DNA of 64,000 bases, taken from positions 1-64,000 of the forward strand of contig JAPHRK010000003.1 of NCBI GenBank assembly GCA_026196105.1. The letters run 5' to 3'. This stretch comes from Rhodospirillales bacterium (GTDB lineage Bacteria; Pseudomonadota; Alphaproteobacteria; Rhodospirillales; JAPHRK01). The notes under the pieces were generated by a model, which was not told the DNA's origin, searched no databases, and was given only the letters and a program-made list of their open reading frames with translations. A program made the translations under genes and the position numbers. Shown here piece by piece: positions 1-64,000 of the stretch (the stretch's first letter is position 1; every line of letters starts with the position of its first letter).

Positions 1-115
1 AAACTTACCCACTTTAATTTTGCCTATCATCGCCCAATTGTGATCAAATGACATTTATATCAAACTAAATCAACATGAAGAGTGTCCACAAGATTATCAA
101 TAGGAAAGAGAACTT

Positions 116-730
116 ATGTCGAGAACTTGGGGGAAACCTTTAGTCTTTATTGCGTCCTTAGGGCCGGCCATTTGGCTGGCTTGGGCTGCCTATATGGGTG
201 AACTTGGGGCTAATCCTATCGAATATATCAATCGGTTCTTAGGCGATTGGGCTTTACGCTTTCTTATTTTAGGATTGGCAATTACCCCCGTGCGCAAACT
301 TACTGGCTTGAATGCTCTTGCGCGGTTTCGCCGTATGATCGGTCTTTTTGGTTTTTTCTATGCCTCCCTGCATATCCTCAATTACATCGCTATTGACCAG
401 TTCTTCGATTGGCAGGAAATCTGGACCGATATTATTAAACGGACCTATATCACGGTCGGCATGGTGGCTTTCCTCGCTCTCATTCCTCTTGCCGTCACTT
501 CGACTAACGCCATGGTTAAGCGTTTGGGCGGGGCTCGGTGGCGCAAGCTCCATCGTCTGGCTTATTTTGCAGCTCCGGCGGCTTGTTTCCACTTTATCAT
601 GATGGTGAAAGCTGATTTACGTGAACCTGCTATCTATTCCCTCATCCTGATTATTCTGTTGGCTTTGAGGTTAAAAAAGCCCAAGAAAAAATCTCCCGCC
701 CATCCGGTAGAAGTACATACCGTTAAGTAA
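116..730 (+). CDS. msrQ: MsrQ-type heme-binding membrane subunit of the methionine sulfoxide reductase system
   Basis: A 204-aa polytopic membrane protein with the ferric-reductase-like layout of MsrQ (YedZ): several hydrophobic segments and conserved histidines in helices (the SLH in the third segment and the HRLAYF...CFHF region) that would hold b-type heme. In the known system MsrQ passes respiratory-chain electrons to periplasmic MsrP, which repairs oxidised methionines. A good AGGAAAGAG Shine-Dalgarno lies just before the ATG. The C-terminus is a short basic tail. The usual partner msrP is not downstream, and the 115 bases upstream hold no coding sequence, so msrP is either beyond the edge or elsewhere. 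Family assignment is fairly secure. Confidence 0.85.
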   Translation: MSRTWGKPLVFIASLGPAIWLAWAAYMGELGANPIEYINRFLGDWALRFLILGLAITPVRKLTGLNALARFRRMIGLFGFFYASLHILNYIAIDQFFDWQEIWTDIIKRTYITVGMVAFLALIPLAVTSTNAMVKRLGGARWRKLHRLAYFAAPAACFHFIMMVKADLREPAIYSLILIILLALRLKKPKKKSPAHPVEVHTVK

Positions 731-737
731 ATTTTAG

Positions 738-754
738 TTGCCTCTTAGAGGCAA
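738..754. promoter_or_regulatory. Perfect 8-1-8 inverted repeat ahead of the dehydratase gene
   Basis: TTGCCTCT and AGAGGCAA flank a single central T, giving a perfect 17-base palindrome in the short gap between msrQ and the next gene, about 48 bases before its chosen ATG. The size and symmetry suit a dimeric repressor operator. It is not followed by a T-run, so an intrinsic terminator is less likely. The cognate regulator is not identifiable here. Confidence 0.4.
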
Positions 755-801
755 TAACGGCATTGTCTCGCCAAGTTGTACCTAATGAAGGACTTGGTGA
801 G

Positions 802-2304
802 ATGAAAGATAACCCAACAACAGTTCCATGGATTGAAGAAGGCTCCGATATCTGGGGGGCTTATGACACCATCAGCACTTCAGAAGAGTATTTGGAAAGC
901 TTGCGTGGGCGAGACATGAAAATCTATCTCTTTGGTGAATTGGTAGACGAACCCGTTGACCATCCTATCATCCGCCCTTCTATGAATGCTATGGCAGCGA
1001 CTTACGATCTGGCTATTGAAGACCCAGAAGCGGCCTCCTGTGAGTCAGATATTTGTGGGCAGCGGGTTAATCGGTTCCTCCATATCGCTCGCAGCCCAGA
1101 CGATCTGGTCGCTAAAGGCAAAATGCAGCGCCGCCTTGGTCAGATGACAGGGACTTGCTTCCAGCGTTGTGTTGGCCTTGATGCTATCAATGCCCTTCAT
1201 TCGGTGACTTTTGAAACCGATGAAAAGCACGGTACCGATTATCACCAGCGTTTCTTGAGCTTCCTCACCAAGGTGCAAAAGAAAAATCAAGTGATTGACG
1301 GCGCTATGACCGATGCTAAAGGCGACCGTGGCAAGGCCCCTCATGAACAAACCGATCCAGACCTTTACCTCCGTGTTTCCAAGCAAACCGAGGAAGGTGT
1401 CTATGTCAGTGGGGCCAAGCTGCACCAAACAGGCGCGATTAATTCCCATTGGCTGGTTGTTATGCCCACTATTCGCTTACTTGAAGCCGATAAGGATTGG
1501 GCGATTGTTGGTGCAATCCCTGCCGACGCTGAAGGGGTCACCTATATCTATGGCCGCCAATCTTGTGACATGCGCGCCATGGAAGAAGGCAACATCGACA
1601 GTGGCAACGCGGTTTATGGCGGTCAGGAAGCAATGATTGTCTTTGAAGATGTGTTCATTCCCTGGCATCGTGTGTTTATGAACGGTGAATATGAATTCGC
1701 TGCTCCCTTGGTCGAGCGCTTCACTGCCTATCACCGTTGCAGCTATGTGTGCAAAACCGGCCTCGGTGATGCCTTGATTGGGGCTGCTGCTGAAATCGCT
1801 GATATGAATGGCGTGCCAAAAGCCTCCCATATCAAAGACAAACTCATCGAAATGGCCCACCTTAACGAAACCATCTACGCCGTTGGTATGGCCTCGGCCC
1901 ACGAAGCCCGAGAAATGCCTTCCGGTGTGTTCCTAAACAATGAAATGCTCGCCAACGTCTGCAAGCTCAACGTCACAAGATTTCCATATGAAATTTCGCG
2001 ACTTGCCCAGGACCTCGCGGGTGGCTTGATGGTTACTTTGCCCTCTGAACAAGACCTCAACCACCCGGAAGCCGGGCGATTGGTGCGAAAGTTCTTAGTT
2101 GGTAGAGATGGTCCCGACGTCGTCGACCGCATGAAAATCCTCCGTCTTATCGAAAATATCACTTTGGGCCGCAATGCTGTCGGTTATTTAACCGAATCCA
2201 TGCACGGCGCAGGTTCGCCTCAAGCCCAAAGGGTACAGATCGCTCGGGGGATGGATTTAGAAGGCAAGCGTGGCATGGCGAGGAAACTGGCAGGGGTTGA
2301 GTAA
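802..2304 (+). CDS. 4-hydroxybutyryl-CoA dehydratase / vinylacetyl-CoA isomerase family protein
   Basis: About 500 aa from the ATG at 802, which has AAGGA nine bases upstream; a TTG 13 codons earlier is possible. It belongs to the AbfD/HpaB flavoprotein family. The AbfD-type [4Fe-4S] ligands appear to be present: C-x3-C in TCFQRC (about residues 119 and 123), then His and Cys in YHRCSYVC (about 311 and 317), followed by Lys. Plain 4-hydroxyphenylacetate hydroxylases lack these, which favours the radical dehydratase: 4-hydroxybutyryl-CoA to crotonyl-CoA through FAD and the cluster. The His-to-Cys spacing is one shorter than I recall for the clostridial enzyme. No other 4-hydroxybutyrate gene is adjacent, so the true substrate is uncertain. 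Confidence 0.75.
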   Translation: MKDNPTTVPWIEEGSDIWGAYDTISTSEEYLESLRGRDMKIYLFGELVDEPVDHPIIRPSMNAMAATYDLAIEDPEAASCESDICGQRVNRFLHIARSPDDLVAKGKMQRRLGQMTGTCFQRCVGLDAINALHSVTFETDEKHGTDYHQRFLSFLTKVQKKNQVIDGAMTDAKGDRGKAPHEQTDPDLYLRVSKQTEEGVYVSGAKLHQTGAINSHWLVVMPTIRLLEADKDWAIVGAIPADAEGVTYIYGRQSCDMRAMEEGNIDSGNAVYGGQEAMIVFEDVFIPWHRVFMNGEYEFAAPLVERFTAYHRCSYVCKTGLGDALIGAAAEIADMNGVPKASHIKDKLIEMAHLNETIYAVGMASAHEAREMPSGVFLNNEMLANVCKLNVTRFPYEISRLAQDLAGGLMVTLPSEQDLNHPEAGRLVRKFLVGRDGPDVVDRMKILRLIENITLGRNAVGYLTESMHGAGSPQAQRVQIARGMDLEGKRGMARKLAGVE

Positions 2305-2362
2305 TTTCCCCTACAGGCTCAGCCCATACCCGCAAAGGACCATTTGCCCTTTGATCTTGGCT

Positions 2363-3535
2363 TTAACGTTGAGATTTGTCGAGGATGGCAGGGCTCAATT
2401 CATTAATATCTGGGCACCCCGTGAGGGCTAAGGTGATGTTTAGTTCTGCTTTTATTGTTGTGAGGAGCTGCTGCAAACCAGCTTCTCCTTGGGAGGCCAA
2501 AGCCCACACCCAAGGCCGACCCACCATCACATTGCTGGCTCCAAGGGCGCGGGCTTTAGCAATGTCTTGACCACTTCGAACCCCCCCATCGACTAGTATT
2601 TCAGCTTTATCACCAATGGCCTCAACAATGTGGGGAAGCATAGAAATTCCAGATTGGACACCATCTAATTGACGCCCCCCATGATTGGAAACAACCACGC
2701 CGTCAGCACCAACTTCGACAGCTTCAAGAGCGTCTTCAGGCTCTAAAATACCCTTGATGATGAGCTTGCCTTTCCATTTACCACGAAGCCATTCGATATC
2801 TTTCCAGGTGACGCTGGCGTCAAATTGGCTATCAACCCAACTTTTAAAAGCTTCTAGTTTTTGGGCCCCAGGAACGAATTCTGACAAGTTGCCGAAAACA
2901 TGAGGTTTGCCTTTGATACCCACATCATGAAGCCATTGAGGATGGCTGAGTAAATTCATCAGTTTGCGGATTTTAATTAAAGGCGTGCCTTCTGCGGTCA
3001 TGCCGTTGCGTACATCACGGTATCTTGGCCCAACAACTGCCAAATCTACCGTAAACACCAAAGTATCGCAGCCAACGTTTTCTGCACGCTGTAAAAGTTG
3101 CTCCACATAACCCCGATCTCGCATCATATAAAGCTGGTACCAAAAAGGTTTGGTCGCCGCCTTTGCCACTTCTTCAAGAGAACAGATACTCACCGTTGAC
3201 AGACAAAAGGGAATTCCGGTTGCCTCTGCAACACGAACTGCCTGAACCTCTGCCCGACGTGCCATGAGCCCTGCCAAACCAATGGGAGCTAAAACCATGG
3301 GTAACTCATAGGCGTTGCCAAAGAATGTTGTCTTCGTGTTTATGGTCGACACATCGCGCATGACCCGCTGCTTGAACATAATATTCTGAAAATCAGCAAC
3401 ATTAGCCGCAAGGGTCTTTTCCTCACAGGCTCCACCGTCGATATAATCAAACAACGCCCGCGGCAGCCGCTTTTCAGCTAGTGCCCGATAGTCACCCGTC
3501 GATGCCGGAAAAAGCCCCAAACCTTTCGAAGACAT
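2363..3535 (-). CDS. lldD: FMN-dependent L-lactate dehydrogenase (alpha-hydroxy-acid dehydrogenase family)
   Basis: A 390-aa TIM-barrel flavoprotein with the family active-site signature SNHGGRQLDG in the C-terminal third, the conserved DYIDGGA near residue 30, and the phosphate-binding VDGGVRSGQD and GRP segments. It oxidises L-lactate to pyruvate and feeds electrons to the respiratory chain at the inner membrane. Related family members act on glycolate or mandelate, but length and overall pattern fit LldD. It stands alone, convergent with the dehydratase gene, with no lactate permease or LldR regulator beside it. Confidence 0.85.
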   Translation of the reverse strand: MSSKGLGLFPASTGDYRALAEKRLPRALFDYIDGGACEEKTLAANVADFQNIMFKQRVMRDVSTINTKTTFFGNAYELPMVLAPIGLAGLMARRAEVQAVRVAEATGIPFCLSTVSICSLEEVAKAATKPFWYQLYMMRDRGYVEQLLQRAENVGCDTLVFTVDLAVVGPRYRDVRNGMTAEGTPLIKIRKLMNLLSHPQWLHDVGIKGKPHVFGNLSEFVPGAQKLEAFKSWVDSQFDASVTWKDIEWLRGKWKGKLIIKGILEPEDALEAVEVGADGVVVSNHGGRQLDGVQSGISMLPHIVEAIGDKAEILVDGGVRSGQDIAKARALGASNVMVGRPWVWALASQGEAGLQQLLTTIKAELNITLALTGCPDINELSPAILDKSQR

Positions 3536-3841
3536 CAGACCTCCCTGAGTGTCGCTAGATATTTCCGATGTTAATAACCTCGTTAATTAGAGCCTATACC
3601 CCTGAATAAGGATTAGGAAGGGGAAAAGAAGGTTGGCATATTTCAGTAAGCGTTAAGTAAGTATTCTCCCACCTTGCTGACTCTGTCCGTACTCTGAAGA
3701 TAACTGTATTTCTATTTACTCTTCCTATGCAAAATGTACCTATAGAAAGTTTGAATTGGTGCTTTGTTCTGTATAAGTTGTAAAAAAATTAGAAATATGA
3801 GTTTTAAAATTGAATAGAATTTGTATGTCTTGGAGAGAAAA
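3536..3841. other. Intergenic region between lldD and the Sel1 gene
   Basis: About 300 bases between two divergent genes. It becomes strongly AT-rich towards the right. It must contain both promoters, but I see no clear sigma-70 boxes, hairpin, RNA gene or supported small ORF. Confidence 0.4.
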
Positions 3842-4819
3842 ATGAGATGTAAATTTATTAGCAAAATTATTATTTTCATGATTTTGGCAACTCCATTGTC
3901 ATTTGCTGAAGACTTGCAAGCTGATTCGTCTTCAAAAGAAGATCCCACACTTGATCATTACGATTATCACGATTTAGGGAATAGTTTTCTCTTTGGTGAT
4001 GGCAAGCCTCAAGATTATAAAAAAGCAGCTTACTGGTTTGAAAAAGCAGCTAGTCTCGGAGACCAAGATTCACAATTTTGGTTAGGCATGTTGTATATGA
4101 GAGGAAAGGGTGTCCCGATAAATTTTAAAACCGCTGTTAGCTGGCTAGAGAAGGCAGCTAAACAAGACCATGCTGGAGCTCAAGCTTTTTTGGGATCGAT
4201 TTTGGTAAAAGGATTAATAGGTGTTGAGGCAAATCCAAAAAAAGCAATCTATTGGTTAACTAAGGCAGCAGAGGGTTATCAGAGTGAGGCAGCTCAGACG
4301 TTAGCACTAATCTACCACGATGGGTTGGGGGTTGAAAAAGATATGTCAAAAGCTGAACACTGGTACTTAAAAGCTGCTGATCTTGGTCATACGGTCAGCC
4401 AAGTTATTTTAGGAAACCTCTATCTAGATGGTGATGAGCTTAATCAAAATTATGAAAAAGCAATTTTATTGTATCGTCAGGCTGCCGTAGGTGGTAGCGC
4501 TATTGGGCGTTTCCAGTTAGCGTCTATGTATGAAAATGGGTTTGGAATCAAAAAAAATGAAAAAAAAGCATTTAAATTCTACCAAAAAGCCGCAAAACAA
4601 GGTTTCGCCGAAGCTCAACTTAAATTGGGTATGAGCTATACGTTAGGAGATATTGTTTCCCAAGATATTAAGCTTGGATATGCATGGTCATTTTTGGCAG
4701 CAGAGCAAGGAAACGAAAATGCCATCAAACTTATTGAACAATTTGAAGATAAGTTTCCTAAAGAACTGATATCTGAAGTTAAAATGCTTGCTCTAACACT
4801 CACTAAAAAAGAAAAATAA
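3842..4819 (+). CDS. Secreted Sel1-repeat (TPR-like) protein
   Basis: 325 aa from the ATG at 3842, preceded by GGAGAG at good spacing. The upstream TTG alternative would add seven residues and spoil the signal peptide. Residues 1-23 form a Sec signal (basic start, hydrophobic core, cleavage near SFA-E). The rest is about seven Sel1 repeats of roughly 36 residues (A..WF.KAA..G...AQ..LG..Y..G.G pattern). Sel1 proteins are protein-interaction scaffolds, often periplasmic; no partner is evident. The gene and its flank are clearly richer in A and T than neighbouring genes, which may reflect transfer or relaxed selection. Confidence 0.8.
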   Translation: MRCKFISKIIIFMILATPLSFAEDLQADSSSKEDPTLDHYDYHDLGNSFLFGDGKPQDYKKAAYWFEKAASLGDQDSQFWLGMLYMRGKGVPINFKTAVSWLEKAAKQDHAGAQAFLGSILVKGLIGVEANPKKAIYWLTKAAEGYQSEAAQTLALIYHDGLGVEKDMSKAEHWYLKAADLGHTVSQVILGNLYLDGDELNQNYEKAILLYRQAAVGGSAIGRFQLASMYENGFGIKKNEKKAFKFYQKAAKQGFAEAQLKLGMSYTLGDIVSQDIKLGYAWSFLAAEQGNENAIKLIEQFEDKFPKELISEVKMLALTLTKKEK

Positions 4820-4851
4820 CGCCTCCCTCTCAGTTAAGAAAGGAAGGCGTT
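4818..4851. terminator. Bidirectional hairpin after the Sel1 gene
   Basis: AACGCCTCCCT and AGGAAGGCGTT pair over 11 positions with one mismatch around a short loop, directly overlapping the Sel1 stop codon. It lies between two convergent genes. There is no strong T-run, so termination on the plus strand is only probable. Confidence 0.5.
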
Positions 4852-4852
4852 G

Positions 4853-4875
4853 ATACGCGGGTCGAGCCCGCGTAT
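4853..4875. repeat. REP-like GC-rich palindrome
   Basis: A perfect 9-bp stem, ATACGCGGG and CCCGCGTAT, around TCGAG. It sits immediately beside the previous hairpin in the Sel1/mrp convergent gap. Elements of this kind (GCGGG-TCGAG-CCCGC) are recalled as dispersed intergenic palindromes in several Rhodospirillales genomes. I found no second copy in this window. Confidence 0.45.
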
Positions 4876-4898
4876 GACACTCGTGGTATTACGTGTTT

Positions 4899-6044
4899 TT
4901 AGTCCACGACGATTTTTAAGCCGGGGCCTGCGCTTTCGGTGAGTGTTTCCACTTTTTCCCAGACTTTAGCGGCGATGGCTTTGTAGGCTTTGGCGTGGTC
5001 GCCGTCGGGGACGGAGGCGACGATGGGGTCGCCGGCGTCGGCTTTTTCACGGATGGCCATATCGAGAGGGATTTCACCGAGGAAATCAGCACCGAGTTGA
5101 GCGGCGGTTTTCTTCGCTCCGCCGTGGCTGAAGATTTCAGTGCGTTCGCCACAGTGAGGGCATGAGAAGTAGCTCATGTTCTCAATGATGCCGAGCACAG
5201 GGACTTCGGTTTTGCGGAACATGTTCAAGCCTTTGCGGGCATCAAGCAAAGCGATGTCCTGAGGAGTTGAAACAATAACCGCACCTGTGAGAGGGACGCG
5301 CTGGGCCATGGTGAGCTGAGCGTCGCCCGTTCCAGGAGGCATATCAACGACCAAAATGTCGAGTTCGCCCCAGTTAACGTCGCGCATCAACTGCTCAAGG
5401 GCGCTCATGACCATGGGGCCACGCCAGATCATGGGAGAATCTTCTTCAACCAAGAAACCAATAGACATACATTTGATGCCACAAGACTTAATGGGTTCCA
5501 GCATTTTGCCATCAGCGGATTCGGGGTCGGTACCCGCAACACCCAACATCCGAGGGATCGAAGGGCCATAGATATCGGCATCGAGCAGGCCGACTTTTAA
5601 ACCTTGAGAGGCAAAACCGAGAGCAAGGTTGACCGATGTGGTTGATTTACCAACGCCGCCTTTGCCAGAAGCAACGGCAACGATAGATTTAACATCAGGA
5701 AGCAGAGGTTGTTCTGCTGCAGGCTGTCCGTGACTGTGCCCGTGATCATGTCCATGGTCGTGGTTGTGGCCACTATGGTCATCGCCACCGGCGGCTTTTT
5801 GAGCGGTGAGAACGGCTGTAACAGTCAAAATACCGGGCAGGGCATGAACGGCTTGCTCGGCTTCTTTGCGCAATGGTTCAAGGCTTGGGCCCCGTTCAGG
5901 GTCTACTTCGATAGCGAAACCGACATGCCCTTCTTTGAGTTGAAGTCCCTGGATCATACCAAGACTTACGATGTCTTCGTTGCAGCTGGGATCCTTTACT
6001 GATTTAAGGGCTTCCAGAATTTGTTCCTGGGTTACGTCGGTCAT
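4899..6044 (-). CDS. mrp: Mrp/ApbC/NBP35-type iron-sulfur cluster carrier P-loop ATPase
   Basis: 381 aa from the ATG at 6044, which has GGAG/AAGG upstream; a longer frame to 6149 is not needed. Order: MIP18/DUF59 domain (about 1-80), a His-rich linker (about 89-105, alternating His with Asp, Gly, Asn and Ser), then the ParA/Mrp domain with deviant Walker A GKGGVGKST (about 127-135) and the C-x2-C of SCPHCG used for bridging an Fe-S cluster between subunits. It assembles or delivers [4Fe-4S] clusters in the cytoplasm. The His-rich linker is unusual and could bind metal. It is divergent from hflK. Confidence 0.92.
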   Translation of the reverse strand: MTDVTQEQILEALKSVKDPSCNEDIVSLGMIQGLQLKEGHVGFAIEVDPERGPSLEPLRKEAEQAVHALPGILTVTAVLTAQKAAGGDDHSGHNHDHGHDHGHSHGQPAAEQPLLPDVKSIVAVASGKGGVGKSTTSVNLALGFASQGLKVGLLDADIYGPSIPRMLGVAGTDPESADGKMLEPIKSCGIKCMSIGFLVEEDSPMIWRGPMVMSALEQLMRDVNWGELDILVVDMPPGTGDAQLTMAQRVPLTGAVIVSTPQDIALLDARKGLNMFRKTEVPVLGIIENMSYFSCPHCGERTEIFSHGGAKKTAAQLGADFLGEIPLDMAIREKADAGDPIVASVPDGDHAKAYKAIAAKVWEKVETLTESAGPGLKIVVD

Positions 6045-6270
6045 CCTTGATTTCTCCGTTTTATAGGCAATATCGTGTAAAGACTGAGTGAGACTACGCC
6101 AATCGCATACCTTACGTTGCACAGCTCGCGTTGCTGTCATATAAGGCAATGTAGCGGTAAGGCAATAGTGATTAGTTAGAAAAGACGCATATATAGTTTC
6201 GCAGAAAGGCCTGCAATTAGCAAAACGTGCTAGATTGGGGCCGGATGCATAGGGAAAAAGGAAGAATCTA

Positions 6271-7422
6271 ATGGCATGGAATTCTCAGGGCGGCGGTGGC
6301 GGCCCGTGGGGTAGTGGTGGTAGCGGTGGAAATGGCGGCGGAGGCGGCGGTGGCGATGATCGTGGCCCTTGGGGTTCAGGCCCTAAAGGTGGCGGTGGCG
6401 GCGGCGGTGGCGGCGGTGGACAACAGCCACCCGATATTGAAGAGCTCCTACGTAAAGGCCAAGACAACCTCAGAAGAATAATGCCGGGCGGTGCGGGCAC
6501 CTCTCGGGGTATTTTCCTGATTATTTTGATCGCCATCGGCGTATGGCTGGCCAGTGGGTTTTATAAGGTGGAAAGTGGACACCGCGGCATTGTGATGCTG
6601 TTTGGTAAATTTGTGGCCACTACTGATCCCGGATTGAACTGGTATTTTCCAGCCCCCATCGGTGAAACCCTGACTCCAAATGTTGAGGTAATCAACAAAA
6701 TCGATATTGGTGTTCGCGGTGACGGCGCGAGGTCTCAGGATGTTCGTGAAGAGAGCATCATGCTGACCGGCGACAAAAATATTGCCGATCTTGATTTCTC
6801 TGTTTTCTGGAAAGTGAAAGATGCTGGGCATTTCCTGTTCAACATTCGTGACCCAGAAACCACTATTAAGCTAGCGGCAGAAAGTGCCATGCGTGAAGTG
6901 ATCGGCCAAACCAGCCTTGATTCAGCCCTGACCGGTGGTCGGAAACAGGTTGAAGATAAATCTCGGATAGTGCTGCAAGCCAGCCTGGATGAGTATGAAT
7001 CTGGCGTGACCATTACAGACGTTAAGCTTTTGAAAGTGGAACCTCCCCAACCTGTTATTGATGCCTTCAACGAAGTGCGTCGTGCAGAGCAGGATCGCAA
7101 AAGGAAAGAACTTGAAGCGCAAGCTTACGAGAACCGGATTGTTCCGGTTGCCCGTGGTGAAGCGGCCAAGATCGTTCAAGAAGCGGAAGCTTACAGAGAA
7201 AAAGTGGTTAAAGACGCAGAAGGTGAAGCGAAGCGCTTTGTTTCTGTTTACGATAGTTACGCTGTCGCAAAAGACGTGACAATCCGTCGTTTGTATTTGG
7301 AAACCATGCAAGAAGTTTTGGGTAAGGCTAATAAGATTTTGATTGATAAGAATGGTCAGGGCGTCGTGCCTTACCTTCCATTGCCTGAAATCAAAAAACG
7401 TAGCGAAGGAGCCGAGAAATGA
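6271..7422 (+). CDS. hflK: FtsH protease regulator subunit HflK
   Basis: 383 aa. A Gly-rich low-complexity N-terminus (residues 1-50), one membrane helix (about 80-97, IFLIILIAIGVWLASGF), then an SPFH/prohibitin domain and an Ala/Glu-rich coiled coil. In the known complex HflK and HflC form a large cage around FtsH at the inner membrane and control its access to membrane substrates. The start has AAGGAAG upstream. Its end overlaps hflC by four bases (ATGA), indicating translational coupling. Confidence 0.95.
   Translation: MAWNSQGGGGGPWGSGGSGGNGGGGGGGDDRGPWGSGPKGGGGGGGGGGGQQPPDIEELLRKGQDNLRRIMPGGAGTSRGIFLIILIAIGVWLASGFYKVESGHRGIVMLFGKFVATTDPGLNWYFPAPIGETLTPNVEVINKIDIGVRGDGARSQDVREESIMLTGDKNIADLDFSVFWKVKDAGHFLFNIRDPETTIKLAAESAMREVIGQTSLDSALTGGRKQVEDKSRIVLQASLDEYESGVTITDVKLLKVEPPQPVIDAFNEVRRAEQDRKRKELEAQAYENRIVPVARGEAAKIVQEAEAYREKVVKDAEGEAKRFVSVYDSYAVAKDVTIRRLYLETMQEVLGKANKILIDKNGQGVVPYLPLPEIKKRSEGAEK
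6286..6425 (+). repeat. GGC/GGT low-complexity tract encoding poly-glycine
   Basis: Runs of GGC and GGT codons encode stretches of up to about eleven glycines broken by PWGSG motifs at the start of HflK. Such tracts are prone to length variation by slippage. HflK proteins are often Gly-rich here, so this is an extended version of a family trait. Confidence 0.7.
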
Positions 7423-8294
7423 ATAGAGCCAAATTAGCCGTTCTCGGCGTCGTTGTCGTTGTCGTTGGTGCTTTTGCTTCTGGCGCTTTGTTTAGAATGC
7501 ACGAGGCCGCCCAAGGAATTGTCATGCAATTTGGTGACCCTAAAAGGGTTATCCAAGAGCCTGGCCTGAACTTCAAAATTCCTTTCATCCAAAACGTTGT
7601 TATCTATGACAAGCGTATCCTCAACCTTGATCCGCCATCTCAGGAAATGCAGTTGGCGGATAAAGAGCGGATTGTGGTTGACGCTTTCGCTCGTTATCGG
7701 ATCACTGATCCGCTTAAGTTCTTCCAATCTGTAAGAACAGAAGCCGCTTTCAGAGATGTGTTTGGTCGTAACTTGAATTCAGGTGTTCGGAACGAATTGG
7801 GTCTGCATAACTTGACCCTTCTGTTGTCGCCAGAACGTCAAGGGATCATGGATAAAATTCAGGAACGCTTAAACGTTGCGGCGAAGAACTTTGGTATCAC
7901 CGTGGTTGATATTCGTATCGTTCGCACCGATTTGCCCCAGGAAATTTCGCAAAACGTTTATGATCGGATGAGATCTGAGCGTGAGCGGGAAGCCAATAAG
8001 ATGCGGGCGGAAGGTGAAGAGATTAAACAAACTATCACCTCTAGAGCAGATAAAGAGCGCACAATTATTCTGGCAGAAGCTCGGAAGAGTGCTCAAATTC
8101 TCATCGGTACGGGTGATGCGGAGCGGAACAAAGTGCTTGGTGAAGCCTATGGACGGGATAAAGGTTTCTTTGAATTCTACCGTTCAATGGAAGCCTATCG
8201 AGAAGCTTTCGACAGCGAAACCACCATGGTTCTTTCTCCTACCAGTGATTTCTTCCAATATTTCGGAAGTCTTCCTGGTAAAAAAGACGAGTAA
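7419..8294 (+). CDS. hflC: FtsH protease regulator subunit HflC
   Basis: 291 aa with an N-terminal membrane helix (about 6-24), SPFH domain and a charged coiled coil rich in RE..A..M.AEGEE near residues 185-230. It partners HflK, with which it shares a four-base overlap. A strong terminator follows, so hflK-hflC form a two-gene unit with the next small gene downstream of the terminator. The combination with a DUF2065 gene and a DegP-type protease downstream is common in proteobacteria and supports a role in membrane and envelope protein quality control. Confidence 0.95.
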   Translation: MNRAKLAVLGVVVVVVGAFASGALFRMHEAAQGIVMQFGDPKRVIQEPGLNFKIPFIQNVVIYDKRILNLDPPSQEMQLADKERIVVDAFARYRITDPLKFFQSVRTEAAFRDVFGRNLNSGVRNELGLHNLTLLLSPERQGIMDKIQERLNVAAKNFGITVVDIRIVRTDLPQEISQNVYDRMRSEREREANKMRAEGEEIKQTITSRADKERTIILAEARKSAQILIGTGDAERNKVLGEAYGRDKGFFEFYRSMEAYREAFDSETTMVLSPTSDFFQYFGSLPGKKDE

Positions 8295-8309
8295 ACCTCT
8301 CTAAATGAA

Positions 8310-8346
8310 AAAAAGGCCCGCCCGTATTATTCAGGCGGGCCTTTTT
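8310..8346 (+). terminator. Strong intrinsic terminator after hflC
   Basis: AAAAAGGCCCGCC pairs perfectly with GGCGGGCCTTTTT around an 11-base loop. The T-run on the plus strand makes it a textbook rho-independent terminator 16 bases past the hflC stop. Confidence 0.92.
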
Positions 8347-8374
8347 CTAAATTTGTACAAATTGATTGGACCCT

Positions 8375-8560
8375 ATGGACGACTTAACGGTAGCGCTTGG
8401 ATTGGTTTTGGTGATTGAGGGAATTCTTTATGCACTTATCCCAGACAAGATGAAGCAGATGATGTTGCAAGTCATGGCTATGCCTAGCGGCAGCATCAGA
8501 ACCGCCGGACTGGTCTCGGCGATTATCGGTGTCGGTATCGTTTGGTTGATACGGGGATAG
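8375..8560 (+). CDS. DUF2065 (YjeT-like) small inner-membrane protein
   Basis: 61 aa from the ATG at 8375 with two membrane helices (about 4-20 and 42-58) and a short basic loop with DKMKQMM between them. It matches the DUF2065 family, which in many proteobacteria follows hflC (yjeT in E. coli). The function is unknown; location suggests a link with HflKC/FtsH. No good Shine-Dalgarno is visible, and the preceding terminator means expression needs read-through or its own promoter. Confidence 0.8.
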   Translation: MDDLTVALGLVLVIEGILYALIPDKMKQMMLQVMAMPSGSIRTAGLVSAIIGVGIVWLIRG

Positions 8561-8666
8561 AAAAAATAAATTGTCATAGTTCTACCATATTCCCTACCCA
8601 TATATAGATTATAGGAAATTGGGGGCGACAAAAATAAATGTTATTAAAAGACCACGGAGAAAAAGT

Positions 8667-10196
8667 GTGAAGCAAACCTATCATACCAAACAAAAACAAG
8701 CTCGAGCCATTGCCGCTGAGCGTGAAAACACAATTGCTTACTGGGCCATTGGGCTTTTTGTAACTATTGCCTTTCTTCTTATGACAGTGACAGCCCAGGC
8801 ACGATCGACCCCAGAAAGCTTTGCTGATCTCGCGGAAAAACTTATTCCGTCAGTTGTCACTATTTCCTCTACGCAAGGCGCACCTAAGCAAGGGGATCAT
8901 CATGGGCAAGGGCAATCACCTTTCAATGTCCCTCCAGGGTCTCCGTTTGAAGAATTTTTTAAAGATTTCCTTGAAAAAAACCGTCCACAGCAAGACCGCC
9001 CTCAACGGCGTCGTCCTGCTTCACTTGGCTCTGGTTTCATTATCGACGAGAAGGGTTTTGTTGTTACCAATAACCACGTGATTGCCAATGCTGCTGAAAT
9101 AACGGTGGTTCTTCACGATGGGACGTCACTAAAGGCAAAATTAGTTGGTACCGACCCTGAAACTGACATTGCCGTTCTTAAAGTTGATCCTAAAGGCCAT
9201 AAATTTTCTGTAGCGACTTTTGGCGATTCTGATAAAGCTCGCGTTGGTGATTGGGTCATAGCTATCGGGAACCCCTTTGGCCTTGGTAGCACCGTAACGG
9301 CTGGAATTATTTCGGCCCGTGGTCGGGATATCAATGCAGGCCGTTATGATGATTTTATTCAGACGGATGCCTCTATCAACAAAGGCAACTCCGGTGGTCC
9401 TTTGTTTAATGCCGATGGCGAAGTTATCGGGGTAAACACTCTGATCTATTCTCCTTCAGGCGGCAGTGTTGGTATTGGTTTCTCGGTTCCGGCAACTGTC
9501 GTTAAACCCGTTGTAACTCAGCTTATGAATGATGGTGAAGTCAAACGGGGTTGGTTGGGTGTTCGTATCCAAACCGTGACTGATGAAATCGCGGAAAGCC
9601 TTGATATGAAGAAAACTATTGGTGCTTTGGTAGCCAGTGTTTCTGAAAATAGTCCTGCGGCTAAGGCCAAGATTAAAGCGCGTGATGTTATTATCGAGTT
9701 TAATGGTCGTGAAGTTACCGATATGCGCAAACTTCCTCGCATCGTTGCCGAGACCGAAATTGGTAAAGCGGTTGATGTGGTCGTTTGGCGCAAAGGGAAG
9801 CCTAAAACAGTGCAAGTTACTGTTGGCGAACTTAAAGATGAGAAAATAGCCCAAGGGCCTAAAGGCAAAAAGAAAGGCAAATCTTCTCAGCTTGAAATCG
9901 AAGAGTTGGGCTTAAGCGTCGCAACCATCGATGATAAGATTCGCCAACGCTTTGAACTAGCTGACGATGCTAAAGGTGTGATCATTACTGGTGTTAAATC
10001 TGGTGGAGCAGCTGAAGAGAAAGGCATCCAAGTTGGAGATGTTGTCTTGGAAGTTGCCCAAGAAGAAGTGGAAACACCCCAAGATATTAAGGCCAAGGTT
10101 AAAAAGGCCCGCGATTCGGGTCGTAAATCTGTCCTGCTCCTTGTCGAAGGCCAGGGAGGATTGCGCTTCGTCGCAGTCCGCTTCGCCAAAAAGTAA
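8667..10196 (+). CDS. DegP/HtrA-type periplasmic serine protease (Do family)
   Basis: 509 aa from GTG at 8667, chosen because GGAG lies seven bases upstream; a TTG 16 codons earlier is poorer. Membrane/signal segment about residues 24-46 with a possible cleavage after AQA. The trypsin-like domain has the triad His in NNHVI (about 137), Asp in ETDIAVL (about 167) and Ser in GNSGGPL (about 242). Two PDZ domains follow. It degrades or chaperones misfolded envelope proteins. A Pro/Arg/Gln-rich insert precedes the catalytic domain. Which Do-family symbol (degP, degQ, mucD) applies cannot be settled here. Confidence 0.93.
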   Translation: MKQTYHTKQKQARAIAAERENTIAYWAIGLFVTIAFLLMTVTAQARSTPESFADLAEKLIPSVVTISSTQGAPKQGDHHGQGQSPFNVPPGSPFEEFFKDFLEKNRPQQDRPQRRRPASLGSGFIIDEKGFVVTNNHVIANAAEITVVLHDGTSLKAKLVGTDPETDIAVLKVDPKGHKFSVATFGDSDKARVGDWVIAIGNPFGLGSTVTAGIISARGRDINAGRYDDFIQTDASINKGNSGGPLFNADGEVIGVNTLIYSPSGGSVGIGFSVPATVVKPVVTQLMNDGEVKRGWLGVRIQTVTDEIAESLDMKKTIGALVASVSENSPAAKAKIKARDVIIEFNGREVTDMRKLPRIVAETEIGKAVDVVVWRKGKPKTVQVTVGELKDEKIAQGPKGKKKGKSSQLEIEELGLSVATIDDKIRQRFELADDAKGVIITGVKSGGAAEEKGIQVGDVVLEVAQEEVETPQDIKAKVKKARDSGRKSVLLLVEGQGGLRFVAVRFAKK

Positions 10197-10222
10197 GGTG
10201 CATGCACCCATTTTAATCAAGA

Positions 10223-10252
10223 AAACGGCGCTCTTTAGAGTGCCGTTTTTTT
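10223..10252 (+). terminator. Intrinsic terminator after the DegP-type gene
   Basis: AACGGCGCTCT and AGAGTGCCGTT form a stem with one wobble and a two-base loop, followed by T7. Confidence 0.9.
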
Positions 10253-10329
10253 ATTCACACAGACTTCTCTAGCCATAAGCTAGGTGAGGCGTTACAAAGT
10301 GTAAAATCACTTAAATATAGGAGCGAGGC

Positions 10330-11628
10330 GTGAAGTCGTCACTAACCTCAAAAGCGACCATTAAGGGCAAATTACCTGCCCCTGAAATTGATCTAATCCG
10401 CCCTTTTATGGGGCTTCGTCCGATACCTGAGCGGGTAGAAGAAGTTGCAGCCCCTCCCTATGATGTGCTTGATTCTGAAGAAGCCCGAGTGATGGTTGGG
10501 GACAACCCATGGAGCTTCCTCCATATCTCCAAGCCGGAAATTGACTTGCCGCCGGGGATGGACCACACCTCTCCTGAAGCCTACGCCAAGGCTGCAGAAA
10601 ATATGAACCGGATGATTGAGGCAGGGGTGCTCAAGCGAGATGAAACACCTTGTTATTATATCTATCGCCTCACTATGGGGGAGCATGTTCAGACGGGCTT
10701 GGTGGTCGGGGCTTCTGTTTCAGCCTATGACGATGATCGTATCCGCCGTCATGAGTTCACCCGCCCAGATAAAGAAGATGATCGGGTAAAGCAAATTCAA
10801 GCTGTGAACTCGCAAACAGGGCCAGTTCTGCTAGCCCACCAGCCACAGGCTGAGGCGAAAGCGATTATTGATAGCATTACCACGAGCCGTGCTCCTGAAT
10901 ATGATCTGGTCGCCAGTGATGGCATTGGGCACATGCTTTGGGTGGTTGATGATGAAGAGCATATCCAGCCTTTAACAGAAGCGATTTGTAGCCTTGAGCG
11001 TCTTTACATTGCTGATGGGCATCATCGTTCTGCTGCCGCTTCTCGCGCTGCAGCAGCTCGCCGCCAGGAAAGCGCTGAACATGGCAAAGGGATTTATCAC
11101 TCGTTCCTTTCAGTGCTTTTTCCCAGTGATCAGATGTTGATTTTAGATTACAACCGGGTTGTGCGGGATCTTCATGGATTGACCCCTGAAGCCTTCATTG
11201 AAAAAGTCAAAGAGCGGTTTACGGTTGAAAAAACCGAAGGTCAGGCCAAACCTGAGCAAGCCAATAAGTTTGGTATGTATTTGGCTGGGCAATGGTACAT
11301 GCTTGGTATCAAAGAAGAATTACCTGGCAAAGAAAACCCTGTTGCCCGCCTTGATGTTAGCCTCCTGTCTGATCGGTTGATAGAACCTATTTTAGGTATC
11401 AGTGATCCACGGCGCGATTATCGTATCGACTTTGTTGGAGGTATGCGCGGTCTTGGGGAATTGGAGAAAAAGGTTGATAGCGGCATCATGAAGGTCGCTT
11501 TCGCCCTATATCCCACCAGCATGGATGACCTAATTTCTGTTGCCGATGCAGGCGAAGTGATGCCGCCAAAATCTACTTGGTTTGAGCCCAAGTTAAGAGA
11601 TGGCCTTGTTAGTTACATGCTGGATTAG
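10330..11628 (+). CDS. DUF1015 family protein
   Basis: 432 aa starting at GTG 10330, after a GGAGCGAGGC stretch. The N-terminal RPFMGLRPIPE and APPYDVL motifs and the central ADGHHRSAAA motif are typical of DUF1015 proteins. The DGHHR motif resembles the DGxHR signature of ParB/sulfiredoxin-like domains, including free-serine kinases of the SerK/SbnI type, so a nucleotide-dependent small-molecule kinase is a reasonable idea. In many genomes these genes sit near serA/serC, but here they do not. Soluble, no signal peptide. Function remains unproven. Confidence 0.8.
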   Translation: MKSSLTSKATIKGKLPAPEIDLIRPFMGLRPIPERVEEVAAPPYDVLDSEEARVMVGDNPWSFLHISKPEIDLPPGMDHTSPEAYAKAAENMNRMIEAGVLKRDETPCYYIYRLTMGEHVQTGLVVGASVSAYDDDRIRRHEFTRPDKEDDRVKQIQAVNSQTGPVLLAHQPQAEAKAIIDSITTSRAPEYDLVASDGIGHMLWVVDDEEHIQPLTEAICSLERLYIADGHHRSAAASRAAAARRQESAEHGKGIYHSFLSVLFPSDQMLILDYNRVVRDLHGLTPEAFIEKVKERFTVEKTEGQAKPEQANKFGMYLAGQWYMLGIKEELPGKENPVARLDVSLLSDRLIEPILGISDPRRDYRIDFVGGMRGLGELEKKVDSGIMKVAFALYPTSMDDLISVADAGEVMPPKSTWFEPKLRDGLVSYMLD

Positions 11629-11677
11629 AGATTTCGTTTCTATAATTTTTTGAAGAAACGTGTCCCTGAAATAGAAA

Positions 11678-11702
11678 GAGCGGCAAATTAAATTTGCCGC
11701 TC
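11678..11702. terminator. Bidirectional terminator between the DUF1015 gene and mreB
   Basis: GAGCGGCAAATT and AATTTGCCGCTC form a perfect 12-bp palindrome around one base. It lies between two convergent genes and can serve both, although the T content is inside the stem. Confidence 0.7.
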
Positions 11703-11728
11703 ACGCATGTAGAGTTGTTGAAATAACC

Positions 11729-12769
<1,041 letters not shown>

Positions 12770-13207
12770 TTATCCCCACTAATCCGGTGTTAGTACCATT
12801 ATCGTCGATCTTAAAATGCGGAATCCGTCAAAACCGGACCTCCCCCGCATAACTTAAAATACTTATAAGTGGTCACTCCCTCGGTTTCTAGGGCATTTTC
12901 ACTTATTTGCATCTTAAACATCTACATGATGTGTGTATTATTGGTTAATAGTCGTAAATATCCAGAGAATTTAAGGTGAAATTGTGGATATTTCATGGAT
13001 TGAGAGAGAATTTCTGGCTGGGTTAGATTTAAGCTCCAATCCCTTCAGTTGCACAGCCCAGATAGTAATAAACCAAATCCATCAAGGGGGCCCTCACAGG
13101 TACTTGGGTTAACAGGCAAAGTTTCTACCACATCATAAGCTTATTGTTTGTCCAACGGTTATACCGGGCCAAGGTCAGGAAGTGGTTTTTGTCCATAGGG
13201 GTGAGAC
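12770..13207. other. 438-base non-coding region upstream of mreB
   Basis: No supported ORF or RNA gene. It contains the perfect palindrome ACTTATAAGT (12861-12870) and a spaced inverted repeat, AAATATCC (12956-12963) with GGATATTT (12986-12993). The mreB promoter should lie here, but I cannot place confident -35/-10 boxes. The length suggests a long 5' leader or several promoters. Confidence 0.4.
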
Positions 13208-13819
13208 CTAATTATCAGATAAAGCGAGTTTAGCACTGACTATGACAAAAGCACCGGCGAATGTGCGCCTGAGCCAAGCCATGACGTTAGGTTTGGAAAT
13301 CACATGGCTTCGAACAGCAGAGGCAAACAGGCCATAACCAACGAAGACTACAAAAGTCATCACCATAAACACCCCGCCAAGCCCTAACATTTGTATAGTG
13401 ACGCTCCCTGAGGCAGGGTCGATAAATTGGGGTAAGAAGGCTAAGAAAAAGATTGAGAGTTTGGGGTTGAGGATATTGACCAGAACGCCTTTTGTTGCAA
13501 TGCCAATCCAAGGCCGAGCTTTTACATTGCCCTCAACATTTAAAGCTCCTTTTTCCTGCAAAATACCCCAGGCCATGTAGAGCAAATAAGCAACACCAGC
13601 GAATTTCACGATTTGAAAAATCATTGCGCTGGTGTGTAGCAGGGCCGCAAGGCCGAAGATGGCAGCGGCGAGGTGTGGTACAATACCAAAAGTGCAGCCC
13701 AATGCTGCGATAATACTAGCGCGACTACCAAGGGAGAGCCCATGAGCGAGAGTATAAAGTACCCCTGCTCCAGGGACGAGAACAACAACAAGAGACGTGA
13801 GGAGAAACTCAATGGTCAT
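13208..13819 (-). CDS. LysE/RhtB family amino-acid exporter
   Basis: 203 aa with about six hydrophobic segments and the LysE-family N-terminal pattern (VPGAGVLYTLAHGLSLG, close to the PGP...G..G of the family). It exports amino acids or homoserine lactone-like metabolites across the inner membrane; the substrate cannot be read from sequence. It lies downstream of leuA in the same direction, but a terminator separates them, so co-transcription is doubtful. Confidence 0.85.
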   Translation of the reverse strand: MTIEFLLTSLVVVLVPGAGVLYTLAHGLSLGSRASIIAALGCTFGIVPHLAAAIFGLAALLHTSAMIFQIVKFAGVAYLLYMAWGILQEKGALNVEGNVKARPWIGIATKGVLVNILNPKLSIFFLAFLPQFIDPASGSVTIQMLGLGGVFMVMTFVVFVGYGLFASAVRSHVISKPNVMAWLRRTFAGAFVIVSAKLALSDN

Positions 13820-13852
13820 TTAAAAGCCCTTCTTCTGTTGCTGTCGTCAAAA

Positions 13853-13884
13853 CACCTCAGAAAACGATCATGTTCTCTGAGGTG
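13853..13884 (-). terminator. Intrinsic terminator after leuA
   Basis: On the minus strand CACCTCAGA and TCTGAGGTG pair perfectly over 9 bp around a 14-base loop, followed by TTTT, starting just past the leuA stop. Confidence 0.8.
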
Positions 13885-13900
13885 CTAATACTCAAGTTCC

Positions 13901-15451
13901 TTAAGCGGAAATAGCTGCAGGAGCAGATTTTTCCCGTTTGACCAACAGCTTATTCAAGGCATTGATGTAAGCTTTAACCGAAGCCACCATGGTATCGGTG
14001 TCGGCACCCTGACCGTTAACGGTTTTGCCGTCTTCGGCTAAGCGCACAGTTACTTCAGCTTGGGCATCTGTTCCGCCTGTTACCGCATGTACCTGATACA
14101 GCTGCAATGTGGCTTCGGTTGGGAACAAGGTTTTGATGGCTTGGAAAGCAGAATCAACAGGGCCATCACCATGGGATTCACAAGATTTCTCTTCACCGTC
14201 GATTTCCAAGGTCAAGTTTGCGCCAGACTCTTTGGTGCCACATGAAACTTCCAATTCGACCAAGCGAACCCGGTCATTGGTACGAACGACTGAGTCATCG
14301 ACCAAGGCGATGATATCTTCATCGAAGACGTCTTTTTTCTTATCAGCCAAATCTTTAAAGCGCTTAAAGGCATCCTGGACCGCGTTGTCACCTAAGCCAT
14401 AGCCTAACTCCTTCAATTTTTCATTGAAGGCATGACGCCCAGAGTGTTTGCCCATAACCAACGTAGATTTTTTCAAGCCAACTGATTCAGGAGTCATGAT
14501 TTCGTAGGTTTGAGCGTTTTTCAACATGCCGTCTTGGTGAATGCCAGATTCATGAGCAAAAGCGTTGGCGCCAACAATGGCCTTGTTGGGTTGAACCGTG
14601 AAGCCGGTGATGGTTGAAACCAAACGAGAAGCTTTTGTGATGTGTTTGGTTTCAATACCAGTCGTATAAGGCATCACGTCTTGGCGGGTTTGCAAGCTCA
14701 TGACAACTTCTTCCAAGGCGCAGTTACCTGCGCGTTCGCCTAAGCCGTTAATGGTACACTCAACTTGTCGAGCCCCTGCACCAATAGCAGCCAAAGAGTT
14801 GGAAACAGCTAAGCCTAAGTCGTTATGGCAATGGGTCGACAAAATCGCTTTGTCGATATTTGGCACCCGATTGCGCAACATTTCAAAGATAGATGCATAT
14901 TCTGTCGGGATGCCATAGCCAACTGTGTCTGGAATGTTGATGGTGCTGGCACCGGCATTGATGGCGGCTTCAACGCATTTGCATAAGAAATCATGATCAG
15001 AACGAGAGCCATCTTCAGCTGACCATTCAACATCATCTACCTTGTCGCGGGCGAAGCTCACGCTTTTGGTGATCGCTTCCAACACTTGCTCAGGCTTCAT
15101 TTGCAATTTGAATTCCATATGCAAGGGGCTGGTGGCAATGAAAGTATGGATGCGTTTTCTTTCCGCAGGAGCGACCGCATCAACAGCTCGTGCGATGTCA
15201 CCGACAGCCGCGCGAGCTAAACCGCAGATGGTGGAATTCGTGACAATTTTGGCGATCTCGTTGACAGACTCGAAGTCACCATCAGAAGCAATAGGGAAAC
15301 CTGCTTCAATCACGTCTACGCCCATTTCTTCCAGAGTTAAGGCGATCCGTAACTTTTCGTCCAAGTTCATAGAGGCGCCGGGAGATTGTTCGCCGTCGCG
15401 CAAGGTGGTGTCGAAAATGACAACCCGGTTTGAATCCATTTGAGTACTCAT
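13901..15451 (-). CDS. leuA: 2-isopropylmalate synthase
   Basis: 516 aa. Catalytic TIM barrel starting with FDTTLRDGEQSPG (metal/substrate motif, about residues 13-25), with the HCHNDLG metal ligands and a GNCALEEVVM segment. A C-terminal LeuA allosteric domain (about 370-505) binds leucine. It condenses acetyl-CoA with 2-oxoisovalerate, the first committed step of leucine synthesis. The ATG has AAGGAT upstream. The roughly 500 bases upstream hold Leu-rich leader ORFs and a long hairpin, implying control by leucine supply in addition to feedback inhibition. leuB, leuC and leuD are not nearby. Confidence 0.97.
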   Translation of the reverse strand: MSTQMDSNRVVIFDTTLRDGEQSPGASMNLDEKLRIALTLEEMGVDVIEAGFPIASDGDFESVNEIAKIVTNSTICGLARAAVGDIARAVDAVAPAERKRIHTFIATSPLHMEFKLQMKPEQVLEAITKSVSFARDKVDDVEWSAEDGSRSDHDFLCKCVEAAINAGASTINIPDTVGYGIPTEYASIFEMLRNRVPNIDKAILSTHCHNDLGLAVSNSLAAIGAGARQVECTINGLGERAGNCALEEVVMSLQTRQDVMPYTTGIETKHITKASRLVSTITGFTVQPNKAIVGANAFAHESGIHQDGMLKNAQTYEIMTPESVGLKKSTLVMGKHSGRHAFNEKLKELGYGLGDNAVQDAFKRFKDLADKKKDVFDEDIIALVDDSVVRTNDRVRLVELEVSCGTKESGANLTLEIDGEEKSCESHGDGPVDSAFQAIKTLFPTEATLQLYQVHAVTGGTDAQAEVTVRLAEDGKTVNGQGADTDTMVASVKAYINALNKLLVKREKSAPAAISA

Positions 15452-15505
15452 CTTAATAATCCTTCGTTCTTAGATACATTCTTTGAAATTTGCTTTTTCT
15501 TTTTT

Positions 15506-15565
15506 CCCTTAAGCACCAGCCCATTTGGTGGGTTTCACCGGGTCTGATTAGTATGTGCTCAAGGG
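15506..15565 (-). promoter_or_regulatory. Long hairpin between the Leu-rich leader ORF and leuA
   Basis: On the leuA strand CCCTTGAGCAC (15565-15555) pairs with GTGCTTAAGGG (15516-15506) over 11 bp with one G-U. Its 5' arm overlaps the stop codon of the leader ORF and competes with a smaller upstream hairpin (GGCGC with GCGCC). This is the arrangement expected for an attenuator. However, an A-rich and not a U-rich tract follows, so it is not a standard intrinsic terminator on this strand. The mechanism is open. Confidence 0.5.
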
Positions 15566-15642
15566 CGCATAAGTCGTAGAGCGCCGCTTAGAAGGAGAAG
15601 TGAAGGTTGGGGCAAGGCACAAACAGGTGCTGTCGCAGTCAT
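15559..15642 (-). CDS. Candidate leucine leader peptide of leuA
   Basis: 27 codons from an ATG with GGAG five bases upstream. Seven of the 27 residues are Leu, including four in a row (CTT CTC CTT CTA) and then L-R-L-M-R-P before TGA. Leu-codon runs just before a competing hairpin are typical of ribosome-mediated attenuation. The stop overlaps the 5' arm of that hairpin. An in-frame ATG 16 codons earlier is possible but has a weaker ribosome site. Confidence 0.65.
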   Translation of the reverse strand: MTATAPVCALPQPSLLLLSGALRLMRP

Positions 15643-15755
15643 AAAGACTCCGTCTTGCCTGTCTGTATTGATTTTCCTTATGGGGATCATCAGTGCCGTC
15701 CAACTTTTAAAATTTAAACACCAGCTTAGTTTGCCAGCATTTTGTTAATGCTTAG

Positions 15756-15785
15756 ATAAAAAGGATTTACCGCCTTTAATGTCAA
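15756..15785 (-). promoter_or_regulatory. Possible sigma-70 promoter for the leuA leader
   Basis: TTGACA (perfect -35) is followed after 17 bases by TTTTTA, a poor -10 that can be shifted by one base to TTTTAT. Transcription would begin about 110 bases before the candidate leader ORF and would leave the more distal Leu-rich ORF upstream of this promoter. Confidence 0.45.
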
Positions 15786-15862
15786 CCTGTTTCAGGTGAT
15801 TTTAGCGATATGTTTTCCTAAGTTCCGGCTTTTGAGCTTTTGCCCACGCCAATCTAGGGAAC

Positions 15863-15982
15863 CTAGGCGGCCATAAGTCGTAGGAGAAGACTTAGGAGGG
15901 TAACACCAAGCAGCGCGAAACCGCCGGCAACCATAAGGCTGTCGTTGCGTTTTTCAATCGCGATGGCTTTTGCTCTGCGCAT
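15863..15982 (-). CDS. Second, distal Leu-rich small ORF upstream of leuA
   Basis: 39 codons starting ATG at 15982. The last 16 residues include eight Leu (LLGVTLLSLLLRLMAA), and the codons CTA CGA CTT ATG (L-R-L-M) recur in frame in the proximal leader. Downstream, CTAGGTTCC and GGAACTTAG can form a 9-bp stem with one wobble, and CCTAAGT inside the ORF can pair with the distal ACTTAGG, so alternative folds exist. It could be a duplicated leucine attenuator. Equally, its hydrophobic second half could be one membrane helix of a true small protein. The ribosome site is weak. Confidence 0.45.
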   Translation of the reverse strand: MRRAKAIAIEKRNDSLMVAGGFALLGVTLLSLLLRLMAA

Positions 15983-16172
15983 AGTGCTTTTTCACTCTCT
16001 TCAATATGACTTTGTTTAGAAAAACTCAAAATCGCTTCAATTGCAAGAAAGATTCAGAAAAAAAATCAAATTGGCCTTCATTCAGATATTTGAATCGTTA
16101 TCTCAGCTTTTAATCTGGTTGAAATGCTCTAAGGTAAAAGCAATTAAAAGGCAAATTTAGGTAGAGGTTAGA

Positions 16173-17954
16173 ATGCATTCGCTCGTACCGTCGGAACAAC
16201 TTGATCCTGAAAATGCTATCGAGATAGCTGATGGTGTTTGGTGGGTCGGACATTATCTGGAAGGTGATCCTTTCCAGTGTCATGTTTATCTGATTGAACA
16301 TGGAGACCAATCGATTCTCTTCGATCCTGGTTCAAAACTAACCTTTAATCACACCCTCAGGAAAATCGAGCAAGTTACCTCATTTTCCAATATTCGTTAT
16401 TTTGTTTGCCAGCATCAGGACCCGGATATAACCGGAGCCATGCAAATCATTGATAAGATGATTTCACGAGATGATGCTGTTCTGGTCACTCATTGGCGGG
16501 CGATGGTTTTATTGCGTCATTATGATCTCAAAATTCCCTTTTGGCTGGTTAATGAGAACGATTGGAAGCTTGATATAGGCGGGAGAAAACTTAGCTTTAC
16601 CTTCACACCATACGCCCATTTTCCAGGAGCATTTTGCTCGTTTGATGAACAGACCCGTACTTTGTTTTCAAGTGATTTGTTTGGCGGTTTTACGGAAGGA
16701 TTTTCTCTGGTTGCCAAGGATGAATCTTATTTCGAGTCCTTGCGGCCTTTCCATGAACATTATATGCCGAGCCGAGATATTCTCGCCTTTGCAATAAATG
16801 AACTCCAACAGCACGACATCAAAATTATTGCCCCCCAACATGGCTCAATTATTCCGGATCATTTGGTTAATTTCATGATGGAAAATCTGAAGAGCTTAGA
16901 TTGTGGGCTTTTTCTTCTCGCCTCTGAAACGTCGGATATTTTTTCTATTTCCAAGATGAATAAAATTCTTCAGGAAATTACTCAAACCATGGTGCTTTAC
17001 CGTGATTTCAAAGATATTGTCGATGCGTTAGTTAAGATTATACAGCAAATTCTTCCTGCAGAATCTCTAGAATTCTATGCCCAAACGGAAATTCATGAAG
17101 AGGATGTTTTACACCTTGCCCCTGAAACCAGGTATAGAGGGATTTTCACTCCTGCGCCCAAGTTTTTAGATGATTTAATTGGGGTTGATAAAAGTAAATA
17201 TGACAAAGAACAGGCCAAACATTACGTAAAAATAACGGGTGCTGAAGACAAGCTTCCCCGACTTGTTATTCCCCTATTTAATCAGGAACAGCAAACAGCC
17301 AAAAACATTGTGATTATTAAGCTTGAACGGGATATCACCATGACCCGAGATATCGAGCAAATGATTGAGCAAACGACAATTCCTCTCCAAGTCGCGGTTG
17401 AACGTGAGAGTATTTATCGTTTTCTCGAAATGGAGCGCCAGAAACATTACGAGCGTTCGATCAGAGATTCTCTTACAGGTCTTTTTACGCGCTATTACAT
17501 GAACGAAACCCTGCAAAGGCAATTTGAAATTCATGACCGGGAAGGCGAGCCTGAAATTGCACTAGCAATGTTTGATATCGATCACTTTAAAAAGGTGAAT
17601 GATACCTTTGGTCACAATGTGGGTGATTTGGTTTTGACCAGTATTGCTGCGATTATTCGCAATTCTTCACGTGGTGGTGATATTCCGGTGCGTTTGGGTG
17701 GTGAAGAATTTGCCCTCTTTATTATAGGTAAATCGGCAACAGATATTGCCGCTATTGCAGAAAGAACACGAGTTATCGTAGAGCGGACGGTCTTTGCAAA
17801 ACTTGGCGATCAGAAAAGTGTCACCATAAGCGGTGGAATTGGCACTCGTGTAAAAAAAGAAACTCTAGAAAGTTTCTTTAAACGAGTAGACCAAGCTCTT
17901 TATGAGGCAAAAAATTCAGGTCGTAATCGTATTTGTGAAGCAGTAAAGCCTTAA
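16173..17954 (+). CDS. MBL-fold (oxygen-binding diiron type)-GAF-GGDEF diguanylate cyclase
   Basis: 593 aa. Residues 1-250 form a metallo-beta-lactamase domain like flavodiiron/ODP proteins, with candidate metal ligands H81, D83, D85 (HQDPDITG), H149, D168 and H223; the sixth-ligand His of classic HxExDH is Ile here. A GAF-like region follows (about 255-425). The GGDEF domain has an intact GGEEF active site and an RxxD inhibitory site five residues before it (RGGD-IPVRL-GGEEF). It should make c-di-GMP in response to a diiron-sensed signal such as O2, NO or redox state. Cytoplasmic, no membrane segment. It is convergent with prmA and overlaps it by four bases. Confidence 0.85.
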   Translation: MHSLVPSEQLDPENAIEIADGVWWVGHYLEGDPFQCHVYLIEHGDQSILFDPGSKLTFNHTLRKIEQVTSFSNIRYFVCQHQDPDITGAMQIIDKMISRDDAVLVTHWRAMVLLRHYDLKIPFWLVNENDWKLDIGGRKLSFTFTPYAHFPGAFCSFDEQTRTLFSSDLFGGFTEGFSLVAKDESYFESLRPFHEHYMPSRDILAFAINELQQHDIKIIAPQHGSIIPDHLVNFMMENLKSLDCGLFLLASETSDIFSISKMNKILQEITQTMVLYRDFKDIVDALVKIIQQILPAESLEFYAQTEIHEEDVLHLAPETRYRGIFTPAPKFLDDLIGVDKSKYDKEQAKHYVKITGAEDKLPRLVIPLFNQEQQTAKNIVIIKLERDITMTRDIEQMIEQTTIPLQVAVERESIYRFLEMERQKHYERSIRDSLTGLFTRYYMNETLQRQFEIHDREGEPEIALAMFDIDHFKKVNDTFGHNVGDLVLTSIAAIIRNSSRGGDIPVRLGGEEFALFIIGKSATDIAAIAERTRVIVERTVFAKLGDQKSVTISGGIGTRVKKETLESFFKRVDQALYEAKNSGRNRICEAVKP

Positions 17955-18823
17955 CGTTTTAGAACTACGGTTTGCCATTCGCCAACGGGGAATGTCGTCA
18001 CAAGCCTGAGGCCAAAATGACGATGGACAGAGATAATCCGATTGGTATCTTCCTGCAGAAAACCTGAGAGGATAACATAGCCTCCACGCCCAAGATGTTT
18101 GGACAAACTTTGGGCCATGGAACAAAGAGGCCTTAGGAGAATATTAGCGACGATCAAATCATAAGGAGCCGATTTTACCACGGCCTTAGTATTGTAACCA
18201 TTACCCTGGTAGGCAGATACCAGACGGGCAAGACTATTTATCGTCGCATTGTCTTTGGCTACGCGCACTGACTCTTTATCAATATCGCAAGCCGTAACTG
18301 GTTTTTGCCATGTTTTTGCCATCGCCATCGCCAAGATGCCAGAACCACACCCCATATCGAGGGTATTAGTGAAGTTCTTTTGCGCTAAGAAACTTATGGC
18401 CTGGAGACAGCCGTTTGTGGTCTCGTGTTCACCAGAGCCAAAGGCAGTGGCGGCATTGACCTTTAAACCAATTTTTGAACCTGGAATTGACCCTTCAAAG
18501 TGTGAGCCATAAATAAAGTACCTACCTGCTTCCACAGGTTTAAAACTTTGGAAGCTGTTGGCAATCCAATCCTGCCCTTTAATCTCTTCAAGAGTGAGAG
18601 TTGGAGCCGTGAGGTTTTGTCCAGTAGCGATTAACCCGAGCCCTGCTTCTAATGAGGCCAGGTTTGGCTCTTCTTCAAAAACGGCGGAGAGTTGCCAATC
18701 TTCACAATCGTTCTCGCCGAAGGAAGATACTGCGACAGCCAAATTGGAAAGAGCTTCCTCATAGATGGGAAGGTTGGATTTCTCAACGGAGAGGCTAACC
18801 CTCCAAGTGGTTGGGGTTATCAA
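17951..18823 (-). CDS. prmA: Ribosomal protein L11 methyltransferase
   Basis: 290 aa if started at TTG 18823, which lies one base past the uvrD stop and has GAGGA eight bases upstream; the longest frame would overlap uvrD by 77 bases. SAM-binding motif I is LDMGCGSGILAMA, and the later ANILLRPL matches the N-I-L-x-x-P-L catalytic motif of PrmA. It trimethylates ribosomal protein L11. The tight spacing indicates coupling to uvrD. Confidence 0.9.
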   Translation of the reverse strand: MITPTTWRVSLSVEKSNLPIYEEALSNLAVAVSSFGENDCEDWQLSAVFEEEPNLASLEAGLGLIATGQNLTAPTLTLEEIKGQDWIANSFQSFKPVEAGRYFIYGSHFEGSIPGSKIGLKVNAATAFGSGEHETTNGCLQAISFLAQKNFTNTLDMGCGSGILAMAMAKTWQKPVTACDIDKESVRVAKDNATINSLARLVSAYQGNGYNTKAVVKSAPYDLIVANILLRPLCSMAQSLSKHLGRGGYVILSGFLQEDTNRIISVHRHFGLRLVTTFPVGEWQTVVLKR

Positions 18824-18824
18824 C

Positions 18825-21083
18825 TCAGGCTTCCTCGACAAAATTTTCCATGACTTTCTTAACGCCAGCTTTCTCAAAGGCAATTTGTAACTTGCCTCCA
18901 TCTGAGTTCAGCACCCGTCCATAACCAAATTTCTGGTGGAAAACTCGTTGTCCTGCAGAATATTTCTCATCCGATGTGGAAAAGGAAGGTTCTGCATTAA
19001 CTGTCACCGTTTTTTCCTTACGTCCATAACTCCCATAGGAAAATGATGGCCCGGTTTCGCGTAAGCTTGCGGATTGGCCGCCCCCTTGGTTATTGCCATA
19101 CAAACCCGGTTTGTTGCGTTTAAGGACATGTTCTTCAGAGAGTTCATCGACAAAGCGCGAAGGCAAATTGCTGCGCCATTCGTTATAAACACGGCGGTTG
19201 GCGGCATGAAGGATATATGATTTTTTGCGTGCGCGGGTTATCCCCACATAAGCCAATCGCCGCTCCTCTTCCAAGCCATCGCGACCCTTTTCATCTAAAG
19301 AGAGTTGGTGAGGAAATAGCTTCTCTTCCCAACCTGGGAGAAAGACCACATCGAATTCTAAGCCCTTGGCTCCATGCAGGGTCATCATGGTGACTTTTTC
19401 ACCCTCGCTGGCTCGCTCGTTTTCCATCACCAAGCTAACGTGCTCCAGGAAATCTTCTAAGGAGTCGAACTCTGTCAGGGCTGTGATTAGTTCTTTGAGG
19501 TTTTCAATTTTTCCTGGAGCTTCTGGGGTCCTATCCATGCGCCACATTTCTAAGTAACCAGACTCATCCAAAACGGTTTCCAGCACATCAGCATGGTTTT
19601 CAACTTCAGCCATAGCGCGCCAACGGGTGAAATCTTCCAATAATGCACCAAGAGGTTTCTTCGCTCGGGGCTTAAGTTCATCCGTTTCAAGTAGAACCTC
19701 AATTGCTTCAATCAAGGGCTTGTCTGCGGAACGAGCAAATTGATGGATGATTTGCATGGTCGCTTGACCAATACCGCGTTTGGGTAGGTTAACAATACGC
19801 TCAAAGGCGAGACTGTCGCCCGGTTGGAAAATAACGCGAAGATAGGCTACTGCATCACGGATTTCTTTGCGCTCATAGAAACGAAGTCCACCAATAATTC
19901 GGTAAGGCACCCCAAGAGTCATTAGGCGTTCTTCAAATTCACGGGTTTGGAAACCAGTTCTAACCAAGATTGCCACCTCGCCAAGAGAGTATTCCTTGGT
20001 TTGTAGAACTTCGATTTCTTCACCGACAAGGCGAGCTTCTTCTTGCCCATCCCAGGCGGCTTGAACCACAACTTTGTCGCCGCCAGGGTCTTTGGTCCAG
20101 AGGGTTTTACCTAAACGGCCTTCGTTATGGGCAATCAGCCCAGAAGCTGCCCCTAAGATATGACCCGTTGAACGGTAATTCCGTTCAAGGCGAATCACAG
20201 TGGCACCGGGGAAATCTTCTTCAAAGCGCAGGATGTTTCCTACCTCAGCTCCACGCCAGGAGTAAATGGATTGGTCATCATCTCCAACGCAGCAAATATT
20301 GCGATGCTTTTGGGCTAGCAACCTGAGCCAGAGATATTGGGCAACGTTGGTGTCTTGGTATTCATCGACTAGAATGTAACGAAAGCGCTCTTGATAAACT
20401 TTCAAGATTTCTGGATGCCCAGTGAACAACGTTAGGCAATGCAGGATAAGGTCACCAAAATCCAAAGTGTTTTGGGACGCCATTCGGGTTTGGTACTCTT
20501 TATAGAGCTTTATCGCCAAGCCATCGGCAAAATCCTCACCGTCTTGCCCGACGACTTTGTCAGGGACCAAACCTCGATCTTTCCAACGTTGGATAATGTT
20601 GAGCAAAGCTCTTGGGGGCCAAGCTTTGGTATCTATATCACGTTCACGGAGGATTTGTTTGAGCAGGCGAATTTGGTCGTCTGTATCCAAAATGGTAAAG
20701 CGAGTATCAATGCCAATGGCATTGCCATGGGATCTTAATATCCGAACACATAAAGCGTGAAACGTCCCTAACCACCAGCCATCCACATTACGGTCAACCA
20801 TTTGGGCGACCCGCTCTTGCATTTCCTTGGCTGCCTTATTGGTAAAGGTTACCGCCAGGATTTCACCAGGATAGGCGTGGCCTTGAATAAGGATATGAGA
20901 CAGACGCGTGGTGAGCACCCGAGTCTTACCTGTTCCGGCACCCGCCAAAACAAGGACAGGGCCCTCTATCGCTTCAACCGCTTGGCGCTGGTCATTATTT
21001 AGAGAATCTAAATAGACCGTAGGCGGTGGGGCCGATGGAGTGGCTTCTTCGGGTTCATCTGAGAGTTCAAAGGGGTCATTCAT
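18825..21083 (-). CDS. uvrD: UvrD/PcrA/Rep family 3'-5' DNA helicase
   Basis: 752 aa, normal for the family. Q-motif LNNDQRQAV (about 28-36), Walker A GAGTGKT (48-54), Walker B VDEYQDTN, motif III DDDQSIYSWRGAE, and the C-terminal TMMTLHGAKGLEFDVVFLPG and YVGITRARKKSY motifs are all present. The C-terminal 40 residues form the Tudor-like domain (GQRVFHQKFGYGRV). It acts in nucleotide-excision and mismatch repair and in removing proteins from DNA. UvrD and PcrA are not separable from this sequence. Confidence 0.93.
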   Translation of the reverse strand: MNDPFELSDEPEEATPSAPPPTVYLDSLNNDQRQAVEAIEGPVLVLAGAGTGKTRVLTTRLSHILIQGHAYPGEILAVTFTNKAAKEMQERVAQMVDRNVDGWWLGTFHALCVRILRSHGNAIGIDTRFTILDTDDQIRLLKQILRERDIDTKAWPPRALLNIIQRWKDRGLVPDKVVGQDGEDFADGLAIKLYKEYQTRMASQNTLDFGDLILHCLTLFTGHPEILKVYQERFRYILVDEYQDTNVAQYLWLRLLAQKHRNICCVGDDDQSIYSWRGAEVGNILRFEEDFPGATVIRLERNYRSTGHILGAASGLIAHNEGRLGKTLWTKDPGGDKVVVQAAWDGQEEARLVGEEIEVLQTKEYSLGEVAILVRTGFQTREFEERLMTLGVPYRIIGGLRFYERKEIRDAVAYLRVIFQPGDSLAFERIVNLPKRGIGQATMQIIHQFARSADKPLIEAIEVLLETDELKPRAKKPLGALLEDFTRWRAMAEVENHADVLETVLDESGYLEMWRMDRTPEAPGKIENLKELITALTEFDSLEDFLEHVSLVMENERASEGEKVTMMTLHGAKGLEFDVVFLPGWEEKLFPHQLSLDEKGRDGLEEERRLAYVGITRARKKSYILHAANRRVYNEWRSNLPSRFVDELSEEHVLKRNKPGLYGNNQGGGQSASLRETGPSFSYGSYGRKEKTVTVNAEPSFSTSDEKYSAGQRVFHQKFGYGRVLNSDGGKLQIAFEKAGVKKVMENFVEEA

Positions 21084-21124
21084 GAGTGATTTTTAGCCCC
21101 TCTTTATAGAAAAGAAAACCGACT

Positions 21125-22906
21125 TTAGTCTCTTTCCTCATTATGGGCTTCGACAAGGGCTTCACTAAAGGCCGCCATTAAGTTGTTACGCCTCACTCGG
21201 CCGAGGAGAAGTTTGTTCTCTGGGCTGCGGATTACCGCCATATCATCGAGCTGGTTGTTTTGCATAATATTTAGTGTCGATTGCAAATTGTCACTAGATT
21301 TAACTGTTGGGGCGAGGTAATTCGCCACATCACTAGCCAAAATAAGTTCGTCCATATCATGATCAAAAGCGACGTTCGCAAGATCGGCAAGGGTAATGGA
21401 TCCAATGTAATGGTCGTCATCGTCAACAACAAATAAGGTCCCGGTGACGGAGCGTTGCAGGGCACGACGAATACTGGGCAGGGGGGTGGAGATAGGGACT
21501 GTTTCTCCTTGTGGGGACATTACTTCGCGTACAGCAATCCCTTTTAAGACACTTTCCCGATATCCTGTTTTTAAATCCACTCCGCGCTGGCGGAGTTGCC
21601 AGGAGAAGAAGGATCCATTCCCTGTTTGCCTGAAGACAACTGAGGCAATAACCGCGCCTGTCATTACAGCAATTGTCAGGCTGTAGTTACTGGTCATTTC
21701 AAAGATAATAAAAATGGTTGAGATCGGGGCACCAAGGGTAGCTGCTGCGACACTCCCCATGCCAACAATGGCATAGGCCCCTGAGTCTGAAACAAGCGTA
21801 GGAAAAACTTCAGCCGATAAAATACCAAAGCTTCCACCAAGGAGTGCGCCGATGACGAGAGCAGGGGCGAAGACACCGCCCGCAAACCCAAAACCGATGC
21901 ACAATGAGGTCATCGCGAGTTTTAGAACCCACAAGGCTAGGAGAAAACCTAGAGCATAGCTAGCGTGGAGGGCTTCATCGGTCGCTTCGTATCCGGAGCC
22001 AAGGATTTGAGGATACTTGATGGCGACAATACCAAGAATCATGCCAGCAATAGCCGGGCGTATCCATTGAGGGCCTGGTATGGCTTGAGCGGTTTTTGTT
22101 GCGAATTGAGTTCCCTTAAGAAACATGATTGCTGTGAGGCCGCTCAGAATACCTAACATAATAAACCCAGGAAATTCCCATAGGGAAACCAATTCTAAAG
22201 ATGGGATTTGGAAGGCAGGGAAATCGCCAAAGAAGTAGCGCGATACTACAGTACTGGTGACGCTGGCAATCACGACAGGGGCAAAGGCGCTCAGTGCGTA
22301 ATGCCCAACCACGACCTCATGAGCAAATAGTGCTCCGGCAATAGGGGCATTAAAGGAAGAGGCCACGGCTGCAGCAACCCCGCACCCTAAAATGGCTTTG
22401 GTCAAAGGACCTGTGAAACGAAAACGCTCTGAAAGCCAGGAGCCAAAGGAAGCGCCAAGGTGAACGGCTGGACCTTCCCGCCCAACAGAGGCTCCAGTGC
22501 CGATAGAGAGAATACTGGCAAAGGCGGCACCAAGCCCGGCTCTAACGGAGATTTTTCCGCCGACAAATTCACAAACTTCAATTGTGTCAGCAACCCCTTG
22601 TGGACGACGCCCCGGCATGACGAAATAAATAAACAGGCCAACAAGGAGTCCACCACAAGTCGGGATCAGAACAATTTGCCACCAAGGAAGGCTTGCCACA
22701 TGTTCAGAAAATGATTCTGAGCCATCACCGTAAGAAATTTTTTGGATCAGTTGAATGGAGAGCCTTAAGCCAACGCAAAGAACCCCCACACCTGCCCCAA
22801 CCACCAAAGCAATGACCGCCAAAATAATTTGGTCATTCTTGATAATACGTCGGGTTCTTAGCATGAACCGACTAACGGTCCACTTGCGACGATTAGGTTT
22901 CGCCAT
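21125..22906 (-). CDS. CLC family chloride channel/transporter with C-terminal CBS pair
   Basis: 593 aa: CLC membrane domain (about 25-440) and two CBS domains (about 460-580). The gating glutamate is kept in GREGP (E144) and the selectivity motif GGVFAPAL is present. Aligned from FNAP, the position of the internal proton glutamate (E203 of ClC-ec1) is Val198, the residue found in CLC channels. The serine motif GSGIP is replaced by a GRRPQG sequence. This suggests a passive or weakly coupled anion pathway, though transport mode needs measurement. The CBS pair suggests control by adenine nucleotides. Short gap to uvrD downstream. Confidence 0.88.
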   Translation of the reverse strand: MAKPNRRKWTVSRFMLRTRRIIKNDQIILAVIALVVGAGVGVLCVGLRLSIQLIQKISYGDGSESFSEHVASLPWWQIVLIPTCGGLLVGLFIYFVMPGRRPQGVADTIEVCEFVGGKISVRAGLGAAFASILSIGTGASVGREGPAVHLGASFGSWLSERFRFTGPLTKAILGCGVAAAVASSFNAPIAGALFAHEVVVGHYALSAFAPVVIASVTSTVVSRYFFGDFPAFQIPSLELVSLWEFPGFIMLGILSGLTAIMFLKGTQFATKTAQAIPGPQWIRPAIAGMILGIVAIKYPQILGSGYEATDEALHASYALGFLLALWVLKLAMTSLCIGFGFAGGVFAPALVIGALLGGSFGILSAEVFPTLVSDSGAYAIVGMGSVAAATLGAPISTIFIIFEMTSNYSLTIAVMTGAVIASVVFRQTGNGSFFSWQLRQRGVDLKTGYRESVLKGIAVREVMSPQGETVPISTPLPSIRRALQRSVTGTLFVVDDDDHYIGSITLADLANVAFDHDMDELILASDVANYLAPTVKSSDNLQSTLNIMQNNQLDDMAVIRSPENKLLLGRVRRNNLMAAFSEALVEAHNEERD

Positions 22907-22997
22907 TGTTGTTTTCCCAAACCCCTTGGATAGGTAGTAAAAAGGCTTAAGGAAAATTAATAGACTGGAATCCTTAAAGAATCAAAAAAGGCTTGTT

Positions 22998-24041
22998 CTA
23001 ATTCGTACTTTTTGGAAGGGCTTCTTCTGTTTTAACGCAATTGCGCCCAGATTCTTTCGCCAGATACTGAGCTTCGTCACAACGGGCAATAAATCCTGTC
23101 AAAGGTTCACCATAAGCGAATTGTCCAACACCTGCTGATAAAGTGATTTTTCCGAGAGATTTGCCAGATTTTCGATCAACTAATCCGCTGGAAGCAATTT
23201 TTTCACGGATTTTCTCTGCAATTGCATGTCCGTCTTTCAATTCACGGCCGGGAAGGATAACAGCGAACTCTTCACCTCCGTACCTTGCAGATAAATCGTC
23301 ACCTTTCGCAATAGTGCGTAGGGTTTTAGCAACCAGTTTAAGAACTTGGTCTCCAACCTGATGACCGTAGGTGTCATTGAAATTTTTGAAATAGTCGATA
23401 TCAAGCATAATCATGGACAAAGGTTTACCTTCTTCCATAGCTTCTGTTGCCAAATGTCTAAGACTAATGTCAAAATGTTTACGGTTTGAAATGCCTGTTA
23501 ATCCATCAACGACAGCATCACGCTGGAGCTCTTCAACATAGGCCTTAAGGTCAGAAATTTCAGTGCTTGAAAGTTCTAAATTAGCAGCGGCTTCAGCATT
23601 CTTTTTGCTCATAACCGTTGTTGATTCAAGGACTTTATCGACAATAGGTTTAGCTTCTGTTGCATCTTCAACAGCATTTAAACCAGTTGAAGCTGAATTA
23701 AGGTCATCGCTGTATTTTTGCATGCCTTTATCAACATCGGAAAGGTATTTCATGACCTGTTCCAATTCTTCTCCAACGCGCTGACCTGCATGACTAACGG
23801 CGACAGCTTCATCTTCAAAGGTGAAAAATTTGCGGTAGAGTTCGCGACATCTCTTTTCGGCGACCTCTTGACCATTATCGATCAATATATCCAGTGTTCG
23901 CTTGAGGTCAGGATAATCACCGGAGTAATAATGGTACCAAACCGTATAATTTTCCGGTGTTGCCGGAATAAGGCGATCTTCTAGGGCAAGCATAGCCTGT
24001 TGAGCTATTTTTTCTGTTTCTGTTAGGCGTTTTGAGAACAC
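22998..24041 (-). CDS. Cytoplasmic GGDEF diguanylate cyclase with helical N-terminus
   Basis: 347 aa from GTG 24041 (AGGAA eight bases upstream). The first 170 residues are helical and Glu/Lys-rich, with an early PATPENYTVWYHYY motif common in a group of alphaproteobacterial GGDEF proteins, and a coiled coil before the catalytic domain. The GGDEF domain has DGLTGISNR, DIDYFKNFND and RYGGEEF, so it should be active. The inhibitory RxxD site is degraded to KGDD, so product inhibition is doubtful. No membrane segment. Confidence 0.88.
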   Translation of the reverse strand: MFSKRLTETEKIAQQAMLALEDRLIPATPENYTVWYHYYSGDYPDLKRTLDILIDNGQEVAEKRCRELYRKFFTFEDEAVAVSHAGQRVGEELEQVMKYLSDVDKGMQKYSDDLNSASTGLNAVEDATEAKPIVDKVLESTTVMSKKNAEAAANLELSSTEISDLKAYVEELQRDAVVDGLTGISNRKHFDISLRHLATEAMEEGKPLSMIMLDIDYFKNFNDTYGHQVGDQVLKLVAKTLRTIAKGDDLSARYGGEEFAVILPGRELKDGHAIAEKIREKIASSGLVDRKSGKSLGKITLSAGVGQFAYGEPLTGFIARCDEAQYLAKESGRNCVKTEEALPKSTN

Positions 24042-24121
24042 TCTAATAATTCCTAAAGCGATAAATTCTATTTATCTTAACTTATAGTTTAAGCGGATAC
24101 GAGTCTAAGCGAGCTTTGTTA

Positions 24122-24607
24122 TTACCCCTTTTTGATAGCAAGGACCCTGCCGACCTGCAAAGGCTTAGTCAGCTTGGCGTGTGATTTTTTCAAATTATCA
24201 ATTTTATTTGCTATCTCAGGTGGAAAAGAAGAGGTTTTCCGTTCGTTTAAATCGACATGGATAGACATAAGCTCCGTTGTTGCGGCTAAGTATCCTTTTT
24301 CCGCATGATACATTTGATGAAAGAAATGAAGACGTTTGTCGTCACTATCAAGTATCTGAGTTGTAAAGCGCAAAGGTTCACCTTCTGAGACCTCGTAATC
24401 ATACGTAATGTGTGATTCGACAACAAATAATGAACTATTGGTCTCTAAACGATATTTTTCGCCAATACCTAAGTGATCAAATAAAGCGTCTGTAGCATGG
24501 TCAAAGGCTAAAACGTAATAGGCAACATTCATGTGGCCGTTATAGTCAATCCATTCTGGTTGAACAGTTTCAGTGTGAATCTCTAAAAGTTGCCCGTTTG
24601 ACACCAT
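24122..24607 (-). CDS. Hotdog-fold acyl-CoA thioesterase (4HBT family)
   Basis: 161 aa from the ATG at 24607, which has AAGGGA upstream; a TTG seven codons earlier is less likely. The WIDYNGHMN motif near residue 25 holds the catalytic Asp and the substrate-binding segment of 4-hydroxybenzoyl-CoA-type thioesterases. The overall pattern resembles thioesterases of carnitine/betaine gene clusters, but no such cluster is here and the substrate is unknown. Confidence 0.82.
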   Translation of the reverse strand: MVSNGQLLEIHTETVQPEWIDYNGHMNVAYYVLAFDHATDALFDHLGIGEKYRLETNSSLFVVESHITYDYEVSEGEPLRFTTQILDSDDKRLHFFHQMYHAEKGYLAATTELMSIHVDLNERKTSSFPPEIANKIDNLKKSHAKLTKPLQVGRVLAIKKG

Positions 24608-24745
24608 AATTTCCCTTCTTAGGTCCAATTTTTCTACATTTTATCGTCAGAATATGACCAGTCGTTGTTTTATAGCAACACATTGGTTTGTTTATCTCCA
24701 AGATGGAGGCCATTTATTGTCGAGATTGGTGAAGACTGCTAGCTT

Positions 24746-26269
24746 GTGAGCCAGAGGGGAATTATAAAATGGGGCGAGGCGTTGGATAAAGGTCAGCAAA
24801 AACTCATTCTGGCGGGGGTTGCCATTCTTGGCGTCATCGTTTTGTTGATGAATTTAGGATCTTCTCCGGAATCTGTTGAGCCCACTCCTGCAGTGCCAAA
24901 GTTCACAGGGTCCATTCCTGTGGATGCAGATAAAGTTCGCCAAAGCTTAGGTATTATATCCAGCCAAAAATCTTCCCATAGTTTGATTTCTGAAGGGGTA
25001 TGGCCCTCTAGCTCAGGATATTTAGCCTTAAGTTTTAGTGTTGGCGGGGCAGATAAACTTGTGTCTGTTTTTGCATCTCTTTATGACCAGGATATCACCT
25101 CAATAACTTTTACTGCTGACGTTCCAGGGCGGAGTAATTCGGAACCAATTTTAGCTTATACAGGGACTGTCGCTGAGGGTTTTTCAAGCAAAACATCTTT
25201 TGATGGGCTGTTAACAGGGTTTACACCAATCCAAGGGGATGGCCCTGTTTCAGTTGATTTGGATTTAACTTACGGTTTAAAAGGCGGTGAGGAGCAAACA
25301 ATCCCCAAAGTTATAACTTTGACGGCATCGCCTGAAGCCTCAAAAGTCGTCAATGTCATTAAATCAAAAGACGGAACTGAATTAGGGCATTTCCAGTTTG
25401 AACTGGTTTCTCGCCCCCCCCGTATGGTTGGTAAGCTTTCGGGGAGTTCTTTAGATTACGATGCGATTTTGGCTACCGAATTAGATATGGGGGAAACACT
25501 TGGGGAAGCTTTGAGAGAAAAAAGTACAGCCCTTAAGATGTTTTGGACAGCTACTCCTGAAGAATTTGATAAGGCCTGTTCAGTTCTTCGTCAGGCTCTC
25601 ACCTTGGACGTAGGTTTAACAGCAGCAGATACAACTATTACATTGTTAGCTTTAACCTCACGTCATGCTTTGTTTGGAGCAGGTATTTCATATGAATCTG
25701 GTTGTCTTGATGGGGAAACAGCAAGAGCTTTAGAGACTCTAGACGTTGATTTCCCAAATGGAGACCGTCGGATGACTTCCCAAGGAAGCAACTTAACCCA
25801 ACTTCTGGGAAAAGTGGGACGATTGATGCGGGATTCAAATCCTGATAATGCCCGTGACCGTCTTGAGGCCTTGTTTGCTGACTCTGTTCTAATCAAAGAT
25901 CCCCATGGATTGGTGGGGAGTTTAGGCAACGATGAAGTTTTTGAAGGGCCAGGTCAAAGTGTTCTTCCAACGGCAACACCTGAAGTTGGAGCCGAATATC
26001 TCCTGAGCTTACCCGTATCTCGCTTCGCTTGCTTTAGTTCTGGAACAGGGATGAATGGTGCCCATCGTGCGGGGCTTATCGCTTTTGCAGGTGATCCCAC
26101 GATTTGGGTCTTAGACCTCGCTTTCGGTGAGGATAGCCGTATCATGGGTGTATCTGTTGCTCAGGCTACAAAGCGTGAAATTTGCCGCGCAATAGCTACG
26201 CGGACAACGCCTGAAACTCAGTGTTACTTCAGTGCTAATGGACCCATTGCTCCGGCGCAATGTCGATAG
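24746..26269 (+). CDS. Unrecognised membrane-anchored protein
   Basis: 507 aa starting at GTG 24746 with only a weak ribosome site. One membrane helix near residues 22-40 (ILAGVAILGVIVLLM) follows a short polar start, so the rest is probably periplasmic. The exported part has a beta-rich, Ser/Thr/Gly-rich composition up to about 220, then a mixed region with Cys residues spread through the second half (for example EFDKACSV, SGCLDGE, RFACFSS, CYFSANGPIAP). I do not recognise a family. It is a single gene ending at a terminator, divergent from the thioesterase. Confidence 0.6.
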   Translation: MSQRGIIKWGEALDKGQQKLILAGVAILGVIVLLMNLGSSPESVEPTPAVPKFTGSIPVDADKVRQSLGIISSQKSSHSLISEGVWPSSSGYLALSFSVGGADKLVSVFASLYDQDITSITFTADVPGRSNSEPILAYTGTVAEGFSSKTSFDGLLTGFTPIQGDGPVSVDLDLTYGLKGGEEQTIPKVITLTASPEASKVVNVIKSKDGTELGHFQFELVSRPPRMVGKLSGSSLDYDAILATELDMGETLGEALREKSTALKMFWTATPEEFDKACSVLRQALTLDVGLTAADTTITLLALTSRHALFGAGISYESGCLDGETARALETLDVDFPNGDRRMTSQGSNLTQLLGKVGRLMRDSNPDNARDRLEALFADSVLIKDPHGLVGSLGNDEVFEGPGQSVLPTATPEVGAEYLLSLPVSRFACFSSGTGMNGAHRAGLIAFAGDPTIWVLDLAFGEDSRIMGVSVAQATKREICRAIATRTTPETQCYFSANGPIAPAQCR

Positions 26270-26284
26270 ATAATCAAAGCAATT

Positions 26285-26305
26285 CCCTCCCCTAGAAGGG
26301 GAGGG
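26285..26305. terminator. Bidirectional terminator between the unknown gene and metH
   Basis: CCCTCCCC and GGGGAGGG pair perfectly around TAGAA. T-rich sequence follows on the plus strand (GTTTATTTTA). The two genes are convergent. Confidence 0.75.
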
Positions 26306-26312
26306 GTTTATT

Positions 26313-29300
26313 TTATATTACGAAATACTTAGCTGCCGGGTGGTGGACCACGATGGCGGCTGTCGATTGTTCAGGGTGGAGTTGCTCTTCATCTGCCATG
26401 GAGAGGCCGATTTTGTCAGCACCGAGAAGCCTGAGTAAATCGTGTTGCTGGGTCATATCTGGACACGCGGGATAACCGAAGGAATAACGGGACCCGCGAT
26501 AGCGTTGCTTGAGAATTTTAGCCATTTCCCGAGGATCATCACCTCCCATGCCAAGAGATTCACGAATACGTTTGTGAACATATTCAGCCAAGGCCTCTGC
26601 CATTTCTACTCCATAGCCATGGAGGTAGAGGTAATCTTGATATTTATCGTTCTCAAACCACTTGCGAGCGACTTCAGAGGCGTGTTGCCCCATGGTAACT
26701 ACTTGCAAGCCAATGACATCCCGTTCTTGGTCCGCAACATCGCGGAAGAAGTCCGCAATACACAGGCCGCCTTCTTTGGCTTGGCGGGGGAAGGAGAAAC
26801 GAGTCGCTTCGGTGGTACCGTCTTCTTCAAACAGGACTACCGTATTACCTTCTGAAGCACACTTCCAAAACCCATAAGCAGCTTGAGGTTTGAGAATGTT
26901 TTCTTTCTCACAACGCTCCGTCAGATCGTGCATGATGGGGCGAACTTCTTTAGCTGCCCATTCGTTATATTCAGCAAGTTTACGACCAGCTTTTTTGTAT
27001 CCCCATTGGAATTGAAACAGAGTGTTCTCATTAATAAAAGGAACCAGGGTTTTTAGTGGAACATCTTCAATAATCTTCGCGCCCCAGAAGGGAGGCTTAG
27101 GAACCGCAATTCCTTGAGGAAGCTCTTTTCTTAGGATGCGTGTTTCTTCCACATCAAGAGGTCTGAGAGCATTCTCTACAGGCATCATGTCGAGAACTTC
27201 GCGCCCTTTTTTCTTTGATGAAGAAGTTTTCTTCTCAATCGTATTCATTTCCCCTTTGATAGCTTTGTCCATTAAGTTTAGGCCATCGAAAGCATCGCGT
27301 GCATAGGCAACTTGGTCTTCTGCATAAGCGGCGGAGCAATCCGTTTCAACATACTTGCGCGTCAGGGCTGCACCGCCAAGAAAGACAGGGACTTCAAGTC
27401 CTTGGCGGGTCATTTCTTCAAGATTTTCACGCATGATAACCGTAGATTTCACAAGTAAACCTGAGAGGCCAACAGCATCGGGTTTGTGTTCATTAACGGC
27501 GTCAATAATGGTGTTGATTGGTTGTTTAATACCAAGGTTGATTACCTTGTAGCCATTGTTGGTCAAGATGATGTCGACAAGATTTTTACCAATATCATGG
27601 ACGTCGCCTTTAACCGTTGCCAGTACTAAGGTGCCTTTTTCACTGCCTTCGGTTTTGTCCATAAATTGCTCAAGGTGCTTCACGGCAGCCTTCATGGTTT
27701 CAGCAGATTGAAGAACAAAAGGCAGCTGCATTTTGCCAGAACCAAATAACTCGCCAACTACCTTCATGCCATCAAGGAGTAGGGTGTTGATAATGGTTAG
27801 AGGATCGTATTTTTCACGGGCTTCATCTAGCTCATCTTCCAAGCCATTGCGGTCACCTTCAATAATGCGCAGCTTAAGACGTTCTTCAACTGTCTCGGGC
27901 CGAGCTTTGGCTTTTTCTTCTTCTACATTGCGGTCTTGGAAAAGAGCAATAAAAGCGTGAAGAGGGTCGTAGCCTTCTCTGCGACGGTCAAAAATTAAAT
28001 CCTCTGCGGCTTTAACTTCTTCAGGAGCAATGGTGTGCAAAGGTTTGATTTTGGAGATGTGAACGATAGCACCCGTCATGCCCCTCTTAACGGCATGGTC
28101 TAGAAAGACGGAGTTCAGTACATGGCGAGCGGCTGCTTTGAGACCAAAAGAGATATTTGAGAGTCCAAGGATAATTTGAATTTCAGGTAGCTCTTTTGCG
28201 ATGCGCTCAATGGCATCCAAGGTTTCAATACCCAACTTACGGTCATCGTCATTGCCAGTGCAAATGGTGAAAGTTAGAGGATCAATCATCAGGTCGCTGG
28301 CAGGAAGGCCGCCTGCTACGACAAAGTCATGGAGGCGTTGGGCAATCTTTATTTTACCTTCTACATCTTTCGCCATGCCTTCTTCGTCAATGGTCAGGGC
28401 AACAACAGCCGCACCGAATTTTTTAGCCAAAGCGAGACGGTCTGTGGCGGGTTGTTCACCATCTTCAAAGTTGATGGAGTTAATGATTGCTTTTCCGCCA
28501 TAAAGTTTAAGGGCCGCATCAATAACAGGGAGCTCGGTGGAGTCGATAACCAATGGTGTGGTCACAGCGCCACGGAGTTGGCTCACCATTTCTGTCATAT
28601 CTGCAACTTCGTTACGACCAACAAAAGCGGTGCAAACGTCTAGAGATGTTGAGCCTTCGCGGGCCTGATCTTTGCCGATGGCAACGCACTGATCCCAATC
28701 TTCAGCTTCTTGCAGATCACGGAATTTTTTGGAGCCATTGGCATTGCAACGTTCACCAATGGTGAAAATGGCATTTTCCTGACGCAAGCTTGCTTGTGTG
28801 TAAAGTGAAGCGGCAGAAGGGACCCAGTGGAAATTACGCTCAACCGGAGCCGGGCGAGGATTGCCGTTACGACGGAGCATTTCGTCGAGAGCCTTAATGT
28901 GACCTGTGTTAGTGCCACAGCAACCACCGATCATATTAACACCGTCTTCTACAACAAAACGCTCGACCCAACGGGCGAGTTCTTCTGGTGAGAGGGGGTA
29001 GTGGGTTTGACCGTCGACCAGTTCTGGTAACCCGGCGTTTGGTTGAACCGAAATCAGGTGAGGCCAGTTTTCGGATAGCCACTTAACATGCTCTGCCATT
29101 TCCTGAGGTCCGGTGGCGCAGTTAAGCCCTATCAAATCCACATCCATAGCTTGGATTGCTGTAGCTGCTGCGGCTATATCAGAGCCAACCAAGAGGGTTC
29201 CGGTAGTTTCAACTGTAACCTGGATGAAAATCGGCATTTCTTTGTTAAGGCTTTGTCGAGCTTTCTTAACAGCATTGATGGCAGCTTTGATTTGCAACGG

Positions 29301-29780
29301 GTCTTGGCATGTTTCAATCAAACACGCATCAACACCGCCTGCGATGAGCCCTTCGGCTTGAGGAATAATGCCGGCCTCAAGGGTGTCGTAATCAATATGG
29401 CCTAGAGTTGGGAGCTTGGTGCCAGGTCCGATATCACCAATTACAAAACGTTGGCGATCATCAGCGAAAGACTCAGCGGCTTCCCGGGCCAGCTCTGCTG
29501 AAGCCTTACTTAAAGTGTAGGCTTCTGTCTCTAATCCAAACTCAGCCAGAGTAATAGTTGAAGTCCCAAAGGTATTGGTGATCACCATATCTGAGCCAGC
29601 GCCGTAATATCCGCGATGGATATCGCGAACGATATCTGGACGGGTGCGGGTCAGAATATCTGTACAGTTTTCCTTGCCAGCAAAGTCTTTTTCAACATCC
29701 AGGTCCAAGGCTTGAACCATGCTGCCCATGCCGCCATCGCAGAGGAGAACAGATTTCTTTAGGGCTTCTAATAAGGTCAT
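26313..29780 (-). CDS. metH: Cobalamin-dependent methionine synthase
   Basis: 1155 aa, a full-length MetH. Order: homocysteine-binding barrel with zinc cysteines (GLNCATGP and GGCCGT), methyltetrahydrofolate-binding barrel (from about 350), cobalamin-binding cap and Rossmann domain with the DxHxxG motif in KGDVHDIGKN, and the SAM-binding reactivation domain (RYRGSRYSFGYPACPD near the C-terminus). It transfers the methyl group of 5-methyl-THF to homocysteine. It is the last gene of an operon with metF and an ArsR-methyltransferase regulator, with 15 bases between metF and metH. It implies a B12 supply. Confidence 0.97.
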   Translation of the reverse strand: MTLLEALKKSVLLCDGGMGSMVQALDLDVEKDFAGKENCTDILTRTRPDIVRDIHRGYYGAGSDMVITNTFGTSTITLAEFGLETEAYTLSKASAELAREAAESFADDRQRFVIGDIGPGTKLPTLGHIDYDTLEAGIIPQAEGLIAGGVDACLIETCQDPLQIKAAINAVKKARQSLNKEMPIFIQVTVETTGTLLVGSDIAAAATAIQAMDVDLIGLNCATGPQEMAEHVKWLSENWPHLISVQPNAGLPELVDGQTHYPLSPEELARWVERFVVEDGVNMIGGCCGTNTGHIKALDEMLRRNGNPRPAPVERNFHWVPSAASLYTQASLRQENAIFTIGERCNANGSKKFRDLQEAEDWDQCVAIGKDQAREGSTSLDVCTAFVGRNEVADMTEMVSQLRGAVTTPLVIDSTELPVIDAALKLYGGKAIINSINFEDGEQPATDRLALAKKFGAAVVALTIDEEGMAKDVEGKIKIAQRLHDFVVAGGLPASDLMIDPLTFTICTGNDDDRKLGIETLDAIERIAKELPEIQIILGLSNISFGLKAAARHVLNSVFLDHAVKRGMTGAIVHISKIKPLHTIAPEEVKAAEDLIFDRRREGYDPLHAFIALFQDRNVEEEKAKARPETVEERLKLRIIEGDRNGLEDELDEAREKYDPLTIINTLLLDGMKVVGELFGSGKMQLPFVLQSAETMKAAVKHLEQFMDKTEGSEKGTLVLATVKGDVHDIGKNLVDIILTNNGYKVINLGIKQPINTIIDAVNEHKPDAVGLSGLLVKSTVIMRENLEEMTRQGLEVPVFLGGAALTRKYVETDCSAAYAEDQVAYARDAFDGLNLMDKAIKGEMNTIEKKTSSSKKKGREVLDMMPVENALRPLDVEETRILRKELPQGIAVPKPPFWGAKIIEDVPLKTLVPFINENTLFQFQWGYKKAGRKLAEYNEWAAKEVRPIMHDLTERCEKENILKPQAAYGFWKCASEGNTVVLFEEDGTTEATRFSFPRQAKEGGLCIADFFRDVADQERDVIGLQVVTMGQHASEVARKWFENDKYQDYLYLHGYGVEMAEALAEYVHKRIRESLGMGGDDPREMAKILKQRYRGSRYSFGYPACPDMTQQHDLLRLLGADKIGLSMADEEQLHPEQSTAAIVVHHPAAKYFVI

Positions 29781-29795
29781 ATTGGTTTCTTCTTC

Positions 29796-30740
29796 TTAAG
29801 CTTGACGTTTGGGGCGGACACCCAGGATATGGCAAAGAGCAAAGGCAAGGTCGGCGCGATTGAGCGTATAGATATGGAAATCTTTAACTCCATTGGCATG
29901 AAGGACTCGGCATTGTTCTGCTGCTACGGTCGCGGCAACTAGCGTCCGGGCTTCAGGTTCATCGCTTAAACCTTCGAATAGTTCACTTAGCCATTTGGGG
30001 ACATCAGTGCCACACATTTTGCTCATACGGACTACTTGATCAATATTAGTTACAGGAAGAATCCCTGCAACAATCGGGGCAGTAATCCCGGCAGTCCGAG
30101 CTTGGTCAACAAACCTTAGATAGTGGTCAACATCAAAGAAATATTGAGTAATCGCTCGGCTTGCTCCGGCATCAATTTTGGCTTTTAGGAAGTCCATGTC
30201 CTTTGATGCACTTATAGCCTCAGGATGAACTTCTGGATATGCGGCAACACTGATTTCAAAATCAGCGATCTTTTTGAGTCCCTCAACCAAATCGTTTGCA
30301 TAAGCATAACCTTCTGGGTGAGGCTGATAAGTACTAGCCCCTTCAGGTGGGTCGCCCCTAAGTGCAACGATATGGCGTACCCCTTCTTCCCAATATTGGC
30401 GAGCAACGTCGTCGATCTCTTGTTTTGTTGCGCCAACACAAGTCAGATGAGCTGCAGGCTTAAGCGTGGTTTCATTAACGATACGGGCCACGGTGGTATG
30501 GGTCCGTTCACGCGTGCTGCCTCCAGCACCATAAGTCACTGAGACAAATGCTGGGTCGAGGGGTTCTAGTCGCTTGATTGACGACCATAGTGTCTGTTCC
30601 ATCTTCTCTGTTTTCGGCGGGAAAAACTCAAAGGATACTTGGACATCGTTTGGGAGCGGTGAGGCAACCGAAACGGCTGAAAGATCATGTCCGGTAAGAT
30701 CACCGGCTTGTTGTTTTAGTTGTTTGCTTTTGAGCCCCAT
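29796..30740 (-). CDS. metF: Methylenetetrahydrofolate reductase
   Basis: 314 aa FAD-dependent TIM barrel. Visible motifs are SFEFFPPKTEK near the start, FVSVTYGAGGSTRERT, and HLTCVGATK. It makes 5-methyl-THF, the methyl donor used by the MetH encoded directly downstream. Only two bases separate it from the upstream regulator gene, so the three genes are co-transcribed. Confidence 0.96.
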   Translation of the reverse strand: MGLKSKQLKQQAGDLTGHDLSAVSVASPLPNDVQVSFEFFPPKTEKMEQTLWSSIKRLEPLDPAFVSVTYGAGGSTRERTHTTVARIVNETTLKPAAHLTCVGATKQEIDDVARQYWEEGVRHIVALRGDPPEGASTYQPHPEGYAYANDLVEGLKKIADFEISVAAYPEVHPEAISASKDMDFLKAKIDAGASRAITQYFFDVDHYLRFVDQARTAGITAPIVAGILPVTNIDQVVRMSKMCGTDVPKWLSELFEGLSDEPEARTLVAATVAAEQCRVLHANGVKDFHIYTLNRADLAFALCHILGVRPKRQA

Positions 30741-30742
30741 GG

Positions 30743-31711
30743 TTATTCGCTCCAGTCAGGGGTTTGAGAAGGTGTTTCAGCAGGCATTTCTGCAAGCCAG
30801 ATCACGACGGTAAGAGGCGTGCCGGGGAGCTCAACTTTTTCTTTGGGCTCCATCCCGACAAGACGGCTCCAGGCAAAGATGTCTACATTTGAAAAACCAA
30901 GGCGGCGGTGACGTTGCTCGCTGCGCAGGTCTTCTAGTTGGTGAGAGGCGAAATCAACAATTGCCACCCTTCCACCAGGGCGAAGGACTCTTGAAGCTTC
31001 GCTAATTACCCGAGCAGGGTCATCGGCATAGTGTAAAACTTGGTGGATTAAAACCGTGTCAAAGCTATTGGCCCCAAAGGGGAGTTGGTACATGTCGCCT
31101 TGGCGTACTGTGCAATTGGTCCGTTTATCTCGCTCCAGATTGGCTCTGGCAATAGCGAGCATGTCTCGAGACATATCAATACCAACGGCGGTTTTTGATG
31201 ATTGTGAAAATAATTCCAGCATACGGCCTGGACCTGTACCCACGTCCAGCAGATCACCAAGATCATTTTTACCCTTTGATATCAACTCAGAAAGGGCTTT
31301 CTCAACGGCTTCTTCTTCAACATGGAGGGAGCGCATTTGGCTCCACTTTGCGGCGTTCGCATCAAAAAATTCTGAAGCTGCTCTAGCTCTTTCTTCTTTA
31401 ACTTTTCCAAGGCGCTCTAGGTCGAGGCTTAATGCAGAGTCGTTATCTGGGAGGAGGGCAAATATAAGTTTTGCGAGGGTTTCGCCTTTGCCATCACGGA
31501 CAAGGCGATGAAAAACCCAAGAGCCTTCAGGGAGGCGCTCCAATAGCCCCGCATCACAGAGAACCTTTAGATGCCGTGAAACCCGTGGTTGGCTTTGCCC
31601 AAGTATTTGAACTAGTTCACTTACAGTAAGATCGCCTTGAGCGCATAGAGAGAGCAAGCGAATACGAGTCGGTTCTGCTGCTGCACGAAGAATTGCGAGA
31701 ATTTCTTCCAT
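30743..31711 (-). CDS. ArsR-family regulator fused to a SAM-dependent methyltransferase domain (SahR-like)
   Basis: 322 aa from the ATG at 31711. Residues about 1-90 are an ArsR winged helix (EPTRIRLLSLC, SQPRVSRHLKVLCDAGLL recognition helix). Residues about 130-320 are a class I methyltransferase with motif I LLDVGTGPGRMLELF and LRPGGRVAIVDF. ArsR-type SahR regulators are known to sense S-adenosylhomocysteine and repress methyl-cycle genes. Placement as first gene before metF-metH, behind a long inverted repeat, supports that role. Whether the methyltransferase domain is a SAM/SAH sensor or a real enzyme cannot be read from sequence. Confidence 0.85.
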   Translation of the reverse strand: MEEILAILRAAAEPTRIRLLSLCAQGDLTVSELVQILGQSQPRVSRHLKVLCDAGLLERLPEGSWVFHRLVRDGKGETLAKLIFALLPDNDSALSLDLERLGKVKEERARAASEFFDANAAKWSQMRSLHVEEEAVEKALSELISKGKNDLGDLLDVGTGPGRMLELFSQSSKTAVGIDMSRDMLAIARANLERDKRTNCTVRQGDMYQLPFGANSFDTVLIHQVLHYADDPARVISEASRVLRPGGRVAIVDFASHQLEDLRSEQRHRRLGFSNVDIFAWSRLVGMEPKEKVELPGTPLTVVIWLAEMPAETPSQTPDWSE

Positions 31712-31743
31712 GTTTCCAAGGGGCTCCAATTTAAATAGCACTA

Positions 31744-31797
31744 CAAGACGCTATAAAAGATATAAAGATATGTTTATATCTTTTATAGCGTCTTGTG
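31744..31797. promoter_or_regulatory. Perfect 24-bp-arm inverted repeat upstream of the methionine operon
   Basis: The left arm 31744-31767 and right arm 31774-31797 are exact reverse complements around the 6-base loop GATATG. The core ATATAAAGATATGTTTATAT looks like an ArsR-type operator. It lies 32 bases before the start codon of the regulator gene. The arms are longer than one dimeric site needs, so it may hold overlapping operators or fold as a hairpin in the leader RNA or as a cruciform. Confidence 0.75.
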
Positions 31798-32111
31798 CAA
31801 GAGTTTTTTTTGCCGTGATAATTATGCAACATTTATTTTCTGACCTCTGTGAATAAAGGTGGAAAACTGGTTATTGGGTAGGGTACTGTGATAGATGAAT
31901 AAATGATTAAAAACGAGGCTGTTTGGCACATTTTGGGTGTTTTGTGCAGCTTTATACATGTAGCGGTCATTCGTTATGTCTTATTTTGACGTCAACAGTG
32001 ACAGGGTAAAAAAAGCTACATATACTAATTCGAGATAGCGTCTGTAATAATGCCCCCTTATATTTAGGTGGTACGTGTATATTTTGTGATGAAAACGGTT
32101 CGGTCATTTTG
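31798..32111. other. Gap between the met operon control region and mlaA
   Basis: Contains a T8 run (31804-31811) seven bases past the long repeat, then AT-rich sequence leading to mlaA. No supported ORF, RNA gene or clear promoter boxes seen. Confidence 0.4.
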
Positions 32112-32966
32112 ATGGTTTTTTTACATAAGTGGATTGTTCCAAAATTTATGATTGTTGTCTTGTTGGTGGCGATGATGAGTTTTGCCAACTTGGCTCCAGC
32201 ACAAGCGACAGACAATATTGCTGAGCAAAATCAAGAATCTGAGATTGATGTTGATCCTCTTGAAGGATTCAACCGGGTTATGTTTCAGGTTAATCTCGCC
32301 TTAGATACCTTGTTTCTTAGGCCAGCTGCTGAAATGTATACCAAGCTTTTGCCTCCGATTTTTCAAACTGGGATCAGAAACTTCTTAAGAAATTTACGGG
32401 CGCCAATTGTTTTAGCTAATGACCTTTTGCAAGGTGACTTCGACAGAGCAGGCGATACGACGGCACGTTTTCTCATTAATACAACAGTTGGTATTGGAGG
32501 TTTGCGTGATCAAGCTGGCGATTGGGGATACCTATATCATAGTGAAGATTTTGGGCAAACAGCTGCAGTCTGGGGCGTCGGGAGTGGGGCATATTTAGTC
32601 CTTCCTATTATTGGCCCCACCACGCCTCGTGACGGTATTGGTCGAGTGGTTGAATATTTTGCTGATCCGTTTAATAACTGGGCCTGGAACCAAGACCATG
32701 ATAGTTATCCAACCATTCGCGGTGCATTAACGGCGACTGAAGCGAGAGCTGCTAACATGGAAACTCTCGATGATTTGCAAAGAACCTCGTTGGATTATTA
32801 TGCGACAATCCGCAGTCTTTATTTACAACGTCGTGCCAATGAAATTCGCAATGGTGAAACATCACAAAAAAGCCCCTCTCCTGGAATAACCTATAACTTC
32901 GATACAGAAGCCCCTGGTTATGAGCAAAGGGCAGAGCAAGAAGAAGATACTTCGAAGACAAAATGA
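32112..32966 (+). CDS. mlaA: MlaA (VacJ) family outer-membrane lipid-asymmetry protein
   Basis: 284 aa from the ATG at 32112. A signal peptide occupies residues 1-30 (cleavage near AQA-TDN). The VacJ motifs DPLEGFNRVMFQVN (about 46-59) and YLVLPIIGPTTPRDGIG (about 160) are clear. MlaA removes mislocalised phospholipids from the outer leaflet of the outer membrane and hands them to MlaC. No lipobox cysteine follows the signal, unlike the E. coli lipoprotein. It overlaps mlaC by four bases (ATGA), so the pair is coupled. mlaFEDB are not in the window. Confidence 0.92.
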   Translation: MVFLHKWIVPKFMIVVLLVAMMSFANLAPAQATDNIAEQNQESEIDVDPLEGFNRVMFQVNLALDTLFLRPAAEMYTKLLPPIFQTGIRNFLRNLRAPIVLANDLLQGDFDRAGDTTARFLINTTVGIGGLRDQAGDWGYLYHSEDFGQTAAVWGVGSGAYLVLPIIGPTTPRDGIGRVVEYFADPFNNWAWNQDHDSYPTIRGALTATEARAANMETLDDLQRTSLDYYATIRSLYLQRRANEIRNGETSQKSPSPGITYNFDTEAPGYEQRAEQEEDTSKTK

Positions 32967-33637
32967 TGAAATATGTAAGCCCAAAATCAATTGCGGCCTT
33001 AATCGGCCTTTTCCTCTTTGTCTTTTTACCTTTTGGTTTCGTCTCAGATGGTCAAGCTTTGGCTAATGAAGAGTTTGGCAAAGGGGCAGAAACGTTTGTC
33101 CAATCTCTGGCTGATGAGGCCATTGATACCTTAGCGGTTAAAGAAATCCCCCAAGCAGAACGGGTCAAACGTTTTCGTACCATGCTAGGTAAGCACTTTG
33201 ATGTTAACGCCATTGGGCGATGGGTTCTTGGGCGTTATTGGCGTAAAGCGTCGAAAGCACAGCAAGCAGAGTACCTGGTTCTCTTTAGAGACCTTATTGT
33301 GGCAACCTATGTTAATCAATTTGCTGAACTAACTGGTGAACGTCTTAAGGTGACACAATCGTTGACCAGAGAAGGTAAAAAAGACGCGATTGTCCGCTCT
33401 GAAATTATTCGTACTGAAGGTCAGCCTCCGATTAAACTCGATTGGCGTGTTCGGGCACCAAAAGGGAATTTCAAGGTAGTTGATGTCGTTGTTGAAGGTG
33501 TCAGCATGAGCCAAACCCAGCGCTCTGAGTTTGGTTCAGTCATCAAGCGTGAAGGTGGTGAAATTGATGGGCTTTTGGCAGCCTTACGCAAGAAAACAAA
33601 ATCCTTACGCATAGCTGAAAAAGGGCCAGCCAGTTGA
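32963..33637 (+). CDS. mlaC: MlaC family periplasmic phospholipid-binding protein
   Basis: 224 aa with a signal peptide (residues 1-33, cleavage near ALA-NEE) and the MlaC/Tol-Tol-Ttg2D fold pattern (RFRTMLGKHFDVNAIGRWVLGRYWRKAS, VVDVVVEGVSMSQTQRSEF). It shuttles phospholipid between MlaA and the inner-membrane MlaFEDB complex. The start overlaps the mlaA stop. A terminator follows 40 bases downstream. Confidence 0.93.
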   Translation: MMKYVSPKSIAALIGLFLFVFLPFGFVSDGQALANEEFGKGAETFVQSLADEAIDTLAVKEIPQAERVKRFRTMLGKHFDVNAIGRWVLGRYWRKASKAQQAEYLVLFRDLIVATYVNQFAELTGERLKVTQSLTREGKKDAIVRSEIIRTEGQPPIKLDWRVRAPKGNFKVVDVVVEGVSMSQTQRSEFGSVIKREGGEIDGLLAALRKKTKSLRIAEKGPAS

Positions 33638-33676
33638 CCCTTATCAAGGTTAGGTGCAGAGAAAATATCTAAGAAT

Positions 33677-33704
33677 AGCCGCTTGTTTAAGCGGCTTTCT
33701 TTTT
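33677..33704 (+). terminator. Intrinsic terminator after mlaC
   Basis: AGCCGCTT and AAGCGGCT pair perfectly around GTTT, followed by TTCTTTTT. Confidence 0.92.
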
Positions 33705-33721
33705 GGGAAAAAGGCTAAGTT

Positions 33722-33895
33722 ATGTTGATGTATTTTATTGTGGCAACAGGCGGATTTTCGGGAATTGCTACATTTATTTTAGCGATCAAAAAACAACGGG
33801 ACGCAGTTGGCTGGGGCCTGATCGGTATTGCTGTAATCCCCTTCTTTATCTTACTCTTTTTGCCCAAAGGTAATGTGATTACCGGTCTTAAATAG
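33722..33895 (+). CDS. Small two-helix membrane protein
   Basis: 57 aa from ATG 33722, with AAAGG seven bases upstream. Two hydrophobic segments (about residues 2-22 and 30-47) are joined by a short basic loop, KKQRDAVGW. The C-terminal tail is PKGNVITGLK. Codon use looks like that of neighbouring genes. No family recognised. It lies after the mlaC terminator, so it needs its own promoter or read-through. Confidence 0.55.
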   Translation: MLMYFIVATGGFSGIATFILAIKKQRDAVGWGLIGIAVIPFFILLFLPKGNVITGLK

Positions 33896-34029
33896 CTGTC
33901 TTTGTTTCACCGCTTAAAAAGGTATCAGGTATAGAATATCTCATGCTTTTTCTACATTTTCTAAGAGACTAAATATGATTGCTGCGTCATGGGTTTGTAC
34001 TTGATGCAACAAACTATATTCTATTGCAG

Positions 34030-34521
34030 CTAGTCTAGCTTATCTGGAGGTCCGACATCCAGAAGGGGCGATGCATCGAGATCTTCGGCCTCCATCATTT
34101 TAGCAACTTTTTGGAGTGTTGATAGGATTTGGGTCTGTTCCCATTTTTCCAGAGCTGTAAAACGATTTACAAAACTTTCGTGCAATAAGCTTGGTGCATT
34201 TTCAAGTGCCTCTTGTCCCTTGCTTGTCAAAGCGGCATGAACGGCACGTTTGTCATTTTCACTTCTGTTTCGTTGTACTAACCCCCGTAGCTCAAGGCGT
34301 TTTAAAATCGTCGTTACCGTTGCTTGGCTAAGAGAGATATGATCAGAAAGGGCTTTCACCGTAACAGCTCCTAAATCATCAATCGCTCTTAGAATGACAA
34401 CTTGCGGAATTGTGAGGCCAGAGAGCTTCATAATTTTTTTTGAGTGTAAATCGGTAGCTCGGATGATTTGCCGTAGGGAAATCAATACGTCTTGCCAATA
34501 GATATTATCGTTGCTGCCCAT
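34030..34521 (-). CDS. MarR family transcriptional regulator
   Basis: 163 aa winged-helix protein. LTIPQVVILRAI and the recognition helix SLSQATVTTILKRLELRGLV, then the wing NRSENDKRAVHAALTSKG, are typical MarR features. It resembles the EctR/CosR branch, but no ectoine gene is nearby. It is divergent from an O-methyltransferase gene, which is the most likely target. The AT-rich gap contains TTAGTGTA and TATACTAA as spaced near-inverted elements. Confidence 0.88.
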   Translation of the reverse strand: MGSNDNIYWQDVLISLRQIIRATDLHSKKIMKLSGLTIPQVVILRAIDDLGAVTVKALSDHISLSQATVTTILKRLELRGLVQRNRSENDKRAVHAALTSKGQEALENAPSLLHESFVNRFTALEKWEQTQILSTLQKVAKMMEAEDLDASPLLDVGPPDKLD

Positions 34522-34784
34522 ACGCCCTTTTCCCCAATTAATATCTAGAAATTTACCATGGCTACTAGCTAAAGCAAGGTTCGCAATTTGACAATTTACA
34601 AATAGTTAGATGTGTAAGTAATTTTGTAGATAGGAACATAGCTAATCATTCAAAAAGCACCAAAACACGATACTATCCTTTATTTCTGCCGCCTAAATCA
34701 CAGCACTTTTATTATTATATAATTAGTGTACTATGCATTTTATAAATTTTGATATACTAATTAAATTGGAGAACATTGTTAATT

Positions 34785-35807
34785 ATGTCTACTCATCTGG
34801 TCGAAACGGCCGAAGACGTTTCAGCTATTGCTTTCGGCTTTATGGCTTCCAAGGCTCTATTCGCGGGGCTACATTTGGAAATTTTTAGTCACCTTGGTGA
34901 CGGACCAATGAGCGACAAAGAACTATCCACAAAGACTAAAGTTCCATTGAACCGTATTCATACATTAATGACAGCCTTGACGAGTGTCGGTCTTGTTGAA
35001 GGGTCAGACGATAACCAATTCGCCAATTCGCCAGGTGCAAAAGCATTTTTATCAAATTCATCTAAATATGATTTTGGCGATTATCTCCGGTACCAGATCG
35101 ATCAGCAAATGTATCCCTTCCTCGGTCAATTAAACGAAGTGTTGGATGGTTCTCTTGAAGAAGATGCCGTGGATTCATATCAGCATTGGATGTCTGATCC
35201 AGATCAAGCGACCCTATACAGCAATGCACAGCATGCGGGTTCTTTAGGGCCTGGACGCACCATCGCTCGTACTGTTGACCTTAAACATGCTAAAACCCTT
35301 CTTGATGTGGGGGGTGGAACTGGTGCGATGTCGATCCGGCTTTTAGAAGCTAACCCTGAGCTATCTTCTACCATTATTGATTTCCCCAATGTGAGCCAAA
35401 TTGGTTGGGGCTTTATTTCTGAAGCTTCTATGGTGGATCGGGTTCGATATATTCCGGGGAATGCCCTGGAAGTTGAGTGGCCAAAAGAACAAGATGCGAT
35501 CCTCATGTCGTATTTGTTTAGTGGTGTTCCAGGAGAAGAAGTCCCTCGCTTAGTTCAGTACGCCTATGATTGTTTGGCTCCAGGCGGGACTTATATGACC
35601 CATGATTTTATGGTCACTGACGATCGCAAGGGACCAAAGATGGCAGCCCTATGGCAACTCCAGCATATGGCTTTTACGCCTGATGCTCATTCCGTCACGG
35701 CAAGCTGGCTTAAAGAAGAAATGGCAAGGGTTGGCTTCGTTGATATTGAAGATATCCAAACTATTCCCGACCTTACTCATTTGGTGCACGCCAGAAAACC
35801 TGGTTAA
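34785..35807 (+). CDS. Class I SAM-dependent O-methyltransferase (family 2, AOMT-like)
   Basis: About 340 aa. An N-terminal winged-helix dimerisation domain (residues about 10-95) is followed by a Rossmann methyltransferase domain with motif I LLDVGGGTGAMS and the GGTYMTHDFMV segment. It looks like the small-molecule O-methyltransferase family that includes acetylserotonin and carotenoid/bacteriochlorophyll enzymes. The substrate is unknown. The start is uncertain between ATG 34785 (GGAG 13 bases upstream) and TTG 34776 (GGAG 4 bases upstream). Probably controlled by the divergent MarR regulator. Confidence 0.82.
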   Translation: MSTHLVETAEDVSAIAFGFMASKALFAGLHLEIFSHLGDGPMSDKELSTKTKVPLNRIHTLMTALTSVGLVEGSDDNQFANSPGAKAFLSNSSKYDFGDYLRYQIDQQMYPFLGQLNEVLDGSLEEDAVDSYQHWMSDPDQATLYSNAQHAGSLGPGRTIARTVDLKHAKTLLDVGGGTGAMSIRLLEANPELSSTIIDFPNVSQIGWGFISEASMVDRVRYIPGNALEVEWPKEQDAILMSYLFSGVPGEEVPRLVQYAYDCLAPGGTYMTHDFMVTDDRKGPKMAALWQLQHMAFTPDAHSVTASWLKEEMARVGFVDIEDIQTIPDLTHLVHARKPG

Positions 35808-35847
35808 AAATCATAAGCTTAGCGCTTAAAGCAAAGTTCTTCTTGAA

Positions 35848-35884
35848 AAGGGTATCTAGTCAGCGAACAGGATACCCTTTTTTT
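35848..35884 (+). terminator. Intrinsic terminator after the O-methyltransferase gene
   Basis: AAGGGTATC and GATACCCTT pair perfectly over 9 bp around a 14-base loop, followed by a T-run. Confidence 0.9.
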
Positions 35885-36169
35885 CACTCTACAGTCATTA
35901 GTTATGTCTACCGAGTCAGTGGCTTATGCTTGATGGCACTACAGTGAATTTGATGGTTCTCTTTATAGCCACAACTGGAAGTCCACATTTAAGTGCACAG
36001 TGGGGTGATATAGCTACGATTGACCGGAGGTTGCTTACTGTACTGAGAAGTAGAACTCTTTTCCCTCTCTATTGATTCACCCATTTGAATTTTCTAAAGG
36101 TTGGTTTACAAGTAAGGTACAAAATGCACTTACACTTGGTAAGCAACATATAGCAGAAAAGGTAGCGTA

Positions 36170-36388
36170 ATGGGATCGGGATCAACACGACCAAACAATG
36201 CTGATGATAAAATGATAGCGGCTATTGAGCGCGGTGATCAAGACGAGTTTAAAGATCGTAAACCACCTAAAAATACGGATAAAAAACTCATCAAAGCAAA
36301 AGAAGCAAAAGCAGAAAAAGCACGGGCAAAAAGAGATAGGCTGAAAGCATTGAGATTGGCTGCTGAAGAGGAAAGCAAGACAAAGTGA
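36170..36388 (+). CDS. Small highly charged hypothetical protein
   Basis: 72 aa, rich in Lys, Ala, Arg and Glu, with an AAAGGTAGCG stretch just before the ATG. The second half (KKLIKAKEAKAEKARAKRDR) is predicted helical and strongly basic. No signal, membrane segment or known domain. It might bind nucleic acid, but that is only a composition argument. It lies alone in a sparsely coded stretch of about 850 bases (35,808-36,655); the flanks show nothing else I can support. Confidence 0.5.
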   Translation: MGSGSTRPNNADDKMIAAIERGDQDEFKDRKPPKNTDKKLIKAKEAKAEKARAKRDRLKALRLAAEEESKTK

Positions 36389-36655
36389 ACACAGAAAGGC
36401 ATTGTGCAACCAAATTGGATTGTTGAGGTGAGGGCGGTCCGTAGCCTTCCTGAATGAAGAATCCATTCCGCTATTTCAGTAACTCGCCGAAGGTTATCGG
36501 TGTCGGCATAATGCCTGAATTGGGCCAATCGCAATTGAAAAAAGAGTTTTTCAACAGTCTCTGCCAGAAACGGCTGTTAGACAGTAGACATACTTTTTCG
36601 ACACTAAAAGCTATTCAAGAAAATGTTGCGCATGATGCGCCTATGAGGAAAAACC

Positions 36656-37099
36656 ATGCATGTTCATAAGGGAAGTTGCCATTGTGGGGCTATAGGGATC
36701 GAGCTGCAGACGACTCGCCCACCCCATGAACAGGCGATCGGTGCTTGTCAGTGTTCTTTCTGTCGGAAGCATAATGTGCGAGCGTATTCTGATCCGAGTG
36801 CGCGTGTGACATTGACCGCCCATGAGCCCAAATATCTTCAGCGATACTCATTCGGGCTTCACACGGCCGAATCTGTGGTTTGCCGTCAATGTGGTGTCTA
36901 TGTGGCGATGGTTCTTGCCAAAGCCGACTGTGCTTGGACCACGATCAATGTCGACACTCTCGATGAACGCGCCTTATTCAACCGTGAGCCCATACCAAGT
37001 GACTTCAGCACAGAGGACGCAGAAGGTAGAACTGCAAGACGAATGGCTCGTTGGATCCCAACAACATTGGTAAATTGGCCCGCGAGCACAATTGAATGA
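36656..37099 (+). CDS. Gfa-like/CENP-V zinc-binding protein
   Basis: 147 aa. Cysteine pattern CHCG near residue 9, C-x-C-x2-C (CQCSFC, about 32-37) and CRQCGV near 77, which matches the two zinc sites of the glutathione-dependent formaldehyde-activating enzyme (GFA) family. GAGGA precedes the ATG. Many family members have no proven formaldehyde activity, so only the fold is claimed. A terminator follows. Confidence 0.82.
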   Translation: MHVHKGSCHCGAIGIELQTTRPPHEQAIGACQCSFCRKHNVRAYSDPSARVTLTAHEPKYLQRYSFGLHTAESVVCRQCGVYVAMVLAKADCAWTTINVDTLDERALFNREPIPSDFSTEDAEGRTARRMARWIPTTLVNWPASTIE

Positions 37100-37122
37100 G
37101 CCTCACCTTCTGAATTGGGTCA

Positions 37123-37151
37123 GAAGCTGCCCTGGACTTTTCGGCAGCTTC
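37123..37151. terminator. Bidirectional hairpin between the Gfa-like gene and ettA
   Basis: GAAGCTGCC and GGCAGCTTC pair perfectly around an 11-base loop. Convergent genes on both sides; T content after the stem is modest. Confidence 0.65.
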
Positions 37152-37160
37152 CTTATCAAT

Positions 37161-38840
<1,680 letters not shown>

Positions 38841-39098
38841 GGGTGTTTTGTCCTTAAAGGTATTTTCAGTCACATTTGCGGCGCAGATTAACCTCTGAGA
38901 GTTCACCGGGAAATGAAAATCTGTATAATTGAGTTAATTTATGGCTAAAACCTATGAAATGCTACAAAATCTAATTTTGTAGATTGGTTTTATTTAACAA
39001 CCTAGAAGGCGAAATACTCGATTAACGTTTAGACTTGTAGTTTAGTTATCGTTTGGCGTAATTTAATGTAATAATTCATCATATTTTGAGAAGCTACT

Positions 39099-40739
39099 TT
39101 GCCTGTGAACACCCAAAACTCTATTGCTACAGAAAGTAAAAAGAGCTTTGCTAAGGCATTTCTAATCCTTTTTATTCCATTCTCATTAGCTCTTATTCTC
39201 ATTGTTGCACCTTATCATCGTTTAACTGCAGAGAAACATGAGAATGAACTCCTCATGAAAGAAGAGGCTCGGTTGGAACTGGTAAAAGACACAGCCAGCC
39301 GACTTTTCCGCACAGTTATAACTGATTTGTTAGTTCTCTCTGAGAATGAGAACCTTATGAGGGTACTCCGAAATCCGAGAAAATTAAGTTATCGTGCGCG
39401 AGTTGCCCGTGAGTTTGCTCTCTTCTCCCGCCGAAAAGCCAGCTACGATCAAATTAGGTATATTGACGAAAATGGCAAAGAGGTTGTGAGGGTTGATTTT
39501 AAAGATGGTGACCCAAGCATTACGCCTTCAACCCAACTCCAGGATAAATCTAAACGGTATTATTTTAAGGCAACAAAACACTTAAATAAAACTGAAATCT
39601 ACGTTTCTCCCATGGACCTGAATGTTGAAAATAATCGCATCGTTAAGCCTTTCAAGCCGATGATCAGATTTATCACACCTGTATTTGACCGGTCTGGGCT
39701 CAGGCGTGGGATTATTGTTCTCAATTATTATGGCTCTGACTTTCTAGAGCAATTTGATGCCTTGCTTGGTAATAGAGTTGGTCGCCCTATGCTCATAAAT
39801 ATTGATGGAAATATGCTTCATGGTGGTCACCAGAATGCCAATTGGGGAGAGATGCTTGGACAAGGGCGCAATTTTGCCAATGTCAATCTTGCTGCCTGGG
39901 AATATTTCCTGCAACGTAACCAAGGATGGTTAGAACAATCTGAAGGTACCTATATTTTTACCACCAGCTATCCGCTCTTTGATGCTCTTAAGCTAAATAA
40001 AAGACGTAAAGGCCTTCATGTCCCGGCGCCATATAACAAACGGGCTGATGAGTATGCTTGGAAAGTCGTTACCTTTGTTCCCAAGAATATTCTCAGAATC
40101 AGCCGTGGGGAAAACTCGTTTATCTTTATGATTCTCTATGTTGCTTGCGTTATCATTAGTGCCTTTGCTAGTCGGAGCATAGTCGGTTATCGATTTAGGC
40201 GCCAAAGAACGGAGGATATGCTTCGCCAACTTGCGACGAGAGATGTTCTTACAGGACTTTGGAACCGTCGGAGTCTGTTTGAGCATGGTGAAGAAACATT
40301 AAAACATAGCGAAAAAAGTGGGAGTATTTTTTCAGTCATCATGTTGGATGTTGATCACTTTAAGGCGGTGAATGATACTTACGGACATGCTGCTGGGGAT
40401 ATGGTTTTAAAAGAACTCTCCTCTCGCCTTTTTGATGCTGTTCGCTCGGTTGATATTGCGGCCCGTTATGGTGGGGAAGAGTTTACAGTTTTGTCTCCGC
40501 GGACAGATTTGCAGGGAGCTTTGCTTCTGGCAGAAAGAATTCGGGCTGCAGTCAGTGCCTCCCCTTTTGATATTGGCGACCAGACAATTTGTATTACAGT
40601 GAGCTTAGGTGTTGCTAAGTTGGTTCCTGGTGAAGATACGTTTCAATCCCTTGTAAACAAAGCAGACCAATCGCTCTATGACGCCAAAAATTCTGGTCGA
40701 AACTGTGTTTCCTATTCGGGAATCGAACTTCCAAAATGA
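39099..40739 (+). CDS. Membrane dCache-GGDEF diguanylate cyclase
   Basis: 546 aa, probably from TTG 39099 (GAGAAG five bases upstream); a GTG two codons later is an alternative. Membrane helix about 19-41, a periplasmic sensor of Cache type (about 45-330, with YDQIRYIDENGKEVVRVD and the PVFDRSGLRRGIIVLNY pattern), second helix about 344-362, then a GGDEF domain with GGEEF and the inhibitory RSVD five residues upstream. It should make c-di-GMP in response to an external small molecule and be feedback inhibited. Confidence 0.88.
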   Translation: MPVNTQNSIATESKKSFAKAFLILFIPFSLALILIVAPYHRLTAEKHENELLMKEEARLELVKDTASRLFRTVITDLLVLSENENLMRVLRNPRKLSYRARVAREFALFSRRKASYDQIRYIDENGKEVVRVDFKDGDPSITPSTQLQDKSKRYYFKATKHLNKTEIYVSPMDLNVENNRIVKPFKPMIRFITPVFDRSGLRRGIIVLNYYGSDFLEQFDALLGNRVGRPMLINIDGNMLHGGHQNANWGEMLGQGRNFANVNLAAWEYFLQRNQGWLEQSEGTYIFTTSYPLFDALKLNKRRKGLHVPAPYNKRADEYAWKVVTFVPKNILRISRGENSFIFMILYVACVIISAFASRSIVGYRFRRQRTEDMLRQLATRDVLTGLWNRRSLFEHGEETLKHSEKSGSIFSVIMLDVDHFKAVNDTYGHAAGDMVLKELSSRLFDAVRSVDIAARYGGEEFTVLSPRTDLQGALLLAERIRAAVSASPFDIGDQTICITVSLGVAKLVPGEDTFQSLVNKADQSLYDAKNSGRNCVSYSGIELPK

Positions 40740-40837
40740 AACACCTTTTTCTCTTCATGTTTCTCGTAATGCTTGCTCAAGACCTCTTTATTTAGTAGAA
40801 ATTTAAACAATTGGGTTTCAAACAATACTAGGGTGGC

Positions 40838-42034
40838 ATGGAATTAAGAACCAAGACAAATTGGGGCGCCGTCTTAGTAGCTTTCATGGCAGGTATTCTT
40901 GCGGCAGCCCATTACGGAAAAGTGCCCCCGGCTCTTCCCAACATTCGTGCTGAAATTCCCTTAACCCTTATTGTCAGCGGGTGGATTATGTCCATTTTTA
41001 GCGGCACGGGCTCTATCCTTGCTGTGGCGACAGGTACTTTAGCTGATAGGATTGGGGCGAAACGTTTTTGCCTTCTTGGTTTAGGTGGAGTTAGTCTCGG
41101 GGCCCTTTTAGGGGGGTATGCGACTTCTGGTGAGATGTTGTTGTTAAGCCGATTTTTAGAAGGGTTAGGCTTTATCTCGGTAGCCGTATCCACCCCCATA
41201 CTGATCATTCGTTCAACGGCTCCGAAAGATTTACAGTTGTCCCTTGGGGTTTGGACAACTTACATGCCGGGCGGTATGGCTCTTGCCATGTTAGTTTTAC
41301 CTTACCTGCTGACACTTTACCCGTGGCGGACCGTTTGGGTTTCTATCGCCGTTCTTTCTTTGGTTTGGGCTTTGGTTATCTTTCTGGTTTTTGAGAAAGA
41401 TGATTTTGGCACACCTGAAGAGAAAAAAGAACGCCTCTCTTTTTGGGATAATTTGCGATTAACTTTAGCTTGCCCTGGTCCGTGGCTCTTATCGCTGTCC
41501 TTTGCTTTTTATACGGTTCAATGGATTTCCATCATGGCATGGTTGCCAAGCTTCATGGTTCAGGAAAGAGGATTGGATTTAAAAACGGTTGGCTTCTTGA
41601 CGGCAATAATTGTTGCCTCAAATATCCCCGGGAATTTAACATCTAGCTATTTGATTAAACGAGGCATTGCGCGATCAACCACCTTGTGGATCTCAGCAAT
41701 TGGCATGGGCATAACCGTTTATATGATTTTTGATCCGAGCCTTACGGACTTTGTTCGGTTTTCAGCTTGTCTTGTTTTCTCTTATTTTGGCGGCATGTTA
41801 CCGGGGGCTGTTCTTTCATCAGCACCCGTGGTGGCTCCTACGCCGGGTCAGCTAGGCACGGTAAATGGTATGATGGTTCAAGGTTCTCACTTAGGACAAA
41901 TGGCAGGTCCCCCTATCGTTGCGGCTATTGTTACAGCAACGGGTGATTGGGGAGATGCAAAATGGTTGCTGATTGCTTCGTCAGTTGGTGTTGCTCTGTT
42001 GGCTTATCTCTTCCGGCGAATTGAGCTGAAATAA
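40838..42034 (+). CDS. Major facilitator superfamily transporter (CynX/NimT-like)
   Basis: 398 aa with about twelve hydrophobic segments. The MFS motif GTLADRIGAKRF lies between helices 2 and 3. Overall pattern resembles the CynX/NimT group of small-solute carriers, but the substrate is not readable. It converges with the moaD-like/aor pair with an eight-base gap and no obvious terminator between them. Confidence 0.85.
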   Translation: MELRTKTNWGAVLVAFMAGILAAAHYGKVPPALPNIRAEIPLTLIVSGWIMSIFSGTGSILAVATGTLADRIGAKRFCLLGLGGVSLGALLGGYATSGEMLLLSRFLEGLGFISVAVSTPILIIRSTAPKDLQLSLGVWTTYMPGGMALAMLVLPYLLTLYPWRTVWVSIAVLSLVWALVIFLVFEKDDFGTPEEKKERLSFWDNLRLTLACPGPWLLSLSFAFYTVQWISIMAWLPSFMVQERGLDLKTVGFLTAIIVASNIPGNLTSSYLIKRGIARSTTLWISAIGMGITVYMIFDPSLTDFVRFSACLVFSYFGGMLPGAVLSSAPVVAPTPGQLGTVNGMMVQGSHLGQMAGPPIVAAIVTATGDWGDAKWLLIASSVGVALLAYLFRRIELK

Positions 42035-42042
42035 GGAAAACC

Positions 42043-42282
42043 CTATCCCCCCTCCATGGGAGGGAAGACAGTTATCAGATCACCTTCAGTGAGTTTGACT
42101 TTATAGCGATCTTCTAGAGAAACGGGATGACCGTTGATGAGGATGACGAATTGATCACCATCCTTTAGCTCCAGCCAATCAACGATTTTACCTGGTACGG
42201 TTTCATCAGGAAACTCTATCTCCCCTTCATCTCTGGGGAGTTTTTCTGAATGAGCGCCAAACAGTTCGAGTTTAAGTTTCAC
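42043..42282 (-). CDS. MoaD/ThiS family sulfur carrier linked to the tungsten oxidoreductase
   Basis: 79 aa ubiquitin-like protein ending in Gly-Gly (PPMEGG), the C-terminus that is adenylated and thiocarboxylated in MoaD/ThiS proteins. It lies nine bases downstream of the aldehyde ferredoxin oxidoreductase gene. Such pairings are known in aor operons, where the MoaD-like protein likely supports the tungsto-bispyranopterin cofactor. It is not accompanied by moaE or moeA here. Confidence 0.85.
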   Translation of the reverse strand: MKLKLELFGAHSEKLPRDEGEIEFPDETVPGKIVDWLELKDGDQFVILINGHPVSLEDRYKVKLTEGDLITVFPPMEGG

Positions 42283-42291
42283 TCGTCCCTA

Positions 42292-44112
42292 CTATAGTTT
42301 TAATCGGTCCAAAGTTTCGTTTGTCGGAATACCTTCTTCAGTCCAACCTCGGAGTTTGTAATATTCAGGCAAAGTCACTTCGAGACCTGTGGTTTGTCCT
42401 TTGCCAGCTCCGCTTTTTGCCGCTTCCTTGAGCATGCGGGGGGGCAGAGTATCGTCTTTTCCGGTTAGTCCAGCCTTAAGGTTATAGCTGCGCTCCAAGT
42501 TGAAAATACGTTCCCCGGTTTGCCAAAGGCGTTCTTCTGTCCAGTCGCCTTCACATGCGGCATCGATCTTAGCCACAATATCATCTAAGCCCCAAACAGC
42601 AGCGGGAAAGACGCAAAGGCCACTGGAATCAACCACAGAAACTTTGTCTTGAGAAGTCTTAACGATTTCAGCTTTGCCTTCTGTTGTAACGCGGGTGAAG
42701 TCATCGACAAATGGGCTGGCCCGGAGGTGACAAGCGCCACGGTTACTGGTGGCATAGGCAAGGCCCATACCTTTCATGGCGCGGGTATCATATCCAGGGA
42801 ATTCTTGGCCTTTGGCAACCATTGCCAAATCTGGGTGACCATATTTTTCACAAAGGCGTTTGGCCCCTTCACCAATCTCTTTGCCAAAACCTCGGCCCGT
42901 CGCTGTTTGCTCAACCATTGTGGTGAGCGCTTCGGCATTGCCAAAGTTTAGAGCAACCCCACCTGTGTCTTCTTTGGTAATGGCACCTATCTCGTAAAGT
43001 TCCATCGCCGCAGCCATTGTCGCCCCAAAGGAGATGGTATCAATCCCATCTTCATTACAAATGAAGTTGGTATAGGTAATGGCGTTTAGATCAGAGATGC
43101 CGCACATGGGGCCAAAGGCATAGGCGTTTTCATATTCTAACCCACCAGAAATTTTCTTATAGCGGTCTTCAGAGGCTTTCTCATAATTGGGGTCCATATG
43201 AGCCATACGTCCACAGCCAATCGTGCAGCCGAAGCATGCTTTATTGGTGACGAGATTTGTTGATCCATCGGAAAGGCGTGGGGTGACTACGGCTTTGGCA
43301 TTGATATCCTTTACCCCTTCGAACTGCACATCTTGGCAGTTGCGGGTGGGGAGGGAGCCAAAGGCATTGGTGTTGTCCATCATGGCATGGGTGCCGTAAG
43401 TGGAAAGGCTATCGCGACGGGCACTTGGATCAAGCTTGGCTCTTGCTGCGCCAACAGCAGCCATGAAGCGTGCTGGGTCTTTAACAGAAACCCCAAGGGT
43501 TCCTTTAACCGCAATTGCTTTAAGGTTTTTTGACCCCATTACGGCGCCAACACCGGATCGTCCAGCGGCGCGATGGAGGTCATTAACAATGGCAGCAAAA
43601 CGTACAAGGCTTTCACCGCCGCGACCAATGGAGGCAACTTTTACAGTTGGGTCCTGGAGCTTAGCTTTAATCGCGGGTTCAACTTCCCAAACTGATTTCC
43701 CCCAATATTCAGCAGCAGAGATAAGTTCTGCTTTGTCGTTATTGATGGAGAGATAAACAGGTTGAGGAGACTTCCCTTCAAGGATGAGCATGTCCCATCC
43801 AGCCATCTTAAGCTCCGCGCCCCAATAGCCTCCAGAGTTTGAACAGGTGATTGCTCCTGTTAATGGACCTTTGGTGACGACAGTATAGCGTCCGCCTGTT
43901 GCAGCCATGGTGCCGGTCAAAGGGCCCGTGGCAAAAATCAGTTTATTGTCAGGGGAGAAGGGCTCTACCTTGGGGTCGGTCTCTTCTGACAGATACTTGG
44001 TCCCTAATCCACGGGAGCCTAGATAATCTGCGGCCCATTGTTGGTTAAGCGCTTCACTTGTAATTGTGCCCTCGGTCAAGTTAACCCGAAGAATTTTACC
44101 TTGCCACCCCAT
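42292..44112 (-). CDS. Tungsten-dependent aldehyde ferredoxin oxidoreductase family protein
   Basis: 606 aa, the full AOR length. Cluster ligands C293-x2-C296-x3-C300 (CFGCTIGC) plus C500 (DSSGLC) would bind one [4Fe-4S]; the N-terminal RVNLTEG, GLGTKYL and ATGPLTGT segments are the pterin-binding start of the family. AOR enzymes interconvert aldehydes and acids at a bispyranopterin tungsten site with ferredoxin. There is no adjacent ferredoxin or AorB/AorC-type electron-transfer subunit. The substrate is unknown. Co-transcribed with the MoaD-like gene. Confidence 0.9.
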   Translation of the reverse strand: MGWQGKILRVNLTEGTITSEALNQQWAADYLGSRGLGTKYLSEETDPKVEPFSPDNKLIFATGPLTGTMAATGGRYTVVTKGPLTGAITCSNSGGYWGAELKMAGWDMLILEGKSPQPVYLSINNDKAELISAAEYWGKSVWEVEPAIKAKLQDPTVKVASIGRGGESLVRFAAIVNDLHRAAGRSGVGAVMGSKNLKAIAVKGTLGVSVKDPARFMAAVGAARAKLDPSARRDSLSTYGTHAMMDNTNAFGSLPTRNCQDVQFEGVKDINAKAVVTPRLSDGSTNLVTNKACFGCTIGCGRMAHMDPNYEKASEDRYKKISGGLEYENAYAFGPMCGISDLNAITYTNFICNEDGIDTISFGATMAAAMELYEIGAITKEDTGGVALNFGNAEALTTMVEQTATGRGFGKEIGEGAKRLCEKYGHPDLAMVAKGQEFPGYDTRAMKGMGLAYATSNRGACHLRASPFVDDFTRVTTEGKAEIVKTSQDKVSVVDSSGLCVFPAAVWGLDDIVAKIDAACEGDWTEERLWQTGERIFNLERSYNLKAGLTGKDDTLPPRMLKEAAKSGAGKGQTTGLEVTLPEYYKLRGWTEEGIPTNETLDRLKL

Positions 44113-44205
44113 AGAGGAGCCTCCTGACTTTTGAGTATGTTATTTGATTATAAGAAATAGGGTGATCCAAGCGATGTGGCAAGGGGACAGTTTATATTGA
44201 AAGCT

Positions 44206-44219
44206 CTGACATTGATCAG
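44206..44219. promoter_or_regulatory. Possible FNR-type site upstream of the aldehyde oxidoreductase gene
   Basis: CTGAC-ATTG-ATCAG differs from the FNR consensus TTGAY-N4-RTCAA only at the two outermost bases and is about 94 bases before the aor start codon. It fits an oxygen-sensitive enzyme, but a single 14-base match in an AT-rich gap is weak evidence. Confidence 0.3.
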
Positions 44220-44400
44220 AAATGGGGATGTGTTAGGATAAAACGTAAATACGAGGGGAAAGAATTAAAAATTAATTTGGCGTGTTGAGTCATGAATGAA
44301 ATATATAAAAGCAAGCCCTCAATTTATGAGCGATAGCTTTAATCAAACACGTATAGACGAAGCCCCTAAGTGGCTCTTGGGTTCGTAAGTGAGGAAGATA

Positions 44401-45402
44401 GTGGAACATAAACCAGTCTCACCCCCTCCAAAGGCAACCTATTCCATAGATAAGTTGATTGAGGGTTATCGAGCTGAGTTAGTCGTTTCACCAGATGACT
44501 TAGCCTTGGAACTTAGTAAAAAACATATTGAGCCAAATATTAAAGCTATCATAGATGACCTACTGGCTTTGCGGGTTAAAGCTGATGAGCATTTCCTATC
44601 GATCAGAGACCGAGCCGTTCGCGGTGACGTTCACTTGAAAGCTGACCAACGCCAGAAGTTGGCGAATTATCCAATAAAATGTTGCCTTGAAATTACTCGC
44701 TATATGCTGCAGCTCATATCGCAAGATGTCAGTGGCTCAGAAGGTGTTGTAGCTCTTCAAAATTTCAATCAGGAAGGCGGTATGGTGAAAAGGATTTGGG
44801 GATCACTCAGAGAGCAGTATTTCCAAAATGCCACTCAAGCAGGTGGTTATTATATTGACGTTGCCAACGATACCGTTGACCCAAATAAAGAAAAAGTTGA
44901 GATACTTCCTCTTGGAGAGTCGGGGTTTCGCAACCTTGAATCTTATGATGAGTATGCTGATGTGGCAGAGATTTATTGGAAATGCCGCATTTTCCCCAAT
45001 AGGTTTTTCCCTAACCTAGCCCCCTTTTTCCCCATAATTGTTCTGTTCAATAATGGAAATATCAGCCTGGAAAGTACCAACAGCTTCATGTTCCCTATGA
45101 ACCTGGAGAAAAATTTTCAACTAGCCAAAGATTTTGTAGCCAATAAAAACCGCCGAGTTGAAGAGGTCAAAGATTGCCTTTCCGCCTTAGAAGGTCTTGT
45201 TGACCCAGAGTACAAGAAAGACCGCCAGCATATTTTTCATTTTGCTGTAAAAGGTGAAGAAACAAAGATCAAAAAAGCTTTTGAAAGATGCTTAACAGAG
45301 AGCCCTGATGAGCTGACAAAGATGGTCAATAATGCCCTAAGTGTGGCGTCTTATCTTGGCAATGGTCGGTTAAAGAATTTTATCAACATAGATGATTGTT
45401 GA
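44401..45402 (+). CDS. Unrecognised cytoplasmic protein
   Basis: About 333 aa from GTG 44401, which has GAGGA five bases upstream; a GTG four codons earlier is possible. No signal or membrane segment. Mixed alpha/beta with helical, charged ends. I do not recognise a domain; the C-terminal 60 residues could be a degenerate helical repeat. The gene overlaps the convergent EAL gene by 20 bases at the 3' ends. It is divergent from aor. Confidence 0.6.
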   Translation: MEHKPVSPPPKATYSIDKLIEGYRAELVVSPDDLALELSKKHIEPNIKAIIDDLLALRVKADEHFLSIRDRAVRGDVHLKADQRQKLANYPIKCCLEITRYMLQLISQDVSGSEGVVALQNFNQEGGMVKRIWGSLREQYFQNATQAGGYYIDVANDTVDPNKEKVEILPLGESGFRNLESYDEYADVAEIYWKCRIFPNRFFPNLAPFFPIIVLFNNGNISLESTNSFMFPMNLEKNFQLAKDFVANKNRRVEEVKDCLSALEGLVDPEYKKDRQHIFHFAVKGEETKIKKAFERCLTESPDELTKMVNNALSVASYLGNGRLKNFINIDDC

Positions 45403-47338
45403 TAATTGAAACCATGTCATTTGATGGCCTTTGGGTTTTGGTGAGTTGAATGTTGAGAGGGTTTTTAGCGTCTCTTTTCCTATGAAGACATGTTTTTGAA
45501 GCCCCATTTTTAAAAAGAGCTGAGCAGGTTTTGGTTGGGCTTTTCTTTGAGCAAGATTTGGTTTGAGCAATTAGTTTAGCAAGGCTTCCAAGGTCTCCTT
45601 TTAAACGAGGGCGGCCTGATGGGAGATGGATAATTGCAGCGCTGATTGACAACAAAGGGAATTGTTTTTCTATCCCATCTCGATCTTTAGAAGTGACATA
45701 TCCATTCATTCGGTCATCTGTATCGTAAAGACTTTCTACATCATGACGAAATGCTTCAATCAACTTTAAAACCCGTTCTTCGCATAAAGCGGACGTTCCA
45801 TCCTGCAAACCAATGAAAAAATCATCGCCGCCCACATGACCAAGAAAAGCCTTCTCATCAGCGAATTGTTTGTTCATCAATTGAGAGAAAAGCAAAATGG
45901 CTCGATCCCCTTGTCGAAACCCATAACGATCATTGAAGGGTTTAAAATTATCAAAGTCCAAATAGATCAGATCGACGGCTTTTTCCCGGTTACTGAGTGT
46001 TTCCAGTAAAAAATCATTGATGCAGGTATTTCCAGGAAGCTTTGTTAAGGGGTTTTGATCTCTAGCCGTCGCCAGATTTTTCTCGTTTAAAGCTTCAAGC
46101 AGTGAGGCTGCACTGAGCATGCCTTGGTACTGACGGTTCTTAACAATCACGATACCCTCTGGAGCATTCTCCATAGAGAAAGTGGTCAGCAAACTGTTGA
46201 GGTCAGCTGTTTCTTCGGCAATGGGGCAGGCACTTATAAAGTCACGGAGTTCTTTGCTATATCCACGGTTGGACATAAGGTCCCGCCCAAAAGGGGAATA
46301 GATGAATTCTTTTAAATCTTTCTCGCGAACAATGCCGAGAGGTTCATTCTCTTCATCAACAACTGGAAAATATGATTGGGCATTATGTTGTCTAAAAGCC
46401 TCAAATACATCATGCATGTTGGTTGAAATTGGTAAGGTAGGAATTGGACCAAGGCGCTCACATATCAAACGCTTGTCCGGGTCTTTGCGTCGACGTTCTT
46501 TGAGGTTTGATTTCAAGGCGTGTTTATACAATGCCTTAAGTTTACTGATCTCCTGACTTGGTTTTGCAATGAAATATCCCTGTAAATAATCACAACCAGC
46601 TTCGCGACATGCAAGAAGCTCCTTCTCTGTTTCGATGCCCTCAGCAACCACTTGAATTCCCAAAATATGGGCCATTTCAGTCGTCGTTGCGACCATCAGT
46701 TTTTTCTTTGGGTCAGCATCAATGCCTGAGATAAAAAAACGATCTATTTTGAGGAATTCAGGTTTGTATTGGTAAAGCAACTGTAAGCCTGAATAGCCTG
46801 CACCAAAGTCATCAATAGCTAACTTGTAGGCTTCCCGTTGGTAGGCAGCTAAAAGGTTGCTGGCTTCTTGTGCCATAGCATTTTCGTGGCGCTCAGATAT
46901 CTCTAGGCACAATGCTGAAGTGGGTAAGCCATGGCGTTGTAAAATACCGGGTGTTGCCCCTGGCTGATAATCGGCGCTATCTAAAATACGATTATCTAAG
47001 TTGAAGAAAAGTTTGAGTTCTCCCGGTTTCTTGCCAAGAGCCTTTGTAGCCTCAACAAATTTTGAGATGGCTTTTTCTTTAAGTTCTAAATCAACCCGGT
47101 GCAGAATATTACGTTGATAAGCGAAATCAAACATAGCTTGTATACTCGGCAATCCTACCTCAACGTGGCCTCTCAATAGAGCTTCAAAGCCGTAACTGGC
47201 ACCGCTATGGATGTTTACAATAGGCTGGAAGGCAAAATCTATATGAGTGATTAAGCGGTCAACAAAGACCTGATCTCCAGGCTTCAGACTATTTGTTTTT
47301 CCCAATCTTCTTTGGGTTGAATTTTCTTGTCGTAACAT
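45383..47338 (-). CDS. EAL-CBS-CBS-GGDEF c-di-GMP signalling protein
   Basis: 651 aa from ATG 47338, which has AAGGA upstream; the longer frame adds 29 unlikely residues. The EAL domain (about 15-260) keeps YGFEALLRGH, DDFGAGYSG and EGIETE, so phosphodiesterase activity is likely. A CBS pair (about 290-420) with VVDEENEPLGIVRE follows. The C-terminal GGDEF domain has DFDNFKPFND and the variant GGDDF, so cyclase activity is uncertain. CBS domains suggest control by nucleotides. Soluble. It ends 20 bases inside the convergent unknown gene. Confidence 0.87.
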   Translation of the reverse strand: MLRQENSTQRRLGKTNSLKPGDQVFVDRLITHIDFAFQPIVNIHSGASYGFEALLRGHVEVGLPSIQAMFDFAYQRNILHRVDLELKEKAISKFVEATKALGKKPGELKLFFNLDNRILDSADYQPGATPGILQRHGLPTSALCLEISERHENAMAQEASNLLAAYQREAYKLAIDDFGAGYSGLQLLYQYKPEFLKIDRFFISGIDADPKKKLMVATTTEMAHILGIQVVAEGIETEKELLACREAGCDYLQGYFIAKPSQEISKLKALYKHALKSNLKERRRKDPDKRLICERLGPIPTLPISTNMHDVFEAFRQHNAQSYFPVVDEENEPLGIVREKDLKEFIYSPFGRDLMSNRGYSKELRDFISACPIAEETADLNSLLTTFSMENAPEGIVIVKNRQYQGMLSAASLLEALNEKNLATARDQNPLTKLPGNTCINDFLLETLSNREKAVDLIYLDFDNFKPFNDRYGFRQGDRAILLFSQLMNKQFADEKAFLGHVGGDDFFIGLQDGTSALCEERVLKLIEAFRHDVESLYDTDDRMNGYVTSKDRDGIEKQFPLLSISAAIIHLPSGRPRLKGDLGSLAKLIAQTKSCSKKSPTKTCSALFKNGASKTCLHRKRDAKNPLNIQLTKTQRPSNDMVSIINNHLC

Positions 47339-47440
47339 TTTATTTCCTTGTTTAAAAACTGCATACAAAAGTAGTCCATGGGTGATGCCTTCATCTATCA
47401 ATGTGGAGTGACGGTTTGGCGACAATTATGTTGCAGTCGC

Positions 47441-47483
47441 GAGAGAAAAGAGCTCCTGCTAGGGTGCTGCCCCTACTTCTCTC
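47441..47483. promoter_or_regulatory. Two-part stem-loop upstream of the asd leader
   Basis: GAGAGAAAAG pairs with CTTCTCTC (with bulges) outside a TAGGG/CCCTA inner stem with a six-base loop. It lies about 50 bases before the small leader ORF and could be the 5' part of the asd leader RNA, a protein site or part of the promoter region. No T-run follows. Confidence 0.4.
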
Positions 47484-47532
47484 TTGCCAGGATAGCCCAA
47501 CCTGCGCTATGTCCCTTCTAACGGAGGACTAA

Positions 47533-47664
47533 ATGTTTTTTGGTTTGAGCAACATGATTGATCTGCATAACGACGGAGCCCATAGGGTTTTGCCGCTGGT
47601 CATGCTCGCCTCTGTTACAACAGCCCGTAAAGCCAAAACAAACAAACCGACTACTATGCGGTAG
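47533..47664 (+). CDS. Candidate aspartate-family leader peptide upstream of asd
   Basis: 43 codons from an ATG with a near-perfect GGAGG five bases upstream. The last 16 residues, VTTARKAKTNKPTTMR, contain five Thr, three Lys and one Met. These are end products of the pathway that Asd feeds. The stop is followed within 25 bases by a strong hairpin. That is the layout of a ribosome-mediated attenuator responding to charged tRNA-Thr and perhaps tRNA-Lys. Confidence 0.65.
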   Translation: MFFGLSNMIDLHNDGAHRVLPLVMLASVTTARKAKTNKPTTMR

Positions 47665-47686
47665 CGCGGGTCTGATCGTTATTTAT

Positions 47687-47726
47687 AAACGAAAGGCCCG
47701 TGGTACAGACCGCGGGCTTTTCGTTT
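47687..47726 (+). terminator. Attenuator hairpin ahead of asd
   Basis: Positions 47687-47700 pair with 47713-47726 over 14 bp with one G-U; the T-run lies inside the 3' arm. The alternative fold pairs GCGCGGGTCTG (47664-47674, at the leader stop) with CAGACCGCG (47706-47714) through a bulge, which would disrupt this stem. Competing folds fit transcription attenuation; the lack of a trailing T-run makes termination efficiency uncertain. Confidence 0.6.
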
Positions 47727-47803
47727 GTAGATCACATTCAAATGAAAGCCTCCGGGTTAGCGAGTACTGAAAGGCTGGAACTTGAGAAGTGGAGAAAAAA
47801 GAA

Positions 47804-48829
47804 ATGGGTTTTAAAGTAGCCGTTATTGGTGCCACGGGTAACGTGGGCCGCGAAATGCTCAACACCATGTATGAGCGTAACTTTAATGCGGATGAGGTCG
47901 TTGCTTTGGCCTCTAGCCGTTCAGTTGGCCGGGAAATATCTTATGGGGATGACAAAATCCTCAAAGTACAGGATTTGGCCGAGTATGATTTTGCGGGTAC
48001 CGATATCGTACTTTCCTCACCTGGAGCCTCTGTCTCTAAGGTGTATTCACCAAAAGCCGCTGCCGCTGGTGCCGTTGTTGTCGACAACACGTCTTATTTC
48101 CGTATGGACCCAGACGTGCCTTTGGTCGTGCCTGAAGTGAACCCTGAGGCCATTGCGGGCTATACCAAATCTGGGATCATCGCCAACCCAAATTGCTCAA
48201 CCATCCAAATGGTTGTTGCTTTGAAACCCCTACATGAAAAATATAAAATCAAGCGTGTTGTTGTTTCGACCTACCAGTCTGTTTCTGGTGGCGGCAAAGA
48301 TGCAATGGATGAGCTCTTTAATCAAACCAAAGGGATTTATGCTAATAAAACCCTGTCGGAAACGCAAAACAAGTTCACCAAACAAATTGCTTTCAACGTA
48401 ATTCCACACATCGATGTATTCATGGATGATGGAGCGACTAAGGAAGAGTGGAAAATGACGGCTGAGACCAAGAAGATTCTTGATCCCAATATCGCTGTTC
48501 ATGCCAACTGTTGTCGGGTGCCTGTTTTCGTTGGTCACGGTGAATACATTAATATTGAAACCGAAAACCCAATTGATGAAGAAGATGCTCGTAACTTGTT
48601 GCGCGAAACCGATGGGATTTCAGTTGTCGATATGCGTGCAGATGAGGGCTATGTCTCTCCTCAGGAATGTGCGGGTGAAGATGCCGTATTCATCAGCCGT
48701 TTACGTAAAGACTATTCTGTACCAAACGGCCTAAGCTTCTGGTGTGTCTCAGACAACCTACGCAAAGGTGCCGCTTTGAATACGGTGCAAATTGCTGAAG
48801 TTCTCGCAAGCGATTACTTGAATAAGTAA
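47804..48829 (+). CDS. asd: Aspartate-semialdehyde dehydrogenase
   Basis: 341 aa from ATG 47804; GTG five codons earlier is possible. NADP-binding GATGNVG near residue 9 and the catalytic Cys in IIANPNCSTIQ (about residue 130). It reduces aspartyl phosphate to the semialdehyde, the branch point to lysine/diaminopimelate, threonine and methionine. The preceding leader ORF and hairpin suggest control by Thr/Lys supply. It is a single gene ended by a strong terminator; leuB, often next to asd in this class, is absent. Confidence 0.96.
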   Translation: MGFKVAVIGATGNVGREMLNTMYERNFNADEVVALASSRSVGREISYGDDKILKVQDLAEYDFAGTDIVLSSPGASVSKVYSPKAAAAGAVVVDNTSYFRMDPDVPLVVPEVNPEAIAGYTKSGIIANPNCSTIQMVVALKPLHEKYKIKRVVVSTYQSVSGGGKDAMDELFNQTKGIYANKTLSETQNKFTKQIAFNVIPHIDVFMDDGATKEEWKMTAETKKILDPNIAVHANCCRVPVFVGHGEYINIETENPIDEEDARNLLRETDGISVVDMRADEGYVSPQECAGEDAVFISRLRKDYSVPNGLSFWCVSDNLRKGAALNTVQIAEVLASDYLNK

Positions 48830-48852
48830 GCCTAGCTCAACAAAAAATATTG

Positions 48853-48888
48853 AAAGACCGTTAGTTAAATCTGGCGGTCTTTTTTTTG
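48853..48888 (+). terminator. Intrinsic terminator after asd
   Basis: AAAGACCG and CGGTCTTT pair perfectly around a 14-base loop and run into a T8 tract. Confidence 0.9.
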
Positions 48889-48905
48889 TGGGGATCCCAA
48901 ACGAG

Positions 48906-48969
48906 AACAGGACCAGTCGGGGGAACCGGTCCTGTTATACTTACAGGGAGTATCGTGCAGGGAGGCACG
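48906..48969. other. Two further hairpins in the 354-base gap after asd
   Basis: AACAGGACC (48906-48914) pairs perfectly with GGTCCTGTT (48928-48936), then CGTGC (48954-48958) with GCACG (48965-48969). They lie beyond the asd terminator, and no ORF covers them. They could be an independent small RNA, a 3'-UTR product or an intergenic repeat. The rest of the gap to 49184 shows nothing I recognise. Confidence 0.35.
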
Positions 48970-49184
48970 GAAAGTAAGTAAGTGGTAAATAAGTACCGTA
49001 ATACCGATTTATTGTCAATAAGGAAAAACCACTAAGTTGAAAATAGTTTTACATCCTGTAAGTAGGTGGCTTTTTTCTTTAGATTCTGGGGGTGTTCTGG
49101 GTCATAAAACAGGTTATATAATTCTTGCCTGTATGAATACTTACCCTTTGTGTAGGAGGGCGGTAATGCTTTTTGGGAGTTAGC

Positions 49185-50156
49185 ATGGAAAAGATTTTTG
49201 ATATGTGGGATGGGCTGGTTGATCGGATTAAATCTGGCAGCCTTTCGAGCCGGGGGATCTACACTGTATTGGCCTTGGTTGTTGCTACTGTCCTTCTTTA
49301 TTACCCCATTGGCATGGTGGTCGTTCATTCAATTGACGACGATATATCCCTAGCCGTTGATGATACAGCTCCAGGCAGTAGCCGTACTATCGCAATGGCT
49401 GCCACCCTCATTGAGCGCCAAACAGATACGCACCGTTGGACGGCAAATGATCCCTGGTTCTTGCCAGGTGCGGCGCTAGATAACATGCCTAATTATCAGC
49501 AAGGGGTTATTTCAGCCCTTTCCCGCTTTGCGATTGAGATGAGTGATCAAATCGGTCGTACCCGGGGGTCGTCCCAAGTGGACTCTGATCTAGATAAAGC
49601 GGCTGGCCTTCTTAAATATTCTGGCACAGTTTGGGTCTTTGATTTCTCGACCTCAATTGCTCCGACAGCAACTTCTGAAGCTCAATATAGGGCGGCGCGC
49701 AAATCCTTACTTAAGTATAATACGAGATTAGCTGAAGGAAACGCTGTCTTTGAAAGCCGGGCAGATAATCTGCAGGCGACAATTGAGCGAATTACAGCTG
49801 ATCTAGGCTCGGCTTCTGCCGTGGTTGAGCAGCATATTTCCGACTCTGCTGGTGGATTCTATGACTTCAGAGCAGACGATATTTTTTATCGGACCAAGGG
49901 GAGGCTCTATGCATACTATCTTCTCCTGAGAGAAATGGAGTCGGATTTTAGCAAAACCATTGGTGAAAAATCTTTATCAGCCTCATGGAAATTACTTTTA
50001 GGCTCTTTAAAAGCTGTTGCTGAGCTTCAGCCTTGGGTGGTCGCAAATGGCTCTTTGGACGGGCAAATTGTTCCCAACCATTTGGCAATACAAGGCTTTT
50101 ACCTTTTAAGGGCTCGTACCCAGTTAAAAGAGATTAGCAATATCCTACTAAAATAA
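49185..50156 (+). CDS. DUF2333 family membrane-anchored protein
   Basis: 323 aa from ATG 49185 with GGGAG five bases upstream. One membrane helix at about 31-48 (GIYTVLALVVATVLLYYPIGMVV) after a short cytoplasmic start, then a periplasmic helical domain. MATLIERQTD-like (MAATLIERQTDTHRW) and ANDPWFLPGAALDNMPNYQ motifs are typical of DUF2333. The function is unknown. Confidence 0.8.
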   Translation: MEKIFDMWDGLVDRIKSGSLSSRGIYTVLALVVATVLLYYPIGMVVVHSIDDDISLAVDDTAPGSSRTIAMAATLIERQTDTHRWTANDPWFLPGAALDNMPNYQQGVISALSRFAIEMSDQIGRTRGSSQVDSDLDKAAGLLKYSGTVWVFDFSTSIAPTATSEAQYRAARKSLLKYNTRLAEGNAVFESRADNLQATIERITADLGSASAVVEQHISDSAGGFYDFRADDIFYRTKGRLYAYYLLLREMESDFSKTIGEKSLSASWKLLLGSLKAVAELQPWVVANGSLDGQIVPNHLAIQGFYLLRARTQLKEISNILLK

Positions 50157-50264
50157 TTGGTTATTCACTCCCTCTGGGCTTGATTTGGAGGCTAAATTGC
50201 TCCATTTAAAGAATAACTAAATCCTACTGAACCCCTACGGGGCGTTAATTTATACGAGGTGACT

Positions 50265-50813
50265 ATGTTCATTCAAACTGAAGCAACGCCAAATCCGGCA
50301 ACTTTAAAATTCCTCCCAGGCCAAGACGTAATGGGTGCTGGTGGTGCTGCGAACTTTATTTCTTCTGATTCTGCCAAGCGCTCTCCCTTAGCAACAGGCC
50401 TCTTCACTATTGAGGGAATTGACGGCGTATTCCTTGGAGCGGACTTTATTACCGTAACAAGCAGTGGTGCCAAAGATTGGGACGTTTTAAAGCCCCAAAT
50501 CCTTGGAGCGATCATGGATCACTTCTCATCTGACCAACCTGTAATCACCGAAGAAGCCGTTACTGCTGATTCTGGTGAAGATGACAGTGTGGTTACCCAA
50601 ATTAAAGAATTACTTGATACCCGGGTGCGTCCTGCCGTTGCTCAAGACGGTGGTGACATTATCTTCCACGGTTTTGAAGATGGCATCGTTTATCTTGAAA
50701 TGCATGGCGCTTGTGCAGGTTGCCCAAGCTCTTCAGCGACCCTCAAACACGGCATAGAAAATATGCTAAAATATTATGTGCCGGAAGTCGTAGAAGTTCG
50801 CCCACATCAATAA
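50265..50813 (+). CDS. NfuA-like iron-sulfur scaffold/carrier (Nfu N + NifU C domains)
   Basis: 182 aa from ATG 50265 with GAGGT upstream. The N-terminal Nfu_N domain starts MFIQTEATPNPATLKFLPG. The C-terminal NifU-like domain carries the cluster-binding C-x2-C in GACAGCPSSS near residue 150 and VRPAVAQDGGDI. It accepts and delivers [4Fe-4S] clusters. The mitochondrial-type Nfu architecture is normal for Alphaproteobacteria. A terminator follows. Confidence 0.92.
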   Translation: MFIQTEATPNPATLKFLPGQDVMGAGGAANFISSDSAKRSPLATGLFTIEGIDGVFLGADFITVTSSGAKDWDVLKPQILGAIMDHFSSDQPVITEEAVTADSGEDDSVVTQIKELLDTRVRPAVAQDGGDIIFHGFEDGIVYLEMHGACAGCPSSSATLKHGIENMLKYYVPEVVEVRPHQ

Positions 50814-50836
50814 AGTTTTACCTTTCAAAGAGTAAG

Positions 50837-50860
50837 AGGGCGTCCTTTAGGGCGCCCTTT
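50837..50860 (+). terminator. Intrinsic terminator after the nfu gene
   Basis: AGGGCG and CGCCCT form the base of a 9-bp stem continued by T-C-C with G-G-G around a TTTA loop, followed by TT-AA-CTTT. Confidence 0.7.
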
Positions 50861-51088
50861 AACTTTGGGCGATTTTATCCCCTAGCTGTGGAAAAATTTG
50901 GCTGGCTCTTGACGTAATAGTTATGTTAAGAGGTGCCCCATATGGAGAGCTTTTAGGCTTCCACACAGTGTATATGTCCTGACGAATGATATTTTTGTTT
51001 AAAGTTTCAGGGCAACATCAGCGACTGAAGTTCGCTTAGATGAAGACGTATATAGACGCATATTGGGTTAACAACGAACGACGGTCCT

Positions 51089-52117
51089 ATGACAACGCTT
51101 CGGCGCATGTTTGGTTTTGAGCGATTTATGCTCGTCCTCGCTATTGGGAGTATAGCCGCCTTTTCATGGTTGGTTTATACCAACCCTCTTCCTGGTGGCA
51201 CGGCTTCGCCTCGGGCACCTATTATGTTGCCCCCTCCGATTGAGATTGTTGATTACCTGCCTTCAGTGCCGATGATCAAAGAAGTTGCATCTGTGCAGAC
51301 CCGCTTTACCGTTGATCATTTAGACGACACCTTTGAAAAGCTGGAATACGACCTGAATACGGTAAAAAGTAAATCTTCCGAGGTGCCTCGTTTCTATTTG
51401 GCTTCCTTGCCTGAAGATATGTCTACCATTCGTGAAGTCAGTAAGCGTAAAGCCCTTTTCTTTAAGACCGTTCTTCCTCTTGTGCTTAAGAGTAATGAAG
51501 ACATTAGAGCGGACCGGCGCAAGCTATGGAAGCTGCACTATCAAACCAAAATGAAGATGAAGCTGGATGCCTTGGACCAGTTATGGCTTTTGGGTATGTC
51601 AAAACGTTATGGAGTTAAACAATCCGGCGGCAATGCAGCAAAAACAATTGCGATGTTGCTTGAGCGGGTTGATACATTGCCTGTTTCCCTTGCCTTGGCC
51701 CAGGCTGCAGAGGAAAGCGGATGGGGGACATCTCGTTTTGCTAAAGAAGGTAACGCCTTGTTTGGTCAATGGACATACAAAGCCAACAAAGGGATTACGC
51801 CTAAAAACCGCGACGAAGGGGCTACCCACTCCGTCAAAGCCTTCCCGAGCTTAGGGGATGCTGTCGGAGCTTACATGCGTAACCTCAATACTCATCGTGC
51901 CTACCGTAAACTTCGTAAAATGCGTGCTGTTGCTCGACGTCAAGGTGAGCCAATTAGCGGTTATGCCCTTGCAGCGGGTCTGAACAAATATTCAGCAAGG
52001 GGCGCAGAGTATGTCGCCTCCCTTAGGTCAATCATTGTTGCCAATGAATTGTCTATACTAGATGGTGCTATTCTTTCCGATAAAGGAAAGCTTCCGAGTT
52101 ACGGATCAGTTATCTAA
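51089..52117 (+). CDS. Bax-like glucosaminidase domain protein
   Basis: 342 aa with an N-terminal signal anchor (about residues 14-30). The C-terminal glucosaminidase domain has LALAQAAEESGWGTSRF, the catalytic-glutamate segment of GH73/Bax proteins, then GNALFGQW. It should cut peptidoglycan glycan strands in the periplasm. The N-terminal 130 residues are a linker with a Pro-rich part. It ends one base before the convergent deacetylase stop, so the two share a terminator region. Confidence 0.88.
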   Translation: MTTLRRMFGFERFMLVLAIGSIAAFSWLVYTNPLPGGTASPRAPIMLPPPIEIVDYLPSVPMIKEVASVQTRFTVDHLDDTFEKLEYDLNTVKSKSSEVPRFYLASLPEDMSTIREVSKRKALFFKTVLPLVLKSNEDIRADRRKLWKLHYQTKMKMKLDALDQLWLLGMSKRYGVKQSGGNAAKTIAMLLERVDTLPVSLALAQAAEESGWGTSRFAKEGNALFGQWTYKANKGITPKNRDEGATHSVKAFPSLGDAVGAYMRNLNTHRAYRKLRKMRAVARRQGEPISGYALAAGLNKYSARGAEYVASLRSIIVANELSILDGAILSDKGKLPSYGSVI

Positions 52118-53167
52118 CTATTTTTCTGTAAAGAACTGTCGGCTAAACCAACGCCAGCGACCGTCTCCTGCGGGGGAAGTACAATTGATGCGGCTTCTTC
52201 CTTTAGGGAAAGGTTGTGTGAGGCGAATTTCAATCCGTGTATCGCCAAGCTTTTCCAATTTCACTTGCCCCTCATGGGAAGCATAACAAGCTAGTTGATT
52301 TATGCCTTTAACATTCTCAGTGATGGTAAAACCAAAGAGCGGTGGGTTGTTGCCTGTGATGTACCAATCAGGGGGGAGTATCTCATCAACGGGAATGGGG
52401 AGGACATTCGCAGCCATCCGAAAACGGCTCATATCGCCATACTTTTCATTTAAGGCAAAGCGGGGGAGGTAAAAGGAATTACCGTTTTTTCGCAAAGCGC
52501 CTGAATGCTGTCCAAAGGCGGCTTTATAGCCAGCTTGTTCAACAAGCTCTGCAATTTTCAGACTCGATTCTCCATAAGGATAAGCGAAAATTTCTGGGAC
52601 AAAACCGAGCTCTTTTTGATAACGGTCTGCAGATTTTGCGAGTTCGTCCTGTATGCGTTTCTTGCTTGCCTGTACCATATGAGCATGACTAGCTGTATGC
52701 CCGCCAATCGTGGCTCCTGATTTTACCAATTCCCTAATCTGATCCCAGGACATATAACGACTGGAGCGTCTGTCTACGGCATCTGTGGCAACAAATAAGG
52801 TGAAGGGAAGGTTGGCTGCTTTGAGGCGAGGCCAAGCTTCTTTGTACACAGATAAGTAGGCATCATCTATGGTGAGGCCAATAGTTCTGTCAGGAAGTTC
52901 GCGCCCTTCCTGGATAGCGCTAATGATCTGAGGGAGAGGAAGAACTGTATATTTCCCACTCGTGAGTTCTTCAATATGCGCTTCGAATTGCTCAAGCCGG
53001 ATATTTGTTGTTGGCAAATCTGATTCACCAAAACGATGATACATGAAGACAACTGCCGATTGCCCAGCAATAGCTGGGGCAATAGATGTGCTATAAATTA
53101 GGAGTCCAATAAGGGTGACTAGAATTTTCCAGCCAAATCTTTTATTGGAAAACTGCTTGTTTACCAT
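52118..53167 (-). CDS. Secreted polysaccharide deacetylase (NodB homology domain)
   Basis: 349 aa from ATG 53167, which places a signal peptide at residues 1-34. An ATG at 53233 has a better Shine-Dalgarno (AAAAAAGG) but gives a long polar N-terminus. NodB motifs: TIDDAY (catalytic Asp and metal Asp), GGHTASHAH (the metal His pair H-x3-H type), FAYPYGESS. It removes N-acetyl groups from a cell-envelope or exopolysaccharide. The C-terminal extension of about 130 residues is unrecognised. Convergent with the Bax-like gene; both may remodel the cell surface. Confidence 0.85.
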   Translation of the reverse strand: MVNKQFSNKRFGWKILVTLIGLLIYSTSIAPAIAGQSAVVFMYHRFGESDLPTTNIRLEQFEAHIEELTSGKYTVLPLPQIISAIQEGRELPDRTIGLTIDDAYLSVYKEAWPRLKAANLPFTLFVATDAVDRRSSRYMSWDQIRELVKSGATIGGHTASHAHMVQASKKRIQDELAKSADRYQKELGFVPEIFAYPYGESSLKIAELVEQAGYKAAFGQHSGALRKNGNSFYLPRFALNEKYGDMSRFRMAANVLPIPVDEILPPDWYITGNNPPLFGFTITENVKGINQLACYASHEGQVKLEKLGDTRIEIRLTQPFPKGRSRINCTSPAGDGRWRWFSRQFFTEK

Positions 53168-53373
53168 ATACCTACAGCCTTTGTTGCCTCCAAATATTCC
53201 CAGAAACATATTAGGCAGAGAAATGGGGGTCATGACAACCTTTTTTAACTGCCGCAAGATCAACGGATTGAACGAATAGTTATGATCAATCCATTAATCT
53301 TAATGACATGGCAAGAATAATTCACTAGTGTCTTCCCTTAATAGTTCAAAAATAATTACTATAAAGATAACGC

Positions 53374-54885
53374 ATGTATGCTGTAGACGACCACGCGATC
53401 CAACGTAGACTCTCTTTTGATAATGCTTGGTGGGCCCTGAAAGAAGATCAGGAAATTAAATTCAAGCAGCCCCCAAAGCGTTTGTTTTACGAAAATTTCC
53501 AACTAAAAGCTGATTCTCTAAAGGACAAGGCCTTATTGTTAGCGGGTCCGTTACGGGCTGGGAAGTCTGTGATGTTGCGCCAACTTATCGCAAACCGGAT
53601 TGAAAACGGTGTTTCCCCAAAGGACGTTCTCTATGTTTCTCTCGCTACACCAAGTTATTGGGCCGAAAGTTTAGAAGGAATTTTTAGGAATTTTTGTGAG
53701 AAATTTTCTCATAACCCCAATAAGCCCCTGCATGTTTTTTTTGATGAAGTTCAATATGCAAAAAATTGGAATGAAGACTTATCTACGCTCGTTCGCAAAC
53801 ATCCGAGTGTAAAATTTGTGGCGGCAGCTTCTGCCGATGCTCCTTTAGCGGCCTTTACAGGCAGGGATGTTGAAAAAGATCCAGCTCCCGATTTTGAGAT
53901 AATAGTTTTACCTCCCCTTACTTTTGTAGAGTTTCTTCAAATCAGGGGGAGTGAAGAAAAACTATTTAGCCATGAAGATGCCTCCCAGCCAGGAAGGAGA
54001 GCTTTCCACCAACGATATATGTCACAATTGAATGAAGAGTTTGTGCGTTATGTTAACTTTGGTGGTTTCCCAGAAGGGATCATGAGCCGAATGGAAGGAA
54101 CCCCTCCTCCAACCTTTATTCGTGATGGGTTGATTGATCGGGTGCTTCATAAAGATTTAGCCTCAAATAGCGGTATCAGTGATATTTGGGAACTTAACCG
54201 CCTCTTTGCGACCATTGCAGCTAACACAGCTTGTGAAGTCAGCATTGACGAATTAGCGCAGGTTTCCGGAATCGCAAAAAATACGGTCCGGAAATATTTA
54301 GATTTCTTAGAGTCCGCATTCCTGATCAGGCGTGTCACCCGAATTGATCGTGACGCAAAAAGGTTTAAGCGCATTGTCGCCTTTAAAGTCTATTTAACGA
54401 CACCTTGTCTTTATGCCTCCCTTTTTGGGCCTGTATCTTTAGAAAATCAGATGTTTGGGCGTTTGGCAGAAACGGCTATTTTTGGCCAATGGCTAGGTTC
54501 TGAATCTGTTGGCCATCTTGCCTATGCCAGTTGGCGGGGGGGAAAGGTTGATTTAGTTGGGCTTGAGCGTCGCGCAGACTCCAAAGTTTCCTTGGGTGCG
54601 CCCTGGATTGTTGCTGAAATGGATTGGGAGGAACGCTTAATCCTCACTCAGGAAGGCCCAAAATCTATGGGGGAATTCATCCGTGGAAATTGCCCTAGCG
54701 CCAATGCTTATGTGTTGACTAAATCCATAGCTCGGCCAGGTATTCTTGATGGCATTAAAGTTACCGTCATGCCTGTTTCATTGGCTTGCTATTTATTGCA
54801 AAAAGAAATGTTATCTCGCACGTCGAGACAAAACGCGGATCTCTTGCCTTTGCCCATCATGGAAACTGCGGCAATCATGAAGTAA
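53374..54885 (+). CDS. AAA_14/DUF4143 type P-loop ATPase
   Basis: 503 aa. Walker A GPLRAGKSV (about 58-66), Walker B HVFFDEVQ (about 120-127), a central AAA_14 ATPase domain, a helix-turn-helix-like part (VSGIAKNTVRKYLDFLESAFLIRRV) and a DUF4143-like C-terminus with WRGGKVDLVGL. Proteins of this family are widespread single genes with unknown roles, often variable between strains. No signal peptide. A terminator follows. Confidence 0.82.
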   Translation: MYAVDDHAIQRRLSFDNAWWALKEDQEIKFKQPPKRLFYENFQLKADSLKDKALLLAGPLRAGKSVMLRQLIANRIENGVSPKDVLYVSLATPSYWAESLEGIFRNFCEKFSHNPNKPLHVFFDEVQYAKNWNEDLSTLVRKHPSVKFVAAASADAPLAAFTGRDVEKDPAPDFEIIVLPPLTFVEFLQIRGSEEKLFSHEDASQPGRRAFHQRYMSQLNEEFVRYVNFGGFPEGIMSRMEGTPPPTFIRDGLIDRVLHKDLASNSGISDIWELNRLFATIAANTACEVSIDELAQVSGIAKNTVRKYLDFLESAFLIRRVTRIDRDAKRFKRIVAFKVYLTTPCLYASLFGPVSLENQMFGRLAETAIFGQWLGSESVGHLAYASWRGGKVDLVGLERRADSKVSLGAPWIVAEMDWEERLILTQEGPKSMGEFIRGNCPSANAYVLTKSIARPGILDGIKVTVMPVSLACYLLQKEMLSRTSRQNADLLPLPIMETAAIMK

Positions 54886-54892
54886 ATTAAAA

Positions 54893-54923
54893 CTAGAGCG
54901 GATCAATGATCGACCCGCTCTAG
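54893..54923. terminator. Bidirectional terminator between the ATPase gene and argG
   Basis: CTAGAGCGG and CCGCTCTAG pair perfectly over 9 bp around a 13-base loop. Convergent genes lie on both sides. Confidence 0.75.
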
Positions 54924-54929
54924 AGTGGT

Positions 54930-56126
54930 TTATTTTTTACCGAGGCGGAGACGCAAAGCGTTAAGCTTAATAAACCCTTCTGCATCTTTCTGGTCATAAA
55001 CGCTGTCTTCCTCAAAAGTAGCGATTTCTTCTGAGTAGAGAGAGTAAGGGGATTTTTGCCCAACGACCATGACGTTGCCTTTATAGAGTTTAACCCGGAC
55101 CATACCGGTAACCCTTTCCTGGCTTTTGTCGATAGCAGCTTGGAGCATTTCACGCTCAGGGGCGAACCAGAAACCATTATAAACGATTTCGGCATACTTC
55201 GGCATGATCTCGTCTTTCATGTGCATGGCCCCTCGGTCAAGGACCAGGCTTTCCATTGCACGACGGGCGCGGAAAAGGATAGTTCCGCCGGGAGTTTCAT
55301 ATACCCCGCGGGATTTCATACCAACAAAACGGTTCTCAACAATATCTTCGCGCCCAATACCATTGTCCCCACCAAATTTATTCAAGGCGGTTAAGAGGGT
55401 CGCTGGAGACATTTTTACGCCATCAATGGCAATTGGGTCACCTTTTTCAAACTCAATTTCTACATAAGTAGCTTTATCAGGGGCGTCTTCAGGAGAAACT
55501 GAACGGGTGAAGATGTATTCAGGTGGCTCGACCCAGGGGTCTTCCAAAACTTTACCTTCACAAGAGATATGCAACAGGTTGGCATCTGCTGAGAAAGGCG
55601 CTTCGCCTCGTTTGTCTTTAGGAATCGGAATTTGGTGCTGCTCTGCGTAGGCAATCAGTTTAGAGCGAGACGTTAAATCCCATTCACGCCAAGGGGCGAT
55701 GATTTTGATGTCAGGTTTGTTGGCGTAGTAGCCAAGTTCAAAACGAACCTGATCGTTGCCTTTTCCTGTTGCGCCATGAGAAACCGCATCAGCACCGACT
55801 TCGTTCGCAATTTCAATTTGCCGCTTGGCAATCAAAGGCCGAGCGATTGAGGTGCCGAGAAGGTAAGTGCCTTCGTAAATAGCATTGGCACGGAACATGG
55901 GGAAAACGTAATCACGAACGAACTCTTCTTTGAGGTCTTCGATATAAATTTCCTTAATGCCCATCATTTCGGCTTTAGCGCGAGCTGGTTCCAACTCTTC
56001 GCCCTGACCGATATCGGCCGTGAAGGTGACAACTTCACATTTATAAACGTCCTGGAGCCACTTAAGAATGATGGAGGTGTCTAAGCCACCAGAGTAGGCC
56101 AACACTACTTTTTTGACATTGCTCAT
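54930..56126 (-). CDS. argG: Argininosuccinate synthase
   Basis: 398 aa, the usual length. ATP-PPi loop [12 protein letters not shown] near residue 8, [13 protein letters not shown] near 115, and the [10 protein letters not shown]-like substrate segment. It condenses citrulline and aspartate, the next-to-last step of arginine synthesis. argH is not adjacent. It is followed, in the opposite strand order, by rlmN about 90 bases upstream. Confidence 0.97.
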
Positions 56127-56214
56127 CGCTTGCGATCCTATCGGGAGTCAGAGTCTGAATTATAGGCCGCGCAGTATAGGCAAAACCTTGGCGAGAGCAA
56201 GGTGAAAGCAAGCT

Positions 56215-57288
56215 CTAACTCGCTTTGCGTTTGCGCTCGCTTTCGCTTTTAAGCTGACCACAAGCCGCCATGATGTCTCTACCTCTTGAAACCCGGATCG
56301 GAGCCGAATATCCCGCATCATTTAGGTAGTTTGAAAAGCGGTGCATGGCATTACCTGAGGAGCATTCATAAGCGACCCCAGGCCAGCCGTTGAAGGGGAT
56401 AAGGTTGAATTTGCAAGGCAGCCCCTCAATAAGTTTTACCAATTCCTTGGCATCGTCGAGAGAATCATTGATGTCTTTTAGCATGACATACTCAAAAGTG
56501 ATCCGCCGGGCATTGTTCGCGCCAGGATAGTTGCGGCAAGCGTCCATCAACTGATCCAGAGGGTACTTTTTATTAATAGGCATGATTTGGTTGCGCAGGG
56601 CATCGTTGGCTGCATGAAGGCTGACAGCCAGATTAACCCCAAGCTCTTCACCACATCGGATAATTTCAGGCACTACACCTGCCGTTGATAAGGTGATCCG
56701 GCGTTTTGAAAGGGCAATCCCCTCACCATCCATAACGATCTTCATGGCTTTTACCACTTCTTCTGCATTATAAAGCGGTTCACCCATGCCCATTAGGACG
56801 ATATTTGAGAGTAGGCGCTCACCTGTTGGGGTGGGCCACTCACCGTAAGTATCGCGAGCGATCATGAATTGCCCAACGATCTCTTCGCACGAGAGATTGC
56901 GCACTAAACGTTGGGTGCCAGTATTACAGAACTTACAAGTGAGGGTGCATCCAACTTGTGAGGAGACACAGACTGCTCCTCTGTCATCCTCAGGAATAAA
57001 CACCATTTCTACTTCGTTGCCATCATCAAGACGTAGAAGCCATTTGCGTGATTTATCTTCTGATAAAAGGTTTTCCGCTACTTGGGGACGGGCAACCACA
57101 TAATTTTGGGCGAGCTTTTCTCTAGCGTCCTTGGACAAGGTCGTCATCTTGGCAAAATCGGTTTCGCCTTGGTGATAAACCCAATGCCAAACCTGCTTGG
57201 CTCGGAAGGGTTTTTCACCTGCAATAACCATTTCTGCCTTAAGCTCGTCACGGCTTAGGCCGACAAGGTTTTTCTTCGTATCAGTCAT
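56215..57288 (-). CDS. rlmN: Dual-specificity 23S rRNA/tRNA adenine C2-methyltransferase
   Basis: 357 aa radical-SAM enzyme. Cluster motif C-x3-C-x2-C in [12 protein letters not shown] (about residue 119 on), preceded by VCVSSQVGC, which is the RlmN signature, plus [13 protein letters not shown] and a C-terminal MAACGQL with the conserved Cys. It methylates A2503 of 23S rRNA and A37 of tRNAs. Located in the same direction upstream of argG. Confidence 0.96.
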
Positions 57289-57339
57289 GGCTCGTCATAT
57301 AGGGGGCTGTGGCCTCTGTGACAAGTTGAAACGGTTTTT

Positions 57340-58758
57340 CTAAAAACTATCAGGTGAGGGGGAGACGACCTTAACCGTGCGGTTTTGGACTTCCATCACG
57401 GCAAGGCCGCGTTCATTAGTGCCGCTATGGGTAAAACGGAAAATACCGTCGCGCCCGGCAAACCCGCTGGCAGAAGTGAGAACAGAAGTGGAAAAATTTT
57501 CTGAGTTTCCTTGCCGTCCTAGAACAGCAGAGAGGGCAACTGAATCGTAGGCCAAAGTAGCTAGACGAGAAGGTTGCCGTCCGTATGCTTCTTTGAAATG
57601 TGCAATAAAGCGTTGGCGAGCTTCTGGCTGAGGGGCTGCATACCATCCGCCAATCAGGGCTGGTTCAGTACCAATGCCAGCGACATCCCATTGACCTGTT
57701 CCAAGCATTCTAACTTTATTAGGGTCAATGTCATAAAAGGGGAGAAGTGCCGCAATAGATTGGAGTTGCTTGCCTCCGGCAGCGATTAACAAAGCTTCAA
57801 AGGGAAGCTCTCCGATGGTCTGTAGGTTTTCGAGGCGCTTTAACGCCCGTTCCGCAACTTCACCTGGACGGGCTTCTAGTTTTTCACGCTGCGTGAGAAG
57901 GTTAGCACGCCGGGTGTCATAATCAGCAAGGGAGCGAATAGTGTTGTTGAAATCTGTGAGATACGGATCATAAAGAGATACTTGGGTGAGATTACCGCCT
58001 GAGTTTTCTACGGCATCTCGCGCTGCTTGCAGAATAGTTCGACCATAAGCATTGTCAGGTCCTAAGACCGCGAAATTTGTAATCCCCCGACTAGCTGCAT
58101 AAGAAACAACCCGCTTAACCTCTTCCGAAGGCATGAACCCTAAGAGATAAACATTTTCTGCTAAGGCGGCTTGGTTGTTTGAGAAAGCTAGCACGTTAAC
58201 GCCGGCCTGTTGAGCCATGGGTGAAACCGCCTGAACGGAGGAGGACAGCAAAGGGCCAAGGATAAGAGAAGCCCCTTCTTCTAGAGCTTGGTCAGCCGCC
58301 TCAGCAGCCCCTTCCGGTGTGCCTTTAGTGTCATGGATCAACAACTCAAAACCAGGTTTGCCAAAATCGAATAAAGCTAACTGTGCAGCGTTTAAAAGAT
58401 CACGGCCCCAGCGCGCATTGGTGCCGGAAGTGGGGAGTAACAACCCAACTCGAACAATGCCGTCTTCCAACTGAATCCGTGGCGTTATGGTTCGTCGTGG
58501 CTGAACGTCCTCTTGGGGTGGTAAGGCGGCTTGTTGGGGTTGCTGATGGGGAACTCTGGTATAAGGTGGGCGGGGTTTGATGGGTTTGGTGGTACGCGGT
58601 ATAGAATTAACTTCGTGATTAAGAAGGCCTAATCCTGGTTGTTCGCAACCAGTCGTTAATAATGATCCAGTTAGAATAGCCGCAGCAACGAATGCACCCT
58701 GCCAAGAAAACAGTTTGTTTCGTTTATATTTCAATCCCGCATTTATTCCAGATGTCAC
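57340..58758 (-). CDS. LpoA-like (LppC family) lipoprotein, periplasmic-binding fold
   Basis: About 472 aa from GTG 58758; the ATG at 58773 would overlap the divergent rsmI start and a TTG at 58734 is also possible. Lipobox LLTTGC ends a signal peptide. After a Pro-rich linker comes a type-1 periplasmic-binding fold (LLLPTSG, LILGPLLSSSV, GPDNAYGR, APQPEARQRFIAHF). In E. coli LpoA (LppC) activates penicillin-binding protein 1A. The divergent rsmI-yraN-dolP genes match the E. coli gene neighbourhood, which supports this identity. Confidence 0.88.
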   Translation of the reverse strand: MTSGINAGLKYKRNKLFSWQGAFVAAAILTGSLLTTGCEQPGLGLLNHEVNSIPRTTKPIKPRPPYTRVPHQQPQQAALPPQEDVQPRRTITPRIQLEDGIVRVGLLLPTSGTNARWGRDLLNAAQLALFDFGKPGFELLIHDTKGTPEGAAEAADQALEEGASLILGPLLSSSVQAVSPMAQQAGVNVLAFSNNQAALAENVYLLGFMPSEEVKRVVSYAASRGITNFAVLGPDNAYGRTILQAARDAVENSGGNLTQVSLYDPYLTDFNNTIRSLADYDTRRANLLTQREKLEARPGEVAERALKRLENLQTIGELPFEALLIAAGGKQLQSIAALLPFYDIDPNKVRMLGTGQWDVAGIGTEPALIGGWYAAPQPEARQRFIAHFKEAYGRQPSRLATLAYDSVALSAVLGRQGNSENFSTSVLTSASGFAGRDGIFRFTHSGTNERGLAVMEVQNRTVKVVSPSPDSF

Positions 58759-58764
58759 GAGTCC

Positions 58765-59694
58765 ATGCCCCAATCAAAAAACACTAATATCTCAGAAGCC
58801 CCAGAGCCTAACGACCCAAAAGCCCATAGTAAAGGGGGGCCTAAAGCGAAACCGTTACAGTCAGGGCTATATCTGGTGGCGACACCAATTGGCAATGCCC
58901 GAGACATGACCTTGAGGGCTTTAGATATTCTTCACGGGGCTGATATCATTGCCTGTGAAGACACACGAATAACCGGTAAGCTGACTTCCCTTTACGATAT
59001 TTCAACGCCGCTTTTGTCCTATCATGAGCATAATGCGGAGAAAGTTCGGCCCAAACTTATTAAACAAATGAAGAATGGCGAAATCGTGGCTTTGGTTTCC
59101 GATGCAGGAACTCCGTTGATATCCGACCCAGGTTACAAGCTGGTTCAAGATTGTCGAGACCAGGGATTGATGGTGACATCAGCACCGGGAGCTTCTTCAG
59201 TGCTTACAGGATTGCAGCTCTCAGGCTTACCGACGGACCGCTTTATGTTTGTCGGGTTTTTACCTGTCAAAAAAGGAGCGCGGTGCCGAGCCTTAAATGA
59301 AGTCGCTGGGGTGGATGCCACTTTGGTTTTTTTAGAATCTGCCAAGCGCCTAGCCGCCAGTCTTGCTGATATGGCTTTGGAACTTGGGCCAAGAGAAGCG
59401 GCGGTGACCCGAGAGCTTACCAAGTTATATGAAGAAGTCCGTACAGGAAGTTTAGAAGAACTCGCCGCTCATTACGAGGAAGCTGGGGCCCCAAAAGGGG
59501 AAATTGTTATCGTCGTTTCTTCTCCAACTGAAGAGGAATCTACTGAAGAAGATATCGACACGATGATTATTGAGGCACTTTCCATGGGGAGTGTTAAAGA
59601 TGCTGCCTCCATGGTGGCTGTTGCAACGGGTATTCCTAAACGGGTGGCTTATCAGCGGACCTTAGAACTGGCGAAATCACGAGAAGATGACTGA
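58765..59694 (+). CDS. rsmI: 16S rRNA 2'-O-methyltransferase RsmI
   Basis: 309 aa. A 33-residue polar start precedes GLYLVATPIGNARDMTLRAL, the TP-methylase motif; ACEDTR, VSDAGTPLISDPG and TREL.K.YEE follow. It modifies C1402 of 16S rRNA. The ribosome site at ATG 58765 is weak. The end overlaps yraN by eight bases. It starts only a few bases from the divergent LpoA-like gene, leaving almost no room for separate promoters. Confidence 0.93.
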   Translation: MPQSKNTNISEAPEPNDPKAHSKGGPKAKPLQSGLYLVATPIGNARDMTLRALDILHGADIIACEDTRITGKLTSLYDISTPLLSYHEHNAEKVRPKLIKQMKNGEIVALVSDAGTPLISDPGYKLVQDCRDQGLMVTSAPGASSVLTGLQLSGLPTDRFMFVGFLPVKKGARCRALNEVAGVDATLVFLESAKRLAASLADMALELGPREAAVTRELTKLYEEVRTGSLEELAAHYEEAGAPKGEIVIVVSSPTEEESTEEDIDTMIIEALSMGSVKDAASMVAVATGIPKRVAYQRTLELAKSREDD

Positions 59695-60052
59695 GAAGCG
59701 GCGGCAAGCTTATCGACGAGGACGCCTTGCAGAAAGCCTGTGTGTTTGGATGTTGAAGCTGAAAGGCTACCGTATTCTTGTCCATGGGTATAAAGAGAAA
59801 ACGGGTGAAATAGATATTATTGCCAACCGCGGAAAGCTCTTGGCTTTTATTGAAGTCAAAGCCCGGCAAAATTACCAGGATGCCGCCGAAGCTATTTCCA
59901 TTACTCAACAAAAGCGTATCATCCGTTCAGCCCAAGCTTTTGTCATGAAGAATCCTTCCTTTGTTGATCATGATCTCCGATTTGACGCCATGTTGGTTTT
60001 ACCCTGGCGGCTCCCCCATCATATTAAAGATGCTTGGCGACCAGATTTTTAG
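59687..60052 (+). CDS. yraN: YraN/UPF0102 endonuclease-like protein
   Basis: 121 aa with the restriction-endonuclease-like pattern GRLAESLCVWMLKLKGYRIL, GEIDIIANRG and FIEVKAR (the E-x-D-x-E-x-K core). It overlaps rsmI by eight bases, as in E. coli. Role is unclear; some family members act in natural transformation or DNA processing. Confidence 0.9.
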   Translation: MTEKRRQAYRRGRLAESLCVWMLKLKGYRILVHGYKEKTGEIDIIANRGKLLAFIEVKARQNYQDAAEAISITQQKRIIRSAQAFVMKNPSFVDHDLRFDAMLVLPWRLPHHIKDAWRPDF

Positions 60053-60124
60053 AATAGCTTTAGGTTTTATCAACGGTCGTGGATTAAGCTTTATTCTAAG
60101 TTGATCTTATTCTGGAGAATGTCA

Positions 60125-60745
60125 GTGAAATCTGTGAGCTTTATCGTATCAATTCTTGCCGTTGTTTCTTTGCTCCATGGCTGTACTGCCGTTGGCGCTG
60201 CAGTTGGGGCTGGAGCCACCGTAGGTGTTGCGGCTGCCTCTGAACGAGGGGTTCAAGTCGCAACGAGTGATGTCACAATTCACGCTAAAATTCAGGAAAA
60301 ATATTTTTCAACAAATGTTGACCTTTCAACAGCTGTTAACATTGTTGTTTATGAAGGTCGAGTTCTGTTGACGGGGTCCGTTGATACGGAACAAATGCGT
60401 GCAACTGCTGTTAAACTGACTTGGCAAGTTGATGGAGTTGAAGAAGTTTTCAACGAACTAAGTGTTGCATCAGGCGGGGGAATCATGAACTTCACCCATG
60501 ACACCTGGATCACCACCAAGCTCAAAGCCGCGATTACTTTTGATGATACAATCTACGCCATTAACTATAGCGTAGAGACCAGCAATCAGGTGGTTTACGT
60601 TATGGGAATTGCTCAAAGCCAAAATGAAATTGATCGGGTTATTGCACATGCCCGTTCCATTGACTACGTGAAGAAGGTGATCAGTCACGCACGAATTAAA
60701 GCTCCAGACTCCAAGCCGGACGCTAAGACAACGACAAAAACCTAA
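60125..60745 (+). CDS. Dual BON-domain lipoprotein (DolP/YraP-like)
   Basis: 206 aa from GTG 60125, chosen because GGAG lies seven bases upstream; an ATG two codons earlier is too close. Lipobox SLLHGC gives an outer-membrane lipoprotein. A Gly/Ala-rich stretch follows, then two BON domains (about 50-115 and 125-195, with GRVLLTGSV and NQVVYVMGIAQS). DolP binds anionic phospholipid and supports outer-membrane integrity in E. coli. Same operon as rsmI and yraN by position. Confidence 0.87.
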   Translation: MKSVSFIVSILAVVSLLHGCTAVGAAVGAGATVGVAAASERGVQVATSDVTIHAKIQEKYFSTNVDLSTAVNIVVYEGRVLLTGSVDTEQMRATAVKLTWQVDGVEEVFNELSVASGGGIMNFTHDTWITTKLKAAITFDDTIYAINYSVETSNQVVYVMGIAQSQNEIDRVIAHARSIDYVKKVISHARIKAPDSKPDAKTTTKT

Positions 60746-60755
60746 GGAATAAGCT

Positions 60756-61625
60756 TTGCCATTGAACCAAACAGGCCGTTTTGATTTAGCAGAAAAAGTC
60801 GCTCATCTGGCAAATTTACCTGATGATGATTTTAACTTGGCTGAAACGGCTGTCTTGCTCTCAGCAAACTATTATGGCGAAGACCGTTTCCAGATTCACA
60901 GAGACCACTTGGCAGAACTCACGGCTAGCCTGAACGAAGAAGCTGAACGAGCTCTTGCAGGCGCAGGGTTAGATGAACTCCCAATAGAGCTTCAAGTTTC
61001 GTCTTTGCAAAACATCTTTGGAAGCCAGTTTAATTATCAAGGGGATATTGAAGATTATGATTCCCCCTTAAATGCCTTGATGACCGATGTCATTGACCGT
61101 CGTTTAGGCTTGCCCGTGGCGCTGGGAATTTTGTTTATTCAAACCTCTCGGAATTTAGGTTGGAATATGCAGGGGCTTAACTTCCCAGGGCATTTCTTGG
61201 TTCGCCTTGAAACTCACGGGCAGCGTCGCATCCTTGATCCTTTTGCCGGTGGTATGTCGGTAGAGCCCATTCATATGCGTGCCCTGCTCAAAGGAGTCGA
61301 AGGTAATCACGCAGAACTCAAAATGGAATATTTTGATTCATGTAGTAATCGCGATATTCTCCTTCGTTTACAAAATAATCTAAAAACGCGTTTGTTGCGC
61401 GAAAGTGATTATGATCGGGCTTTGGATGTAATTGAAACAAACATGATGTTTTTCCCAAGTAAGATTTCACTTTGGTATGAATCAGGCTTATTGAAATCAC
61501 GCACCGGGCGCCTTCACGGGGCGATTGCTGATTTCCATTATTACCAGGAACATTGCCAAAATGAACTTACTCGCCAAAAGGTCAATGTCCTGCTGGCAGA
61601 GTTAAACCAACAACTGTTGCAATAA
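60756..61625 (+). CDS. SirB1 family protein (transglutaminase-like plus TPR)
   Basis: 289 aa from TTG 60756 with AAGGA seven bases upstream. The N-terminal transglutaminase-like (Transglut_core2) domain has DRRLGLPVALGILFIQ and GLNFPGHFLVRLE; C-terminal helices form TPR-like repeats. The family is widespread and its role is unknown; the name comes from an E. coli locus. It is close to the dolP-like gene and may be co-transcribed. Confidence 0.85.
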   Translation: MPLNQTGRFDLAEKVAHLANLPDDDFNLAETAVLLSANYYGEDRFQIHRDHLAELTASLNEEAERALAGAGLDELPIELQVSSLQNIFGSQFNYQGDIEDYDSPLNALMTDVIDRRLGLPVALGILFIQTSRNLGWNMQGLNFPGHFLVRLETHGQRRILDPFAGGMSVEPIHMRALLKGVEGNHAELKMEYFDSCSNRDILLRLQNNLKTRLLRESDYDRALDVIETNMMFFPSKISLWYESGLLKSRTGRLHGAIADFHYYQEHCQNELTRQKVNVLLAELNQQLLQ

Positions 61626-61673
61626 CTTCTCCCCGTTTTATATTAAGTGAAATTTTTATTTATTGGAGTTCTC

Positions 61674-62615
61674 ATGCCTATAACTGTGGCGATTCAGATG
61701 GACCCCGTTGATAGCATTGATATCGACGGTGACAGCACTTTTGTACTTGGCCTAGAAGCCCAAAAGCGGGGCCATAAGCTCTATCATTACCTGCCGCAAG
61801 ATTTGACCTTTAAAGACGGTGTTCTGACGGCTTTCGCGCGTCCACTAGAGCTACGCAGGGAAAAAGGTAACCACTTTACTATAGGCGAAGGGACGTGGAT
61901 TAACCTCAAAACGGATGTTGATGTTATCCTCATGCGCCAAGACCCGCCTTTTGATATGGCCTATATTACGGCGACACATTTATTGGAGCATATCGAACCT
62001 GATACTTTGGTGGTTAACAATCCAGCCAATGTACGTAATGCGCCGGAAAAATTGTTCGTTACTCATTTTGAGGGCTTGATGCCACCAACGATGATTTCAA
62101 GCAATGCGGAGTCCATTGAGGCTTTCCGGACTGAGCATAAAGATATCATCCTCAAGCCTTTGTATGGTAATGGGGGAGCAGGTGTCTTCCACCTCAAACC
62201 CGGTGATGATAACCTGAACTCCCTGCTTGAAATGTTCACCGAACTTTACCGCGAACCCATCATGGTCCAGGCTTTCCTGCCTGACGTGCGGGCTGGTGAC
62301 AAACGGATCATCTTAGTTGACGGCAAACCCGCCGGCGCCGTCAATCGCATCCCTAAAGAAGGTGAAGCACGCTCGAACCTCCACGTAGGAGGCAAAGCCG
62401 CTAAAACCGAGCTCACCCCAAGAGAACAAGAAATCTGTGCCGCCATTGGCCCGGCCTTAAAAGAGCAAGGCCTGATCTTTGTAGGTATCGACGTCATCGG
62501 CGACTACCTAACCGAAATCAACGTCACTTCGCCAACAGGCCTGCAAGAAATCAACCGCTTTAATGGCTCCTGTCTGGAAGCTGAAATTTGGGATGCAATA
62601 GAGGGGCGGTTGTAG
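61674..62615 (+). CDS. gshB: Glutathione synthetase
   Basis: 313 aa from ATG 61674 with GGAG upstream, matching the usual GshB length; the longer frame adds nine residues. ATP-grasp fold with [14 protein letters not shown] (phosphate-binding loop), [12 protein letters not shown] and [20 protein letters not shown] at the end. It adds glycine to gamma-glutamylcysteine. In many Alphaproteobacteria gshB is followed by comM, which matters for the truncated comM fragment found 750 bases downstream. Confidence 0.96.
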
Positions 62616-62624
62616 AGCTTAACT

Positions 62625-63227
62625 TTAATTCGTGGGGTGCAGATATTTATTGAAGCCATTTCCAATTTCCAAAATATGCTCTGCGTCATTGGCTAGGTAG
62701 CAAGTAGCTATAGCTACGATGTAACCGTTTGTATTGGAAAAACTGATTACCTCTATAATTTCGTCATCTGCATAATTGGGTTCAATAAACTCTTCAGTCA
62801 TCCGACGCGAAATTTGGCGTATTCCAGTGTGGACATAATCATGCATAGCTTTCCATGATTGTGTTTGTATTTTAGTTAAAAGCCCACTGTTATAAACATC
62901 AATGTTTTCGATAGATCGTATAAGCTCTGTGAAGGTGGAAGAAGTTTTGGCTTTCTTATACCTTTTAATATCATTACTGGTTGCGCAGTTGTGTAGCCAA
63001 ATGCCTTTAACAGTGGCTTCGAACATAGGACGGACCAATGAGAAAGCCGAACCATATAGCTCATTTTCAATGAGTATAATGATACTTCGGTGATGTTCTG
63101 CTGCCATATCAAGACAACTTCCTGCTAGAAGTGATCGTTCATCAGTAGAGATTGAAAGTTCAACTATATGCCTATTCAAAAAATCAATCAAATTTTTTGA
63201 TTTTTGAACTTGTAGCGATAAACTCAT
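62625..63227 (-). CDS. DUF5677/DUF6988-like helical protein
   Basis: About 200 aa from ATG 63227; an ATG six codons earlier is possible, neither with a strong ribosome site. The helical motif HRSIIILIENELYGSAFSLVRPMFEATVKGIWL is like the DUF5677/DUF6988 group of accessory proteins found in defence and genomic islands. AT-rich codons set it apart from gshB. Convergent with gshB with only nine bases between stops. Confidence 0.65.
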   Translation of the reverse strand: MSLSLQVQKSKNLIDFLNRHIVELSISTDERSLLAGSCLDMAAEHHRSIIILIENELYGSAFSLVRPMFEATVKGIWLHNCATSNDIKRYKKAKTSSTFTELIRSIENIDVYNSGLLTKIQTQSWKAMHDYVHTGIRQISRRMTEEFIEPNYADDEIIEVISFSNTNGYIVAIATCYLANDAEHILEIGNGFNKYLHPTN

Positions 63228-63370
63228 GAAGTAACTCAATCTCATTTAAAAAATTTCAGGTGGAAAGCATGTGGATATAATAACTAGTCTAACTACAATT
63301 GTCACGATGCCCCATTGACTCCTCCAACCATTCCGTGTTTTCTTGTTTTGAGAACATTAAAGGAACAAAA

Positions 63371-63502
63371 ATGGTTGCCCAAGTTAATACTGTTGCTTTT
63401 CAAGGCATCGAAGTTGTAGGGGTTGTGGTGCAGGTGCAGCTCTCTGCTGGGCTGCCTGTCTTCACGGTTGTGGGCAATAATAATACCCATCATTTTAATT
63501 AG
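63371..63502 (+). pseudogene. comM: 5' remnant of comM (YifB, Mg-chelatase-like ATPase)
   Basis: A normal ribosome site (AAAGGA) and ATG open an ORF whose first 35 residues (MVAQVNTVAFQGIEVVG then QVQLSAGLPVFTVVG) match the conserved start of ComM. The family then continues LPDKAVAESRERV, but here the reading changes to NNNTHHFN and stops. ComM is normally about 500 aa, a hexameric helicase for branch migration in natural transformation. Nothing resembling its ATPase core follows, so this is a truncated copy. It could be an insertion/deletion scar; an intact copy may exist elsewhere. Confidence 0.72.
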
Positions 63503-63613
63503 AGCATAATGTTTATGTTTGCTTAAACGGCTTTTCCTCATAATGCCCATTACAACGCCTTTTAGTGTTATCTAGGACAGCCTTTGACTCTAAGCGGAAA
63601 AAGAACATAACTC

Positions 63614-64000
63614 TTAGTCCCCCGCTTCTGGTTTTCTTGCAATGATGAAAACGGCCTGCCTTTTCCCTTTGCCTTTAGGCTGCCAATCATATTCAATTGT
63701 AAAGCCTGGTGCCTTTATGGCTTCTCTGAGTTCTTTACTCCCAAATACATTCACTAAAGGGAGGAACCCAAGTGACCTACCTAGAGGACCAAACCATTCC
63801 AGTAGTTTATAGAATTTGAAGAAATCTTGAATACAGGTTGTGCTCGAAACGAATATACCGCCAGGTTTTAGTGTCTTGTATACTTTGGATATGACCTGAT
63901 CTTTGTTTTTCAAGAGGTGTAAAATGCTGAGGCCGAAAATGACATCTATAGATTCTTTCTCAACATCTAGGTCCTCCATGTTGGCTTGCTTGAAGTCGAC
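63614..64000 (-). CDS. Class I SAM-dependent methyltransferase, 5' part beyond the window
   Basis: The last 128 codons of a methyltransferase: VDFKQANMEDL then SIDVIFGLSILHLL, then LKPGGIFVSST and a C-terminal RQAVFIIARKP. The frame continues in phase through base 64000, so the N-terminus with motif I lies outside the window. Ubiquinone/menaquinone-type (UbiE/Methyltransf_11) fold. Substrate unknown. It belongs to the accessory-looking tail beside the comM remnant. Confidence 0.82.
   Translation of the reverse strand, partial: VDFKQANMEDLDVEKESIDVIFGLSILHLLKNKDQVISKVYKTLKPGGIFVSSTTCIQDFFKFYKLLEWFGPLGRSLGFLPLVNVFGSKELREAIKAPGFTIEYDWQPKGKGKRQAVFIIARKPEAGD

Follow-up and report, generated by a model that had tools for sequence, protein, structure and literature searches.

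A leucine-rich leader ORF as a probable translational attenuator of leuA in a Rhodospirillales bacterium, with a second leader-like ORF upstream of the likely leuA promoter

Introduction

Two short leucine-rich ORFs stand in tandem ahead of leuA in the 64,000-nt stretch of Rhodospirillales DNA analysed here (the window), and this arrangement raises the question of whether both of them sense leucine. An earlier note, made from the sequence alone, had offered two readings, a duplicated attenuator giving stepwise leucine sensing, or a single attenuator accompanied by a small membrane protein. We consider it quite probable that a single leucine attenuator is present at the locus, namely the proximal ORF, which most likely acts on the start of leuA translation. 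The distal ORF is probably not a second leucine sensor.

Results

Organization of the leuA locus

All elements of the leader region lie on the minus strand. The regulated gene, leuA (13901-15451), encodes a 2-isopropylmalate synthase of 516 aa with the Pfam domains HMGL-like, HCS_D2 and LeuA_dimer, and its product shares at most 79% identity with those of relatives. Its Shine-Dalgarno sequence (SD), GAAGGA, is at 15460-15465. The proximal leader ORF (15559-15642, 27 codons, MTATAPVCALPQPSLLLLSGALRLMRP) is preceded by a GGAG at 15651-15648 and ends in SLLLLSGALRLMRP before the stop codon, while an alternative in-frame ATG at 15690 would give an ORF of 43 codons. It contains a run of four Leu codons (CTTCTCCTTCTA, 15589-15600), which in the modelled leader RNA is also the anti-Shine-Dalgarno. 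The distal ORF (15863-15982, 39 codons) ends in LLSLLLRLMAA before its stop codon. The 64 kb contain the 12-mer CTACGACTTATG in exactly two places, 15579-15568 and 15883-15872, where it is read in the same frame of the proximal and the distal ORF. The two Leu-rich ORFs and their shared 12-mer, as reported in the earlier note, are real. The divergent neighbour of leuA (16173-17954, plus strand) encodes a protein in which an ODP-type metallo-beta-lactamase fold domain is joined to a GGDEF diguanylate cyclase domain.

Conservation of the proximal ORF as a leuA leader in Alphaproteobacteria

In the loci of relatives, a Leu-rich ORF is located about 80-180 nt before leuA and mostly ends in L-x-L-[RISTM]-x-P-stop; at the nucleotide level a motif resembling CTTCGACTTAGGTGCCCCTGA recurs, with TTCAGGGG downstream of it. 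Leu accounts for 34% of the five codons directly upstream of the core in the relatives' loci that were selected by regular expression, and a short Leu-rich ORF upstream of this leucine biosynthesis gene is conserved in relatives. Sixty of the 69 selected loci, the window excluded, were aligned (alignment A1), and the covariance model R1 was built from these 60 relatives. Because the loci were picked by a regular expression, the letters of the core columns in A1 are partly conserved by selection. Moreover, the A1 members match R1 by construction, and their pairing partners were located by complementarity, which itself favours pairing.

In the window, R1 identified the proximal element (15594-15500) with 44.6 bits and an E-value of 1.2e-11, the best of two matches in the 64 kb. 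The model matched 187 of 297 genomes of the order at E≤0.1, leaving 110 without a match at that threshold, as well as 88 of 289 genomes of the class (E≤1e-4) and 53 of 299 genomes of the phylum, where all of the matches listed belong to the class of the window. Many of the R1-positive genomes are absent from A1. At the family level the genome sampling consisted of this genome alone. Weak second R1 matches in G003, G049, G009, G071 and G176 proved on inspection to be repeat-rich coding or unrelated regions, and no leader before another leucine gene was recognised among them; the antisense R1 matches found among 100 leuA loci are the helix read off the opposite strand. Ten leuA loci (L020, L033, L035, L038, L039, L046, L049, L052, L053 and L064) gave no R1 match, and in three of these, L033 and L035 (with Magnetospirillum titles) and L039, a TTGACA and a TATA-like box stand near leuA, apparently without a leader. 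In L051 (2672-2755) and L037 (2775-2905) the element is unusually distant, with its stop codon about 180-240 nt before the leuA start, and therefore control there may differ.

A covarying stop-codon helix without an intrinsic terminator

The 5' arm of the proximal stem (CCCTTGAGCAC, 15565-15555) contains the leader stop codon and pairs with the 3' arm (GTGCTTAAGGG, 15516-15506), and none of 2000 shuffles gave a stem as good. The homologous helix in A1 has 11 pairs, with 92.0% of 638 cells paired and changes on both sides in seven of the 11 pairs. Its covariation is 0.239, as against 0.158 in shuffles (0/500 as high), and falls to 0.061 or less when the helix is slid out of register. A conserved RNA structure is thus tied to the leader. 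The claim that a Leu-codon attenuator precedes leuA is supported, for the proximal ORF, by this helix together with the R1 score, and the alignment of the upstream regions of relatives, proposed in the earlier note as a check, brought out a covarying, Leu-rich proximal element and no counterpart of the distal ORF.

An A-rich sequence follows the 3' arm of the proximal stem. There is no U-tract after either the proximal or the distal stem in the window, and no terminator-like site at the proximal one; among relatives, at least 5 T within the 10 nt after the helix were found in only 3 of 67. No intrinsic terminator, i.e. a stem with a U-tract, was found before leuA, and because the U-tract is lacking the proximal element is not an intrinsic-terminator attenuator. 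The distal stem, whose 5' arm (CCTAGGTTCC, 15867-15858) lies over the distal stop codon and pairs with GGAACTTAGG (15826-15817), was equalled by 195 of 2000 shuffles and is not above chance. The stems said to compete after each ORF are both present, but only the proximal one exceeds chance; it is not a terminator, and the evidence favours control at the start of translation.

Predicted sequestration of the leuA Shine-Dalgarno sequence

Pairing and ribosome occupancy were modelled in 66 of the 69 selected loci (L056, L070 and L073 were dropped for unclear arms). The pairing energy of a leader segment with the downstream segment of the same locus is -21.1 kcal/mol, versus -18.3 kcal/mol with those of other genomes (0/5000 permutations), and the advantage persists when the permutations are stratified by GC content (0/5000). 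Pairing with the own segment is also favoured over that with the same segment reversed (Wilcoxon p 8.5e-5), and the matched energy is below the mean of the locus's own shuffles in 47 of the 66 loci. Placing a ribosome on the conserved CTT codon in the model raises mean SD unpairing from 0.28 to 0.45, with an increase of more than 0.2 in 25 loci and a decrease of more than 0.2 in two. With a ribosome at the stop codon the mean in relatives is 0.37, i.e. the SD opens somewhat there too.

In the window RNA, the Leu-codon run is predicted to pair with the leuA SD (15591-15596 with 15460-15465, P=0.96). The unpaired probability of the SD is 0.02 in the free RNA and 0.61 and 0.64 when the Leu run is masked as by a stalled ribosome. 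A ribosome at LRLM gives 0.25 at CTA and 0.02 at CTT, and one on the stop codon 0.15, so that the SD of the window is fully opened only by a ribosome on the upstream Leu run, and one on the conserved LRLM codon CTT leaves it closed. The simple duplex between the leader segment and the downstream one is weak here (-12.0 kcal/mol, equalled by 89% of other partners). These predictions apply to a transcript from the conserved promoter described below; for one starting near 16000, the SD behaviour is predicted to be different and partly reversed, with values of 0.14 and 0.04 for a ribosome on the Leu run and 0.67 for one at the stop codon.

A conserved promoter between the two ORFs

Between the two ORFs lies a TTGACA-N18-TTTTAT (15756-15785), with the -35 hexamer at 15785-15780 and TTTTAT 18 nt further on, at 15761-15756. 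In 28 of 32 loci of the order, the window being among the 32, a TTGAC precedes the leader motif by 171-237 nt, and after most of these boxes comes a T-rich, -10-like hexamer. The distance from TTGACA to the leader motif in the window, 209 nt, is typical. Since its position is matched in so many loci of the order, TTGACA is likely the leuA promoter, which supports the role that had been suggested for it. As it belongs to a conserved leuA promoter, the distal ORF lies upstream of that promoter, its end being 77 nt away.

The distal ORF has a leader-like end

R1 scored the distal ORF at 9.1 bits (E 0.38), its second-best match in the 64 kb, and with filters off on a 781-nt region the E-value was 0.004. 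In a stop-anchored profile made from relatives, the distal end reached 12.5 bits. Among the 3078 open stop-anchored frames of the window a single one scored higher, and the next one below it had 1.8. In this profile the range for true leaders from one genus is 11.3 to 15.0. In other loci, 6 of 27,086 frames scoring below 22 attain the score of the distal ORF; five of them are leuA leaders and the sixth is the second leader of L008. Synonymous recoding of the distal peptide reached the profile score in 57 of 20,000 cases. The last codons of the distal ORF match the leader motif better than chance, and it is therefore possibly a relic of a duplicated leader unit. The raw nucleotide similarity of the two regions is weak, with 466 of 5000 shuffles as good and no significant pairwise alignment.

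No second same-strand R1 copy was found upstream of leuA in 100 loci, a set in which 89 loci have a main R1 match at E≤0.001, some genomes are included twice, and the Pelagibacteraceae-titled loci are represented only by L070 with a weak partial match. No second leader that is conserved with a structure of its own was found. In addition, no homologue of the 39-aa distal product was found in the 296 other genomes of the order, nor any Pfam match to it. The codon usage of the distal ORF is gene-like: the log-odds of 10.3 is above that of 99.4% of 312 open wrong frames, 59% of real 39-codon gene pieces score no higher, and most of the value comes from the first 26 codons (7.6). The proximal leader is neutral in this respect (log-odds 0.4). 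The distal peptide has a basic start followed by a hydrophobic stretch. Modelled ribosomes on the distal ORF left access to the proximal leader start at 0.46 and hardly changed access to the leuA SD (from 0.16 to 0.20 or 0.16).

Duplicated leader-leuA units in relatives

Two genomes from two other families of the order carry further copies. In G066 the order is leader-leuA-leader-leuA, with leaders at 905-1009 and 2750-2842 of L144 (G066:C4) and a second leuA shortened to 323 aa. In G020 a leader-like end lies 200 nt after leuA, at the end of the contig (L008 3210-3248), and another contig carries a leuA with two internal stops that is preceded by a leader end (L145 1584-1637); we infer that these two contigs adjoin. 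The copies in G066 and G020 indicate that duplication and decay of the unit occur in the order. Loss of the first leuA copy would leave a leader at the position of the distal ORF.

Discussion

The proximal element is best read as a translational attenuator, like the actinobacterial LEU element compared below, a reading that draws on the computed conservation of the leader, the covarying stop-codon helix, the missing U-tract, the conserved position of the promoter and the predicted pairing. Transcription would begin just downstream of the conserved promoter (15785-15756). When leucine is ample, ribosomes would complete the 27-codon leader, after which the Leu run (15600-15589) could pair with the leuA SD (15465-15460). 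This pairing would form the base of a structure that has the stop-codon helix as its core, and with the SD paired the translation of leuA would be kept low. When charged tRNA-Leu is scarce, a ribosome would be expected to stall on the Leu run and cover the anti-Shine-Dalgarno, by which the leuA start would be freed.

The same element could be conceived as a classical attenuator of transcription that works through an intrinsic or a Rho-dependent terminator, for it combines a leader peptide carrying regulatory codons with a strong stem, and Rho-dependent attenuators need no U-tract. We regard this reading as unlikely in view of the A-rich tail after the stem, the scarcity of T-rich tails among the relatives, the lack of a terminator-like site at the proximal stem, and the pairing between leader and SD region that is favoured across relatives.

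As for the distal ORF, two working tandem attenuators on one transcript would explain why both ORFs carry the same 12-mer in the same frame and the same LRLM-x-x-stop ending, and why the distal end scores so high in the profile and is so seldom matched by recoding. We nevertheless find the stepwise sensing proposed earlier very improbable: a promoter conserved in the order separates the ORFs and speaks against a shared leader transcript, the distal stem is at chance level, none of the 100 loci has a second copy upstream of leuA, and ribosomes placed on the distal ORF have no modelled effect downstream. There is likewise very little chance, in our estimate, that an upstream promoter yields a longer transcript on which the distal ORF works as a second leucine sensor, duplication of the leader unit having produced a two-promoter, two-sensor attenuator in which one promoter bypasses the distal sensor and the other does not.

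We therefore place the distal ORF outside the proposed switch and see in it either what is left, after divergence, of a duplicated leader unit or the gene of an unrelated small membrane protein. That it is the relic of a duplicated leader-leuA unit, of which the first leuA was lost and the leader left upstream of the survivor's promoter, has about an even chance in our view. The leader motif stands at the right phase in the distal ORF, duplications of this kind are present in G066 and G020, and the position upstream of the surviving promoter is as expected; against this, no leuA-like stretch beyond chance lies between the two leaders (best E 0.51), the sequences upstream of them show no similarity, the decaying copy is the downstream one in both G066 and G020, and the distal codon usage is gene-like. 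A search near the distal ORF found no leuA remnant or copied promoter, and the relic origin is therefore proposed rather than asserted. A single-pass small membrane protein, whose Leu-rich end would have become leader-like by convergence, is a possibility of some weight, to which the gene-like codon log-odds, the hydrophobic stretch after a basic start and the separation from the leuA promoter are all congenial. It has to contend with the lack of a homologue in the order or a Pfam match, and with a leader-motif match that is better at the nucleotide level than the peptide accounts for, as the recodings show. The other suggestion of the earlier note, with a single attenuator and a small membrane protein, holds for the attenuator; the membrane protein is possible, and a relic at least as likely.

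The proximal element is widespread in Alphaproteobacteria, covaries, and is absent from Rfam 15 in the tested sequences, and R1 can be used for annotating leuA control across the class. If the proposed switch is true, leucine attenuation would operate at translation start, the Leu codons serving at the same time as the anti-Shine-Dalgarno, and such attenuation would have arisen in, or be common to, both Actinobacteria and Alphaproteobacteria. Furthermore, the copies in relatives illustrate that leader-leuA units duplicate and decay.

Comparison with known systems

With the classical leucine transcription attenuator (Rfam Leu_leader), the proximal element shares a Leu-codon-rich leader peptide upstream of leuA and a mutually exclusive use of the leader RNA, and it differs in having no intrinsic terminator and a predicted action on the SD. 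No Rfam 15 family reached its gathering score in the window or in 10 relatives, and a permissive scan gave unrelated chance matches only. Vitreschak et al. 2004 reportedly treated proteobacterial attenuation and may mention alphaproteobacterial leu leaders. The literature search, which covered few subscription papers, returned no paper recognisably on an alphaproteobacterial leuA leader.

The tandem attenuators of Salmonella mgtCBR (PMC3641672) likewise have two short ORFs upstream of the gene, but here a conserved promoter separates the ORFs, and a shared transcript is therefore not required. As in translational attenuators such as ermB (PMC8274638), a stalled ribosome would free a hidden ribosome-binding site, although the signal here would be scarcity of charged tRNA-Leu and not an antibiotic. 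In its anatomy the proximal element comes closest to the actinobacterial LEU element of leuA, for which Seliverstov et al. 2005 (PMC1262725) describe a conserved pseudoknot; they were doubtful that translation of the leader exerts control and suggested a protein instead. In both, a leader ORF with a run of Leu codons precedes leuA without a terminator, and the base stem is formed by Leu codons and the leuA SD, which for the window is a prediction. The present host belongs to a different phylum. The likeness is one of anatomy, and the proximal element is not classed as LEU.

Follow-up and report, generated by a model that had tools for sequence, protein, structure and literature searches.

As described by Leyn et al. 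(2014; PMC4239095), the regulator SahR of Alphaproteobacteria binds a 20-bp palindrome and has sahR, ahcY, metH, metF and metK as core targets, membership of the core regulon being defined there by presence in >70% of genomes. Evidence for autoregulation by SahR comes from Ensifer (PMC8877191). Template switching has been described to perfect quasipalindromes in E. coli (PMC7202029) and to create perfect RNA stems (PMC8794818).

Compared to the regulon as given in PMC4239095, the locus analysed here is alike in that the gene of an ArsR-type regulator shares an operon with metF and metH, that a 20-bp palindromic operator lies upstream of the regulator gene and that a second operator is present at ahcY, the operators being likened by length, palindromy and targets. 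It differs from the same account in that no operator was found before metK and that the sahR operator forms the middle of a perfect palindrome of 54 bp. The known cases of quasipalindrome template-switch mutation (PMC7202029, PMC8794818) differ from the present one, which is deduced from spacing in distant relatives and would have taken place at a transcription-factor operator, with probable displacement of the promoter. Nothing relevant was found when the literature was searched for the motif string. On balance, we consider it likely that the locus carries an ordinary autoregulatory SahR operator, to which a lineage-specific template-switch extension was added that displaced the promoter.

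The operon and its palindrome

The window, i.e. the whole stretch of 64,000 nucleotides (64 kb) that was analysed, contains on its minus strand the genes sahR (30743..31711), metF (29796..30740) and metH (26313..29780), in this order. The regulator gene codes for a protein of 322 aa with an ArsR HTH domain and a SAM-methyltransferase domain (PF01022, PF08241); the ArsR-type DNA-binding domain matched both PF01022 and NF033788 above cut-off. The second gene encodes a methylenetetrahydrofolate reductase (PRK09432 and TIGR00676 above cut-off) and the third a B12-dependent methionine synthase (TIGR02082 above cut-off). In 105 of 110 homologous loci, metF lies directly downstream of the regulator gene and shares its strand. 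Based on domain architecture, gene context and operator, we infer that the regulator is SahR. Divergent from the operon, a gene for an MlaA lipoprotein is followed by an MlaC-like gene (32109-33637, plus strand), and about 310 nt of intergenic sequence lie between the palindrome and the MlaA gene.

The perfect inverted repeat spans positions 31743-31796, upstream of the ArsR-methyltransferase gene on the minus strand, and 31 nt separate it from the ATG of this gene at 31711. Its arms, ACAAGACGCTATAAAAGATATAAA and TTTATATCTTTTATAGCGTCTTGT, are complementary at 24 of 24 positions and enclose a 6-nt loop, GATATG. The 54-base palindrome with a 6-base loop reported in the initial annotation was thus found again, with the correction that the coordinates given there (31744-31797) were off by one. 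It is by far the strongest repeat in the 64-kb window, in which the runner-up among perfect repeats has arms of 13 bp. By our own arithmetic, the naive chance of arms of at least 24 bp around a loop no longer than 12 nt is about 3e-9 in 64 kb.

Two smaller structures were observed elsewhere in the window. A perfect hairpin with 13-bp arms at 8310-8346 (AAAAAGGCCCGCC...GGCGGGCCTTTTT) resembles a bidirectional intrinsic terminator, and a perfect palindrome with 12-bp arms, GAGCGGCAAATTAAATTTGCCGCTC, is located at 11678-11702.

Core operator and outer arms

Homologues of the regulator were collected both from GTDB genomes and from 60 genomes belonging to the same order. The 20-bp motif ATATAAAGATATCTTTATAT was found upstream of nearly all of the approximately 108 homologous ArsR-methyltransferase genes. 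At the centre of the palindrome, positions 31760..31779 (minus strand) read ATATAAACATATCTTTATAT, which has the same length of 20 bp as the operator of the relatives and a single mismatch to their consensus. A position weight matrix (PWM) built from 86 non-redundant sites of the relatives gave this core a score of 33.2, compared to a median of 30.7 for the relatives; elsewhere in the 64-kb window, the highest score was 2.7.

Only one other good site was found when the genome was searched by pattern. This SahR-like sequence, ATATAAAGAAGTTTTTATAT, is situated about 98 nt before ahcY (locus L034, 1501-1520; G000:C68:27272-27291) and scored 20.8 with 3 mismatches. The ahcY site is closely followed downstream by a -35-like CTTGCC (TTGCCT, 17 nt, TATGAC), a placement with respect to the promoter that differs from that of the site at sahR; a gene similar to D-3-phosphoglycerate dehydrogenase (serA) is divergent to it. 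Near metK no site was detected, the best PWM score being -10.7. The scan of the genome for the core, which the initial annotation had proposed for ahcY and metK among others, hence met with success upstream of ahcY and with none upstream of metK. With the threshold of >70% of genomes that applies to the core regulon (PMC4239095), metK is typical of the SahR regulon without being required of each member. Weak genomic sites that differed from a degenerate pattern at 2 positions (L115-L119) showed no excess over a control with the reversed pattern and were taken as chance matches.

Conservation in about 100 relatives, the published 20-bp SahR palindrome and the second site before ahcY support the prediction that the palindrome centre is the SahR-type operator of sahR-metF-metH. 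The same evidence upholds the earlier proposal of an ArsR/SahR-type operator for this operon.

The outer parts of the palindrome behave differently. On the minus strand, the upstream outer arm ACAAGACGCTATAAAAG (31780..31796) is the perfect reverse complement of the downstream outer arm CTTTTATAGCGTCTTGT (31743..31759). The former would contain about 15 nt inserted between the -35 element and the core, and the latter would represent the original flank and template, with its first 6 nt lying in the weakly conserved flank. In the relatives, column conservation is very strong across the 20-bp core and becomes weak in its flanks, between about -6 and +6, with AA at -3/-2 and a TTTAT-like sequence at +2 to +6. 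Beyond a flank of about 6 bp the columns are near background, apart from scattered weak A/T-rich columns. The arms had initially been described as about twice as long as needed, which fits a conserved operator of 20 bp (weak conservation up to about 32 bp) compared to a repeat of 54 bp. The outer 9 bp, ACAAGACGC, were not found in the relatives and are peculiar to this genome; in a DNA search of 317 genomes of the order, all matches stayed within the core and its immediate flank.

The TTTAT-like sequence downstream of the core is weakly but clearly conserved among the relatives and is possibly part of a -10 element or a third half-site. The consulted text on SahR makes no mention of such conservation at +2 to +6.

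An arm length of this kind is exceptional among 100 sites: outside the central six bases the arm measures 24 bp here, followed by 15 and 12 bp, with a median of 5 bp. A general outer inverted repeat among the relatives was rejected, since the mean flank symmetry was not clearly above that of permuted pairings and only 3 sporadic cases occurred. These symmetric runs of 7-8 bp in 3 of 86 relatives, against 0.3 expected, fit sporadic template switching, and could alternatively reflect occasional selection for longer arms.

The same three cases, together with the weakly conserved AA at -3/-2 and TTTAT at +2 to +6, also speak for a compound operator, in which the arms hold extra half-sites and two SahR dimers, or SahR and another protein, bind cooperatively for tighter repression. 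The inner part of the arm (TATAAAAG / CTTTTATA) looks like a half-site extended by a single base. A weak extra half-site may be present. However, the PWM revealed no further SahR site within the palindrome (scores of -1.3 and -2.3 against 33.2 for the core), the outer positions are not conserved in the relatives, pairwise flank symmetry is without general excess, and the ahcY site of the same genome is devoid of outer arms. Since weak conservation extends only to about 6 bp, the ahcY site is arm-less and no second site was found, the outer arm is, as judged from these comparisons, outside the conserved operator. The compound operator suggested in the initial annotation is thus not supported, with neither a second PWM site in them nor the outer 9 bp in relatives, and we regard it as unlikely.

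Upstream of sahR in four relatives (L113, L042, L016 and L107), the SahR core is surrounded by outer inverted repeats of their own, which are unrelated in sequence, for example TTCATATCC...GGATATGAA in L016 and ACAGATAG...CTATCTGT in L107. Their unrelatedness suggests repeated independent events.

Promoter position and origin of the arms

A putative -35 element, CTTGCAC, is located at 31795..31801 (minus strand) with an A-tract just upstream, and is proposed from the position of CTTGCA in relatives. The upstream regions of 99 relatives contain 12 occurrences of CTTGCA within 60 nt, all 12 of them 6-9 nt before the core. The TTG of the -35 element peaks at the same distance of 6-9 nt, with 6 as the commonest spacing. 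Six of the relatives with CTTGCA share the spacing of 6, and in three of these (L044, L046 and L083) CTTGCAC immediately adjoins the core. In the window, CTTGCAC is found 21 nt before the core, and deletion of 15 nt of the left arm brings it to 6 nt; this displacement by 15 nt is judged against distant relatives, none of which belongs to the same family. A flank-composition model placed the left flank at percentile 0.86 both as it is and after the deletion. As the model does not separate the two states, the case for an insertion rests on the position of CTTGCA.

The candidate -10 element, TATAAA (31773..31778, minus strand), lies inside the operator core with a 16-nt spacer from TTGCAC. Since TTGCAC matches the E. 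coli consensus TTGACA at only 3 of 6 positions, the TTGCAC/TATAAA pair was not listed in a generic sigma-70 scan. With this pair, the transcript start is predicted to fall inside the palindrome.

The predicted start bears on a further suggestion of the initial annotation, namely an RNA hairpin as a second level of control. In this reading, the repeat would act in the sahR-metF-metH leader, stabilising the mRNA or modulating translation. Folded as RNA, the repeat reaches -33.6 kcal/mol (z -8.0), and it is positioned 31 nt before the ATG. A strong fold must be expected of any such repeat, however, and a start inside the palindrome would leave the 5' arm untranscribed and only one arm in the transcript, which makes a leader hairpin unlikely. 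In addition, a scan revealed no sigma-70-like promoter upstream on the minus strand and no terminator, the relatives have no such hairpin, the repeat is without a U-run, and the ribosome-binding region is left free. A riboswitch or other known RNA was rejected, as no Rfam match was obtained, and no intrinsic terminator was found. Control by an RNA hairpin is consequently given very little weight.

Mobile hairpin elements and amplification chimeras, too, typically have perfect mirror arms, but a dispersed palindromic element or an assembly artefact (inverted chimera) that landed on the operator by chance is the least credible explanation and highly improbable, because neither arm nor palindrome has a second copy in DNA and pattern searches of the whole 3.9-Mb genome (82 contigs, 99% complete), the sequence continues unbroken into sahR on one side and into the intergenic region on the other, and the palindrome centre is the conserved operator. 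The single copy also excludes the dispersed genome-wide element that the initial annotation had set against its own reading.

The preferred reading, an ordinary SahR operator extended by template switching, is in line with the finding that the perfect arms adjoin a pre-existing shorter palindrome, as expected of such a switch. During replication, the short palindromic core would have folded, and the polymerase would have used the downstream flank as a template and added its reverse complement. The resulting inverted duplication would have inserted about 15 nt between the -35 element (CTTGCAC) and the core, and the extra 17 bp per side would be a lineage-specific by-product. We infer that this event is to be dated only to the present lineage. 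The insertion would have separated the old pair of -35 and -10 elements and created a new one, in that the -35 element came to lie 16 nt away from the TATAAA of the core; a promoter with its start inside the operator would thus have been kept. In the resulting arrangement, a SahR dimer would bind the 20-bp core overlapping the promoter and cause repression, and rising S-adenosylhomocysteine would release it, as has been reported for SahR elsewhere.

It is conceivable, and we put this forward only tentatively, that the template switch rebuilt the promoter in a single step, parting the old -35/-10 pair, making the new one and moving the operator from the spacer to a position over the -10 element and the start, and that SahR repression of the methyl cycle was thereby changed in this lineage.

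The locus adds a predicted SahR-controlled operon from another family of Alphaproteobacteria. It also cautions against taking every long perfect hairpin in front of a gene for an RNA element. It is a clean natural candidate for the seeding of longer inverted repeats by a transcription-factor palindrome, with displacement of a promoter.
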